Source: a virus. Taken from it: a stretch of 37,947 nucleotides of DNA. Shown in pieces: positions 1 through 37,947 of the stretch. The stretch is taken from IMG/VR virus record IMGVR_UViG_3300009505_000032, positions 1 through 37,947 of that record. One strand, 5' to 3'. The translations under genes were made by a program, and so were the position numbers. The stretch's first letter is position 1. The number at the start of each line of letters is the position of its first letter. The notes below the pieces were generated by a model, which was not told the origin of the DNA, made no database searches, and worked only from the letters and a program-made list of their open reading frames with translations.

Positions 1-85
1 CACGACACGCCGCAAGCCTATCAATAAGGCCGTTGGCGTAGTCGTTTGATTTGCGGATTGTTTCGGTATCTATCGCAACCCCCAT
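1..85 (-). CDS. 5' part of the small operon gene complete at 37655-37909 (redundant copy)
   Basis: The first 28 codons of the 84-residue protein read leftward from the ATG at 83-85 and run off the window start. It is not a separate gene; it is the redundant copy created by the terminal overlap. In the circle its start overlaps the end of the exonuclease gene (stop at 70-72) by 16 bases. Confidence 0.9.
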   Translation of the reverse strand, partial: MGVAIDTETIRKSNDYANGLIDRLAACR

Positions 86-123
86 GACGCCGACGCCTTA
101 CCCCTAAACTGTTCCAAGTCAGC
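1..123. repeat. Terminal direct repeat, left copy (circular assembly overlap)
   Basis: Identical to 37825-37947. The open frames at both window ends join perfectly through it: the minus-strand gene ending at 37655 begins inside the repeat, and the exonuclease gene ends inside it. This is what an assembler leaves when a circular or circularly permuted genome is written as a line. A true 123-bp terminal repeat on the packaged DNA cannot be excluded, but the repeat lies inside two genes, which argues against it. Confidence 0.95.
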
Positions 124-960
124 ATCAGGCGCGTATTCCTTCAACGCCTTGGCGTAGCTGATCGAGCCTTGCCGCTTTGTCTCGGTCAGCTTGCGCCCTG
201 CAAATTCGGCGTTTTTGCCGTCTGCAATCCGCACCATTTCCGCAAGCAATTCCTTGCGCCGTGCCGTGGCGTTCTCAATAGCCTCCTGCAATTCGTCATA
301 TTCGGACACAATCCGTTGCGATTCTGGCGTGTCAATCGTGACCCGCTTTGGTGCAAGGTAATCGTCAGGGTCTTTCAGCGCGTCCAGATATTCCGCGTAA
401 AACTGGCGAAGGCGTGGCAAGTTTTCGTCCTGCCATTGTTGATCTACGTCAACAGGCTGCAGCATGGTGTCATTCGGACACCACTGAAAGAAGTCCCACA
501 ACTCAAACCCGCTGCACCACATGCTGAATTGCACTTGGTCATAGTAGTGCGCCAATTCTTCGCTGAAAATCGACTTAAACCCCTTTTCAGGCGTAGTGCC
601 TTTACGCAGGCTAAAGGGGCATTTAATCTCAAGGCCGCGCTTCAATCCTTTGACAATCCCGTCAGGACTAAACCCTGCCCAATCCTCTTTGGCAACGAAG
701 CCCACGGCATCAACATCGCTGCTCGTTTCCATGCGGTATTCCATCAGCGCACCGTCTTCATGGAACTTGCCATATTCGGTCGCCACGTTGCCTGTAAACT
801 CGCTTTCAGCGCCAAGCGTTGCCCGCACCATAGACCGCAAGGCATCCGCCCGCGTCATGTAAGGCGCATGACCCAAGATCGCCCCGACAATGCTTGCCGT
901 GATGCGTCCCTTGCGGGCTTCGAACCATTCTGGACTGCGTTGTTCTAATTGTTCTGTCAT
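70..960 (-). CDS. YqaJ-family viral recombinase exonuclease
   Basis: A 296-residue 5'-3' dsDNA exonuclease of the lambda-exonuclease/YqaJ (PD-(D/E)XK) fold. It would resect phage DNA ends to give 3' single strands for the Sak4-type recombinase upstream. The N-terminal block QRSPEWFEARKGRITAS (residues 7-23), GFSPDG (96-101, acidic metal ligand) and LEIKCPFS (110-117, the ExK catalytic pair) are all visible, followed by YYDQVQFSMWCSG, typical of the family. I chose the ATG at 960: an in-frame TTG at 972 exists, but its bases form part of the ribosome binding site TTGGAG, six bases before the ATG. A strong inverted repeat lies just upstream (977-1036), in the gap after the SSB gene. All catalytic residues are present and the length is normal. 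Confidence 0.93.
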   Translation of the reverse strand: MTEQLEQRSPEWFEARKGRITASIVGAILGHAPYMTRADALRSMVRATLGAESEFTGNVATEYGKFHEDGALMEYRMETSSDVDAVGFVAKEDWAGFSPDGIVKGLKRGLEIKCPFSLRKGTTPEKGFKSIFSEELAHYYDQVQFSMWCSGFELWDFFQWCPNDTMLQPVDVDQQWQDENLPRLRQFYAEYLDALKDPDDYLAPKRVTIDTPESQRIVSEYDELQEAIENATARRKELLAEMVRIADGKNAEFAGRKLTETKRQGSISYAKALKEYAPDADLEQFRGKASASWGLR

Positions 961-976
961 GGTATTCTCCAAAAGT

Positions 977-1036
977 TGCCCGCGCTGCGCCTTGAATACT
1001 CAAGTCAATCGGCTCCACACCTTCGCAGCGCGGGCA
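977..1036 (-). repeat. 13-bp perfect inverted repeat forming a hairpin in the exonuclease leader
   Basis: Arms TGCCCGCGCTGCG (977-989) and CGCAGCGCGGGCA (1024-1036) are perfect complements around 34 bases, and the enclosed segment holds a second hairpin, CTTGA-atac-TCAAG. In the minus-strand transcript the structure sits between the SSB stop and the exonuclease ribosome binding site. It is followed by ACTTTT, only a weak U run. It could act as an attenuator, an mRNA processing or stability element, or a device that lowers exonuclease translation. This non-coding gap stands out in an operon where most genes overlap. Confidence 0.8.
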
Positions 1037-1059
1037 GTTTCGCCTTTCGGCATTAACCC

Positions 1060-1659
1060 CTAAAACGGAATTTCATCGAAGTCGTTGCCACCAGCGGGCG
1101 CGCCGCCGCCACCGCCGTTAGATGTCGGCTTTTGTTTTGGTGCATCACCAACGGACAATTCTTTGTCTTTGCCTGATACAGCGCAGACCCAATTGCCGGA
1201 CATAGGTTCGCCCGTCTGATTGTTCACCATATCCCACACCATTAGAGTGATAACCATAGGCTTGTTGCAAAGATGCATGGCAAGCTGGTCGTCACTTGGA
1301 ACACCATCAATCTGCATTAGCTTGCCGCCTGCGTTGGCATCAATGGCCGCCAGCATCCGCCGCGCCTTGTCGCGCTTGTCTTTGGCCTTCTGTTCGCCCT
1401 TTTTAGAAAGAACATCAGGGTCAAAATCACCGACCCACAACTTGTGAAACACAGTCCGGTTCTTGTAAGCATCTGGGGCAACAACAACCCATTTCAGCTC
1501 AATAAAGCGCGCGCCGTCTTTGGTTTCCCATTTGGCTTGATCCATCATAGCCATCAATGACGATCCCGCAGGGATTGGTTCAAAGTTTCCGCCCCCTATA
1601 TCAAAATCGTTACCCGTGTCTTTGGCGTTGCCGCCGTCTGATAAACTCCAGAATGACAT
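1060..1659 (-). CDS. SSB-like single-stranded DNA-binding protein (DUF669-like)
   Basis: A 199-residue protein with a predicted beta-rich core (residues 20-165), a glycine-rich linker and the C-terminal tail DFDEIPF. That tail is a near copy of the bacterial SSB tip, which recruits recombination and replication partners. The protein starts with the phage-type pattern FEPIPAGSS...AKWETKDGARFIELKWVV, which I recall from DUF669 proteins found beside phage recombinases. The ATG overlaps the stop of the ATPase gene (TAATG), which suggests translational coupling. Probable job: coat single strands made by the YqaJ exonuclease and load the Sak4-like recombinase. Family assignment is by pattern; the acidic tip is seen directly. 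Confidence 0.75.
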   Translation of the reverse strand: MSFWSLSDGGNAKDTGNDFDIGGGNFEPIPAGSSLMAMMDQAKWETKDGARFIELKWVVVAPDAYKNRTVFHKLWVGDFDPDVLSKKGEQKAKDKRDKARRMLAAIDANAGGKLMQIDGVPSDDQLAMHLCNKPMVITLMVWDMVNNQTGEPMSGNWVCAVSGKDKELSVGDAPKQKPTSNGGGGGAPAGGNDFDEIPF

Positions 1660-2441
1660 TATACACTTTCCTTTTCTTTTGGTGCATTGATACCGGGCAG
1701 AATGCCCGCGAATGGATTTTCGCCCTGTTTAACGCTGATTGCGTCGGTCAGGCCAAAACGGTTCTTGCTGATTGATGCCGCAGTTGCATGGCAAACAATC
1801 TCGCGCTCGCCAGTGCTGATTGCTTTCTTGCGGTCGCCTTCATCGCCCTTGAGATATGTCATCAAGCGAATGAAGCCAACAAGATCAACGTCATCAACAT
1901 AGTGCGACCGCGCCTTTTCATGCAGCGGCAACGAATAGCGCATATAGTCATCAGTGTCGGGCAGGCGCATCGTTTCAACATTTGCGTGGGCAATAAACAC
2001 CACGTTCATGTTCTTGGCGGTGTTTAGCCGCCCCGCAAAGTTACGCACGCGGCCATGCATCGCGTTGACTGCGCTTTGCCCTGCCCCATATCCGCCAAGG
2101 GCTTGGTTGATGCTCTTGGCCTTGCCGTCTCGCTTTAGAACGTCAGTGACAAACATCGCGTCCAGCTTCGTGATGCTGTCAATGATGACCGTTTCATAGT
2201 CGTGTTCTTCGGTCCCAAGCGCAATAAGCTGGTTGAATACATCGTCAGCCACACCCGCAACGGGGAAGGCATCGGGGCGCTTGTCTTTCGGGATTGCCTG
2301 CAAACCATCTTCGGCACGAATGAAAATTGGTTTTGGAAATGACGCGGCAAGCGACGTTTTGCCCATGCCAGCATCACCGCAAATCGTGATAATGGCAGGG
2401 CGGTCTTGCGGCTTTTCAACCGCACTCAACAGATTAGACAT
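1659..2441 (-). CDS. RecA-like AAA ATPase, Sak4-type recombinase
   Basis: A 260-residue P-loop ATPase. Walker A is GDAGMGKT (residues 22-29) and Walker B is TVIIDSI (about 85-91); VVFIAHAN (about 147-154) fits a sensor motif. This short RecA-core architecture without extra domains is the Sak4 family of phage single-strand annealing and exchange proteins, which work with an SSB. The SSB-like gene follows directly with a TAATG overlap, and the exonuclease comes next, completing the usual recombination trio. The ATG at 2441 has the ribosome binding site AGAGAGGT eight bases upstream. It is the first gene of the leftward unit. Alternative: an AAA_24 ATPase with another DNA-repair role. Confidence 0.8.
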   Translation of the reverse strand: MSNLLSAVEKPQDRPAIITICGDAGMGKTSLAASFPKPIFIRAEDGLQAIPKDKRPDAFPVAGVADDVFNQLIALGTEEHDYETVIIDSITKLDAMFVTDVLKRDGKAKSINQALGGYGAGQSAVNAMHGRVRNFAGRLNTAKNMNVVFIAHANVETMRLPDTDDYMRYSLPLHEKARSHYVDDVDLVGFIRLMTYLKGDEGDRKKAISTGEREIVCHATAASISKNRFGLTDAISVKQGENPFAGILPGINAPKEKESV

Positions 2442-2580
2442 CTGTTTACCTCTCTATGTGTTGGCACATTGTGCCTTGCGTGGCGGGGACACGCTTCAAA
2501 CCCCACAAATGAACTATTGCAATATATGGCTGGGCAGTGCAAGTTAAAAATGACAGTGAATTAAAATAAAGGGAAACCCC
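2442..2580. promoter_or_regulatory. Divergent regulatory region with a 13-bp palindrome
   Basis: This 139-bp non-coding gap separates the leftward recombination operon from the rightward HTH and methyltransferase operon, so both need promoters here. A perfect palindrome GGCACA-T-TGTGCC lies at 2463-2475 and is a natural operator candidate, perhaps for the small HTH protein encoded next door. On the minus strand TATATT (2526 to 2521) could be a -10 box but its -35 is poor. I found no convincing promoter for the rightward side. Confidence 0.45.
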
Positions 2581-2757
2581 ATGTTATCTATGGACGAAAT
2601 ACGGGAGGCGCTAAACATGCACGTCCTGACCAGCGTCGCCGCGCAAACAGGTGTAAACCGCAACACGCTTTCGCTGATTAAGAACGGCCATGACGTTAAC
2701 CTGACGATGAAAACCATGCACGCGCTTTCTGACTATCTGGCCCCGCGTCATGAATAA
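2581..2757 (+). CDS. Small helix-turn-helix DNA-binding protein
   Basis: A 58-residue protein whose central segment VAAQTGVNRNTLSLIKNG (residues 19-36) has the spacing of a Cro/XRE-type helix-turn-helix: a short helix, a turn with glycine, then a recognition helix. Its stop overlaps the methyltransferase start by eight bases, so the two are co-transcribed. The first ATG (2581) has a modest AAAGGGAAA upstream; the ATG at 2590 is an alternative. The position at a divergent promoter suggests a role as autoregulator or early/late switch (inference). It is too short to carry a dimerisation or sensor domain. Confidence 0.6.
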   Translation: MLSMDEIREALNMHVLTSVAAQTGVNRNTLSLIKNGHDVNLTMKTMHALSDYLAPRHE

Positions 2758-3517
2758 GCTAAAGGTGCTGGACCTATTCAGCGGCATTGGCGGGTTTAGC
2801 CTTGGCCTTGATCGTGCTGGCGGATTTGAGACCGTTGCATTTTGTGAAATTGAACCATTCCCACGCCGCATATTGGCGAAACACTGGCCGGAGGTGCCAT
2901 GCTATGAAGACGTTACCAAACTCACAGGAGACATTCTGGCAAGAGACGGAATTGCCGTTGATGTCATCACGGGCGGCTTCCCATGCCAAGACATTAGCGT
3001 GGCTGGACGACAAGCCGGAATTAGCGAAGGAACGCGCAGCGGATTGTGGTCCGAGATCGTCAGACTTATTGGCGAGTTATCACCCAGCTACGTCATCGTG
3101 GAGAACGTCGCAAACCTGCTTAGTGGCCCTAGCGAACAACGAGGGGGATGGTTTGGCCGAATACTCGCAGACCTGGCCGAGTGCGGGTATGATGCGGAGT
3201 GGGAAAACATACCAGCAGCAGCCGTGGGCGCTCCCCATCGCCGCGAGCGTGTCTGGATTGTTGCCTACCCCAACAAAGAGCGACGCGAAGGGATCGCCAC
3301 GCAATCGGTTTTTCAAATCGCCAGCAAGTCACGGCAATCTGTGCGAAAATTTAAGGGACGGTTCAGAAGACCCCATTTACCCGCATCCAGATTTTGTTGG
3401 GCAGATGATGGGGTTCCCATGCGAGTGGCTAGAACTGAAGCCCTTGGAAACGCAGTCGTGCCACAAATCCCAGAACTGATAGGGCGGGCAATTATGGAAG
3501 CGGAGGGTATGGAATGA
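2750..3517 (+). CDS. DNA cytosine-5 methyltransferase
   Basis: A compact 255-residue C5 methyltransferase transferring methyl from S-adenosylmethionine to cytosine. Motif I is DLFSGIGGFSLGL (8-20), motif IV GGFPCQDIS (75-83, nucleophile C79), motif VI ENV (118-120), motif VIII GAPHRRERVW (160-169) and motif X ALGNAVVPQI (231-240). The target-recognition region between motifs VIII and X is only about 60 residues, so the recognition site cannot be guessed. It probably protects phage DNA from host restriction. It overlaps the HTH gene upstream and the next gene by ATGA. Unusually, most of its length is also read in another frame as a second gene (2904-3479). Confidence 0.93.
   Translation: MNKLKVLDLFSGIGGFSLGLDRAGGFETVAFCEIEPFPRRILAKHWPEVPCYEDVTKLTGDILARDGIAVDVITGGFPCQDISVAGRQAGISEGTRSGLWSEIVRLIGELSPSYVIVENVANLLSGPSEQRGGWFGRILADLAECGYDAEWENIPAAAVGAPHRRERVWIVAYPNKERREGIATQSVFQIASKSRQSVRKFKGRFRRPHLPASRFCWADDGVPMRVARTEALGNAVVPQIPELIGRAIMEAEGME
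2904..3479 (+). CDS. Nested gene in the +1 frame of the cytosine methyltransferase
   Basis: A 191-residue protein lies wholly inside the methyltransferase gene. Its ATG at 2904 has a near-ideal ribosome binding site GGAGG (2890-2894) nine bases upstream; the frame is open further back to a TTG at 2787. The residue pattern is not random: SSWRTSQTCL (64-73), TWPSAGMMRSG (90-100), GLLPTPTKSDAKG (118-130) and HPDFVGQMMGFP (161-172) with W175. From memory, this order of blocks recurs in phage proteins linked to C5 methyltransferases (TWPRSGM, LPTPTxxD, NPxFVEWLMGFPxGW). The blocks arise from the same bases as methyltransferase motif VIII and the GVPxRV segment. No function is known to me; a partner or modulator of the methyltransferase is a guess. 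Confidence 0.6.
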   Translation: MKTLPNSQETFWQETELPLMSSRAASHAKTLAWLDDKPELAKERAADCGPRSSDLLASYHPATSSWRTSQTCLVALANNEGDGLAEYSQTWPSAGMMRSGKTYQQQPWALPIAASVSGLLPTPTKSDAKGSPRNRFFKSPASHGNLCENLRDGSEDPIYPHPDFVGQMMGFPCEWLELKPLETQSCHKSQN

Positions 3518-3858
3518 ATAACCAAGAGAACGCGGCGCGCATAGCGTTGCAGGCGCTTATCAATGCGCAGTCGATCGACGGTCGTGGGGCGATGATTGCA
3601 GCGGCGTCATATATAGAGGAATACGGCGCTGGCTATCCTGACGTGCCATTGTTCACGGAACAGGTGCGCAAGGATGCTGCATTGTGGGCAGACTGTGCCG
3701 CCCCACATGAACTAGAGGCCTACGCGGTCGCGGCAATCATGGCGCTTACAGAAAGCCCGCTGCTTGATGCGCAGTTGAAAAAAATGGGCGCGCTTGCATT
3801 TAACCGCATGAAGCCCGAAACAAAACAAAAATTCAAAGATTGGATCGAACAGCAATGA
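3514..3858 (+). CDS. Hypothetical phage protein, helical
   Basis: A 114-residue protein that I do not recognise. It is predicted to be largely alpha-helical, with no signal peptide, membrane segment or cysteine motif. The start overlaps the methyltransferase stop (ATGA at 3514) and its own stop overlaps the next gene's start in the same way, so it is part of a translationally coupled group: methyltransferase, this gene, DUF3987-like ATPase. The acidic and alanine-rich make-up would suit a small adaptor, but nothing in the sequence proves it. Confidence 0.7.
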   Translation: MNNQENAARIALQALINAQSIDGRGAMIAAASYIEEYGAGYPDVPLFTEQVRKDAALWADCAAPHELEAYAVAAIMALTESPLLDAQLKKMGALAFNRMKPETKQKFKDWIEQQ

Positions 3859-5387
3859 CCGATAATATATGGAACCTAAAAGACTATGCCGTTGGCAAGT
3901 CTTACGACGAACTAGCCGATGACCGCGAGCAGATCCGCAAGGTTGAACTTGCCAAGATCAAAGACAATGACTTTGCAGACTTTGACGCTGGCGCGGCAAT
4001 GGCAATTCCCCGCCATGACGACTTTGAAGCGGCGCGTGTTGAAGAAGATGCGTTTGGCCTGCCCGTTGATGTGTCGGACATTGACCTAGCATCACCGCCG
4101 GGCTTTGTTGGCAAGGTCACAGACTGGATTGACGGCCAGTGCCGCTATCCGCGCAGGCGGCTTTGCGTGGCGTCCGCTATTACGGCAATCGGAAACATTG
4201 GCGGCATGTCGCATTATGATGTGCATGACGGCGTGACGGCCAATATGCTGTCTTTCTGCGTTGCTGCATCATCGACTGGTAAGGAGGCCGTCATGCAGGC
4301 GTTTACTGATTTGCATGTTGCCGCCGGGGTGCAATCCGCAATGGTGGGCGGGATTAAGTCGGAGCAGGAACTTGTCCGCAACCTGATCGAGAACCAAGCA
4401 GCATATTACAACATTGACGAAATCGGCATCTTTTTGACCAAGGTCAAGAACGCGCAAACGCGGGGCGGGGCGTCGTATCTTGAAGGCGTTTTTGGCATCA
4501 TCATGTCGGCATATTCAAAAGCCAATAGCCGCTTTCTGCTATCGGGTGATGTGAAGCGGGAACTGCGCAAGATATACGCGGGCGCATTGGGTAAGGCAGA
4601 GGATAACGATGATCCAGAACGGGCAGAACAGGCGGGCCGCATGCTGTCAATGATCGACAACGGGCTAGAGCGGCCTTTCCTGTCATTGATGGGCTTTACA
4701 ACGCCAAGCACGTTCGAGGGGCTTATGGACGGGGACAGCGCATCACAGGGCTTTGTTGGTCGTTCCATTATCGTAGCGGAGCGCGAGATCAACCCGCGCC
4801 CGCGCAAGGGGTTTGAAAAGGTTGATATGCCAATAATGATGGCTGGCAAGCTGGGCCTGATCTATGGCGGTTCAGATGGCCGGATTGAATATAGCGGGCC
4901 GCGGCGTGACGTATTCACGGACAAGGAAGCGTCCGCAATGCTTGGCGACATCAGCGACTGGCTGATTGATTACGCGGATCACATGGGTGAAAAAACGGGG
5001 CAGGCGTCGGTTGCTTTGATCCGCCGGGCGTATGAATTGATCGCCAAGGTCAGCTTTGTTTTGGCTATCCCGGACGGCACTAGAACGGCGGAGCATGTGC
5101 GCTGGGCGTTTGCCTATGTGAAGGATGAAATGGACTTCAAGGTTCAGATGGTCTTTGCAAATGACAATGCAAAGCAGCGGCCGGAGGATGCAATCGCGGC
5201 GCGACTGCTCAATCATATTGACGTTGAAACGGGCAAGACATCCGCGATGCTGGCAAACTTTTTGCACCTGTCAGAAGGCGAGGTTGATGCAATTCTGGGC
5301 AGTTTGCGGGATCGTGGCGAGGTTGTTTCAAAGTCGGGGCGCAAGTATCGCGGCAAGCAATCGACAAAATGGTTCCGACTAAAATAG
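3855..5387 (+). CDS. DUF3987-like phage ATPase/helicase with C-terminal winged helix
   Basis: A 510-residue protein. VAASSTGKEAVMQAF (about 136-150) is a Walker A of the variant kind, with Glu after the Gly-Lys where Ser/Thr is usual; NIDEIG (186-191) fits Walker B. The last 70 residues (HIDVETGKTSAMLANFL...EVDAILGSLRDRGEVV) look like a winged helix. Phage DUF3987-like proteins take the place of a replicative helicase or primase-helicase, and an AT-rich repeat region follows directly, as for an initiator and its origin. I chose the ATG at 3855 (ATGA overlap) over the in-frame TTG at 3840. No primase catalytic domain is visible. Family call is by pattern only. Confidence 0.6.
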   Translation: MTDNIWNLKDYAVGKSYDELADDREQIRKVELAKIKDNDFADFDAGAAMAIPRHDDFEAARVEEDAFGLPVDVSDIDLASPPGFVGKVTDWIDGQCRYPRRRLCVASAITAIGNIGGMSHYDVHDGVTANMLSFCVAASSTGKEAVMQAFTDLHVAAGVQSAMVGGIKSEQELVRNLIENQAAYYNIDEIGIFLTKVKNAQTRGGASYLEGVFGIIMSAYSKANSRFLLSGDVKRELRKIYAGALGKAEDNDDPERAEQAGRMLSMIDNGLERPFLSLMGFTTPSTFEGLMDGDSASQGFVGRSIIVAEREINPRPRKGFEKVDMPIMMAGKLGLIYGGSDGRIEYSGPRRDVFTDKEASAMLGDISDWLIDYADHMGEKTGQASVALIRRAYELIAKVSFVLAIPDGTRTAEHVRWAFAYVKDEMDFKVQMVFANDNAKQRPEDAIAARLLNHIDVETGKTSAMLANFLHLSEGEVDAILGSLRDRGEVVSKSGRKYRGKQSTKWFRLK

Positions 5388-5413
5388 TCAGGTATAAAAG
5401 CGTAAAAGGTCAG

Positions 5414-5440
5414 AAGCCCTGCCATAACTGGCGGGGTTTT
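5414..5440 (+). terminator. Intrinsic terminator after the ATPase gene
   Basis: Stem CCCTGCCA/TGGCGGGG (5417-5424 and 5429-5436, one G-T pair) with a four-base loop taac. An A run pairs below it, and a T-rich tail TTTTCCTGTTTTTT follows. It lies 30 bases after the ATPase stop and would end the early rightward transcript before the AT-rich region. Confidence 0.8.
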
Positions 5441-5506
5441 CCTGTTTTTTGTGCATGTGATTAAAAAATAGGCACAAATGCAGTGTTGCATCATAGCCAC
5501 AATTCC

Positions 5507-5766
5507 TATCTTAGCAGGCACTTGCTAAGATATAAGCCCATGATATTAAACGATAAAACGGCAAAGGTAGCAAATCCTATCTTAGCACACTAGAAACACA
5601 TAAAAAGTCACTAAAGAGAGGTAATAGATAGCCATTCCTCATAGGTTGGTTTTCAAATATAAAAATAGTTATCTCTAATAATCTGCTAACATAGATCAAT
5701 AGGTCTATTATCTAGTGTTTTCAATAGGTTATATCTTAGCAAATTTGCTAACATGTAGCTAAGATA
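5507..5766. repeat. Iteron-like cluster, consensus TATCTTAGCA
   Basis: Full copies TATCTTAGCA occur at 5507-5516, 5523-5532 (inverted), 5578-5587 and 5732-5741. Partial copies with the TGCTAA core occur at 5684-5689 and 5746-5751, and AGCTAAGATA at 5757-5766. The first two face each other across six bases, and TTAGCAAATTTGCTAA (5736-5751) is a perfect 16-bp palindrome. Copies 1 and 3 share the longer TCCTATCTTAGCA. One further TTAGCA lies before the portal gene at 11144-11149, so the factor that binds here might also act there. Confidence 0.75.
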
Positions 5767-5831
5767 GAAACATTACCATTTTTTCGTTTGCTTTCAATCG
5801 CTTAGTGTTTTTTTGTGGTTTTTGTGCGTTT

Positions 5832-5860
5832 TTCCGCTATTATTTCTTGAATATTATAAT
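5832..5860 (+). promoter_or_regulatory. Possible promoter before the gene at 5905
   Basis: A perfect TATAAT (5855-5860) lies 45 bases before the start codon of the next gene. The best -35 at 17-bp spacing is TTCCGC, a poor match, so the call rests on the -10 box in AT-rich DNA where chance matches are common. Confidence 0.3.
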
Positions 5861-5904
5861 TTATGTATGTATATATATAAAATAACTTAAAGGAGAAAAA
5901 AGAA

Positions 5905-6141
5905 ATGACAATGAATGTAATTAAGGGCGCTGGCGTTGATGTGTTTGACAAGATGGGGTTCAAGCCTAGAGAGAAGTGGCCATTTGTAAAAATGGATGTC
6001 GGGGATATGGTGAAAATAGACGGGGACGATTCAATGTTAAGACGCGCGCAATCTGTGGCAATCATGGCGGGTAAAAATAAAAAATGGAAAATCGAAACCA
6101 GAAAAAAAGACGGATCATTGTATGTCTTGAGGATTTCTTAA
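5905..6141 (+). CDS. Small conserved-type phage protein (DUF7303-like pattern)
   Basis: A 78-residue protein with KWPFVKMDVGDMVKI (24-38), then RRAQSVA and a basic C-terminal segment ending KDGSLYVLRIS. This W-P-F...M-x-V-G-D...R-x-A...DG order resembles small phage proteins I recall under DUF7303; no function is known. The start at 5905 has the ribosome binding site AAAGGAG nine bases upstream; a second ATG at 5911 is possible. It is lysine-rich and more AT-rich than the genes around it, and stands alone between two non-coding gaps. Confidence 0.65.
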   Translation: MTMNVIKGAGVDVFDKMGFKPREKWPFVKMDVGDMVKIDGDDSMLRRAQSVAIMAGKNKKWKIETRKKDGSLYVLRIS

Positions 6142-6150
6142 AATAACCCC

Positions 6151-6179
6151 TTGCGCCCTGCATCAACGTACTGTAGCAA
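6151..6179 (+). promoter_or_regulatory. Promoter P-right, twin of the leftward promoter at 34824-34852
   Basis: TTGCGC (6151-6156), a 17-base spacer and TAGCAA (6174-6179). The box and the bases after it, GTAGCAACGTGACA, match the opposite-strand copy GTAGCAATGTGACA at 34830 and downstream, with the same spacing to a TTG-type -35 box. The similarity extends across unrelated flanking genes, so it is unlikely to be chance. It would drive the small-gene cluster that starts at 6217. Confidence 0.6.
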
Positions 6180-6216
6180 CGTGACATAGACGGAACGCAA
6201 CACAAGGAACCAGACA

Positions 6217-6354
6217 ATGACCATTAAGCGCGGCGATAAAATCAAACTAAACCGTCAACTGGCTGAAGTTGAAATTGTATCCCACGTTTGCGGTAATATC
6301 GTTGAGACATACAGCCACAACACATACCACATCACAAAGATTGTCTTGGCGTAA
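6217..6354 (+). CDS. Small hypothetical protein
   Basis: A 45-residue protein starting MTIKRGDKIKLN and ending with HNTYHITKIVLA; the first half resembles a short beta-strand start seen in KOW/SH3-like folds. It is preceded by AAGGAACC six bases before the ATG, a ribosome binding site shared with many genes of this phage, and follows the promoter at 6151-6179. No relatives are recognised; it is called because of the signal, the position and the ordinary residue composition. Confidence 0.5.
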   Translation: MTIKRGDKIKLNRQLAEVEIVSHVCGNIVETYSHNTYHITKIVLA

Positions 6355-6385
6355 AGCGCCCCCAACAGCCACAAAGGAAACCGAC

Positions 6386-6589
6386 ATGACACAGAAACCA
6401 GACGGCGGGCCAGCTTATCCGCACATACCAACATGCGGCAGTGTTGAAGGCATGTCACTGCGTGACTACTTCGCGGGGCAGGCTTTGGCGGGGTACTTGG
6501 CAAAATGGGAAACAGGAGCAGACGGTGCGGCTGTCGCGGCTTACAGGGTGGCCGACGCAATGATTGCATTCCGGGAGCAGGGTAAATGA
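6386..6589 (+). CDS. Small phage protein of the DGGPAYP...GMSLRDYFAGQAL type
   Basis: A 67-residue protein with a pattern common in phages and prophages: KPDGGPAYPHI near the N terminus, GMSLRDYFAGQALAG in the middle and an alanine-rich helix AAAYRVADAMIA at the end. These proteins are widespread in accessory regions and have no known role. The ATG at 6386 follows AAAGGAAA; the longer open frame upstream has neither a ribosome binding site nor natural composition. Its stop overlaps the next start (ATGA). Confidence 0.75.
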   Translation: MTQKPDGGPAYPHIPTCGSVEGMSLRDYFAGQALAGYLAKWETGADGAAVAAYRVADAMIAFREQGK

Positions 6590-6681
6590 TCCGCGACATC
6601 ATCATCGACGCAATCACAGTCATCATCTGCGGCGTGGTCGTCTACTACGGCTCAATCATAGCTTGGGGGATTATGGGGTGA
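6586..6681 (+). CDS. 31-residue single-span membrane peptide
   Basis: A micro-protein that is almost entirely one hydrophobic helix (residues 3-30, with the core ITVIICGVVVYYGSIIAW). The start overlaps the upstream stop (ATGA) and its stop overlaps the next start (GTGA), so it is embedded in a chain of coupled genes, which is the main reason to believe it is translated. It lies in the early accessory region, away from the lysis genes, so an inner-membrane function such as superinfection control is a guess. Confidence 0.5.
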   Translation: MIRDIIIDAITVIICGVVVYYGSIIAWGIMG

Positions 6682-6845
6682 CATCACTACCTAGCACACC
6701 TCGCCAGCAACGACGCCGGGCAGCACTCGCATCAGGCTTGACGCATATCCGCGTATGGGCCACACCAGACAACAAAGCCGCAATCATCGACGCCAAGGAA
6801 CTAGGCGAACGGATTATTGATGAGGCTTTGTCGAGCAAGGAATAA
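6678..6845 (+). CDS. Small DNA-binding-like protein (ribbon-helix-helix type)
   Basis: A 55-residue protein starting at the GTG at 6678, which overlaps the previous stop. The basic segment RQQRRRAALASGLTHIRVW is followed by a strand-like IRVWATP and a helix ending in ERIIDEALSSKE, which fits a ribbon-helix-helix (CopG/Arc-like) protein. It could be a small repressor of the accessory region. An antitoxin role was considered, but no toxin-like partner lies beside it. Confidence 0.5.
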   Translation: MTSLPSTPRQQRRRAALASGLTHIRVWATPDNKAAIIDAKELGERIIDEALSSKE

Positions 6846-6882
6846 AAAACCCCGCGCGAAACCTAAGTCTCAAGCGCGGGGT
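6841..6882 (-). terminator. Intrinsic terminator facing left, antisense to the local genes
   Basis: A 9-bp perfect stem ACCCCGCGC/GCGCGGGGT (6849-6857 and 6874-6882) with a 16-base loop. On the minus strand it is followed by TTTTTATT, a proper U tract. On the plus strand no U tract follows. So it terminates leftward transcription although all genes nearby read rightward. Confidence 0.7.
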
Positions 6883-6948
6883 AGGCGACGGGGAAAGGAA
6901 CCACTCAAAACCCGCCGCATGAACAATTTACAACGAAGGAACGACACA

Positions 6949-7449
6949 ATGCAAGACCTAACGAAAGACCAATTCTACGCGGGCAACGTCACGCGATGGC
7001 ACGCGCACCAATCCCGCAAAATGCGCGAGTGCGGTGATAATATTTTGGACCATCAGCAGCGGTGTTTTGAATTGGTGATGGATTTTGTGCTTTTTCCATC
7101 TAACCACCTAATGTGGGCTGTTTCGTATCACGATCAAGCCGAGGTTATTCTGGGCGATATGCCGTTCACAGCCAAACGCGACTGGCCCGCACTTGCCGCC
7201 GCATACGAACGCGCAGATGCAGAGATCAACGACAAATACGGGGTGCCACAGCCTGCCAACGATTACGATCGCGATGTCATCAAATTCGTCGATCGGCTCG
7301 ATGCCTATATGATGGTCGCCAAGCATGACCCAGCACTGTTGACCCTAGATGATTGGCAGGACGCGAAAAAAGACTTGCAAACCCGGTGCGCATCGCTAGA
7401 CTTTGATGAGGAACTGTTGAAACTGAAAATGAAGGAACCAAGGACATGA
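6949..7449 (+). CDS. HD-domain phosphohydrolase (YfbR/nucleotidase-like)
   Basis: A 166-residue protein of the HD superfamily. His35 in DHQQRCFELVM, the HD pair at 61-62 in VSYHDQAEVILGDMPFTAK, and the downstream helix with DYDRDVIKFVDRLDAYM fit the metal-binding set of small HD hydrolases; LGDMPFTAK matches the LGDIPSPxK signature of phage HD proteins near YfbR-type 5'-deoxynucleotidases. It likely hydrolyses deoxynucleotides and adjusts pools during infection. The ATG at 6949 has GAAGGAAC upstream. It overlaps the next gene by ATGA. The substrate is inferred from the family only. Confidence 0.75.
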   Translation: MQDLTKDQFYAGNVTRWHAHQSRKMRECGDNILDHQQRCFELVMDFVLFPSNHLMWAVSYHDQAEVILGDMPFTAKRDWPALAAAYERADAEINDKYGVPQPANDYDRDVIKFVDRLDAYMMVAKHDPALLTLDDWQDAKKDLQTRCASLDFDEELLKLKMKEPRT

Positions 7450-8180
7450 AACTCGAAGTTGGTAAAACCTACAAGCTGAACGATGGCCAAGTGCATGAGT
7501 GTACGCGCATGGATGGCGACAATCAGTTGTGGGTTTCTGCGACTGGTAATGGGCCGTTTGTTATTGGCGGTTGCCACTATCACATAAACGGCGTTTTCGG
7601 TAATGGCGGAGCTGAAGGTTACAACGTCGCCTCATGCGTTGATGACATATTGCAAATGACACTGCCAAACGGTGACACGCTATCCGAAGGTGACTATGGC
7701 ACAACGCGGGCTGGTGATAAGGTTGGGCCTATTGTGTTTAACACGTTTGGGAATGCTGGATGGGGTGATTCTGACAACAAGGTTCGTAGATCAAGCGGCA
7801 TGGCTTATTCAAGCGGGATGCCCGCAGATATCGACATCATCGCCAAGTGGGTAGACACCGACACCCCGACCCTATGGAGCGACATGACGCCAGAGGAAAA
7901 AGGCGCGTTGCTGTTGGCGCATCATGATGGGAAGGTGATTGAGATTGCAAACTGGTATGGGCCGAGGGGTTGGTCTTGGCTGACGCTTAGTGGCGTTGCG
8001 TTCCACGTTTACAACCGATACCGCATCAAGCCAGAGCCAAAGGTTGAGACTGTGACGCTGTATTGGAATGTATCATGGGACATTGCATCAGCATACAATG
8101 AAGGCGCAACCCACCGCATCACATTCAACAGAATCGACGGCAAGCCAGACCCCGCAAGCATTAAGATGGAGGTGCTGTGA
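7446..8180 (+). CDS. Hypothetical accessory protein with repeated beta-rich segments
   Basis: A 244-residue protein that I cannot name. It starts MKLEVGKTYKLNDGQVHEC, a barrel-like opening often seen in phage accessory proteins. A segment LWSDMTPEEKGALLLAHHDGKVIE (about 142-165) resembles a short module that recurs in other phage proteins, and a beta-rich tail follows. It is translationally coupled to the HD hydrolase (ATGA) and to the HTH-like gene after it (TGATG). No signal peptide or membrane segment is seen. Confidence 0.65.
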   Translation: MKLEVGKTYKLNDGQVHECTRMDGDNQLWVSATGNGPFVIGGCHYHINGVFGNGGAEGYNVASCVDDILQMTLPNGDTLSEGDYGTTRAGDKVGPIVFNTFGNAGWGDSDNKVRRSSGMAYSSGMPADIDIIAKWVDTDTPTLWSDMTPEEKGALLLAHHDGKVIEIANWYGPRGWSWLTLSGVAFHVYNRYRIKPEPKVETVTLYWNVSWDIASAYNEGATHRITFNRIDGKPDPASIKMEVL

Positions 8181-8377
8181 TGACACCCCGCATGATGACA
8201 CAAGCCTACCGCATCTACGCATATTGTGCGCCGAACGAATGGAACGTCACAATCCAAGACATTGCCGATGCAACCGGGTATGCAAACAACCTGATTGGCC
8301 GCATTCTACGCGCTAAAGGATGGCAGACGCGGATTAGGACTAGCGTGCTGGACTATCAGGCGTTCGCTTATGAGTAA
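8180..8377 (+). CDS. Small HTH-like protein
   Basis: A 65-residue protein whose segment WNVTIQDIADATGYANNLIGRILRAKGW (22-49) has the layout of a helix-turn-helix: IQDIADATGY as helix-turn and NNLIGRILRAKGW as recognition helix. The ATG at 8180 overlaps the previous stop (TGATG); a GTG one codon earlier is an alternative. It may be a small transcription factor acting near the switch to the terminase and head genes (inference from position). Confidence 0.55.
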   Translation: MTPRMMTQAYRIYAYCAPNEWNVTIQDIADATGYANNLIGRILRAKGWQTRIRTSVLDYQAFAYE

Positions 8378-8519
8378 CACCTAACACATAGGGCCAGCGG
8401 GCGGTGCCTACATAACACCCGCAACCAGAGCCGCCGTGGACGGGCTTGATCTCGGGCTGATCCACCTTCCGCCCGAAAGGGTTGGCGGTGATCTGGTGAC
8501 TTAATGATTGAGGGGTAAG

Positions 8520-8822
8520 GTGGCATACGATCATAAACTAAGCAGGCATGAGCGCGGCTATGGGTACGAGTGGGTAAAGCTAAGGCTTACAGTGTTAATG
8601 CGTGATGGGTATCTATGCCAACCTTGCTATAAGCTAGGCAGGCCAACACCAGCCAAGCAGGTTGACCACATCACGCCTAAGGCACAAGACGGAACGGATG
8701 ATCTAGAAAACCTGCAAGCAATATGCGATAGTTGTCACAAGGCCAAGACACAGGTAGAGCTTAAGGCAATGAGACAAGGTAGCAAGACACAGTTTGATAA
8801 GGGCGGGTTTCCGATATGGTAG
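8520..8822 (+). CDS. HNH endonuclease adjacent to terminase
   Basis: A 100-residue HNH nuclease. The zinc-binding pairs are CQPC (33-36) and CDSC near residues 69-72, and the nuclease core is VDHITPKAQDGTDDLENLQ. In HK97-like phages an HNH protein next to the small terminase gene is needed with the terminase for specific DNA cleavage and packaging, which is the likely role here. I chose the GTG at 8520: GAGG lies six bases upstream and the protein then begins MAYDHKLSRHERGYG, as in relatives. The TTG at 8508 is an in-frame alternative. Confidence 0.85.
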   Translation: MAYDHKLSRHERGYGYEWVKLRLTVLMRDGYLCQPCYKLGRPTPAKQVDHITPKAQDGTDDLENLQAICDSCHKAKTQVELKAMRQGSKTQFDKGGFPIW

Positions 8823-8980
8823 CGTGTGAAGGTTGTGAAAGATCGGGGGTAAAAACAGTAAAGGGATTATGCTGTGCAAGCAGGGGTGGTGCATTCTTGC
8901 CACACATGCGATGGGAACCGATGATGAGGGCCTTTCTGCACACATCCACAAAATCGGGAATGACTAGATATGGCAGGTAG
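8816..8980 (+). CDS. Possible small cysteine-rich protein between HNH and terminase genes
   Basis: A 54-residue frame that starts inside the end of the HNH gene and runs into the small terminase gene. It has CEGC and CC pairs (4-7 and 19-20) that might bind a metal, and a basic C-terminal half. The ribosome binding site is weak. It fills a 147-base gap that otherwise holds nothing. It may be translated, or the gap may be a cos/pac recognition region read by chance. Confidence 0.3.
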   Translation: MVACEGCERSGVKTVKGLCCASRGGAFLPHMRWEPMMRAFLHTSTKSGMTRYGR

Positions 8981-9347
8981 ACCAAGACTTCCACAAGATG
9001 TTGCGAAGGTGACTGGCGCGGTGGGAAAGAACGCTGGACGGTTCAAGGATCGTGCAAGTCCCAAGGTGCTTTCATTGGGTCTGGCTCCGAAGGCATATGA
9101 CGATGACCAGCGCGAAATCTGGGACGAGTTCAATGCTGACTTTCCTTGGCTTGGTCGTTCTGACCGTGCGCTTGTGCGGCTGGCTGTTGATCTGCAGGTG
9201 ATGATTAACAGCGGCGAAGCGCCTGTTGCGGTCTATGCGCAGATGCGATTGCTGTTGTCGTCTATGGGTGGCACGCCTGTTGACAGGTCCAAGGTGAATG
9301 CGCCTGATGAAGATAACGCCGACCCTATGGATGAGTTTTTGAATTGA
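8970..9347 (+). CDS. terS: Terminase small subunit (P27-like)
   Basis: A 125-residue protein starting MAGRPRLPQDVAKVTG, the usual opening of P27-type small terminase subunits, with a helical middle (REIWDEFNADFPWLGRSDRALVRLAVDLQV) and an acidic C terminus. It recognises the packaging site and regulates the large subunit. The stop overlaps the TTG start of the large terminase gene, and the HNH gene lies upstream; this gene order is the packaging module of HK97-like phages. The ribosome binding site is weak. Confidence 0.85.
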   Translation: MAGRPRLPQDVAKVTGAVGKNAGRFKDRASPKVLSLGLAPKAYDDDQREIWDEFNADFPWLGRSDRALVRLAVDLQVMINSGEAPVAVYAQMRLLLSSMGGTPVDRSKVNAPDEDNADPMDEFLN

Positions 9348-11104
9348 CCGACCCCTGCACCCAATACGCCAAGGACGTTGAGGCTGGCCGCATTGTGGCT
9401 GGGCCGCATGTGCGCGATGCTTGCAAGCGTCATCTTGACGACTTGGTGACGGGTGCGGATCGTGGGTTGGTATTTGATACCAGCGAGGCGGATAGGTTCT
9501 ATCGTTTTTGCAGCGGCATCTTGCGGCTGTCAGAGGGGCAGTTTGACGGAACGCCGTTTACGCTTCAACCAGCGCAGGCATTCATTGCGGGTTCTATCTT
9601 TGGGTGGAAGTACACCAAGACAGGCAAGCGGCGGTTTAGACGGGCTTACATTGAGCAGGGGAAGGGTAACGGCAAGTCACCGCTTGCGGGAGCTATCGGT
9701 CTTTACGGGCTTGTTGCTGATGGTGAGGCGGGGGCGCAGGTCTATGCGGCGGGTGCTACGAAAGAGCAGGCGGGCATTTTGTTCCGTGACGCTGTTGGCA
9801 TGGTGGACAAAGCGCCATCGCTGGATAAAATTATCAGGCGCAGCGGCGGGCCGGGGCGTGAATATAACTTGGCGCACCTCAAGTCCGGCAGCTTCTTTCG
9901 ACCTGTATCGCGGGAAACAAAGAAAACGGGTTCGGGTCCGCGTCCGCACTTTGCTTTGTGCGACGAGGTCCACGAGCATCCAGACGGCGGCGTGATTGAA
10001 ATTCTGGAACGCGGCTTCAAGTTTCGCGAACAGCCGCTATTGATTATGATTACAAACAGCGGCTCTGATCGTCAGTCGATTTGCTGGATGGAGCGCAAGC
10101 ACGCGGTGAAGGTCGCGGCACAGGACACGCTGGACGATACGACTTTCAGCTATGTCTGTGCATTGGACGATGACGACGATCCGTTTGAAGACCCGTCTTG
10201 TTGGATTAAGGCAAACCCATTGCTAGGCGTAACGATCACGCAAGACTATCTAGCCATGCAGGTAAAGCAAGCCAAGGACATCGCTGCAAAGGCTAACGGC
10301 ATTCGGCGGCTGCACTTCTGCCAATGGACTGACGCGGAAAGCGCATGGATTAGCCGCGCGATGTGGACTAGCGTCGAGGATGCCAGCTTGTCACTGGATC
10401 AATTCGACGGCGAAGTTTGCTATGCGGGGTTGGACCTTTCAGCTAAAACCGACTTGACCGCAAAGGCTTTGATATTTGCAGACGGGTTTACCGACGATCA
10501 AAAGCCAAAGTTCGCGGCGTTTGTTCACGGGTACACGCCAGCCGATACGCTAAAGGCTAGGGCGGAAAGGGACGGCGCGCCCTATGACTTGTGGGTTGAT
10601 GCTGGATTTTTGACTGCAACGCCGGGAAAAAAGACGCGGTTGGATTACGTTGCGCAGGATTTGCTAAACGATGCTGACCGTTTCGAACTGGATTTTGTGG
10701 CCTATGATAACTTCTTGATAGCTGATTTTGAAGCTGTCTTGGATGATATGGGCGCGACGTTGCCTATGCTGGACCATCCGCAGGGTTGGAATAAGCGCAA
10801 ACGCAAGACGCCAGATGGCGATGAAATAGAACTATGGATGCCCGGCAGCGTTGATGAGTTGGAAACGCTTATCATGGAAGGCCGTATCCGCGTGCATGTA
10901 AACCCCGCGCTGCAAACTGCCGTGGCGTCTGCTACGTTTGACACGTCACCTGCCGATCTGCGAAGGTTTACAAAGCACAAATCAACGGGGCGCATTGACA
11001 TGGCCGTAGCGTTGGCGATGGCGGTTGGCGCTGCAACTGCGCGTTCTGATGGCGTTGAAGTGTCGCCGTGGGATGATGAGGGATTTACGCTTAATGTGCT
11101 ATAG
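9344..11104 (+). CDS. terL: Terminase large subunit
   Basis: A 586-residue packaging motor. Walker A lies in YIEQGKGNGKSPLAG (about 102-116), Walker B with catalytic Glu in ALCDEVHEH (about 204-212), and the RNase H-like nuclease begins at YAGLDLSAKTDLT (about 360-372) with further acidic residues in VAYDNF and GRIDMAVALAMA near the end. Length and domain order are normal. Translation starts at a TTG that overlaps the small subunit's stop (TTGA), which suggests coupling to keep subunit ratios. It pumps DNA into the prohead at the portal. Confidence 0.95.
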   Translation: MTDPCTQYAKDVEAGRIVAGPHVRDACKRHLDDLVTGADRGLVFDTSEADRFYRFCSGILRLSEGQFDGTPFTLQPAQAFIAGSIFGWKYTKTGKRRFRRAYIEQGKGNGKSPLAGAIGLYGLVADGEAGAQVYAAGATKEQAGILFRDAVGMVDKAPSLDKIIRRSGGPGREYNLAHLKSGSFFRPVSRETKKTGSGPRPHFALCDEVHEHPDGGVIEILERGFKFREQPLLIMITNSGSDRQSICWMERKHAVKVAAQDTLDDTTFSYVCALDDDDDPFEDPSCWIKANPLLGVTITQDYLAMQVKQAKDIAAKANGIRRLHFCQWTDAESAWISRAMWTSVEDASLSLDQFDGEVCYAGLDLSAKTDLTAKALIFADGFTDDQKPKFAAFVHGYTPADTLKARAERDGAPYDLWVDAGFLTATPGKKTRLDYVAQDLLNDADRFELDFVAYDNFLIADFEAVLDDMGATLPMLDHPQGWNKRKRKTPDGDEIELWMPGSVDELETLIMEGRIRVHVNPALQTAVASATFDTSPADLRRFTKHKSTGRIDMAVALAMAVGAATARSDGVEVSPWDDEGFTLNVL

Positions 11105-11115
11105 TCTCTATGGGT

Positions 11116-11143
11116 TTGCATCTTTTCAAATCTGTGCTATAAG
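11116..11143 (+). promoter_or_regulatory. Possible promoter before the portal gene
   Basis: TTGCAT (11116-11121), a 16-base spacer and TATAAG (11138-11143), preceded by TGC as in an extended -10. It lies in the 68-base gap between terminase and portal genes. A TTAGCA core of the AT-rich region's repeats follows at 11144-11149. It could raise transcription of the structural genes. Confidence 0.35.
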
Positions 11144-11172
11144 TTAGCAAAGCTGCAAACGGGAAATTCGAA

Positions 11173-12384
11173 TTGGGCATATTCAGCCGCAAAGAAAAGC
11201 CGGAAGCGCGCGAAATATCCGTGCCGCAATCCGCGCCTAACTTTCTTGAGATTTTCGGCGTAAAGACCGAGGCCAGTGTATCTATGGAGGATGCAATGGG
11301 TGTTCCTGCTGTTTGGGCTGCAATCAATTTCATTTCAGGAACCATCGCCGGGTTGCCGCTGCATGTTTACGAACGCAAGGCCAGCGGCGAAAAGGTTAAG
11401 GTAAAAGACACGGGCGCAAATCCTGTCGTGAGTGTTCTGCATGGCGCGGTGAATGACAACCTATCGTCTTTTCAATGGCGATTTGACACGTTTGTTGCGT
11501 TACTTACTGAGGGTCGCGGCGTTAGCTACATCGAGCGCGACGATCTGGGCCGCGTTGCAAACCTTTACCCAATCCCGAATGTCACGGTTAAGCGTGACGC
11601 AAACGGGCGCAAGGTTTATTCGTCGGAGGGCGCTGGCCGGAAAGTTTATTACGATCAGAGCGACGTCATTGATTTGACGTTCATGCTGAAAAGCGACATG
11701 ATAACGCATCGAAGCCCGTTGCGGCAATGCGCTGTTGCAATCGGCAAGGCTGTCAATGCAAACGAATACGGGTCCAAGCTGTTCAAAAATGGCGGGCTTC
11801 CTGCGTTTGCTTTGACTGGTCCTTTTGGCGGTGGTAAGGCTGCAATGCGGGCAAGTGCTGACATTGCAGAGGCTACAAAGCGGGCGGCAAAAGAGGGCGG
11901 CAACGTCTTGGCGATCCCGCTCGGTCACGAACTAAAGCCGCTTTCATCTGATCCAGAAAAAATGCAGCTTGTTCAGGCGCAAGAGTTTTCAGTAATTGAG
12001 ATTGCGCGGATTTACAGCTTGCCGCCAACCTTCTTGCAAGACTTGTCGCGGGCAACATTCAGCAATTCAGAACAGCAGGATTTGCACTTGGTAAAACACA
12101 CCTTGAAGCGGTGGGTTGAGCAGTTCGAGGCCGAGATGAACCTAAAGATTTTCGGGCGCGGCTCTAAGCGTTTCGCAGAGTTCAACGTCGATGGTTTGTT
12201 GCGCGGTGATTATCAGACGCGGATGAACGGCAATAGCATTGCTATCCAGACAGGCCAGCTAACGCCAAACGAGGCACGGGCCGCAGACAACCGCCCGGCG
12301 ATGGAAGGCGGCGATAGCTTGTTTATTCAGGGCGCGACTGTGCCGATCACACAAACGGGCGAGGGTTCGACAGATGACGCGTGA
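11173..12384 (+). CDS. Portal protein, HK97 family
   Basis: A 403-residue portal, the dodecameric ring at the head vertex through which DNA enters and leaves. It starts MGIFSRKEKPE, the common opening for this family, and contains VPAVWAAINFISGTIAGLPLHVY (about 44-66), QWRFDTFVALLTEGRGVSYI and the C-terminal stretch SRATFSNSEQQDL, all family hallmarks. Translation starts at a TTG with GGGAAA upstream. It overlaps the protease gene by 11 bases. Its length is typical. Confidence 0.93.
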   Translation: MGIFSRKEKPEAREISVPQSAPNFLEIFGVKTEASVSMEDAMGVPAVWAAINFISGTIAGLPLHVYERKASGEKVKVKDTGANPVVSVLHGAVNDNLSSFQWRFDTFVALLTEGRGVSYIERDDLGRVANLYPIPNVTVKRDANGRKVYSSEGAGRKVYYDQSDVIDLTFMLKSDMITHRSPLRQCAVAIGKAVNANEYGSKLFKNGGLPAFALTGPFGGGKAAMRASADIAEATKRAAKEGGNVLAIPLGHELKPLSSDPEKMQLVQAQEFSVIEIARIYSLPPTFLQDLSRATFSNSEQQDLHLVKHTLKRWVEQFEAEMNLKIFGRGSKRFAEFNVDGLLRGDYQTRMNGNSIAIQTGQLTPNEARAADNRPAMEGGDSLFIQGATVPITQTGEGSTDDA

Positions 12385-12928
12385 AATTAGGGGCGGCATT
12401 CCCGCAGAAATAACTCAAGGCGATGACGGCATTCTTGTAGAAGGATATGCCGCTGTCTTTGGGGAAGAAGTAAGTATTGGCGGCATGTTCCGCGAGGTTA
12501 TTGAGCGCGGCGCATTCACTGATGCAATCGGGCGTGATGACGTTGTGTTTTTGATTAACCATGACGGTTTACCGCTTGCGCGTACAAAGTCAGGAACTTT
12601 GACGCTTTCACAGGACGATCACGGCCTAAAGATCAGTGCGCGTCTCGATAAAGACGATCCTGATGTGCGGGCTATTTCTGGCAAAATGAAGCGCGGCGAC
12701 TTGGACAAGATGTCATTCGCGTTTTATCCAGAGGTGCAGGAGTGGGACGAAAGTGGCGACTTGCCGTTGCGTCGCATTAAGCGGGCCGCGCTTGATGATG
12801 TTTCTATCGTTACACGCCCTGCATATGACGGAACAGAGATTGCATTGCGTAGTTTAGCATCTTCGCGTAAAGTGTCAGAAAGCGCACAGGAATTTCGGCT
12901 TAGGTTGAAATCTAAGTTGATACGATAA
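12374..12928 (+). CDS. Prohead maturation protease, HK97 family
   Basis: A 184-residue serine protease of the HK97 prohead family, which trims the capsid protein's scaffolding domain after assembly. GYAAVFG (24-30) near the start, catalytic His63 in FLINHDG and Ser114 in DKMSFAF are visible, and DVSIVTRPAY ends the domain. Gene order portal-protease-capsid is standard. It overlaps the portal gene. A perfect hairpin begins inside its stop codon. Confidence 0.93.
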   Translation: MTREIRGGIPAEITQGDDGILVEGYAAVFGEEVSIGGMFREVIERGAFTDAIGRDDVVFLINHDGLPLARTKSGTLTLSQDDHGLKISARLDKDDPDVRAISGKMKRGDLDKMSFAFYPEVQEWDESGDLPLRRIKRAALDDVSIVTRPAYDGTEIALRSLASSRKVSESAQEFRLRLKSKLIR

Positions 12929-12945
12929 CAGCGGTTCCCGCTGTT
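12927..12945 (+). repeat. 8-bp hairpin at the protease stop
   Basis: AACAGCGG-ttc-CCGCTGTT is a perfect stem with a three-base loop, starting within the TAA stop of the protease gene. A short TTTT follows after five bases. It may protect the capsid mRNA 5' end after processing, or act as a partial terminator. Confidence 0.65.
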
Positions 12946-12958
12946 CGCCCTTTTCGGC

Positions 12959-13020
12959 CCTTGGGCAAGGTCACACTAGGAACGCCGCGAGGCGTCCCGT
13001 CCCATAGATGGAGGCCGCAA
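12959..13020 (+). promoter_or_regulatory. Structured leader of the major capsid gene (copy 1 of 2)
   Basis: CCTTGGGCAAG, then the hairpin ACGCC-gcga-GGCGT (12982-12995), then TAGATGGAGGCC with the GGAGG ribosome binding site. The second copy is at 17196-17256 before the major tail gene with the same order and spacing, 62 versus 61 bases to the start codon. GCGA is a GNRA tetraloop. CCTT-gggc-AAGG may form a second small hairpin. It is likely a translation-boosting or stabilising 5' element for the two most abundant virion proteins. Confidence 0.7.
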
Positions 13021-14313
13021 ATGGCTACTTTGAAAGAACTGCGGGAACAGGCAGCACGCACGCTGACCGAAGCCCGCTCGATGCTTGACAGCATTGACGA
13101 CAAGGCAACGCCGGAAGCGCGCACCGAAGCAGAGCAATCTGTTGACCGCGCACTTGACGAGATGTCGCAAATTGAAGCACGCACCGAGCGCATGGAAAAG
13201 CTGGAAGCGCATGAAAAGCGCATGGCGTCCGCAAATGAAGCTGACGAGCGTTCGCGCCGTGAAAACCGCCGTCCCGGAATGGACCCTGCGGAAGTCACAA
13301 CTGGCGGCGATGTTGATTATCGCACAGCGTTCCACCAGTATTTGCGCGCACAAGGCCAAAAGGGTGAGATGTCCACAGAGGCTCGTTCGGTTCTTAACGC
13401 TGGTTATAAGAATGTTGAACTTCGCGCACAGACAACCGCAGACGCGGCTGGTGGTTACACTGTCCCGACTGAGTTGCTGAATATCCTTGTTCGTTCAATG
13501 GCAGCTTGGGGGCCGATGTACTCCGAAGATGTTGGCACAGTGCTGACAACTTCCGGCGGCGGTACACTGACAATGCCAACCGTGAACGACACGGCGGTAA
13601 CTGCGGTTGCATCCGGTGGTGAAGGCGTGACGCTTGTTGACGATGGCGGCAAAGACGTGACGTTTGCTGAAAAGACGCTTTCCGCGTTTGCATTCAACAC
13701 CGAGTGGCTGCGCGTTTCGAAAGAGCTTGCAGATGACAGCATCTTTGCGATGGAGCAACTGCTTGGCGATCTGCTTGGCGAGCGTCTTGGCCGCATTGCT
13801 AACTTGCAGCTTACCACAGGCACAGGTTCTTCCGCGCCGAATGGTATCGTGACAGCATCGACTGCGGGTAAAGTTGCAGCCGCAACCAACGCAATCACAG
13901 CCGATGAAATCATCGACTTGCTGCATTCTGTTGACCCTGCTTATCGCACTGGGCCAAAGGTCGGATTTATGTTTAACGATGGCACTTTGCAGGCTATCCG
14001 CAAGCTGAAAGACGGCGACGGCAACTATCTATGGCAGATGGGCAACGTGCAGCAGGGCGTCCCCGGTTCGCTGCTTGGTTACAACTACCGCATCAACCAA
14101 GCTATGGCTGGTCTGGGCAGTGGTGTTGATAGCCGCGTGATGTTGTTTGGTGATACTGGCAAGTATTATGTCCGCAAAGTTGGCGCACCTTTGATCGGCG
14201 CGTTGCAGGACAAAGACTTCTGGCCCGGCTTTGGTGTTGCTGGCTATATCCGCTTTGACGGTGAACTTGCAGACACAGCCGCAGTTAAGCACATGGCGCT
14301 TGCCGCAGCTTAA
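13021..14313 (+). CDS. Major capsid protein, HK97 fold, with N-terminal delta domain
   Basis: A 430-residue capsid precursor. Residues 1-85 are a highly charged coiled coil (LKELREQAARTLTEARSMLDSIDD...), the scaffold-like delta domain removed by the protease. The mature shell protein begins around residues 85-120 and includes GGYTVPTELLNILVRSM, FNTEWLRVSKELADDS and the C-terminal FGVAGYIRFDGELADTAAVKHMAL, typical of the family. The ATG at 13021 follows GGAGG; a longer frame back to 12961 is the leader read as protein. It is followed by a stable hairpin. Confidence 0.95.
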   Translation: MATLKELREQAARTLTEARSMLDSIDDKATPEARTEAEQSVDRALDEMSQIEARTERMEKLEAHEKRMASANEADERSRRENRRPGMDPAEVTTGGDVDYRTAFHQYLRAQGQKGEMSTEARSVLNAGYKNVELRAQTTADAAGGYTVPTELLNILVRSMAAWGPMYSEDVGTVLTTSGGGTLTMPTVNDTAVTAVASGGEGVTLVDDGGKDVTFAEKTLSAFAFNTEWLRVSKELADDSIFAMEQLLGDLLGERLGRIANLQLTTGTGSSAPNGIVTASTAGKVAAATNAITADEIIDLLHSVDPAYRTGPKVGFMFNDGTLQAIRKLKDGDGNYLWQMGNVQQGVPGSLLGYNYRINQAMAGLGSGVDSRVMLFGDTGKYYVRKVGAPLIGALQDKDFWPGFGVAGYIRFDGELADTAAVKHMALAAA

Positions 14314-14324
14314 TCAGTTTCTAG

Positions 14325-14346
14325 GGCGGCAGGGAAACTTGCCGCC
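14325..14346 (+). repeat. 7-bp hairpin after the capsid gene
   Basis: GGCGGCA-gggaaact-TGCCGCC forms a perfect stem 11 bases after the capsid stop. No T run follows, so it is more likely an mRNA 3' stabiliser that sets capsid message level above that of the genes downstream than a full terminator. Confidence 0.6.
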
Positions 14347-14371
14347 TCACTAAGCTGAAAAGGGGAATGAT

Positions 14372-14557
14372 ATGAAAGTTAAACTGTTGATTGCGCGGGC
14401 AACCGCGAACGGTTCTGAAAATCGCGGCGACGTGGTTGATGTTTCTGACGATCAAGCCGTTCGCATGATTGAAGCGGGGCAGGCCGAGGCCGTTCGTAAC
14501 GGTGCTGCGCCGGAAAGGGCCGTTAAGCGCAGCAAGTTTGAGAAGGCCAGCAAGTGA
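14372..14557 (+). CDS. Small head-region protein
   Basis: A 61-residue protein starting MKVKLLIARATANGSENRGDVVDVSDDQAVRMIEAGQAEAV, a pattern common just after the capsid gene in HK97-like phages. No firm function is assigned to these; they fold as a small beta domain and carry a basic tail. The ribosome binding site AGGGGA precedes the ATG. Its stop overlaps the connector's GTG start (GTGA). Confidence 0.7.
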   Translation: MKVKLLIARATANGSENRGDVVDVSDDQAVRMIEAGQAEAVRNGAAPERAVKRSKFEKASK

Positions 14558-15135
14558 ACACGATCCGGCGCGTCATGGCCCCATCGCAATTACCAGTTTC
14601 GCTAACGGAGGCGAAGCTGCATTTGCGCGTTGATGACACGGCAGAGGACGCACTTATCACTTCATTGATTGAAGCGGCGGTTGCGCACTTTGACGGGCTG
14701 GGCGATCTGGGCCGCGCTATGATTACACAGGGCTGGGCGCAATGGTTTAACCAGTCGCCGGGCTATGTGCGTTTGCAAATGGGGCCGTTTATCTCCATAA
14801 CGTCCGTCGAATACTATGACCGCGACAATGTTCTGCAATCCGCACCGACTAGCGACTTTGAGGCTTGGCTTGATGGCGATTACGTCACTATGAAGCCAAA
14901 GCTGGATAAGCAATGGCCGGGTGCTTATTCACGACCTGACGCGATCAAGGTAACGTATCAAGCGGGGTTTGGCGGATCACCCACAGACGTTCCGCAATCC
15001 ATCCGTCATGCGATCCTGATGACCGTTGCGCATTGGTACGAACACCGCATGGCCGTTGATGACGCGCGCATGGCCGAGGTTCCTATGGCTGTTGATGCGT
15101 TGATCGGTAACGAACGGGTGACTTGGTATGGCTAA
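14554..15135 (+). CDS. Head-tail connector protein (gp6-like adaptor)
   Basis: A 193-residue adaptor that forms the ring under the portal. LPVSLTEAKLHLRVDD...DALITSLIEAAVAHFDGLGD (about 14-51) is the hallmark N-terminal block of the gp6/gp15-like connector family, and DVPQSIRHAILMTVAHWYEHR near the C terminus is the matching helix. It starts at a GTG overlapping the previous stop and overlaps the next gene by eight bases. The family identification is firm. Confidence 0.9.
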   Translation: MNTIRRVMAPSQLPVSLTEAKLHLRVDDTAEDALITSLIEAAVAHFDGLGDLGRAMITQGWAQWFNQSPGYVRLQMGPFISITSVEYYDRDNVLQSAPTSDFEAWLDGDYVTMKPKLDKQWPGAYSRPDAIKVTYQAGFGGSPTDVPQSIRHAILMTVAHWYEHRMAVDDARMAEVPMAVDALIGNERVTWYG

Positions 15136-15520
15136 GCCGGGCAAGTTAGATCAGCGCATTACGATAGAGCAACTCTCGCTTGTGTCAGACGGCGGCGGCG
15201 GGTTTACTAAGACTTGGGCGGGCTTGTCGTCCGCGCCTATTGTCTGGGCGCATGTCAAAGCGAATAGCGGGCGCGAGGCGTTTGAAGATGACCGCACAAA
15301 CGCCACGATGACCGCGACATTCACGATCCGCAACCGCGACGATGTGCAAGAGAATGACCGCATTATCTGGCGCAGTGAGTTCTACAACATCCGGCAGGTA
15401 ATGCGCGAGGGCGTGCGTTCAATGTATCTGCGGATCGTGGCCGAACGTGGTGCGCCAATACAAGAAGGCGTTGAGACGCTAAATGAATTTTCCACCGCAT
15501 TTTCGGAGGCTTTTGCATAA
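15128..15520 (+). CDS. Head closure protein (head-tail adaptor, gp16-like)
   Basis: A 130-residue beta-barrel stopper protein. LDQRITIEQ near the start, GGGFTKTWAGLSSAPIVWAHVKANSGREAF and DRIIWRSEFYNIRQV are typical of the SPP1 gp16/HK97 adaptor family, which seals the connector after packaging. About 20 residues at the C terminus extend beyond the common core. It overlaps both neighbours, the next by one base (TAATG). Confidence 0.88.
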   Translation: MAKPGKLDQRITIEQLSLVSDGGGGFTKTWAGLSSAPIVWAHVKANSGREAFEDDRTNATMTATFTIRNRDDVQENDRIIWRSEFYNIRQVMREGVRSMYLRIVAERGAPIQEGVETLNEFSTAFSEAFA

Positions 15521-16089
15521 TGGTTGACACGGTTCGCACAATTGCAGAAATTCAGGCTTTACTTGCAGACAACACGACGGGCGCGATTAGTGCGCAGGAC
15601 GTGCGTGACATGCTTGTATCGCTTGATGATACGGGGTGGGGTTCATATGCCGACACCGTTTATACAGAAGCATCGCCCTTTTCAGTAGCCGAAGCCACTG
15701 ACACGGTTGTTCCGAATAACGCTGGAACAAAGATTGAAACGCACAAACCCCGTGATGTGGCGACGTTTTACAACGGCGCAACGATTACAGGTCGCAATGG
15801 TGACGGCATTATTGTTAGTGTTGTTTTGAAAGCAAAGCCGACTTCTGTTGCGGCGCAAAGTATGGACTTTTGGTTTGATATTGGCGACGGGATTGGTCGT
15901 ATTTTTCCGCATATTGAAGGGTTTCCAAAAGGCAACGGTATTGAGCGGCCTATCAATTTCAGCATATCAGGCTATACTTTAGACACATGGGAAAGCAACG
16001 GCGCGACGCTTTATGTTAGCGCCGATGGACCAATTGAGATTTACGACATTTCGTATGTCATCACCCGCACGCATCGCGGATCACGTTAG
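15520..16089 (+). CDS. Putative head spike fiber protein
   Basis: A 189-residue protein. The first 35 residues, with VRTIAEIQALLADN and GAISAQDVRDMLVS, are an attachment module often found at the start of phage fiber proteins; the rest is beta-rich and could be a trimeric tip. The next gene encodes a spike base of the Rcc01079 family, and in the Rhodobacter gene transfer agent the base and fiber genes are neighbours (rcc01079 and rcc01080). So I infer a capsid-vertex spike fiber that binds the host surface. Direct similarity to Rcc01080 was not tested. Confidence 0.5.
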   Translation: MVDTVRTIAEIQALLADNTTGAISAQDVRDMLVSLDDTGWGSYADTVYTEASPFSVAEATDTVVPNNAGTKIETHKPRDVATFYNGATITGRNGDGIIVSVVLKAKPTSVAAQSMDFWFDIGDGIGRIFPHIEGFPKGNGIERPINFSISGYTLDTWESNGATLYVSADGPIEIYDISYVITRTHRGSR

Positions 16090-16100
16090 GAGTTTTAAAT

Positions 16101-16358
16101 ATGAGCGATCCATTTGCAGGCTATTCAGAGGGGCTTACATCGCCCGCTGACGATCACTTTGCAATTACACCAAGCGACGGCACGGACCTAGCGACAGTCC
16201 CGCGTGCGCTTTATGTGAACGTCACTGGCACGTTGGCGATCCATGACAAGTCTGGCACGGCGATCACGTACAATGTGACGGCAGGGCAGGTGTTGCCGTT
16301 TCGCGCGCGCCGGGTACTTGCGACAGGCACAACTGCAACGGTTGTCGGCTGGTATTAA
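16101..16358 (+). CDS. Head spike base protein, Rcc01079 family
   Basis: An 85-residue protein matching the pattern I recall for the spike base of the Rhodobacter capsulatus gene transfer agent: DPFAGYSEGLTSPADDHFAITPSDGTDL, then VPRALYVNVTGTLAIHDKSG, then VLPFRARRVLATGTTAT ending in W-Y. In that particle the base sits on capsid vertices and carries a fiber. GGAG lies nine bases before the ATG. Its presence is the strongest link to Rhodobacterales hosts. It overlaps the next start by one base (TAATG). Confidence 0.85.
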   Translation: MSDPFAGYSEGLTSPADDHFAITPSDGTDLATVPRALYVNVTGTLAIHDKSGTAITYNVTAGQVLPFRARRVLATGTTATVVGWY

Positions 16359-16765
16359 TGCTGACCGCAACGCTGACAGGTGTTGATGACGTCCAGAGAC
16401 TTCTGGAAACGATTGCTCCACGGCAGGCGGTCAATATCATGCGGGCAACGGTTCACGGCATTGCTGGCGGCATTCGTGACGACGCAAAGAAAGCTATGCC
16501 GCGCGACAGTGGCGATATGATTAAAGGCACAAAGTCCAAGCGTGAACGCACGCGCAACGGTCTGGCACTTTCCACGGTTCGCGTTGATCCTAGCGCGTAT
16601 TATTGGCGCTTTCTTGAGCGTGGTGACGGGCCGGACGGGATTGACCATGCGTTTTTTGCAAAGGCAATGGCGCTATATCGTGGCGACCAAGACCGTATCT
16701 TTGTCAACGAGTTTGGCAAAAAGTTTGAAGCCGCACTTGCGCGCGCTAGAAAAAGGGCAGGTTGA
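16358..16765 (+). CDS. Neck/tail completion protein, HK97 gp10 family
   Basis: A 135-residue neck protein. GVDDVQRLLETIAPRQAVNIMRATVHGIAGGIRDDAKKAMPRDSG covers the helical start plus the PxxTG-like turn of the gp10 family, and YYWRFLERG matches the family's xxFxEFG segment. It joins head and tail at the connector. The start overlaps the previous stop (TAATG) and the stop overlaps the next start (TGATG), which is typical of this tightly packed module. Confidence 0.85.
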   Translation: MLTATLTGVDDVQRLLETIAPRQAVNIMRATVHGIAGGIRDDAKKAMPRDSGDMIKGTKSKRERTRNGLALSTVRVDPSAYYWRFLERGDGPDGIDHAFFAKAMALYRGDQDRIFVNEFGKKFEAALARARKRAG

Positions 16766-17178
16766 TGGGTGTTGAATGGGAATATCAAAAGGCGGTATTT
16801 ACTGCCTTGGACCTGATTAAAGCGTCTCTTGGCGTCGTCGGTGTTTATGACACAGTACCACAGTCGGAGGACGGCGGTTCAAATGTGCCGTTCCCTTATA
16901 TCGCAATGGGAAACAACTTTGTGACCCAACTTGATACACAAACCAAAAACGGGTTTACGTTCACAACCCGCATCCACACTTATAGCCGCACAGGGTCAAT
17001 GAAAGAATGCAAGATAATCCAAGGCGGCATTTATGCGGCACTGCACAGGCAACCTTTAACTGTTACTGGATTTAATGCGTTCGAACTGTTAAGATCGGAC
17101 ACGGAGTGTTTCGCTTTACAAGACGGTCAAATTCATGGAATATGTGAATATATCGGGCTTGTAGAAGTCGCAAGTTAA
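16765..17178 (+). CDS. Tail terminator protein (DUF3168)
   Basis: A 137-residue tail terminator that caps the tail tube and joins it to the head. DTVPQSEDGGSNVPFPYIAMGN, TRIHTYSRTGSMKECKII and IYAALHRQPLTV follow the DUF3168 pattern. The ATG at 16765 overlaps the upstream stop; a TTG one codon earlier is unlikely. It is followed by the structured leader of the major tail gene. Confidence 0.88.
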   Translation: MGVEWEYQKAVFTALDLIKASLGVVGVYDTVPQSEDGGSNVPFPYIAMGNNFVTQLDTQTKNGFTFTTRIHTYSRTGSMKECKIIQGGIYAALHRQPLTVTGFNAFELLRSDTECFALQDGQIHGICEYIGLVEVAS

Positions 17179-17195
17179 CAGCCCTATTTCCCGCG

Positions 17196-17256
17196 CCTTG
17201 GGCAAGCGTTGGATTGAACGTCGTGAGACGCGCATATCCCTTAGATGGAGGCCCCT
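17196..17256 (+). promoter_or_regulatory. Structured leader of the major tail gene (copy 2 of 2)
   Basis: It has the same elements as the capsid leader: CCTTGGGCAAG (17196-17206), hairpin CGTC-gtga-GACG (17219-17230) and TAGATGGAGGCC with the ribosome binding site. Compared with copy 1, the stem keeps its pairing through a C-G to T-A change on both sides, and the loop changes from GCGA to GTGA, both GNRA. Sequence between the elements has diverged, so what is kept is the structure and spacing. Confidence 0.7.
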
Positions 17257-17658
17257 ATGGTCAAAACTGCTGGACGTTTATGCGTCATTAAAAAAGCCAC
17301 CACAACTATTGGCGGCGGGCGGACTGTTGGCATTACTGTCAACGGGTCTGCAATCAACGTCGAGGATCAAGGCGATCTTGGATTTCAGACATTCCTTGCC
17401 GATGTTATTACGGGTCGATCAATCGAATTGACGATTGATGGATATGAGGAAGATCAGGTTATCCGCGACATTGCTATGGCTGCAACATCAACGGGTCAAT
17501 TCCTGACAGACATCACGTTTGAATATCCGAACGGCGATGTGATTAGTGGTGACTTCTTCTTGTCTAGCTACTCTGAAACTGGCGCTTATGAGGACGGCCA
17601 GACGTTCACGGCTGCTTTCTCAAGCGACGGGGCGTGGACTTACACGCCAGCGGTGTAA
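17257..17658 (+). CDS. Major tail tube protein
   Basis: A 133-residue tube protein of the TP901-1/gene-transfer-agent type: MVKTAGRLCVIKK, then GITVNGSAINVEDQGDLGFQTFLADVITGRSIELTIDGYEED and a beta-rich end GQTFTAAFSSDGAWTYTPAV. It polymerises as hexamer rings around the tape measure. I chose the ATG at 17257, five bases after GGAGGC; the ATG at 17245 lies in the ribosome binding site itself. Its position between tail terminator and chaperone genes is canonical. Confidence 0.88.
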   Translation: MVKTAGRLCVIKKATTTIGGGRTVGITVNGSAINVEDQGDLGFQTFLADVITGRSIELTIDGYEEDQVIRDIAMAATSTGQFLTDITFEYPNGDVISGDFFLSSYSETGAYEDGQTFTAAFSSDGAWTYTPAV

Positions 17659-17661
17659 TTT

Positions 17662-18063
17662 ATGCACGGCTTTGAAGATGTAACAATCTCTTGGGATGGT
17701 GAAGACTACACCATCCCGGCCAATCGGCAGCTTATGCTTGTTGCGCAAATGGAAGATGCATTGGCGGGCGGCACAGGTCATCAGGCTATCAGCATTCTAT
17801 TGCGTCCAGAGGGTCCGCCATATGCGCGAATGGCGATGGCTTTCGGTGCTGCGTTGCGGTTTGGCGGCGCTGGTGTTTCGGATGACGAGGTTTATCTTTC
17901 CATGATGGAAGGGCTTGCAGACAACAAGGCTGACGCGGTCGTTGCTGTTCAAGGTTCTATCATGGCGCTGCTGTCTATTATTTCGCCACCTATGGGCCGC
18001 GCTCTTGCAGGGTTTTCAGAAAAAAAAACACAGGTGAAAAAGCCGAAGGGGAAAGCGGCCTAG
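17662..18063 (+). CDS. Tail assembly chaperone, short form
   Basis: A 133-residue chaperone that binds the tape measure during tail assembly. The start GFEDVTISWDGEDYTIPANRQLMLVAQMEDAL and the helical domain LRFGGAGVSDDEVYLSMMEG correspond to the gene-transfer-agent gp10-type chaperone domain. Near the end the codons GAA AAA AAA contain a slippery heptamer where ribosomes can slip back one base to make the longer form (17662-18266). Without slipping, translation ends at 18063 after a lysine-rich tail. Confidence 0.85.
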   Translation: MHGFEDVTISWDGEDYTIPANRQLMLVAQMEDALAGGTGHQAISILLRPEGPPYARMAMAFGAALRFGGAGVSDDEVYLSMMEGLADNKADAVVAVQGSIMALLSIISPPMGRALAGFSEKKTQVKKPKGKAA

Positions 18064-18266
18064 TTCGCTCTCTCCATAGCCTTGTCGTTGGGGGTAAGTT
18101 TGCCAGCGCGTTTGAGTTTTGGCAAATGACGCCGGGCCAAGTTTGGTGGTTAATTGAAGATGCCATGCCGGATGTCTTTAAGAAGCAACCGAAGAACATG
18201 AGCGAAGTTCGTGACATGGTAAAGCGGGCCAAGGCTAAAGAAAAGAAAGCGCAAGAAAATGGCTAA
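17662..18266 (+). CDS. Tail assembly chaperone, -1 frameshift fusion form
   Basis: If the ribosome slips -1 after the codon at 18025-18027, reading continues at AAC (18027) through an open frame to the TAA at 18264-18266, giving about 201 residues: 122 from the zero frame plus 79. The added part contains FASAFEFWQMTPGQVWWLIED and a basic helix, which match the second chaperone domain of lambda-G/GT-like and gene-transfer-agent systems. The extension has no start codon with a ribosome binding site of its own. It also fills the otherwise empty gap before the tape measure and overlaps that gene by eight bases. Confidence 0.85.
18021..18027 (+). promoter_or_regulatory. Slippery heptamer A AAA AAA for -1 frameshifting
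   Basis: The heptamer lies in frame as X XXY YYZ inside a run of nine A residues (18020-18028). A short hairpin candidate GCCG...CGGC lies about 14 bases downstream. The run of nine could also cause transcriptional slippage, which would give the same product. Confidence 0.8.
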
Positions 18267-20031
18267 AGTCGTCGGTGATATTGCTGTTAAAGTTGGCGCT
18301 GACGTAGGGCCATTACAGCGCAACATGAAAAAAGCGGGCCAGTCGGTTGACGACTTTGACACCCGCGCTAAGGCAATGGCTGTTAATGTCGCAAAGGCTG
18401 GCGCTGCAATTGCAGTCGCTATGGTTGGTGCAACTACTGCAATTCTGGCAATGGGCCGTGAGGCTGCGGCGGTTGGCGTTGAAATCAAGAACCTCTCCGC
18501 GATTGCTGGAGTTGGCACGACCGACTTTCAAAAGTACGCGGCTGCATCCAGATCAGTGGGAATTGAGCAAGAAAAACTTGCCGATATTTTCAAAGACGTT
18601 AACGACAAGTTTGGTGACTTCCAAGCAACGGGCGCGGGTCCGCTTGCTGACTTCTTTGAACAGATTGCACCAAAGATCGGCGTGACTGCTGATATGTTTG
18701 CCAAGCTATCGGGGCCAGAGGCTTTGCAGCTTTATGTCAGTTCGCTTGAAAAAGCTGGCGTATCTCAACAGCAAATGACGTTCTATATGGAGGCGCTTGC
18801 ATCTGATGCAACTGCCTTGATCCCGTTGCTGCAAAACAACGGCCAAGCTATGCGTAATCTTGGAAATGCCGCTTATGACGCTGGGCGCATACTTGATGAG
18901 CAAATGATTGCGGCGGCTGCGGAACTAGATCAAGAGTTGCGCGACCTGTCCGACACGATCAAGATGAACGCTACAAAAGCCGTACTTGAGCATAAAGAAG
19001 AAATCATACTTCTTGCGGATTTCATCACTGAAACCTTAATTCCTGCTGTTTCTAGCTTGGCTGGCGTTCTTGGTACTGTTGCCCTTGGGTGGAAGACGAT
19101 TGCGGAAGAAGCGCGAAATGCAATTGAACCTATCACGCGGGCGCTTAATCTTTCCGCGCAATCTCCCGGCGCAACTGAAAGTGGTAATATAATTCCATCC
19201 GCGCCGGGTGGATTTGGCCCTGACGCTGGCGACACATCGGCAACGGGAACGGGCTACATAGACGATAATGGCAATTGGGTTGAATACGGCACAGGGTCTG
19301 CCGCATCTGGCTCCGTCATTCCCGGCATAACTGCGCCCAGCCTACCCATGACAACTGGAACTGCGCTTGATCCAACAGGCGGGCTACTGCCGGAAAAAAC
19401 ACCGCTTGATCTTGCGCGCGAGGCTTGGGAAGCACAGCAGGAATTAAACGAAGAAATTGAAGATGGAACGCGACAGCACACCGAAGATATCGTGGAAATT
19501 GAAAGACGCGCTGCCGAAGAACGTGCGCGACTTGAAAAGCAATTGCGCGATGAAAAGTTTGCGTCCGTCGCTGGAATGTTTGGCGATCTATCTAGCTTGA
19601 TGCAAAGCGAAAACGAAAAGTTATTCAAGATCGGCAAGGCGGCGGCAATCGCAGAGGCTACCGTCAGCGGTATCAGTTCTGCAATTTCAGCTTGGGAAAA
19701 GGGCATGTCAATTGGCGGTCCACCTCTTGCGGCTGCTTTCGCTGGTGCGTCCATTGTTAAAACTGGTGCGCTTATCAGTCAGCTTTCGTCTGCCAGTCAA
19801 GGCGGCGGGGCGCGTCCAAGCATTGGCGGCGGATCAACACCCACGGCGCAGCAACCCGGCGCAGCATCCGGCGGCGGTGGCGCAGCGGATCAAGCGCAAC
19901 GTGCAAGCGTCAACCTGACGCTAATCGGCGAGCAGGGATTTACGCGCGCGCAGGTGGTGCAGGTTGCAGAGGCATTGAATGAAGCGGGCGGAGATGGTAC
20001 AAGGTTAGTGGACATTAGGGGCCGCAGATGA
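18259..20031 (+). CDS. Tail tape measure protein
   Basis: A 590-residue protein that sets tail length and lies inside the tube. VVGDIAVKVGADVGPLQRNMKKAGQSVDDF (5-34) is the usual N-terminal opening, a hydrophobic segment AAIAVAMVGATTAILAM follows near 50-66, then long helical stretches, a coiled coil RAAEERARLEKQLRDEK, a second hydrophobic helix region and a glycine-rich end. Tape length suggests a fairly short tail, near 90 nm if about 0.15 nm per residue holds (inference). It overlaps the frameshifted chaperone and the next gene. Confidence 0.92.
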   Translation: MAKVVGDIAVKVGADVGPLQRNMKKAGQSVDDFDTRAKAMAVNVAKAGAAIAVAMVGATTAILAMGREAAAVGVEIKNLSAIAGVGTTDFQKYAAASRSVGIEQEKLADIFKDVNDKFGDFQATGAGPLADFFEQIAPKIGVTADMFAKLSGPEALQLYVSSLEKAGVSQQQMTFYMEALASDATALIPLLQNNGQAMRNLGNAAYDAGRILDEQMIAAAAELDQELRDLSDTIKMNATKAVLEHKEEIILLADFITETLIPAVSSLAGVLGTVALGWKTIAEEARNAIEPITRALNLSAQSPGATESGNIIPSAPGGFGPDAGDTSATGTGYIDDNGNWVEYGTGSAASGSVIPGITAPSLPMTTGTALDPTGGLLPEKTPLDLAREAWEAQQELNEEIEDGTRQHTEDIVEIERRAAEERARLEKQLRDEKFASVAGMFGDLSSLMQSENEKLFKIGKAAAIAEATVSGISSAISAWEKGMSIGGPPLAAAFAGASIVKTGALISQLSSASQGGGARPSIGGGSTPTAQQPGAASGGGGAADQAQRASVNLTLIGEQGFTRAQVVQVAEALNEAGGDGTRLVDIRGRR

Positions 20032-20834
20032 CTGTAGAAATCGAAGCAGGCTATACACTAACAGACGGCAAGAACGCGCGCATCATGCACGATGGGGTTG
20101 TTCTGCCGTTTACTGTTACAGACGCCAACACCACAGACCCGGATAGCGCCAATTTCGCAGACGCTAATATCATCAACGGCCTGACAAGCGACAGATGGAA
20201 GCCAAGCGCGACAACGTGGACAATTGAGATTGCATTGACTGGCGGTTCCGCTGGCGTGTCTGCAATTGCAATCGGGTCTGACGATCTGTTCACAAGCGGA
20301 CAGACGGTGACTGTGCAATATGATAACACGGGTTTTGTCACTATTGATAGTTCGACGCCAACTGATGACGGGCCGCTGTTGTTTTTGTTTGACACAAAGA
20401 CAAGCGGCACGTTTCGGATTAACGGCACGGGAACAGCTAAGCCAACGATTTATAACGTGATGATTGGCAATCCGCTTGTGATGCAGCGGCCTTTTTATGG
20501 CGGATTTACGCCTGCCAAGATGAACCGCGCGACGGAGGTTGTCGGTAACATATCGCGGTCTGGTGAATTGCTTGGGCGCAGCAACAAGCGCACGATATTG
20601 TCGGGTCAGTATTCATGGACAAACCTGACCTATGACTGGGTGCGGGCTAATCTGGATGGGCCGAGCGGGTTGATCCAAAGCCTTGAGGCAAAGACAGCTT
20701 ATGTGGCTTGGCGTCCTGATGCGGTTGGCGATGTTGACTATGTTATGAGGGGTGGCGTGACACCACCTGTTGCGCAGGGCGTGCGCGATCTTTGGTCGTT
20801 TGCCGTGTCTGGCGAGGTTCACAGCTATGAGTGA
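20028..20834 (+). CDS. Distal tail protein, beta-rich
   Basis: A 268-residue protein directly after the tape measure, where distal tail proteins are expected. It is rich in Thr, Gly, Asp and beta-strand patterns, with no enzyme motif. The first half (ITD-like DLFTSGQTVTVQYD...) resembles a carbohydrate-binding or Ig-like sandwich, and the second half (YGGFTPAKMNRATEVVGNISRSG...) might be the ring-forming part. The start overlaps the tape measure stop (ATGA). The distal tail assignment is from position rather than from a recognised family. Confidence 0.6.
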   Translation: MTVEIEAGYTLTDGKNARIMHDGVVLPFTVTDANTTDPDSANFADANIINGLTSDRWKPSATTWTIEIALTGGSAGVSAIAIGSDDLFTSGQTVTVQYDNTGFVTIDSSTPTDDGPLLFLFDTKTSGTFRINGTGTAKPTIYNVMIGNPLVMQRPFYGGFTPAKMNRATEVVGNISRSGELLGRSNKRTILSGQYSWTNLTYDWVRANLDGPSGLIQSLEAKTAYVAWRPDAVGDVDYVMRGGVTPPVAQGVRDLWSFAVSGEVHSYE

Positions 20835-23136
20835 GACAGAACTAGGCCGCGAACCGTTTGAAATTGTAGAAATCATTGTGCCAAAGTGCGCGAATGTTTT
20901 TGGGTCTGCGCCATGTACTGCAACGGGTACAGGTGACGCCAAGTGTTTCAACACGCGCGCGACATGCAAGGACATCCCGAACTTCCAAGCGCGGCCACTT
21001 GCGCACCTAACGCCTGACCTTGTGCTGATCCAAGGCGACACAATTGCAAGCGGCGATATTGACCGCACGGCAAGCGTTTTGTTTGAGTGCAAGGTGACGT
21101 TCGGCGCGGCTGCAACTGGCACGATCTGGGAGCAAGGCGGAAGTGCTGACGATGGCGCTTATCTGGGCATCACAGGCGCAGACCTTGTGTTCCGCGCTGG
21201 TGACAGCACGGTAGCAACAGGCGCGGGCGTGGGCAAGGTTACAGCGGCGCTGACGGGCTTTGCGGGCCGCACGTTGACTGTCATCGCAGGAATAGACTTC
21301 ACAGCGTCAGGCACGTCTACGGTGTTCCTATGGACGTTTGACCCTATTGAACTTGTGTTGACCAAGATTGGTGAAGATGACTTCACGGCGTCAACTGTTT
21401 GGGCTGGCACTGATGGCGGTGGCATTGGCATCAACGGCGGGTCAAGTATTCCAGTCGGCGAGGACGGCGGCACGTTCAACGGTCGCATTGATAGCGCGCG
21501 TTTCTTTGAGGGGCAGACATCGGCTGACATTATCGAGACCGCCGACGCATTCCGCCAGAAATACTATTTTGACGATGGGCGCAAAGCCAAGCCGACGGAT
21601 GACATTTACCGATTGCCCGCGTTGACATCGACAAGCACGGTCGGCACGCGGTTGAATATCACGGGCGCAGATGGGCGATATGAACCCTTGGGCCGCCGTG
21701 CTTTCATGTCTGTTGCGATTGGCGACTTTGCACATACCGACTTTCAGTTTGACCCGTATTTGTCTGGCCGCACATATGATCCACTGACGCGCGGGACGTT
21801 CTGGCCTAAGTTTCAGGTGCGCAACAGGTTCGGCAAAACGCGCGCTTTGGTGCGACGCTATACAGGCTACAACGGGCAAGCATTGTCAGAGGCGCAACGG
21901 CAAACCTATGTGCTAGACAAGGTGGCGCTAGGTCGTGACCGGGTGAATATATCCTGCCGCGACTTCTTGTCATTGACCGAGTTTCGCAAGACGCAGGTGC
22001 CAGCGCAGTCTAGCGGCGCTGTTGACGTGGTGCTGACAGACGTTGCCACAACGCTATTCGTCGCTGGTGATGTGACTAACGATTACCCCGCAACCGGAAC
22101 GCTGCGGATCGGTGACGAGTTGATGACGTACACGGGCCGCGCATATGACGGGGGCGACGATCAAACTGACTTCACCGGATTGACGCGCGGGTCTGACGGC
22201 AGCACGGCAGATGAACATGACGTAGATGAAACGGTGCAGATTTGCCGCAGGTACGCAGGCGCGCGCATTGATGATGTGTTGGAGGAGTTCCTAGTCACTG
22301 ACGCGGAAATTCCTGCGCAGTTGGTGGACCTTTCGGGGTTCACGCAGACATACGATGACGACTTGAACGCATACACGCTTACAACGATTATCAGCGAGCC
22401 AACGGGCGCGGATCAGCTTATCGGTGAAATGGCGGAAGATTGCGCATTCTATATCTGGTGGGATGAGCGGCTGCAGCAAATCAAAATGCAGGCAATCAAA
22501 CCGCTATCAGGTGTTGACCGCGCATTGACGCAGGAAAACAACATCATTGGCGACACGTTCTCACTTGCAGAGCGTCCAGATGAACGGCTGACGACTGTCA
22601 CAATGTCCTACAACCCGCGCGACTTTGCGGGCGATCTGGACAAGCCGACAAACTTCAAGAACGCGGTTTTGATTAGCAACGCAAACGCCAGTGACCTTGA
22701 CCAATATGGCAAGCTGCCACAAACGCGGGAACTATTTTCGCGGTGGCTGACGACTAACGCGCAGATTACGCAAACGGCGGCACGGTTAAGCAACCGCTAC
22801 GTTGAAGTGCCGTTGTATGCCGAGATGATGATTGACGCCAAAGACCGCGCCGTGTGGGTTGGGTCTTTCGTTACGCTGTCGCATGATTACTTGCTGACCG
22901 ACACGGGCGCGCGTGATGCTTCTCGGCGTTGGGTTGTTATCGAGGCAGAGGAAATCGAAGCGGGTCACACGCAAAAGATCGTTGTGACTGACATCACGGC
23001 GGATGGTCAAATTTACGTCATCACTGAAAACGGCATTGGCGATTACACACCAGAGTTGTTTGCGGCTGGTAATGCGTTTATAACAGACAATAGCGGATTA
23101 AACCCAGACGGCACAACAGGAGCGACGATAGCATAA
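20827..23136 (+). CDS. Tail hub/baseplate protein with four-cysteine start and LamG-like insertion
   Basis: A 769-residue protein. Residues 1-50 hold four cysteines (21, 30, 40, 47) in VPKCANVFGSAPC...AKCFNTRATC, a spacing that recurs in alphaproteobacterial phage tail hubs and could bind an iron-sulfur cluster or zinc. Residues about 70-240 look like a LamG/concanavalin jelly roll (VLFECKVTFG...GRIDSARFFEG). The rest, with FWPKFQVRNRFG, DELMTYTGRA and YIWWDERLQQIKMQ, fits a hub and receptor-binding scaffold. The ATG at 20827 lies within the end of the previous gene. The likely job is closing the tail tip and carrying the adhesin. Confidence 0.7.
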   Translation: MSETELGREPFEIVEIIVPKCANVFGSAPCTATGTGDAKCFNTRATCKDIPNFQARPLAHLTPDLVLIQGDTIASGDIDRTASVLFECKVTFGAAATGTIWEQGGSADDGAYLGITGADLVFRAGDSTVATGAGVGKVTAALTGFAGRTLTVIAGIDFTASGTSTVFLWTFDPIELVLTKIGEDDFTASTVWAGTDGGGIGINGGSSIPVGEDGGTFNGRIDSARFFEGQTSADIIETADAFRQKYYFDDGRKAKPTDDIYRLPALTSTSTVGTRLNITGADGRYEPLGRRAFMSVAIGDFAHTDFQFDPYLSGRTYDPLTRGTFWPKFQVRNRFGKTRALVRRYTGYNGQALSEAQRQTYVLDKVALGRDRVNISCRDFLSLTEFRKTQVPAQSSGAVDVVLTDVATTLFVAGDVTNDYPATGTLRIGDELMTYTGRAYDGGDDQTDFTGLTRGSDGSTADEHDVDETVQICRRYAGARIDDVLEEFLVTDAEIPAQLVDLSGFTQTYDDDLNAYTLTTIISEPTGADQLIGEMAEDCAFYIWWDERLQQIKMQAIKPLSGVDRALTQENNIIGDTFSLAERPDERLTTVTMSYNPRDFAGDLDKPTNFKNAVLISNANASDLDQYGKLPQTRELFSRWLTTNAQITQTAARLSNRYVEVPLYAEMMIDAKDRAVWVGSFVTLSHDYLLTDTGARDASRRWVVIEAEEIEAGHTQKIVVTDITADGQIYVITENGIGDYTPELFAAGNAFITDNSGLNPDGTTGATIA

Positions 23137-23990
23137 TGACGTGGACAGATATTTCAAACGCGCAGGTTGATCCGGGTTCGCCCGTTGATACAGCACTCAT
23201 GACGGCTCTACGGGACAACCTGTTGGCGTTTGCAGGGCAGGTAGTCGGAGCGCCAATTTCTAATATAGCATATAATGTGCAGCGGTTTACAGTGTCAGGA
23301 ACATGGACAAAGCCAGCCGACGCTACGTCCGGGGACAGCGTTGTCATATATTGCGTTGGTGGCGGTGGCGGCGGGAGATTTAGCACAGGCAACGGCACAG
23401 GCGGCGGCGGTGGTGGAGGTGCATTTCTAACTTATTCTAACATTGACCAATTCGCCGCTTCATATCCCGTTGCTATTGGGGCGGGTGGCGCGGGTGCAAC
23501 AGTTTTAGCGACTGACGGCAGCGCGGGCGGAAATACTACTTTTGGTACGGCGGGCGCTGCGACAAGTGGTGTCGCGCCAGTATTTCTTTTAGGTGAAGGC
23601 GGCGGCGGCGGATTAGATAACGCAACAGCGCAAGGCGGGTCCGTTAGGTGGGGCAGAACAGATAACACCGTGCCGGGGGCAATAACGGCGTTTGAGGGCG
23701 GCGACTCCACCACAACTAGGGGCGACTCATCTGTTTACGGTGGCGGCGGTGGTGGCGCGGATGATTCAAGTGCAGGTGATAGTGGCGGCTTTTCTGCATA
23801 CGCTGGGAGAGGCGGGCAAGGGACTAATTTTACAGCAAGTGGTGATAACATAAACAACTATGAAATTGACGGTTCTTTTCCGGGGGGTGGCGGTGGCGCT
23901 GTTGACAATGGCGTATCTGGCAGCACTCGCGGTGGCAACGGGGGCGATGGTTACTGCGTGGTTATGTGCTTTAGGGAGGCATCAATATGA
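23136..23990 (+). CDS. Glycine-rich tail fiber/adhesin
   Basis: A 284-residue protein. MTWTDISNAQVDPGSPVDTALMTALRDNLLA is a common N-terminal attachment module of phage fibers. From residue 70 on it is packed with glycine runs (GGGGGGRF, GGGGGGGAF, GEGGGGGL, GGGGGG, PGGGGGA) separated by 20-60 residues, ending in GDGYCVVMCF. Such runs form polyglycine-II helix sandwiches in the T-even gp38-type adhesin of phage S16, where the loops between runs bind the receptor. So this is probably the host-range determinant. It overlaps the hub gene (TAATG) and the next gene. Confidence 0.75.
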   Translation: MTWTDISNAQVDPGSPVDTALMTALRDNLLAFAGQVVGAPISNIAYNVQRFTVSGTWTKPADATSGDSVVIYCVGGGGGGRFSTGNGTGGGGGGGAFLTYSNIDQFAASYPVAIGAGGAGATVLATDGSAGGNTTFGTAGAATSGVAPVFLLGEGGGGGLDNATAQGGSVRWGRTDNTVPGAITAFEGGDSTTTRGDSSVYGGGGGGADDSSAGDSGGFSAYAGRGGQGTNFTASGDNINNYEIDGSFPGGGGGAVDNGVSGSTRGGNGGDGYCVVMCFREASI

Positions 23991-24415
23991 AACTATTTTT
24001 AATAAACGACGCGACTGATGCGGTTGTGAACGTGGTTAAGGTTGACCCTGATAACCTGCCTGTAGCGCCTAATGGTTTCCGCTACGAGGAAAACGCTGGC
24101 AATATCGGTGATGTGTTAATTGACGGCGAATGGGTAACACCAAAACCAGACCCCGCAGAACTCCTAGCCGCTGAACGTGCGTCTATGAAATGCAGCCGAT
24201 TGCAGGGCCGATTGGTTTTGGGTGAGGCAACTTGCGACGCGCTAGACGCAATGGCGGCTGACGATCTGACGCCTTGGGCAATGCGCCAAACAATCCAGAA
24301 CGCGATTGAATGGAGCCGTATGTCGCAATCAATGACGGAACTTGGCTATTTGCTGGGCTACACGCCAGAGCAGATGGATGCCTTGTTTCGCCTAGCTATG
24401 ACGGTTGACGTCTGA
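23987..24415 (+). CDS. Tail fiber assembly-like protein
   Basis: A 142-residue protein just after the adhesin gene. The N-terminal half (MKLFLINDATDAVVNVVKVDPDNLPVAPNGFRYEE...IDGEWVTPKPDPAELLAAERA) is a small beta domain followed by a charged helix, a layout common to fiber assembly chaperones; the C-terminal half is helical, with MTELGYLLGYTPEQMDALFRLA. A chaperone or capping role for the adhesin is inferred from order. The start overlaps the adhesin stop (ATGA). Confidence 0.55.
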   Translation: MKLFLINDATDAVVNVVKVDPDNLPVAPNGFRYEENAGNIGDVLIDGEWVTPKPDPAELLAAERASMKCSRLQGRLVLGEATCDALDAMAADDLTPWAMRQTIQNAIEWSRMSQSMTELGYLLGYTPEQMDALFRLAMTVDV

Positions 24416-24666
24416 TGCGGCGCTTGAAAATGATCGGCAGCGCATTGTCACAGGTTGGTAATGTCATGACTGCGTTTGACTTGGATGACACTGGGCCGAA
24501 TGAAAGCATCAGCGCGAGGTGCTGGCGTCAGGGATTAACGCGGCGTCGCAAGTTGATTGACGTTGCGTTTCGTTTGCTATTTAATCAACACAACCATTGC
24601 GAGAACGCGCATCTATCAGACGTTCGAGACGCTCGGGCTTTGCTAAAGGAAGTGGACGGTTTTTAA
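24415..24666 (+). CDS. Small phage protein of the NESISAR type
   Basis: An 83-residue protein with DDTGPNESISARCWRQG in the first half and FNQHNHCENAH later. Small proteins with this NExxSAR...HC pattern are frequent near lysis genes of phages and prophages of Proteobacteria; database labels such as pseudouridine synthase have no visible basis here. Its function is unknown. It starts one base before the previous stop ends (TGATG) and is followed without gap by the membrane protein gene. Confidence 0.6.
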   Translation: MRRLKMIGSALSQVGNVMTAFDLDDTGPNESISARCWRQGLTRRRKLIDVAFRLLFNQHNHCENAHLSDVRDARALLKEVDGF

Positions 24667-24897
24667 ATGGAATTGATGCTATCGAAATTCGGCTGGTTGA
24701 TTGGCGGCGCGATTGCGGGTATTGTGTGGCTGGTCAGGCTAGAGGCGATAGCACTTGCGAACCGTCAAGAGATTAAACGGCTTTGGGATCAGCGCGGCGA
24801 GGACTTGAATGCCGCGAAAGAAGCCCGCGACGAAACGAACAAGATGCTGTCTGAGATACGCACAGACGTTAAAGATTTATTGAGGAGCCGGGAATGA
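24667..24897 (+). CDS. Small membrane protein with coiled coil, holin-like
   Basis: A 76-residue protein with one N-terminal membrane span (about 6-24, FGWLIGGAIAGIVWLVRLE) and a charged helix that could form a coiled coil. Its place directly before the endolysin gene, with an ATGA overlap, suggests a holin or a holin regulator. A second small membrane protein with two spans lies after the endolysin and is the stronger holin candidate, so this one may be an antiholin. Confidence 0.5.
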   Translation: MELMLSKFGWLIGGAIAGIVWLVRLEAIALANRQEIKRLWDQRGEDLNAAKEARDETNKMLSEIRTDVKDLLRSRE

Positions 24898-25469
24898 CAG
24901 ATTTAAAACATGGCGACACGCAGCTAATTATTGCAGAGTGCCTCAAGGCGCGGGCAACGCTGCCACAAGCGGCGTACATCCTAGCAACTGCACGCTGGGA
25001 AACAAATCACACAATGAAGCCTGTAGAGGAAGCCTATTGGCTGTCTGACGCATGGCGGGCTAAGAATTTGCGCTATTATCCGTGGCATGGTCGCGGATAC
25101 GTTCAACTGACATGGCAGCGAAACTATATTCACGCTGGAAAGGTTCTTGACCGCGACCTAACCACGGACCCTGATGCCGTAATGAACCCCGTTGTAGCGG
25201 CTGAAATTCTGGTCGCTGGTTCGCTTGACGGCTGGTTCACAAGCCACAAGTTGACCGACCATATCAAGGATGACAAGAAGGATTACAAAAACGCGAGGCG
25301 GGTCATCAACGGCACCGACAAGGCGGACGCGATTGCTAAGATTGCGGATACATATGAGGCGGCATTGATTGCAGACGGTTATGGCACAACATCGGCAACG
25401 AACATCAGCAACCCATTCGCCGCAATCATCGCGGCTATCTTGGCGCTATTTGGAAAGGGACGGACATGA
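24894..25469 (+). CDS. Endolysin, GH19 chitinase/lysozyme fold, with hydrophobic C-terminal tail
   Basis: A 191-residue muramidase-like enzyme. ILATARWETNHTMKPVEEAYW (about 27-47) carries the catalytic Glu of the GH19-like fold; YYPWHGRGYVQLTWQRNY (about 60-77) is the substrate-cleft signature. It cleaves peptidoglycan at the end of infection. Unusually it ends in a hydrophobic segment NPFAAIIAAILALFG plus a short basic tail, after the enzyme domain. No signal peptide is present, so it needs a holin. It overlaps the holin-like genes at both ends by ATGA. Confidence 0.85.
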   Translation: MTDLKHGDTQLIIAECLKARATLPQAAYILATARWETNHTMKPVEEAYWLSDAWRAKNLRYYPWHGRGYVQLTWQRNYIHAGKVLDRDLTTDPDAVMNPVVAAEILVAGSLDGWFTSHKLTDHIKDDKKDYKNARRVINGTDKADAIAKIADTYEAALIADGYGTTSATNISNPFAAIIAAILALFGKGRT

Positions 25470-25651
25470 TCGGACCATTCGCACGTATCATTGCGCGATA
25501 CATTGCAGGGGCGTTGGTGGCGTATGGCGTTGTATCTGCGCCTGAAGCCGCGCAGCTTAATCCTGACATCGTGCTAATCGTTGGCGCTGTTCTTGGAGCT
25601 GGCGTTGAAATGGCATACACGCTTGCAAGGCGCATGGGGTGGGCGACGTGA
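25466..25651 (+). CDS. Holin, two membrane spans
   Basis: A 61-residue protein with two hydrophobic helices (about 8-24 and 36-53) joined by a short polar turn with PEAAQLNPD, and a basic C terminus ARRMGW. This is the size and layout of class II holins. It sits between endolysin and spanin genes and overlaps both. It should form the lesion that releases the endolysin or collapses the membrane potential. Confidence 0.7.
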   Translation: MIGPFARIIARYIAGALVAYGVVSAPEAAQLNPDIVLIVGAVLGAGVEMAYTLARRMGWAT

Positions 25652-25848
25652 TACGCGCATATATCACGGCGTTTATCGCGGGCTTGCTTTCTATCGTGGG
25701 GGTTGTATTGTATCGCAAGGGTCACAAGGATGCCGACAATGAAAACCAACTGGACGACTTTGAACATGCCGAGGACATTCGCCGCCGTGTTAGCGTTGAC
25801 CGCGCTGACCGGGTGCGCAAACTTGACGACGCCGGATGGCGCGACTGA
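25648..25848 (+). CDS. Inner-membrane spanin subunit (Rz-like)
   Basis: A 66-residue protein: N-terminal membrane span (AYITAFIAGLLSIVGVVLY, residues 4-22) followed by a charged periplasmic helix that ends RADRVRKLDDAGWRD, a motif typical of short alphaproteobacterial i-spanins. The GTG start at 25648 overlaps the holin stop (GTGA). The lipoprotein spanin gene begins inside it in another frame. Together they would join inner and outer membranes and fuse them at lysis. Confidence 0.75.
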   Translation: MIRAYITAFIAGLLSIVGVVLYRKGHKDADNENQLDDFEHAEDIRRRVSVDRADRVRKLDDAGWRD

Positions 25849-25984
25849 AACCGCGTTATGCGAAATATGGGGCGAAAGTCTGCCGTCTCGGTCACGTAAC
25901 GACACTGCACAAACTCAACAGGAAATTCAGGCGGCGTATGCTGATTTTCTAAACGCTTGCCCGGCTTGGGCGCACTTAATCTAA
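25739..25984 (+). CDS. Outer-membrane spanin lipoprotein (Rz1-like), overlapping the i-spanin gene
   Basis: An 81-residue lipoprotein with a signal peptide MPRTFAAVLALTALTGC and lipobox LTGC, lipidated Cys26. The mature part NLTTPDGATETALCEIWG...SRSRNDTAQTQQEIQAAYADFLNAC is the o-spanin type common in Rhodobacterales phages, with two further cysteines that may pair. The ATG at 25739 follows AAGGA by eight bases. It starts within the i-spanin gene in the +1 frame and runs past its end, a lambda Rz/Rz1-like overlap. Confidence 0.8.
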   Translation: MKTNWTTLNMPRTFAAVLALTALTGCANLTTPDGATETALCEIWGESLPSRSRNDTAQTQQEIQAAYADFLNACPAWAHLI

Positions 25985-25995
25985 AGGAACCAAAG

Positions 25996-26028
25996 ATGGA
26001 TGATTTAAGAGCGCGTGGTGGCACCTGA
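25996..26028 (+). CDS. 10-codon leader ORF before the phosphoesterase gene
   Basis: A ten-residue reading frame (MDDLRARGGT) follows AAAGGAACC, the recurrent ribosome binding site of this phage, and its TGA overlaps the ATG of the metallophosphoesterase gene (TGATG). The phosphoesterase start has no ribosome binding site of its own, so translation probably couples through this micro-ORF. It may be the remnant of a deleted gene. Confidence 0.4.
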   Translation: MDDLRARGGT

Positions 26029-27242
26029 TGACTGACCTTATCGCAGAACAAAACCGCGCTGCTGAATTGCGGGCGCAGGGAATGGGTCGCCGCAAGATTG
26101 CAACGGAAATGGGATGGACACCATCAAAGGCGTGGCGCAGGCTTGACGCATTTGACAAGCGGGAAAAACTTGATCCGGCAATTCTAAGCAAGCTAGACGC
26201 GGCTGGCGTCACAAACATGGGCGGGTTGCACAGCGGCTGGCTTGAACTGCAAAACGATGAAGGCAAGAAAACAGGCAACCTATACTTTCAAGTCGGCAAG
26301 GATGAACCGCAAGCATTCACTGATATGGTTGCAGATAGCCTTGACGGGTATCAGCCACTAGACCGCAAGCTGTTTGCGCCGCGTGTTAATGTCGGGGCCA
26401 AGGGTGACAAGCTGCTAGTCGTTGATTTGGCGGATGTGCATTTCGGCAAGCTATGCGTCAAAGAGGAAACCAACCACACATACAACGTCGAGGTTGCGCG
26501 TCATCGGGTCATGGAAGGCACGCGGGCGATCCTACAACGTGCTGACGATGTGGGGCGTATCTTGTTTGTCATGGGAAACGACATCCTACACACCGACAAC
26601 GGCAAGACAAGCACCGCAGGGACGCCACAGGATAGCGACGGGAGCTATTTCACGGCATGGCGAGCGGCACAACACGCAACGATTGACGCCATAATCGAGT
26701 GCGCGGGCGTTGCTGACGTTGATCTAGTCCACTGCATGTCTAACCACGACTGGCGATCCGGCTGGGCATTGTCGCAAACTATCGCGGCGTCATTGTCTGG
26801 TCATGATGGTGTCAGGGCTACAGCATACAATATGTCAGAAAAACACCGCAAGTTTTACGGCTATGGGCGCAACGGTTTGCTTGTAACGCATGGCGACGGC
26901 GCGAAAGAGGAGGCACTGACAAGCCTGTTTCTAAAAGAGGGGCGAAACCTTATTTCAAGCTGCGATCTGCTCTATGCGTATTTGCACCATTTTCACCACA
27001 AGATACGCAAACGGCGGGGCATTGACGTGTTTCAATCCGAGAAAGATCACACGGCATTTACGCAGGTCAACATGGGCGCTGTTCGTGTCGAGGGTGGCGA
27101 GATGATTGCTGAATACGTCCGCAGCCCTAGCCCGCCTGATGGGTGGCATGATAGGAACGGCTACATCAATCGGCAAGCGGTTGAATCATTTATTCACTGC
27201 CCGCACGATGGGCAAAAAGACAGATTAACGGAATGGTTTTAG
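26028..27242 (+). CDS. Metallophosphoesterase with N-terminal helix-turn-helix
   Basis: A 404-residue protein. Residues 10-41 (RAAELRAQGMGRRKIATEMGWTPSKAWRRLD, broken into helix-turn-helix parts) look like a resolvase-type DNA-binding helix set. The phosphoesterase fold follows: DLADVHFGK (133-141), GNDILHTD (183-190), MSNHDWRSGW and THGDGAK, then HHFHHK, giving the metal ligands D, H, N, H, H. Similar phage proteins are annotated as calcineurin-like or SbcD-like phosphoesterases; here DNA seems the probable substrate because of the HTH. The function is not established. Confidence 0.75.
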   Translation: MTDLIAEQNRAAELRAQGMGRRKIATEMGWTPSKAWRRLDAFDKREKLDPAILSKLDAAGVTNMGGLHSGWLELQNDEGKKTGNLYFQVGKDEPQAFTDMVADSLDGYQPLDRKLFAPRVNVGAKGDKLLVVDLADVHFGKLCVKEETNHTYNVEVARHRVMEGTRAILQRADDVGRILFVMGNDILHTDNGKTSTAGTPQDSDGSYFTAWRAAQHATIDAIIECAGVADVDLVHCMSNHDWRSGWALSQTIAASLSGHDGVRATAYNMSEKHRKFYGYGRNGLLVTHGDGAKEEALTSLFLKEGRNLISSCDLLYAYLHHFHHKIRKRRGIDVFQSEKDHTAFTQVNMGAVRVEGGEMIAEYVRSPSPPDGWHDRNGYINRQAVESFIHCPHDGQKDRLTEWF

Positions 27243-27505
27243 ATATGAACACGCGCACAAAGACGCTGCAAACGGCAAGCGAACTAATCAACGGCGACCG
27301 GGAAAAGGACTACGGCACACCACAAGAGAACTTTGCGCGGATCGCTAAGGGTTGGGAGGTTGTGCTGGGTTGCGATGTATCCGCAGAGCAAGTGGCGCTA
27401 TGCATGGCGTGGCTAAAGATTGCACGGCTCGCACACAATCCACACATGGACAGCTATATCGACGGCGCTGGATACATGGCATTAGCTGCGGAGTTGTCCG
27501 AATGA
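27233..27505 (+). CDS. DUF6378-like small phage protein
   Basis: A 90-residue protein with REKDYGTPQENFARIAKGW (22-40) and VALCMAWLKIARLAHNPHMDSYIDGAGYMALAAEL, a well-conserved layout in phages that I recall as DUF6378; no function is known. Start at 27233 is inside the phosphoesterase end; the ATG at 27245 is possible, but neither has a good ribosome binding site. Its stop overlaps the next start (ATGA). Confidence 0.7.
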   Translation: MVLDMNTRTKTLQTASELINGDREKDYGTPQENFARIAKGWEVVLGCDVSAEQVALCMAWLKIARLAHNPHMDSYIDGAGYMALAAELSE

Positions 27506-27654
27506 CAACGGCACGCAAGACAGATCACGGGTTGGTTTTATGCAATCAAGGGCGCACGTTATTTGTGCCTACTGACGACCTGCCGCAACTGTTACTTGCA
27601 GGGGCGGAATTATTGCAAGAGCGGTCTAAAAGTGCTAAGGTTGCGGAAGTTTAA
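27502..27654 (+). CDS. Small hypothetical protein
   Basis: A 50-residue protein starting MTTARKTDHGLVLCNQGRTLFV, with a short beta-strand start and a helical leucine-rich second half (LPQLLLAGAELLQE). It is coupled to the gene before it (ATGA) and followed by a 12-base gap. Nothing further can be said from the sequence; translation is supported by the coupling and natural composition. Confidence 0.5.
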   Translation: MTTARKTDHGLVLCNQGRTLFVPTDDLPQLLLAGAELLQERSKSAKVAEV

Positions 27655-27666
27655 AGGGCGGTCATA

Positions 27667-28485
27667 ATGCACATCGGTTTAGGTTTATCACTTACGGCGC
27701 AGTTGCGGTCTGGTCGGACGTTTTCCCCTGCCACCTTATTCTCTAACAGTGAGGCGGGCGTATGGTATGACCCTAGCGACCTGACAACCCTATTCCAAGA
27801 CACCGCAGGGACTACCCCTGTCACGACCGCAGGGCAGACTGTTGCGCTGATGCTGGATAAGAGTGGCAACGACCTGCACGCCACGCAACCCACTGCTGCT
27901 GCACGGCCTACTTATCAAACCGATGGGACATACCACTGGTTGTCCTTCGACGGTGTAGACGACTTCATGGTTACACCCACGATCACTCCGGGCGCAGGAT
28001 TGTCCGCTCAATTCTTTGCAGGGGTAAACGTTGCGACGCCTAAGTCAAACAACAGTCCTGTTTACCAATACGGCGATGCAACTTTTTCTTCTACTGATGC
28101 GCTTCTCAAGTTTGTAACGGGAGACGGAAGCACTGACGCTTACAGGGCGCTGGTTGCAGGGTCAACATTTAACCAATCCGTAAGAGTTACGGCTGTTGCA
28201 CCTTACACTTCCGCGTTTTCTATTCTTTATGATGCTTCCGCAGTCGGCGCGGATGAAATCTCTCTACGTGAGAACGGATCAGTGACAGGCGTAGGTTCTG
28301 CAACGGACAGTGGCCTGACATCGTTTGGTAACTCGCAAATGTGGATCGGTTCAAATCAGTCTGGTTCTGCCAACTTTTTCGGCAACATCTACAGCCTAAT
28401 TACCCGCTTTGGTGCTAACCTTGACGCCAACGAGATTGCACAGTCGGAAGCGTATGTGGCAGAAAAGACAGGGGTTGAACTATGA
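27667..28485 (+). CDS. LamG/concanavalin-like surface protein
   Basis: A 272-residue protein whose segments GVWYDPSDLTTLFQDTAGTTPVT, ALMLDKSGNDLHATQ and WLSFDGVDDFM form the start of a LamG-like jelly roll; the end (NIYSLITRFGANLDANEIAQSE) is the matching last strand with a closing helix. This type is frequent in Rhodobacterales phages and prophages, near tail genes or after lysis genes. A virion-attached receptor or glycan-binding role is inferred. It overlaps the next gene (ATGA). Confidence 0.7.
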   Translation: MHIGLGLSLTAQLRSGRTFSPATLFSNSEAGVWYDPSDLTTLFQDTAGTTPVTTAGQTVALMLDKSGNDLHATQPTAAARPTYQTDGTYHWLSFDGVDDFMVTPTITPGAGLSAQFFAGVNVATPKSNNSPVYQYGDATFSSTDALLKFVTGDGSTDAYRALVAGSTFNQSVRVTAVAPYTSAFSILYDASAVGADEISLRENGSVTGVGSATDSGLTSFGNSQMWIGSNQSGSANFFGNIYSLITRFGANLDANEIAQSEAYVAEKTGVEL

Positions 28486-28883
28486 GACTGACAATCGCAG
28501 TGCCACAAGCACACATCGACAATGCCAACCACCTTGCAATGGTCTTGGGATATTCCGAAGCTGATGGCCTGACCTACCGCAACCCCTCATGGCAGGACGC
28601 ACAGGGCAATCTCTACGCCGTGGCAAGCCTGCCTGTGTCTGACGGTTTCATCGTCGCTGCTGAAAGCCCTGTGGTGCGCCCTGAGTGGGACACTGAGGAA
28701 GTCATCGACATGACTAAGGCAGCACAGGCTCAGGAGCTTGTATCCATCTGGACGCTCGATAGTTCCGAGACAGGACCAAAAGCGACACCAGACGTGATTA
28801 AGGCTGTTCTCGGTATGGGTGGCGGCGCCGCGATCGAGGCTGTAGGTCTAACGCCAGTGCCACAGGATGACGGCGTGTTATGA
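28482..28883 (+). CDS. Hypothetical protein, companion of the LamG-like protein
   Basis: A 133-residue protein with LTIAVPQAHIDNANHLAMVLG and NPSWQDAQGNLYAVASLPV in the first half. I recall similar proteins after LamG-like genes in Rhodobacterales phages, so the two probably form a unit. Function is unknown; a small adaptor that bridges the LamG protein to the virion is one option. It is coupled at both ends by ATGA overlaps. Confidence 0.6.
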   Translation: MRLTIAVPQAHIDNANHLAMVLGYSEADGLTYRNPSWQDAQGNLYAVASLPVSDGFIVAAESPVVRPEWDTEEVIDMTKAAQAQELVSIWTLDSSETGPKATPDVIKAVLGMGGGAAIEAVGLTPVPQDDGVL

Positions 28884-29056
28884 CTTGGGCGGTGCTGGTA
28901 ATCGCTTGCTATACAAATGAGCCATGTATCGTGCGGCCTCTTAGCAGGGACTACCAGACCGAAACGGAGTGCAAACTCAGGGCTTCAAAAACGTGGCAAT
29001 TCTGGCAAGGTGCAGATCGCTTAGGGGTTAAGTGCTTTTTGCAAAGAGACGCATGA
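28880..29056 (+). CDS. Small cysteine-containing protein with hydrophobic start
   Basis: A 58-residue protein beginning MTWAVLVIACYTNEPC, then YQTETECKLRA and a final Cys in VKCFLQRD. A hydrophobic N terminus with three or four spaced cysteines is seen in many small phage proteins that may be exported and disulfide-bonded. It is coupled to the upstream gene (ATGA) and is the last rightward gene. A protein of similar style is encoded on the other strand (29428-29592). Confidence 0.5.
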   Translation: MTWAVLVIACYTNEPCIVRPLSRDYQTETECKLRASKTWQFWQGADRLGVKCFLQRDA

Positions 29057-29145
29057 GATACGCGCATAGCGCCCACAATACACGCTGACGGGTCCAATCT
29101 TGGCGCGGTTGTCGGTGTTGAGTTTCAATTTTAGTAACCTATAAC

Positions 29146-29165
29146 GACACATCCGAAGATGTGCC
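29146..29165 (-). terminator. Hairpin with UUCG loop in the convergent gap
   Basis: On the minus strand the stem GGCACATC-TTCG-GATGTGTC (one G-T pair) has a C(UUCG)G loop, an extra-stable tetraloop. It lies about 80 bases after the last leftward gene, in the 29057-29242 gap between converging units. There is no U tract, so it may be a 3' stabiliser or part of a Rho-dependent end. Nothing else is evident in the gap. Confidence 0.4.
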
Positions 29166-29242
29166 GAGAAAGATCACCGCCTTTCTGCTGCCGTGCTTAA
29201 ATGCTACCCGCGCAACCCCATGCATTCAAGCATAATGTCCAT

Positions 29243-29431
29243 CTAAATTCTCCAATCTATATTCCGGCGTTCCAACTCGCGCATGAGTTCTGTCGCCTTT
29301 GGGTTGTCGTGTCGTAAGCAAGTTTTGTATGCGTTCAAAACGTGTTCGTCTGGCATGTCATCAATGAAAACAGCGCCGTCATGGGTTTGCCAGTACCCAA
29401 TCGGACATCCTTGCTGCGGATTGTCTGTCAT
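29243..29431 (-). CDS. Small hypothetical protein, last gene of the leftward operon
   Basis: A 62-residue acidic protein: GYWQTHDGAVFIDDMPDEHVLNAYKTC near the start and a helix ending ELMRELERRNIDW. It fits the style of small phage accessory proteins with the phrase M-x-x-x-H-x-x-N-A/x. It overlaps the previous stop by ATGA. No function can be assigned. Confidence 0.6.
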   Translation of the reverse strand: MTDNPQQGCPIGYWQTHDGAVFIDDMPDEHVLNAYKTCLRHDNPKATELMRELERRNIDWRI

Positions 29432-29592
29432 GGCCTAGCCCTCGGTCGCATAGCGTATTGCGGATAAATGCAATGCAGATCAGCGTCAGGCATTTGATCG
29501 GACAACTGGCGAATGTGCGTGTTGCAATCTTGCGTCAGGTACACTTGCGGGGATTGACCCGCAAGCATGATGATAAGGATTGATGTTTTCAT
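29428..29592 (-). CDS. Small protein with hydrophobic N terminus
   Basis: A 54-residue protein: MKTSILIIMLAGQSPQVYL is a signal-like or membrane start, and two cysteines follow (QDCN and LHCIY) with PDADLH between. I chose the ATG at 29592, just after the clamp gene stop; the longer frame back to 29631 is the clamp gene read in another frame. It may be a small exported protein like the one at 28880-29056. Confidence 0.5.
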   Translation of the reverse strand: MKTSILIIMLAGQSPQVYLTQDCNTHIRQLSDQMPDADLHCIYPQYAMRPRARP

Positions 29593-29596
29593 AACC

Positions 29597-30667
29597 TCAA
29601 ACCCGCATCGGCATAACAACGTACAGCGCACCGTCCTGCCGTTTAAGCAATGCAGGATCGCCAGTCGTGCCGTATTCCATTGTCACATCGCCCGTGAACT
29701 GACGGATCACCTCCAGCATATAACCGCCGTTAAAGCCGATTGTGACAGTCTCGCCGTCAACATCTGCCGCGATGCTATCCGAACCGCTCGATGTGGCAGA
29801 CTTTGACGATACGCCAATGCCATCAGCGCCCATGTCAAACGCAACACCCCGCGACCGCTCGTCAGAGACCGCTGTAACGCGATCAATGACATTTCGCATA
29901 TCATCTGCGCCAAACGTTACCTTGCCATTGTTGCTTGCCGGAATGACGCGCGTATAGTCGGGGAACGTTCCATCAATGACTTTCGATACCAGCGTGAAGT
30001 CTGGCGTGGCAAATCGGATCTTGGTTTCCGATACACTGACATCAATCACGTCCGCCGCAAATGATTTCAAAACCTCATTAACAGTCTTGCGCGGCACGAT
30101 AACGCCGGGGAAGTCCGTTGCCATATCGCGGGCAACCTTCGCCAGCATATGACCCGTTGTCGCAACACCGACGATCTGACCCGCAACCGGATGCAAGTAA
30201 ACGCCTTGCAGATAGTAGCGGGATTCTTCGGTTGACGCGCAAAATACAGTGCTAAATACTGCGCCTAGATCATCATGCGACATGCTGAATGTGCTATCAT
30301 ATTCTGACGATGCCATAATCGGGAAGTCTTCAAACGGCAATGTTGCCAGCTTGAAGTTGGACCGCCCTGCTTTGATTGCCATGTGACCATCATCGCACTC
30401 AATAGCGACAAGCGCCGTTGATGGCAGCTTGCCGACAATATCTGCCATCAACTTGGCGCTGACAGTGCAATAACCTTTCATCGCAACATCAGCCGCGATG
30501 GATGTCGCGGCCTGAATATCCAAATCAGTGGCGCGGAATGTTAGCACGCCTTCTCGCGCCGTGATCGCCACGTTTTGCAAAATCGGGATAGTTCCCCGTG
30601 CTTGCACAATTCCAGCCAGCCGCTTGAGTACCGTTGCGAGTGGTTTTTGTTCTACTGTTAGTTTCAT
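29597..30667 (-). CDS. dnaN: DNA polymerase III beta subunit (sliding clamp)
   Basis: A 356-residue processivity clamp. The N-terminal block MKLTVEQKPLATVLKRLAGIVQARGTIPILQNV matches bacterial DnaN, and later segments (RFATPDFTLVSKVIDGTFPDYTRVIP; FNGGYMLEVI; the end ALYVVMPMRV) match domains II and III, including the M-P-M-R C terminus that lines the partner-binding pocket. It would encircle DNA and bind polymerases. No phage polymerase is found, so it likely recruits host Pol III or other clamp-binding proteins. The ATG at 30667 follows AAAGGGA. The length is near the 366-370 usual for bacteria. Confidence 0.94.
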   Translation of the reverse strand: MKLTVEQKPLATVLKRLAGIVQARGTIPILQNVAITAREGVLTFRATDLDIQAATSIAADVAMKGYCTVSAKLMADIVGKLPSTALVAIECDDGHMAIKAGRSNFKLATLPFEDFPIMASSEYDSTFSMSHDDLGAVFSTVFCASTEESRYYLQGVYLHPVAGQIVGVATTGHMLAKVARDMATDFPGVIVPRKTVNEVLKSFAADVIDVSVSETKIRFATPDFTLVSKVIDGTFPDYTRVIPASNNGKVTFGADDMRNVIDRVTAVSDERSRGVAFDMGADGIGVSSKSATSSGSDSIAADVDGETVTIGFNGGYMLEVIRQFTGDVTMEYGTTGDPALLKRQDGALYVVMPMRV

Positions 30668-30678
30668 TTTAGTCCCTT

Positions 30679-31671
30679 TCACGCGAACAAGTCGCCATTG
30701 ATCTTTTCAGCTTCTGCCAAGTTAGCGCCAGCTTGTGCGGCATATTCCGGCTTGAGTTCAAACCCGATATAGCGCCGCATTGATTTAACAGCCTCATAAC
30801 CAGTTGATCCGATGCCGTTGAATGGGTCCATTACCACGTCACCCGGCTTTGAATACAAGCGCAAACACTTGGCAATCGTATCAAGCTGTAATGGGCAAAC
30901 GTGCTTTTCATCATTCACAGCCTTAACCCGGCGCAACACATTGCCTTGATTGATATCCATCCAGACAGGGCTTGCCAGCTTTTGCCATTCGTAAACGTCA
31001 AACTTGGCGTCCTTCAATAATTGCGCAAGGGCCTTATCGTCTGGAACATTTGCACAAAGCCCATGATGGCGCAATTCAGTCAACCACTTATTGGCGATCT
31101 TGAGTGCGGTCTTTTCATCATCAGGCGCGGCGTGTTCAATCGGCTGATAGTCTGGATGGTCGCGGTCGGTATCCTTGCGGAAAAACAGCATATAGTCAGG
31201 CATGCCTACGCGGTTGTTTGCGCTATTGCCACGAATGTTTTTGTATAGCAATCCGTGCGCCTTAGTGCGCTGCATCTCTACAACCGGGTCTTTCCAGATC
31301 GTTGCGCGGCCATGATAAACCAATCCCGCATCCGTATGCGCTTTGATTAGGTCGCCGCTAAAGTCCTGCAATCCAATGGCGCCATGCTTGCCTTTGCGCA
31401 TTGGTAGGTCAGTGCAGTGAACACAAACAATGCGACCCGGACGCATTACCCGCGTCAATGCATCTGCAAAGAACTTGTATTGATTGATGAACCCCTGACC
31501 TTCGCCAGCGTTGCCAAGGTCACGCTCACTGTCTGAATAGACAAACAAGTCACCGAACGGCGGTGAAAAGATCGCGCAATCAACGCTGTTTTCTGGCATG
31601 GCATGCATGCCCTCAATGCAATCGCTGTTGTGGACAAGCCATCCAGCGCCTTCGTATTCTGGTTTCTTCAT
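30679..31671 (-). CDS. DNA amino-methyltransferase (N4-cytosine or N6-adenine)
   Basis: A 330-residue S-adenosylmethionine-dependent methyltransferase. The catalytic motif IV is FSPPFG (35-40); motif I is DPFNGIGSTG (282-291) near the C terminus, so the order is the beta class. HVCPLQLDTIAKCLRLYSKPGD precedes motif I, as in many such enzymes. SPPF does not settle cytosine N4 versus adenine N6. AAAGGAACC precedes the ATG. Together with the C5 enzyme it could give the phage two kinds of modified base. No restriction enzyme partner is seen beside it. Confidence 0.88.
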   Translation of the reverse strand: MKKPEYEGAGWLVHNSDCIEGMHAMPENSVDCAIFSPPFGDLFVYSDSERDLGNAGEGQGFINQYKFFADALTRVMRPGRIVCVHCTDLPMRKGKHGAIGLQDFSGDLIKAHTDAGLVYHGRATIWKDPVVEMQRTKAHGLLYKNIRGNSANNRVGMPDYMLFFRKDTDRDHPDYQPIEHAAPDDEKTALKIANKWLTELRHHGLCANVPDDKALAQLLKDAKFDVYEWQKLASPVWMDINQGNVLRRVKAVNDEKHVCPLQLDTIAKCLRLYSKPGDVVMDPFNGIGSTGYEAVKSMRRYIGFELKPEYAAQAGANLAEAEKINGDLFA

Positions 31672-31674
31672 TGT

Positions 31675-33054
31675 TTAGGTTCCTTTGATCCATTCAGGGA
31701 AGGCCAAGTCTAGCGGCCTGTCGTATGCGGTTCGTACCTTGCCGCCGTTCTGGGCGGTTTTCATTGCGGCAGACATGCGGCGTTTCATTTCTTCGTGCTT
31801 TTTGCCTTTGACGTTAATCGCCTGCCAAATCACATCCTCCGTGTCTGATATTACAATATCATTACGCACTGTCAACGACTGACCGAAACGATGCGATCTT
31901 TTTACCGCCTGATAGTGTTGCTCATAGCTAAAGCTGATCGACGCAAACACGGCGTGTGCGCAATGTTGCCAATTCAAACCAAACCCAGCCAGCTTTGGCT
32001 TAGTGACCATAACGCGAAAATCACCGTCTGCAAATCCAAGCAAATACTTCTCTTTTTGTTCTGGCGTCATATCTCCGCGCACCTCTTGAGCGCCGTCGAT
32101 CATATCCGCAAGCATCTTGCTTTCGTCGTTTGTTTCACACCAAACAGTAACAGGCTTATCATGCGATGCTAGTTCCGCCGCGCGCTCGCAACGGTCTTTC
32201 AATGTCAATCGCTTTTCTTTGTGGAATGAAGTTGCGGACATTTCAGGAATGCGAAACAGCATGCCTTGTTCTACGTCTTTCTGACGATCCGCATCAACAA
32301 CGTGAATGCGACGATCAATGTCAGGCAAAATGTATCCGGTATCATCGCCACCCAAGTCGCTTGGCAGAGTTGCGCAACGGCTCCAGCTTGCAACCCATGA
32401 CCAAAAGTCCTCGACTGCATGCCCCTTTAGTCGCCATTCCTGCGATGCTGTTGACGTGTCATTGATAAACCACTGCGATAGCATCTCTTGCTGCCGCATG
32501 ATGCCCAGAAACTCGGCATGATTGCCTAGCTCCATGTGATCGTTCGGCGATGGTGTTGCAGTGGCCGCTAGCTTGTATTCAGTATCTTTGAACGCAGTTA
32601 TCAGGCGGTTGCGCGTTTGGCCTGCAAACGATTTTAGAATACTGCTTTCATCAAGGACAACGCCGCCGAATACGTCTGTATCAAGTTTTGCAAGCCGCTC
32701 ATAGTTTGCCACCATGACGCCTTGCCCGACTTCTTCGGGTTCACGGATCTGGCGTGCGTCAATATCAAACTTATTGCCTTCGCGGATCATCTGGGCGGCA
32801 ACTGCTAGCGGCGTCAAGATCAAGACAGGCTTGCCCGTTTCTTCTGCAACTTGACGCGCCCACTCCAATTCCGCCAGAGACTTGCCTAGTCCGGTATCCA
32901 AGAATAGCGCACTGTTTCGGCGTTCAAGTGAATACTCAACAGCAACGCGCTGATGCTCCTTCATGTGGCTATTTAGATCAGATGGGGTAAATCCACGATC
33001 ACGCGCAACCATGCCACGCGACGCAATAAACGCCCTATACTCTTGTAAACTCAT
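31675..33054 (-). CDS. SF2 (SNF2-like) DNA helicase/translocase
   Basis: A 459-residue ATPase. Walker A is DTGLGKS (53-59), motif II is VVLDESS (132-138), motif III is TATPS (165-169), and motif VI is in VKRSHRFGQ near residue 400. The start MKEHQRVAVEYSLERRNSALFLDTGLGKSLAE and KSHRFGQ-like end are the SNF2 branch; phages of this kind commonly encode it beside a methyltransferase or nuclease. It could remodel replication forks or strip proteins. The ATG at 33054 is placed after AAAGGAACC; the frame extends further back without signal. Confidence 0.88.
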   Translation of the reverse strand: MSLQEYRAFIASRGMVARDRGFTPSDLNSHMKEHQRVAVEYSLERRNSALFLDTGLGKSLAELEWARQVAEETGKPVLILTPLAVAAQMIREGNKFDIDARQIREPEEVGQGVMVANYERLAKLDTDVFGGVVLDESSILKSFAGQTRNRLITAFKDTEYKLAATATPSPNDHMELGNHAEFLGIMRQQEMLSQWFINDTSTASQEWRLKGHAVEDFWSWVASWSRCATLPSDLGGDDTGYILPDIDRRIHVVDADRQKDVEQGMLFRIPEMSATSFHKEKRLTLKDRCERAAELASHDKPVTVWCETNDESKMLADMIDGAQEVRGDMTPEQKEKYLLGFADGDFRVMVTKPKLAGFGLNWQHCAHAVFASISFSYEQHYQAVKRSHRFGQSLTVRNDIVISDTEDVIWQAINVKGKKHEEMKRRMSAAMKTAQNGGKVRTAYDRPLDLAFPEWIKGT

Positions 33055-33428
33055 ATCAGGTTCCTTTGTTCCGGCCCATCTTCTAGCCGCCAATAGTAAA
33101 ATTTCTTAGTCGCGTTGCACTTCATCACGCCGATGCCGTATTCCTCTGCGTTTGGGCGCATTCGCTGCATCCAACTATCAAGCGTTGATTGACTAAGATC
33201 AAGCCCTAATCTGATCTCGCGGCCAGTTGCGTTTGGATTGTTAGCAAGAAAGCCCCGCAATGTTTCCGCCCGGCCTTGCCACATTGCCTCAAGCTTCTGT
33301 TTGCGTGCGTCTGAAACGCCACCGCCAAAACCAGACTTAACCTTGACGTTTGCCGCGATCATAGCCGATGCGATTGCGGCCTCGTGTTGCGTTGCGATGT
33401 GTCGGCATATTCCGAAAGCGTTAATCAT
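33051..33428 (-). CDS. HTH-like protein
   Basis: A 125-residue protein. FLANNPNATGREIRLGLDLSQSTLDSWMQRM (about 61-91) reads as a helix-turn-helix of the MarR/winged type, followed by a wing-like GIGVMKCNATKKFYYWRLED. The basic middle (KSGFGGGVSDARKQKLEAMWQGRAETL) could be a linker. A regulator of the accessory operon is likely, target unknown. It overlaps both neighbouring genes. Confidence 0.6.
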   Translation of the reverse strand: MINAFGICRHIATQHEAAIASAMIAANVKVKSGFGGGVSDARKQKLEAMWQGRAETLRGFLANNPNATGREIRLGLDLSQSTLDSWMQRMRPNAEEYGIGVMKCNATKKFYYWRLEDGPEQRNLI

Positions 33429-33721
33429 AACTCAAACCCCGCGATGATCTGATTGGCGTAGTGGGCTTGTGCTGCGGCTTGGGCCTCGTAAACGCTGCCT
33501 ACATCATCGTCACCCATCCACCGTTCGTAAGGCTTTACGTACGCCTCAAGCCAAGCCCTGTGTCGACCTCCATCAATGTGAATACCGTAATCACCCCAAG
33601 GCGATCTTGCCACATAAATCCAGTTGTTCGCCGCGCATGGTTCTTCCCACACCAACGGATTCACGCACTCATGCAGGCTGGCTTGGTCTGCGCCTTGCGC
33701 TACCCATTCACTTAGTTTCAT
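33425..33721 (-). CDS. Small hypothetical protein, aromatic-rich
   Basis: A 98-residue protein with many Trp and Tyr (NNWIYVARSPWGDYGIHIDGGRHRAWLEAYVKPYERWMGDDD), predicted soluble. No domain is recognised. It is coupled upstream and downstream by ATGA overlaps, which makes translation likely. Its role in the accessory operon is unknown. Confidence 0.6.
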   Translation of the reverse strand: MKLSEWVAQGADQASLHECVNPLVWEEPCAANNWIYVARSPWGDYGIHIDGGRHRAWLEAYVKPYERWMGDDDVGSVYEAQAAAQAHYANQIIAGFEL

Positions 33722-34014
33722 GGTTTGCCTCCCCCATTGGCTGCTAGGGCGGCGCGGGCTTTGTCTAGTACCTCATCGTAGATGTCCGCCCCCTCTGGTT
33801 GCTTTGTCTTTTGTCTGCTGTTCACAAACACTCTGCACACGCCCATTTCTAAGACACACTCACGCAAAGCCTCCACCAACGCCTTCACCTTCTCGTTCGC
33901 AAAGGCCTGTTCGTCGGTCGCGGGTAGGGCGGCGCGGCCCTCCTGCCATGCGTCGTGTTCCTCGCGTTCAGCAAGGTGTCGGTTGATTGCGTCCGTGTTT
34001 CCGTCAGTATTCAC
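33718..34014 (-). CDS. Small acidic phage accessory protein (Ea22-like pattern)
   Basis: A 98-residue protein starting with a GTG. It has a charged helical start (INRHLAEREEHDAWQEG), then VKALVEALRECVLEMG, and ends ADIYDEVLDKARAALA, the layout of early accessory proteins in which a last helix carries DxxLxKARAAL, as in the Ea22-like group. No function is known. The gene lies in a chain of overlapping small genes. Confidence 0.55.
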   Translation of the reverse strand: MNTDGNTDAINRHLAEREEHDAWQEGRAALPATDEQAFANEKVKALVEALRECVLEMGVCRVFVNSRQKTKQPEGADIYDEVLDKARAALAANGGGKP

Positions 34015-34271
34015 AACCCCACCTCCTGCACAACATGCGCGGCGATGTCATATGATAGCGCATAGATAACCAGCCCAACGATAACAGCCGCTGCGACCCA
34101 CGGCCACACATCAAAGCGCTGTCTGGGTTCTGGCTGTGTCATCCGCGCTGTGCGCTTTATGATGCGTTCTACCATAGCATCATCGTCACGCTTTGCACGC
34201 ATGCGCTTTAGCCCCGCGCGTGCCCGCTCGATTATTTCAAGGTCAATCATGTCGTCTTGTAGCTTATTCAT
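34011..34271 (-). CDS. Small membrane-anchored protein, C-terminal span
   Basis: An 86-residue protein with a charged helical N-terminal half (DDMIDLEIIERARAGLKRMRAKRDDDAMVERIIKRT) and one membrane helix (about 57-75, WPWVAAAVIVGLVIYALSY) near the C terminus. The ATG at 34271 has GGAGA upstream. A cytoplasmic domain tethered to the inner membrane is the likely topology; function unknown. Confidence 0.6.
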   Translation of the reverse strand: MNKLQDDMIDLEIIERARAGLKRMRAKRDDDAMVERIIKRTARMTQPEPRQRFDVWPWVAAAVIVGLVIYALSYDIAAHVVQEVGL

Positions 34272-34473
34272 TTTCCCAATCTCCTGTTTGTGTGGCGCGT
34301 GTCATGTGCTTTAATGCTTCAATCCAGCCGCCATATTGCGCACCGTCTACATCAACGCCTTGCAACTCAACATCGCGCACGTCCGCGCCTGTTTCGTCGG
34401 ACACTTCCGTCCCGGTTAGCGTCACTGTGACTTCGAACGTCATGGATGTGGTGACTTGTTTTGTGGTGGTCAT
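34264..34473 (-). CDS. Small hypothetical protein
   Basis: A 69-residue protein: MTTTKQVTTSMTFEVTVTLTGTEVSDETGADV is beta-rich and Thr-rich, and the C terminus IEALKHMTRATQTGDWENE is helical. I chose the ATG at 34473 because AAAGGAACC lies just upstream of it; an ATG at 34491 overlaps the previous stop, but the ribosome binding site would then lie inside the gene. No family recognised. Confidence 0.55.
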   Translation of the reverse strand: MTTTKQVTTSMTFEVTVTLTGTEVSDETGADVRDVELQGVDVDGAQYGGWIEALKHMTRATQTGDWENE

Positions 34474-34487
34474 ATCTTGGTTCCTTT

Positions 34488-34787
34488 TCATGCTGCGTAA
34501 GTTGGTGACTTGTTGTTGTCGTATCGCTTGTTTGCGTGACGCTTTAGGATGTAGTCCATCAAATCTGGATCATGTTTATCGCGGTTATGCAGTTGTGCGC
34601 TTGCGTTTAACATCGGAGTAAGGGTTTTAACTAATGCGTCAGCTTCGCGCGCAAACTTTTCAGCAGAATAACACTTTTTGTCATTCCCTGATTGATCTGT
34701 CGCCCAAAGGAAAGCATCTCGCGCAAAATCACTAGGCAATCCATACATGATATTTTGATACAGTATAGGCATGTTTTTGCTTGTCAT
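34488..34787 (-). CDS. Small hypothetical protein, first gene after the leftward promoter
   Basis: A 99-residue charged protein (MTSKNMPILYQNIMYGLPSDFARDAFLWATDQSGNDKKC; then HNRDKHDPDLMDYIL). It is more AT-rich than the neighbours. AAAGGAACC precedes the ATG and the promoter at 34824-34852 lies 37 bases upstream. Being first in the unit, it may be strongly expressed early. Not recognised. Confidence 0.6.
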   Translation of the reverse strand: MTSKNMPILYQNIMYGLPSDFARDAFLWATDQSGNDKKCYSAEKFAREADALVKTLTPMLNASAQLHNRDKHDPDLMDYILKRHANKRYDNNKSPTYAA

Positions 34788-34823
34788 AATCTCGGTTCCT
34801 TTGGTTGTGGTTGCCTTGTCACA

Positions 34824-34852
34824 TTGCTACGGTATGCGACAAGGCGGGTCAA
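34824..34852 (-). promoter_or_regulatory. Promoter P-left, twin of the promoter at 6151-6179
   Basis: On the minus strand TTGACC (34852 to 34847), 17 bases, then TAGCAA (34829 to 34824) followed by TGTGACA. An imperfect 31-bp palindrome, CCTTGTCACA / TGCGACAAGG in plus-strand terms with nine of ten bases paired, spans the -10 box and start region and could be an operator. It serves the small accessory genes to its left. Confidence 0.65.
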
Positions 34853-34861
34853 GTGTTAAAT

Positions 34862-35284
34862 TTAAGATATAGAAATCCAATCTTCCAAAGCCCGCCATGC
34901 GCCTTCCCAACCAAGCGCAACACACGCAAAAGCGCCAGCACTTGCAGCGGCTTCAAGATATTCAATCTGCCCATCCTGCCATTTGCATTGTGTGTGGTCC
35001 TGACGCTTCAACTCGCAAACAAACGACATTCGCGCGGGTATAATGATGTCACTTGCGCCCGGCGTCATGCCTTCCGCCTTGTGCTTCGATAGCGCGCGGA
35101 ATTGCCCGCCCTTCAATAACGCCTCATTGCGCGGATGCAGCGCAAGCCTGCCCCATGTATCAGGATATTCGCGGCGCAGCTTTGCGAAGAACGTCACTTG
35201 TTCAAGGCTTTCAATCGGACACTTGCCCCGAAATGATGCATCACCATAGGCCAAAACACCTTTCGGTAGGTCTGTCAGTTTCAT
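34862..35284 (-). CDS. VRR-NUC-type PD-(D/E)XK nuclease
   Basis: A 140-residue nuclease. PGASDIIIP (75-83) gives the catalytic Asp79, and FVCELKRQD (88-96) gives the E-x-K pair (E91, K93); KWQDGQIEYLEAAASAGAFACVAL (101-124) is the helix-strand that ends VRR-NUC folds, with the family's Q-x-x-x-L. Such phage nucleases cut branched or replication-derived DNA such as Holliday junctions. It overlaps the helicase gene upstream (ATGA), suggesting a pair for fork or junction processing. Confidence 0.8.
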   Translation of the reverse strand: MKLTDLPKGVLAYGDASFRGKCPIESLEQVTFFAKLRREYPDTWGRLALHPRNEALLKGGQFRALSKHKAEGMTPGASDIIIPARMSFVCELKRQDHTQCKWQDGQIEYLEAAASAGAFACVALGWEGAWRALEDWISIS

Positions 35285-37107
35285 TTTATCATCCCATCTG
35301 GCTCGGTATCTTCTGGCCTATCATATGCCGCGATGCGGTAAAACCCGCTAGCCTCTTTTTTGTAAGTGATGGTTTTTGGTGGGTCGTGATCCAACTCGCC
35401 GCCCGTTGCTTGACACCATGCATCATAATCACGCATTGCCTGATTGTGCTTGCCCTCTGGCATAACCCACGTTGTAAACTGGCGATATGGCGTCACAAAT
35501 CCAATGCGGATCGTCTTATTGCCGCTTTGTGACACACCGACATTGCACGTCATTGATATGACCTTATCAGTCTGCAATCTGTAAGGGTCACGCTTTAAGG
35601 CTTTGAACTCCATCACCAGCTTTTCGTTAGGGTCCACAATCTCTGCCTTGCATTCGCTGCAATACCTTGCCGCGATGTCGTTAGGATGCCAGCACTCCGG
35701 GCATTCCTTGCTTGTCCACCGATACCCGCATCGCTCATATTGCCCCTGTGGACCTGTCTGCAAGTAGTTGACACAACGCCGCCCATGATGCCCCGAAACA
35801 GGGCCATAGTCCGTCATCACCCGCTGGCCTGTTAGGTCCAGAATATAGCCCGCGTCGTCGCGTTCATATTGCAGATACTGGATGTTTGCGCTAAACTCAT
35901 TTTCAAAACCGCAATCAGGGCAACACGCAGTTACGCCGCCGCCTTCACTGTCGCCGCCCTTCTTGGTTTTGATAACGGGCGCAAACAAATCACCATCCGG
36001 GCAGTGGTCATCAAGGTTGGTGGTGTAATCCAACACAAGACAATCAATCTTGCCATCATCCAGCCGCAACCCGCGCCCGATGATCTGCTGTAATAGACCC
36101 ACGCTTTCCGTCTTGCGCAGGATTGCAATCAAGTCCACATGCGGCGCGTCGAAGCCAGTTGTTAGAACTGACACGTTGACTAGATATTTGATGCGCTGTT
36201 CCTTAAACCGTCGCAGGATCGTTGCACGCTCTCTCTTTGGCGTTTCCCCGGTCACGATCTGCGATAATTCAGGCGGCAAAGATGCCATGATTTCTTGCGC
36301 GTGCTTTACCGTCGCGGCAAAAAACATCACGCCCTTGCGGTCGCGGGCCTTTGACACAACATCAGCAACGATTGCAGCGGTCTTGCGACCGTGGCCGTGG
36401 TACGCCTGATCTATGGCGGCAGCGTCAAACTTGCCCGCACGGTTGGGGACTAGCTTGCTGGTGTCGTATCCCTCGGCATTGATTGACCCGATCACAGGCG
36501 GCGTTAGATAGCCTTGATCAATCAGGAAACGCGCATCAATCCGCACAAGGCACTTCATGAAATACGGATCGCGGCTTGTGTCCTCGCTGTTCACCTTTCC
36601 GTCCGGCCACTGGCGAAAGATATACCCCGCACCTAAGCGATAGGGCGTAGCTGTGAGGCCCAGCACGCGCAAGTTGGGGTTGGCCTCACGCATGGCGTCA
36701 ATGATGCCTTTAAGCGTTGGCGTGATGCCGTGGCATTCATCGACAATGACAAGCGCATAGCCCGCGCTGCCCTGCTTTTGAAATGATGATATGCGGTTCT
36801 TGACCGTCAGTGGTGAACCAAAGACAACAGGATGCCTCAAATCCTTGCCGCCTGCCGACGCGCTAAACATGCTGGCCTTATATCCTGCCTCTAAATACTT
36901 GGCGCGGTTCTGCGTGACCAGTTCAGCAGACGGGGCTAGGCACAACACCCGCTTGCCTGTCTTGTCGTGGATCGTCCGCGCAATGGCCGCAATGACGTGT
37001 GACTTGCCCGCCCCTGTCGCAAGGTCCAATAGCGCCGGGTCAATACTGCCCCGCATCCAGTCAATCGCGGCGTCATGGCTTTCTTGTTGGTATGGTCTAA
37101 GGGTCAT
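35281..37107 (-). CDS. SF2 DEAD/DEAH-type helicase with zinc-ribbon C terminus
   Basis: A 608-residue helicase. Motif I TGAGKS (31-36), motif II DECH (123-126), motif III TATP near 152-155 and motif VI QIIGRGLR near 345-352 are all present, as in RecG/UvsW- and RadD-like enzymes. Residues about 395-480 carry cysteine pairs (CCPDCGF, CGYRW, CPECW, YCSEC) that form one or two zinc ribbons for DNA binding, as in RadD/YejH. It could unwind branched DNA during recombination-dependent replication, together with the Sak4, SSB and VRR-NUC proteins encoded in the same operon. Confidence 0.9.
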   Translation of the reverse strand: MTLRPYQQESHDAAIDWMRGSIDPALLDLATGAGKSHVIAAIARTIHDKTGKRVLCLAPSAELVTQNRAKYLEAGYKASMFSASAGGKDLRHPVVFGSPLTVKNRISSFQKQGSAGYALVIVDECHGITPTLKGIIDAMREANPNLRVLGLTATPYRLGAGYIFRQWPDGKVNSEDTSRDPYFMKCLVRIDARFLIDQGYLTPPVIGSINAEGYDTSKLVPNRAGKFDAAAIDQAYHGHGRKTAAIVADVVSKARDRKGVMFFAATVKHAQEIMASLPPELSQIVTGETPKRERATILRRFKEQRIKYLVNVSVLTTGFDAPHVDLIAILRKTESVGLLQQIIGRGLRLDDGKIDCLVLDYTTNLDDHCPDGDLFAPVIKTKKGGDSEGGGVTACCPDCGFENEFSANIQYLQYERDDAGYILDLTGQRVMTDYGPVSGHHGRRCVNYLQTGPQGQYERCGYRWTSKECPECWHPNDIAARYCSECKAEIVDPNEKLVMEFKALKRDPYRLQTDKVISMTCNVGVSQSGNKTIRIGFVTPYRQFTTWVMPEGKHNQAMRDYDAWCQATGGELDHDPPKTITYKKEASGFYRIAAYDRPEDTEPDGMIK

Positions 37108-37655
37108 ATGTCAAAACTCCCGTTATTTGCTTCTTTTTGCGCGTCACTCCTTGCTTTAATGGCGTCATATATATTTGGATAGAGGCCTAAGTAAGTTCTT
37201 TTCCCATTAAGATCTATTGAAGACCGCCACATTTGATGCAGGGACGACCAATAAACTCCCTTCTGCTTGCTTCTGCTATTTGATTTTACCTTAGCATTAA
37301 TGCCTATAAGAGTTTTCGTTGATGCTGATAGGTTTTCTATTCTGTCATCCGAAGAATTCCCATTTATATGGGTTATTATTTCTACATCATCACGACCATG
37401 CATGGCCCATACAATTCTATGTTTGTAGTACATTACCTTATTTACAGAACCAGTTTTGTACCCCCTATTGTTAGGTTTTGTGAAGGCTTCAGTTCCCGCA
37501 AATCTTGCATTCCATATATTGCAGTTTCCCTCTGCTGTTCTAAATCCATCTTCAAACATATCTGGCGTTCTTTCGCGCCAAAACAGATTACCATCTTTAT
37601 GGTCATAGCGAAGTAGTTTATGCAATACTTCTTGGCTTGGTAGTTTTTTAATCAT
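37104..37655 (-). CDS. HNH endonuclease with AP2-like DNA-binding domain, possible free-standing homing enzyme
   Basis: A 183-residue protein. YYKHRIVWAMHGRDD and ITHINGNSSDDRIENL carry the HNH_3 pattern, though the first acidic residue of the usual DHxNG box is replaced by Thr. A C-terminal AP2-type domain follows (KGVYWSSLHQMWRSSIDLNGKRTYLGLYPN, then IYDAIKARSDA). The gene is clearly more AT-rich than its neighbours, pointing to transfer. The ATG at 37655 follows AGGAG by eight bases. It overlaps both flanking genes by stop-start overlaps, so it is embedded in the operon without an obvious insertion scar. Confidence 0.85.
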   Translation of the reverse strand: MIKKLPSQEVLHKLLRYDHKDGNLFWRERTPDMFEDGFRTAEGNCNIWNARFAGTEAFTKPNNRGYKTGSVNKVMYYKHRIVWAMHGRDDVEIITHINGNSSDDRIENLSASTKTLIGINAKVKSNSRSKQKGVYWSSLHQMWRSSIDLNGKRTYLGLYPNIYDAIKARSDAQKEANNGSFDI

Positions 37656-37909
37656 CACCAAAGCTCCTGTTGGTCTTGGTTCCGTTTCTTTTCAGCGCGT
37701 GTAAAGTCTGCCCGCCTAAGCTGCACAAAATTCACAACGTGATGAAACCGCGATGGGTTTACCGTTTGCAATTTCATCACGGCCTTTTCAGTCTCTTGGC
37801 ATAGCGCCACAACGCCCGCATCATCACGACACGCCGCAAGCCTATCAATAAGGCCGTTGGCGTAGTCGTTTGATTTGCGGATTGTTTCGGTATCTATCGC
37901 AACCCCCAT
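37655..37909 (-). CDS. Small hypothetical protein of the recombination operon
   Basis: An 84-residue protein with IDTETIRKSNDYANGLIDRLAACRD near the start and a basic helical end (RRADFTRAEKKRNQDQQELW). It is predicted all-helical. In the circle it follows the exonuclease gene, overlapping its last codons, and precedes the HNH gene (TGATG). It may be a small partner of the exonuclease, but the sequence gives no proof. Its first codons lie inside the terminal repeat and are repeated at 1-85. Confidence 0.65.
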   Translation of the reverse strand: MGVAIDTETIRKSNDYANGLIDRLAACRDDAGVVALCQETEKAVMKLQTVNPSRFHHVVNFVQLRRADFTRAEKKRNQDQQELW

Positions 37910-37947
37910 GACGCCGACGCCTTACCCCTAAACTGTTCCAAGTCAGC
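37825..37947. repeat. Terminal direct repeat, right copy
   Basis: Exact copy of 1-123. It contains the start of the small gene at 37655-37909 and the last 17 codons plus stop of the exonuclease gene (37894-37947), which is complete at 70-960. It should be merged with the left copy when the genome is drawn as a circle. Confidence 0.95.

Follow-up and report, generated by a model that had tools for sequence, protein, structure and literature searches.

The two overlapping reading frames described here very probably specify a single phage C5-cytosine DNA methyltransferase made of two subunits, one per frame, in the layout of M.EcoHK31I. This layout is known from one bacterial enzyme and is here common in phages and usually unannotated. 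The pair lies in a viral record 37,947 bases long (the window), and we refer to the 255-aa product of the C5 methyltransferase gene as alpha and to the 191-aa product of its +1 frame as beta (Table 1). Target recognition sits in the hidden beta frame, which is the new element; the kind of layout as such is known but hardly explored, widespread and under-annotated.

Table 1. Positions in the window of the two overlapping genes and of their parts.
Feature	Start	End	Strand	Remarks
Alpha, C5 cytosine methyltransferase subunit	2750	3517	+	255 aa; motifs I-VIII and X; without in-frame motif IX
Alpha catalytic core, motifs I-VIII	2750	3283	+	residues 1-178; pLDDT mostly >90 (AlphaFold)
GGAGG, putative ribosome-binding site of beta	2890	2894	+	9 nt upstream of ATG 2904
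Beta, subunit with target-recognition region and motif IX	2904	3479	+	+1 frame of alpha; open frame, relatives, codon-level constraint
Beta recognition unit PTPTKSDAKGSPRNRFFKSPASHGNLCENLRDGSEDPIYP	3264	3383	+	read in beta frame
Alpha linker, residues 181-224, crossing the beta recognition region	3290	3421	+	unconserved; pLDDT 41-59; stop-free
Motif IX, beta frame: HPDFVGQMMGFPCEW	3384	3428	+	beta relatives and profile alignment to M.HhaI
Motif X of alpha (ARTEALGNAVVPQIPELIGRAI...)	3425	3505	+	alignment A2; helices 226-233 and 239-252 at pLDDT 85-95

Alpha shows the hallmarks of the C5-cytosine DNA methyltransferases (PF00145), namely motifs I, IV (PC), VI (ENV), VIII and X. It matches PF00145 at 4.6e-44, over residues 4-191 only, and scores 128.8 bits against TIGR00675, above the cut-off of 100.65; the PCQ, EN and RxR signatures are invariant in the alpha alignment (A2). 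It does not qualify as a single-chain C5 enzyme, as judged by in-frame inspection and the predicted disorder of residues 181-224: motif IX and a recognition domain are absent from its own chain. Upstream, a short gene (MLSMDEIREALNMHVLTSVAAQTGVNRNTLSLIKNG...; window positions 2581-2757) shares 8 bases with the beginning of alpha and, judged by eye, resembles a helix-turn-helix protein.

The first-pass annotation had pointed to a 191-codon frame in the +1 register inside the methyltransferase gene, and on translation this frame indeed runs through 191 residues and a stop without interruption, wholly within alpha. The GGAGG it had placed nine bases ahead of the ATG was likewise located, and the opening it had put at 231 codons measures 238 codons from stop to stop (2763-3476). 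At the ribosome-binding position of beta, GGAGGTGC is identical in L001 and L003-L005, and the Glu-Val encoded there is written GAGGTG 23 times, versus 33 of 170 at other Glu-Val pairs of alpha. The start codon is not universal in the family: 59 of 172 members have an ATG at the same column as the window, and 128 of 172 have one at most eight codons away. In the NELALFAGAGGG group (L013, L016, L018, L022 and L027), the beta ATG stands a few bases from the alpha start (MSWLFSQAL...), so the overlap may span almost the entire alpha gene there.

The conserved motifs are divided between the two frames. Similarity of alpha to methyltransferase profiles stops past motif VIII, and beyond this point motif X alone is found. 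Beta closes on NPxxxEWLMGFPxGW in the beta alignment; among 120 relatives, the motif IX block keeps its M in 117, G in 115, P in 118 and W in 120, while alpha is variable at the same codons. A profile that joins the alpha core to the C-terminal half of beta aligns with M.HhaI end to end, and the beta block falls on KLHPRECARVMGYPDSY, which is motif IX. The blocks TWPSAGMMRSG, LLPTPTKSDAKG and HPDFVGQMMGFPCEW had been singled out in the first-pass annotation, and they do map onto the methyltransferase bases in the way it described. Its reading of a known-looking protein family as frame-shifted methyltransferase motifs is borne out in that the conserved blocks overlie motifs; it falls short in that the methyltransferase is completed by the C-terminal half of beta, which holds the recognition region and motif IX that alpha lacks. 

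Structure models agree with this division for alpha. Its AlphaFold model (pLDDT 84.6) combines a confident core, a disordered stretch at residues 181-224 and a confident motif X helix, and matches M.HhaI across 176 residues only. Beta modelled alone is of low confidence (pLDDT 60, pTM 0.26), so its fold and its contact with alpha remain predicted. Compared with solved structures by sequence or profile, beta gave chance RecA matches only and then none, and no Pfam family was matched. Such results would suit a separate protein, be it an inhibitor, a regulator or a nuclease, that merely overlaps a complete methyltransferase. We consider this quite improbable, since alpha is incomplete alone, with neither motif IX nor a folded recognition domain, and beta has the motif IX block. 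Moreover, in the phages Shaka, Lilbooboo and Refuge alpha ends past motif VIII, and the beta frame continues with the recognition region, motif IX and motif X in succession.

Within the recognition region, constraint acts on beta. Beta readings are more alike than alpha readings in all 38 comparable pairs (0.62 versus 0.31), which amount to about eight independent groups. The likeness of beta lies above what alpha explains (mean z 6.5), whereas that of alpha, measured against the likeness forced by beta, reaches a mean z of 1.2 and is near zero in the most distant pairs. For example, the recognition unit of the window and that of Bacteroides phage BX788P2 share 53% identity in the beta frame; in the alpha frame they share 28%, against the 26% that constraint on beta alone would give. 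Nevertheless, alpha has no stop across the region in 82 loci, versus 176 expected from beta-synonymous shuffles. Being stop-free yet unconserved here, alpha evidently has to be translated as far as motif X, with its residues in the region immaterial, and the disorder that AlphaFold assigns to residues 181-224 agrees independently with a passive linker.

The same features bear on a programmed +1 frameshift near motif VIII, by which motifs I-VIII, the recognition region and motif IX would be joined in one chain, the beta frame being used in this way only. An in-silico +1 switch at GCCT (3263; a word picked for modelling) does yield an open chimaera in 33 loci, this chimaera aligns with M.HhaI end to end as far as motif IX, and gp55 of Mycobacterium phage Philonius is a genomic fusion of such a kind. 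We still give the frameshift little probability: beta is constrained far upstream of the switch site (alpha codons 94-153) and has its own start and Shine-Dalgarno sequence in the window clade, alpha is kept open through the recognition region, to no benefit for a frameshifted product, and motif X is read in the frame of alpha.

Several lines of evidence establish that the beta frame is a real, conserved protein-coding gene. A conserved protein casts a weak similarity shadow in its other frames, and similarity alone is therefore no proof of a gene. Such a component exists in the N-terminal half of beta, as the +1 frame of a single-chain methyltransferase of Streptococcus phage P0095 matches the beta profile at 3.5e-17. 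In that phage, gp51 (L246:1598-2017) is annotated as a second methyltransferase, but it reads the gene of a single-chain enzyme, whose motif IX is in frame, in the +1 register and is probably a shadow ORF.

Synonymous shuffling of the alpha codons introduced a mean of 5.2 stops into the 189 overlapping codons of the window, and 0 of 500 shuffles stayed stop-free; we set this result aside as evidence because the open frame itself had served to delimit the region. The test was repeated from motif IV to motif VIII in 69 loci chosen via alpha only. Here, the beta frame had four stops versus 127 expected from alpha-synonymous shuffles, and these occurred in three of the 69 loci. The third frame had 258 versus 247 expected, and single-chain controls had 27 versus about 22. 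Free stops in the +1 frame of close relatives, named in the first-pass annotation as an argument against a gene, are thus not observed. When distantly related loci are paired, likeness in the beta frame exceeds that in alpha-preserving shuffles (z 4.6; third frame, z 2.1).

The third positions of the methyltransferase frame, at which the first-pass annotation had suggested looking, are constrained within beta. Identity at four-fold degenerate sites of alpha is 0.33 upstream of the beta start and 0.32-0.35 past the conserved part of beta; within beta it is 0.54 overall and 0.86 at TWPxSGM and MGFPxGW. Per-site differences at the first, second and third codon positions of alpha amount to 0.21, 0.14 and 0.54 upstream of beta and to 0.30, 0.11 and 0.08 after motif VIII, a pattern in which the free position is the third position of beta. 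A frame that merely accompanies a conserved methyltransferase gene without being translated, and whose family resemblance mirrors the conservation of alpha, would fit both the lack of stand-alone members and the matches in single-chain methyltransferases (L206, P0095), but it is exceedingly improbable given that alpha-synonymous shuffles break the frame, that the likeness of distant beta pairs beats them, that four-fold sites are conserved within beta only, and that substitution periodicity tracks beta in the recognition region, the shift in codon position refuting it already.

The overlapping pair is widespread. Searches with beta (tblastn) returned 72 phage records and five plasmids, as well as at least 467 relatives among viral contigs, and genomes hold further relatives; for profile scans of collections, narrower beta alignments were used, the full alignment being too diverse. 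At every one of the approximately 121 loci found via beta, an alpha methyltransferase overlaps beta in the same register (offset +1), and the hosts of paired loci span Bacteroides, Mycobacterium, Salmonella and cyanobacteria. Stand-alone LPTPTxxD...MGFPxGW proteins, which the first-pass annotation imagined to have arisen by overprinting of methyltransferase genes, did not turn up among these loci from the beta-only search, and the family appears independent because gene callers pick one frame. A search with beta could merely rediscover alpha, and loci were therefore also sampled by alpha alone: beta is present in 77 of 77 distinct loci obtained in this manner.

In most phages alpha alone is annotated; in Rctr197k, SOVA965 and Mwe-JY08 beta alone was called, and Paenibacillus phage Bloom already has annotations for both. 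We found no published account of overlapping methyltransferase genes in phages in the open-access literature. E. coli carries phage-type copies only, in 4 of 5426 genomes. One E. coli prophage copy (PCP07014; L229:2977-3762) has both frames broken at one spot and is listed as a pseudogene in RefSeq. At another locus (L238:84-2111), the alpha frame is interrupted at the catalytic Pro-Cys motif by an insertion of approximately 380 residues with intein-like ends by eye (CFPEGTLVLTKRG ... IVVHN). In two viral contigs (L082 and L093), frame slips past motif VIII shift motifs IX and X together into other frames, and these are either sequencing errors or real mutants.

An in-frame motif IX and a strong beta exclude each other. 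In a census of all PF00145 matches in seven genomes or records, an in-frame motif IX was recognised in five distinct methyltransferases, all of which carry +1-frame stops and no strong beta; conversely, wherever beta is strong, an in-frame motif IX is missing. One enzyme with in-frame motif IX (L206) gave a beta match at shadow level (4e-12, N-terminal part of beta). A class-wide search yielded matches in 10 of 274 genomes, and those containing stops had them outside beta or were single-chain shadows (e.g. L237). In gp55 of Philonius (L247:1438-3090), alpha, recognition units, motif IX and motif X follow each other in one frame, with the N-terminal half of beta open in +1; this protein is either a fused relative or a frameshift derivative. 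A plausible origin of the pair would be a single-chain ancestor that suffered a frameshift past motif VIII, after which an upstream start overprinted the N-terminal half of beta. In the window lineage, motif X would then plausibly have been placed in the frame of alpha. The overprinted parts may accordingly be the N-terminal half of beta and the unconserved linker of alpha.

We computed the constraint on both frames, the division of motifs and the constrained frame in each region, and we infer translation, assembly, activity, target site and an anti-restriction role as follows. Alpha would provide the AdoMet site, the catalytic Pro-Cys with its cysteine and motif X, and no target-recognition domain of its own. 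Ribosomes are predicted to begin beta some 50 codons downstream of the alpha start, at the ribosome-binding site within the gene, and to read it in the +1 frame; the C-terminal half of the beta product would provide the recognition unit and motif IX. In the recognition region only the residues of beta would matter, with alpha acting as a flexible linker that avoids stops to reach motif X. Both polypeptides would assemble into one active enzyme, which may methylate phage DNA at a sequence dictated by beta. The phage context suggests that this methylation probably serves to evade host restriction.

Recognition units starting with PTPxxxD recur in beta. Using this simple pattern to set the boundaries of units of about 33 residues, we counted one, two, three and four of them in 39, 44, 20 and 7 loci, respectively, so that 71 of 110 relatives hold two to four. 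Unit number correlates with the length of beta (r 0.86), and a given type of unit is found at differing positions in different phages. Like units of nine types formed 48 pairs, and in every one of these beta showed more likeness than alpha, with changes at the third position of beta. Beta of the window has one unit only, and thus does not count as multispecific, for which more than one recognition unit is required. We judge the chances to be even that in many phage methyltransferases recognition is organised as exchangeable cassettes of about 33 residues (one to four per protein) in a subunit overlapping the catalytic gene, and that multi-cassette enzymes are multispecific. Each newly acquired or exchanged cassette would then have to be free of stops in both frames at once, since alpha would be read through it as a passive linker to motif X.

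Multiple recognition domains in one enzyme have a precedent in the multispecific C5 methyltransferases of the Bacillus phages SPR, phi3T and H2, described as carrying tandem, exchangeable recognition domains (PMC8936443, citing Wilke, 1988). The one to four exchangeable units of the beta family resemble these; however, the Bacillus phage enzymes are single chains, and the units reported here belong to a second polypeptide, encoded in an overlapping frame. Among PHROG families, P0001 matched phrog_1008 (8.7e-17) and phrog_26627 (2.7e-4). The former represents the beta frame of Shaka-type phages, and its members run through motifs IX and X, unlike beta of the window; the N-terminal part of the P0001 match includes a shadow component.

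The beta subunit of M.EcoHK31I has 176 amino acids and is encoded within alpha in a different frame. Similarly, the gene of the small subunit lies inside that of the large subunit, in another frame, in the window and in all relatives. As described in PMC3404938 (citing Lee, Kam and Shaw, 1995), M.EcoHK31I (YGGCCR, E. coli) requires two polypeptides, of which the large one contains motifs I-VIII and X and the smaller one motif IX only. Alpha of the window with motifs I-VIII and X, and beta with motif IX, correspond to this description. In contrast to M.EcoHK31I, the window gene belongs to a phage, has no adjoining restriction enzyme and encodes subunits of 255 and 191 aa. A further difference concerns recognition: the predicted recognition domain (TRD) of M.EcoHK31I has been assigned to the larger subunit in that account (PMC3404938), whereas codon constraint puts the recognition region of the window in beta. 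Either M.EcoHK31I truly differs, or its predicted assignment would change.

M.AquI (CYCGRG), another C5 methyltransferase of alpha and beta chains, has motifs IX and X both in beta (PMC3404938). Like the window pair it consists of two chains, with the break falling past motif VIII and no later than the end of the recognition domain; however, motif X of the window lies in alpha, and the pair is not of the M.AquI type. The mycobacteriophages Shaka and Refuge and Streptomyces phage Lilbooboo are M.AquI-like. A second frame hidden in a phage methylase gene is also known from ShiLan, whose methylase holds an out-of-frame HNH endonuclease (PMC11855218), but this is a mobile HNH insertion rather than an enzyme subunit.

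Overlapping pairs in which constraint can be mapped codon by codon are rare, and the present one recurs in hundreds of phages and in some plasmids. It displays a division of labour: along motifs IV-VIII two frames are strongly constrained, and in the recognition region one frame is constrained and the other is passive and stop-free. The finding also corrects annotation, as many 'orphan' cytosine methyltransferases of phages are, as annotated, half an enzyme, and expression of the annotated gene alone is therefore expected to fail. A further prediction is that the frame left unannotated determines target specificity.

Follow-up and report, generated by a model that had tools for sequence, protein, structure and literature searches.

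A candidate pseudoknotted RNA leader upstream of capsid, tail and other virion genes in diverse phages

A viral contig of 37,947 nucleotides (IMG/VR record IMGVR_UViG_3300009505_000032; the whole stretch was analysed and is hereafter called the window) carries two copies of a leader, one before its major capsid gene and one before its major tail protein gene, which sequence comparison across phages establishes as an RNA element with a definable anatomy and set of served genes. The element comprises four parts, namely a hairpin (P0), a GCCY tetramer, a second hairpin (H1) and an optional GNRA hairpin (H2), followed by a Shine-Dalgarno sequence of the form GGAG(G)CC. On these comparisons, its core is the RGGC-loop hairpin together with the Shine-Dalgarno-GCC. 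We give roughly even chances to the proposal that it serves high-copy virion genes as a translation-initiation leader, pseudoknotted and insulating.

The late operon of the window is ordinary, with genes for terminase, portal, protease, capsid, adaptor, neck, tail terminator, major tail protein and tape measure. The leaders were confirmed at 12959–13020 and 17196–17256, and their resemblance is far above chance. An earlier note on this DNA had described shared blocks, a hairpin and near-identical spacing, which the sequence bears out at both leaders. CCTTGGGCAAG occurs at 12959–12969 and 17196–17206, and TAGATGGAGGCC at 13005–13016 and 17242–17253, with no other exact copies of either in the window, and the distances to the start codons are 62 bases (ATG 13021) and 61 bases (ATG 17257). 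The window contains exactly two matches to the combined leader pattern and none to its backward control.

All features of the two leaders lie on the plus strand. In the capsid leader, P0 is an 8 bp hairpin seen in the sequence (AACAGCGG-TTC-CCGCTGTT; 12927–12945) that overlaps the stop codon (12926–12928) of the head maturation protease gene. It is followed by GCCC (12947–12950), a candidate pseudoknot partner of the H1 loop on the basis of family covariation, by H1 as placed by comparative alignment (GGCC-C(bulge)-TT-GGGC-AA-GGTC; 12956–12972), and by H2, a GNRA hairpin seen in the sequence and in family comparison (GG-A.C mismatch-ACGCC-GCGA-GGCGT-CC; 12979–12998). The copy of TAGATGGAGGCC is an extended Shine-Dalgarno (GGAGG, 13010–13014) that runs into GCC (13014–13016) ahead of the gene for the HK97-type major capsid protein (13021–14313; 430 aa; phrog_10, E 3e-64). 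In the tail leader, P0 would be a weaker hairpin, read from the sequence (CTTGT-agaagtc-GCAAG; 17158–17174), immediately 5′ of the stop codon of the tail terminator gene. The candidate partner GCCC (17181–17184; sequence and family covariation), H1 (GCGC-C(bulge)-TT-GGGC-AA-GCGT; 17193–17209; comparative alignment) and H2 (CGTC-GTGA-GACG; 17219–17230; sequence and family comparison) follow in the same order, and TAGATGGAGGCC again provides, by sequence, an extended Shine-Dalgarno and then GCC before the major tail protein gene (17257–17658; 133 aa; phrog_1407, E 7e-12). Both hairpins of the earlier note, CGCC-gcga-GGCG and CGTC-gtga-GACG, are thus present, but the better-conserved half of the anatomy had been overlooked: CCTTGGGCAAG is the core of a second covarying hairpin, GCCC stands 5′ of it, and a further hairpin lies at the upstream stop codon. 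With −10.1 kcal/mol, the two leaders share the second strongest anti-Shine-Dalgarno energy among 24 genes of the window.

Plain minimum-energy folding of the single leaders gave no signal (z −1.0 to 0.2), and the evidence for their structure is comparative. A scan of IMG/VR for CCTTGGGCAAG-N20-40-TAGATGGAGG returned 104 contigs, and three more scans (for the GGAGCC form and for H2 with a Shine-Dalgarno) returned 74, 106 and 15 contigs, the four contig sets overlapping in part. A covariance model was built from 55 diverse members; a broad pattern run on genome contigs, whose matches were mostly chance, was filtered with it. The model found two copies in many contigs, often ~3.3 kb apart. Among contigs holding both capsid and tail-protein starts, the motif precedes both in 70 of 98, so that the coupling of the two leaders first noticed in the window recurs across phages; the proportion is not a population estimate because every contig had been gathered through one of these two genes or through the element.

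In an alignment anchored at invariant core bases, H1 consists of a stem of 4 bp, a bulged base that is C in 176 of 197 members and otherwise U, then N-U, an NGGC loop and AA. The first loop base is G in 181 members, A in nine, C in six and U in one. Stem pairs 1–3 occur as all four Watson-Crick types and pair 4 as C-G, G-C, A-U and U-G; these counts show variety and not pairing rate, because the set was required to pair. In a structure-blind MAFFT alignment, the six H1 pairs were paired in 97% compared with 79% in shuffles, and the covariation score of 0.418 exceeded the 0.108 of shuffles (reached by none of 500) as well as slid versions (at most 0.064). Where no pairing was required, all three outer pairs formed in 252 of 311 core copies, a redundant set standing before a Shine-Dalgarno and an open frame, and two of the three in a further 48. 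Positions 6 and 13 show hardly any covariation, A13 being retained irrespective of the base opposite, as expected if AA is a pseudoknot loop. The claim of the earlier note that the leader is an RNA element with covarying stems is therefore upheld by H1, which shows compensatory changes beyond both controls as well as constant orientation and position relative to the served gene, as a structured cis-acting RNA should. Conservation in the H1 core and the Shine-Dalgarno block is overstated because the search patterns fix parts of both, leaving free the outer stem pairs, the upstream GCCY and P0; p values are optimistic because sequences within phage groups are kin. A chance origin of the element was ruled out by the backward control, the recurrence in 104 contigs and the covariation relative to shuffles.

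The GCCY–loop covariation points to a pseudoknot. GCC is found 5′ of H1 in 95% of non-redundant elements compared with 39% in shuffles, and GCC followed by C or U stands 4–9 nt 5′ of H1 in nearly all elements. The base after GCC matches the first loop base, A occurring with U in 5 of 5 cases and G with C or U in 99 of 100, and the C-loop members misfit (U in three, C in one). For this pair of positions (loop base 8 and the last base of GCCY) Fisher's test gives p 0.0015, with few A-loop members and with the three core pairs invariant. A second GCC, directly after the Shine-Dalgarno, was found in 50 of 57 elements with H1 and in 1 of 12 without (p 2e-7), a comparison confined to elements found by H2 and the Shine-Dalgarno only, in scans that leave free both H1 and the bases after GGAG. 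Stricter stem rules gave the same direction with a small sample. Of the seven exceptions that carry H1, six have CUUCGG as their loop, a sequence expected to favour a UUCG tetraloop, and these members are probably unable to form either pseudoknot; the six represent few independent events because they belong to one related family of tail genes. Since the H1 loop fits both the upstream GCCY and the Shine-Dalgarno GCC, the two would be mutually exclusive partners. The upstream pairing has some covariation behind it, the downstream pairing co-occurrence only.

H2 is in most cases a hairpin of 5 bp capped by a GNRA-type loop. An A.C mismatch is conserved in 51 of 61 five-pair stems, and the pairs beyond it are mostly G-C or C-G. 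A GNRA hairpin of at least 5 bp was found in 61% of long-spacer elements and in 1% of shuffles. The GNRA hairpin had been stressed in the earlier note, but it proves dispensable because 25 of 115 non-redundant elements lack it and have no room for it, their spacer from H1 to the Shine-Dalgarno being only 5–21 nt. H2 without H1 precedes other virion genes. The distance from GGAG to the start codon is 6–8 nt in 106 of the 115 elements. Within the Shine-Dalgarno block of the tail leader, an ATG at 17245 is in frame with the gene (MEAPMVK...), a phase that is not conserved in relatives. A leader peptide or alternative start was rejected, as the ATG in GATGGAGG has no fixed frame relative to the start codon (28, 20 and 13 across the three phases).

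The H1 and H2 scans required no gene, and the list of genes served also draws on capsid-homolog searches. Six PHROG families of major head proteins (phrog_10, 29, 1005, 283, 334 and 212) are found behind the leader, together with tail proteins of phrog_1407, 158, 807, 290 and 8234 (the function of the last is unnamed, and we infer its tail role from its place), tail sheath (165), tail tube (185) and scaffolds (3927 and 673). Single cases comprise a baseplate wedge, a T7-like tail tubular protein, a portal and a protease. A prophage-like region (L224) has a form of the element before capsid, sheath and tube. As judged by family assignment, the served genes are mostly those of high-copy virion proteins of unrelated families, with some that are not high-copy (scaffold and, singly, baseplate wedge, portal and protease). 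The range of the element thus extends beyond two genes and beyond one phage group.

The start-codon spacing, the strong extended Shine-Dalgarno, its GCC tie to the H1 loop and the choice of genes together indicate a role in translation initiation. We infer an effect on translation, a toggle and a trigger for it as follows. The element would be a modular cis-acting mRNA leader through which high-copy virion genes in the late polycistronic mRNA are translated strongly and without dependence on the gene upstream. During RNA synthesis, GCCY and the RGGC loop would form a compact H-type pseudoknot that leaves the Shine-Dalgarno free, with P0 and the pseudoknot preventing upstream ribosomes or RNA from occluding it. 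Alternatively, the RGGC loop could take as its partner the GCC on the 3′ edge of the Shine-Dalgarno, and such a closed site would permit tuning by ribosome load or a bound factor. A more far-reaching version, which we consider unlikely in full, is a portable bistable pseudoknot in which one loop has two GCC partners, 5′ and at the Shine-Dalgarno. Siphoviruses, myoviruses and podoviruses would have exchanged it as a general leader, and it would both switch and match the output of the major virion proteins, following upstream translation or a factor common to them.

The main rival to a translation leader, itself improbable though it deserves weight, is stabilisation of mRNA ends. The late transcript would be cut or trimmed between P0 and H1; in the upstream fragment P0 would shield the 3′ end, in the downstream fragment H1/H2 would cap the 5′ end, and capsid and tail mRNAs would accumulate in consequence. 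P0 would suit such a shield: its sequence is unconserved, its place adjoining the upstream stop codon and 5′ of GCCY is kept in most elements, and stable hairpins stand on the other side. A P0 hairpin (z below −1) was found in 81% of non-redundant elements compared with 13% of control segments, with a median z of −2.1 against 0.2, a result that speaks for the translation leader as well. In one contig (L401), P0 just 5′ of the element resembles a classical intrinsic terminator with a U-run (GCCCGCTTCGAGCGGGTTTTTT), and the leader may therefore follow a transcription stop in some phages. Stabilisation alone, however, leaves unexplained the link between the H1 loop and the Shine-Dalgarno GCC and the tight start-codon spacing. 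A doubtful alternative is an operator at which a trans-acting factor, either a protein or a small RNA and encoded by phage or host, reads the bulged-C/RGGC and GNRA hairpins and switches or matches virion genes together. The conserved unpaired bases (bulged C, NGGC, AA, GNRA loop and A.C mismatch) and the recurrence of the element at several genes within a single phage would suit such a factor, but a pseudoknot could also account for the unpaired conservation, and the unrelated products (six head families and several unrelated tail and scaffold families) argue against autoregulation by one product or by the gene's own protein. A DNA element, such as a promoter or protein-binding palindrome starting transcription of the capsid and tail genes, would fit the short intergenic gap before genes needing strong expression but is very improbable, given that the stems change in compensating pairs while strand-specific loops stay constant, and that orientation and Shine-Dalgarno spacing are fixed. 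Translation leader, mRNA end protection and trans-acting factor may also be combined.

SAM-II and preQ1 class riboswitches are short H-type pseudoknot leaders whose 3′ partner strand includes or touches the Shine-Dalgarno. The element resembles these translational riboswitches as a short candidate H-type pseudoknot leader near the Shine-Dalgarno; unlike them, it has no Rfam match, serves virion rather than metabolic genes and has a second, upstream candidate partner for its loop, and we know of no ligand pocket in it. The leader pseudoknot of T4 gene 32 is likewise in phage mRNA, is kept across related phages and acts on translation, but there autoregulation by one protein is at work, whereas the present candidate pseudoknot, also kept across phages, precedes many unrelated genes. 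The T7 gene 10 leader is similarly a strong leader ahead of a major capsid gene, and is not, to our knowledge, a covarying element common to capsid, tail and sheath genes of unrelated phages. The MS2/R17 coat-protein operator is a small tetraloop hairpin that has one bulged base and overlaps translation initiation signals. H1 resembles it in being small and in having a single bulged base and a four-base loop; the element differs in its bulged C and RGGC loop and in preceding capsid and tail genes rather than replicase, and is not known to bind coat protein. The output of capsid and tail-tube proteins (hundreds of subunits) relative to few-copy proteins from the same late mRNA is usually ascribed to ribosome-site strength. 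The comparisons suggest one portable RNA device that sets the translation strength of virion building blocks. As one undescribed module marks mostly high-copy genes in unrelated phages, control of virion stoichiometry becomes directly testable; the element also offers a handle for annotating capsid and tail genes not yet recognised as such and, for expression in Alphaproteobacteria, a compact leader part.

The element is common to many environmental phages, probably mostly of Alphaproteobacteria. Its named bacterial carriers, Hansschlegelia plantiphila, Rhizobium lentis, Bartonella tamiae and Oceanicola sp., all belong to this class, and its named phage carriers are Pseudanabaena phages Pan3 and Pan4 and Microcystis phages Mae-JY02 and Mel-JY03. 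Pan4 and Mae-JY02 (L327 and L328) are recorded cyanophages carrying an element otherwise found with alphaproteobacterial names, possibly through shared ancestry or through host misassignment in non-axenic culture. A section of the paper on Pan1–Pan5 likens Pan1 to a phage of alpha-proteobacteria (PMC9837993). The covariance model gave no match in the nearest named capsid relatives, Rhizobium phages RHph_Y3_1 and 16-3 and Labrenzia phage V1, and blastn of H2-only and H1 variants against named phages gave noise. The element is missing, wholly or in its H1 part, from some relatives that share the capsid gene, and is therefore dispensable for that gene. Where a capsid homolog has no such element (L029, L034, L037, L046, L061 and L073), a terminator-like hairpin and T-run often stand between the protease and capsid genes, perhaps another solution to the same problem.

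An origin from host genes was rejected, as 385 alphaproteobacterial genomes gave 13 pattern matches compared with six backward-control matches; by eye, most of the 13 look like chance and only one or two are element-like. In 295 genomes of one family, covariance searching yielded a single weak match; the strict filters applied limit its sensitivity. On the question of gene transfer agents, a capsid protein search in 61 genomes of one family found one distant match. The element is undescribed and absent from Rfam 15: neither leader of the window and none of the elements of 14 diverse relatives had a match, and a literature search, outside whose scope lay subscription papers and preprints, found no description, although a published list of candidate viral RNAs could include it. 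Just 3′ of the capsid gene of the window (14268–14380, plus strand), a weak Moco riboswitch match (20.3 bits, gathering 36, E 0.2) is most likely chance. The only Rfam match among the 14 relatives was an int-alpA RNA (RF02996, 45 bits) at 10198–10262 on the minus strand of an element-bearing phage contig (L433).
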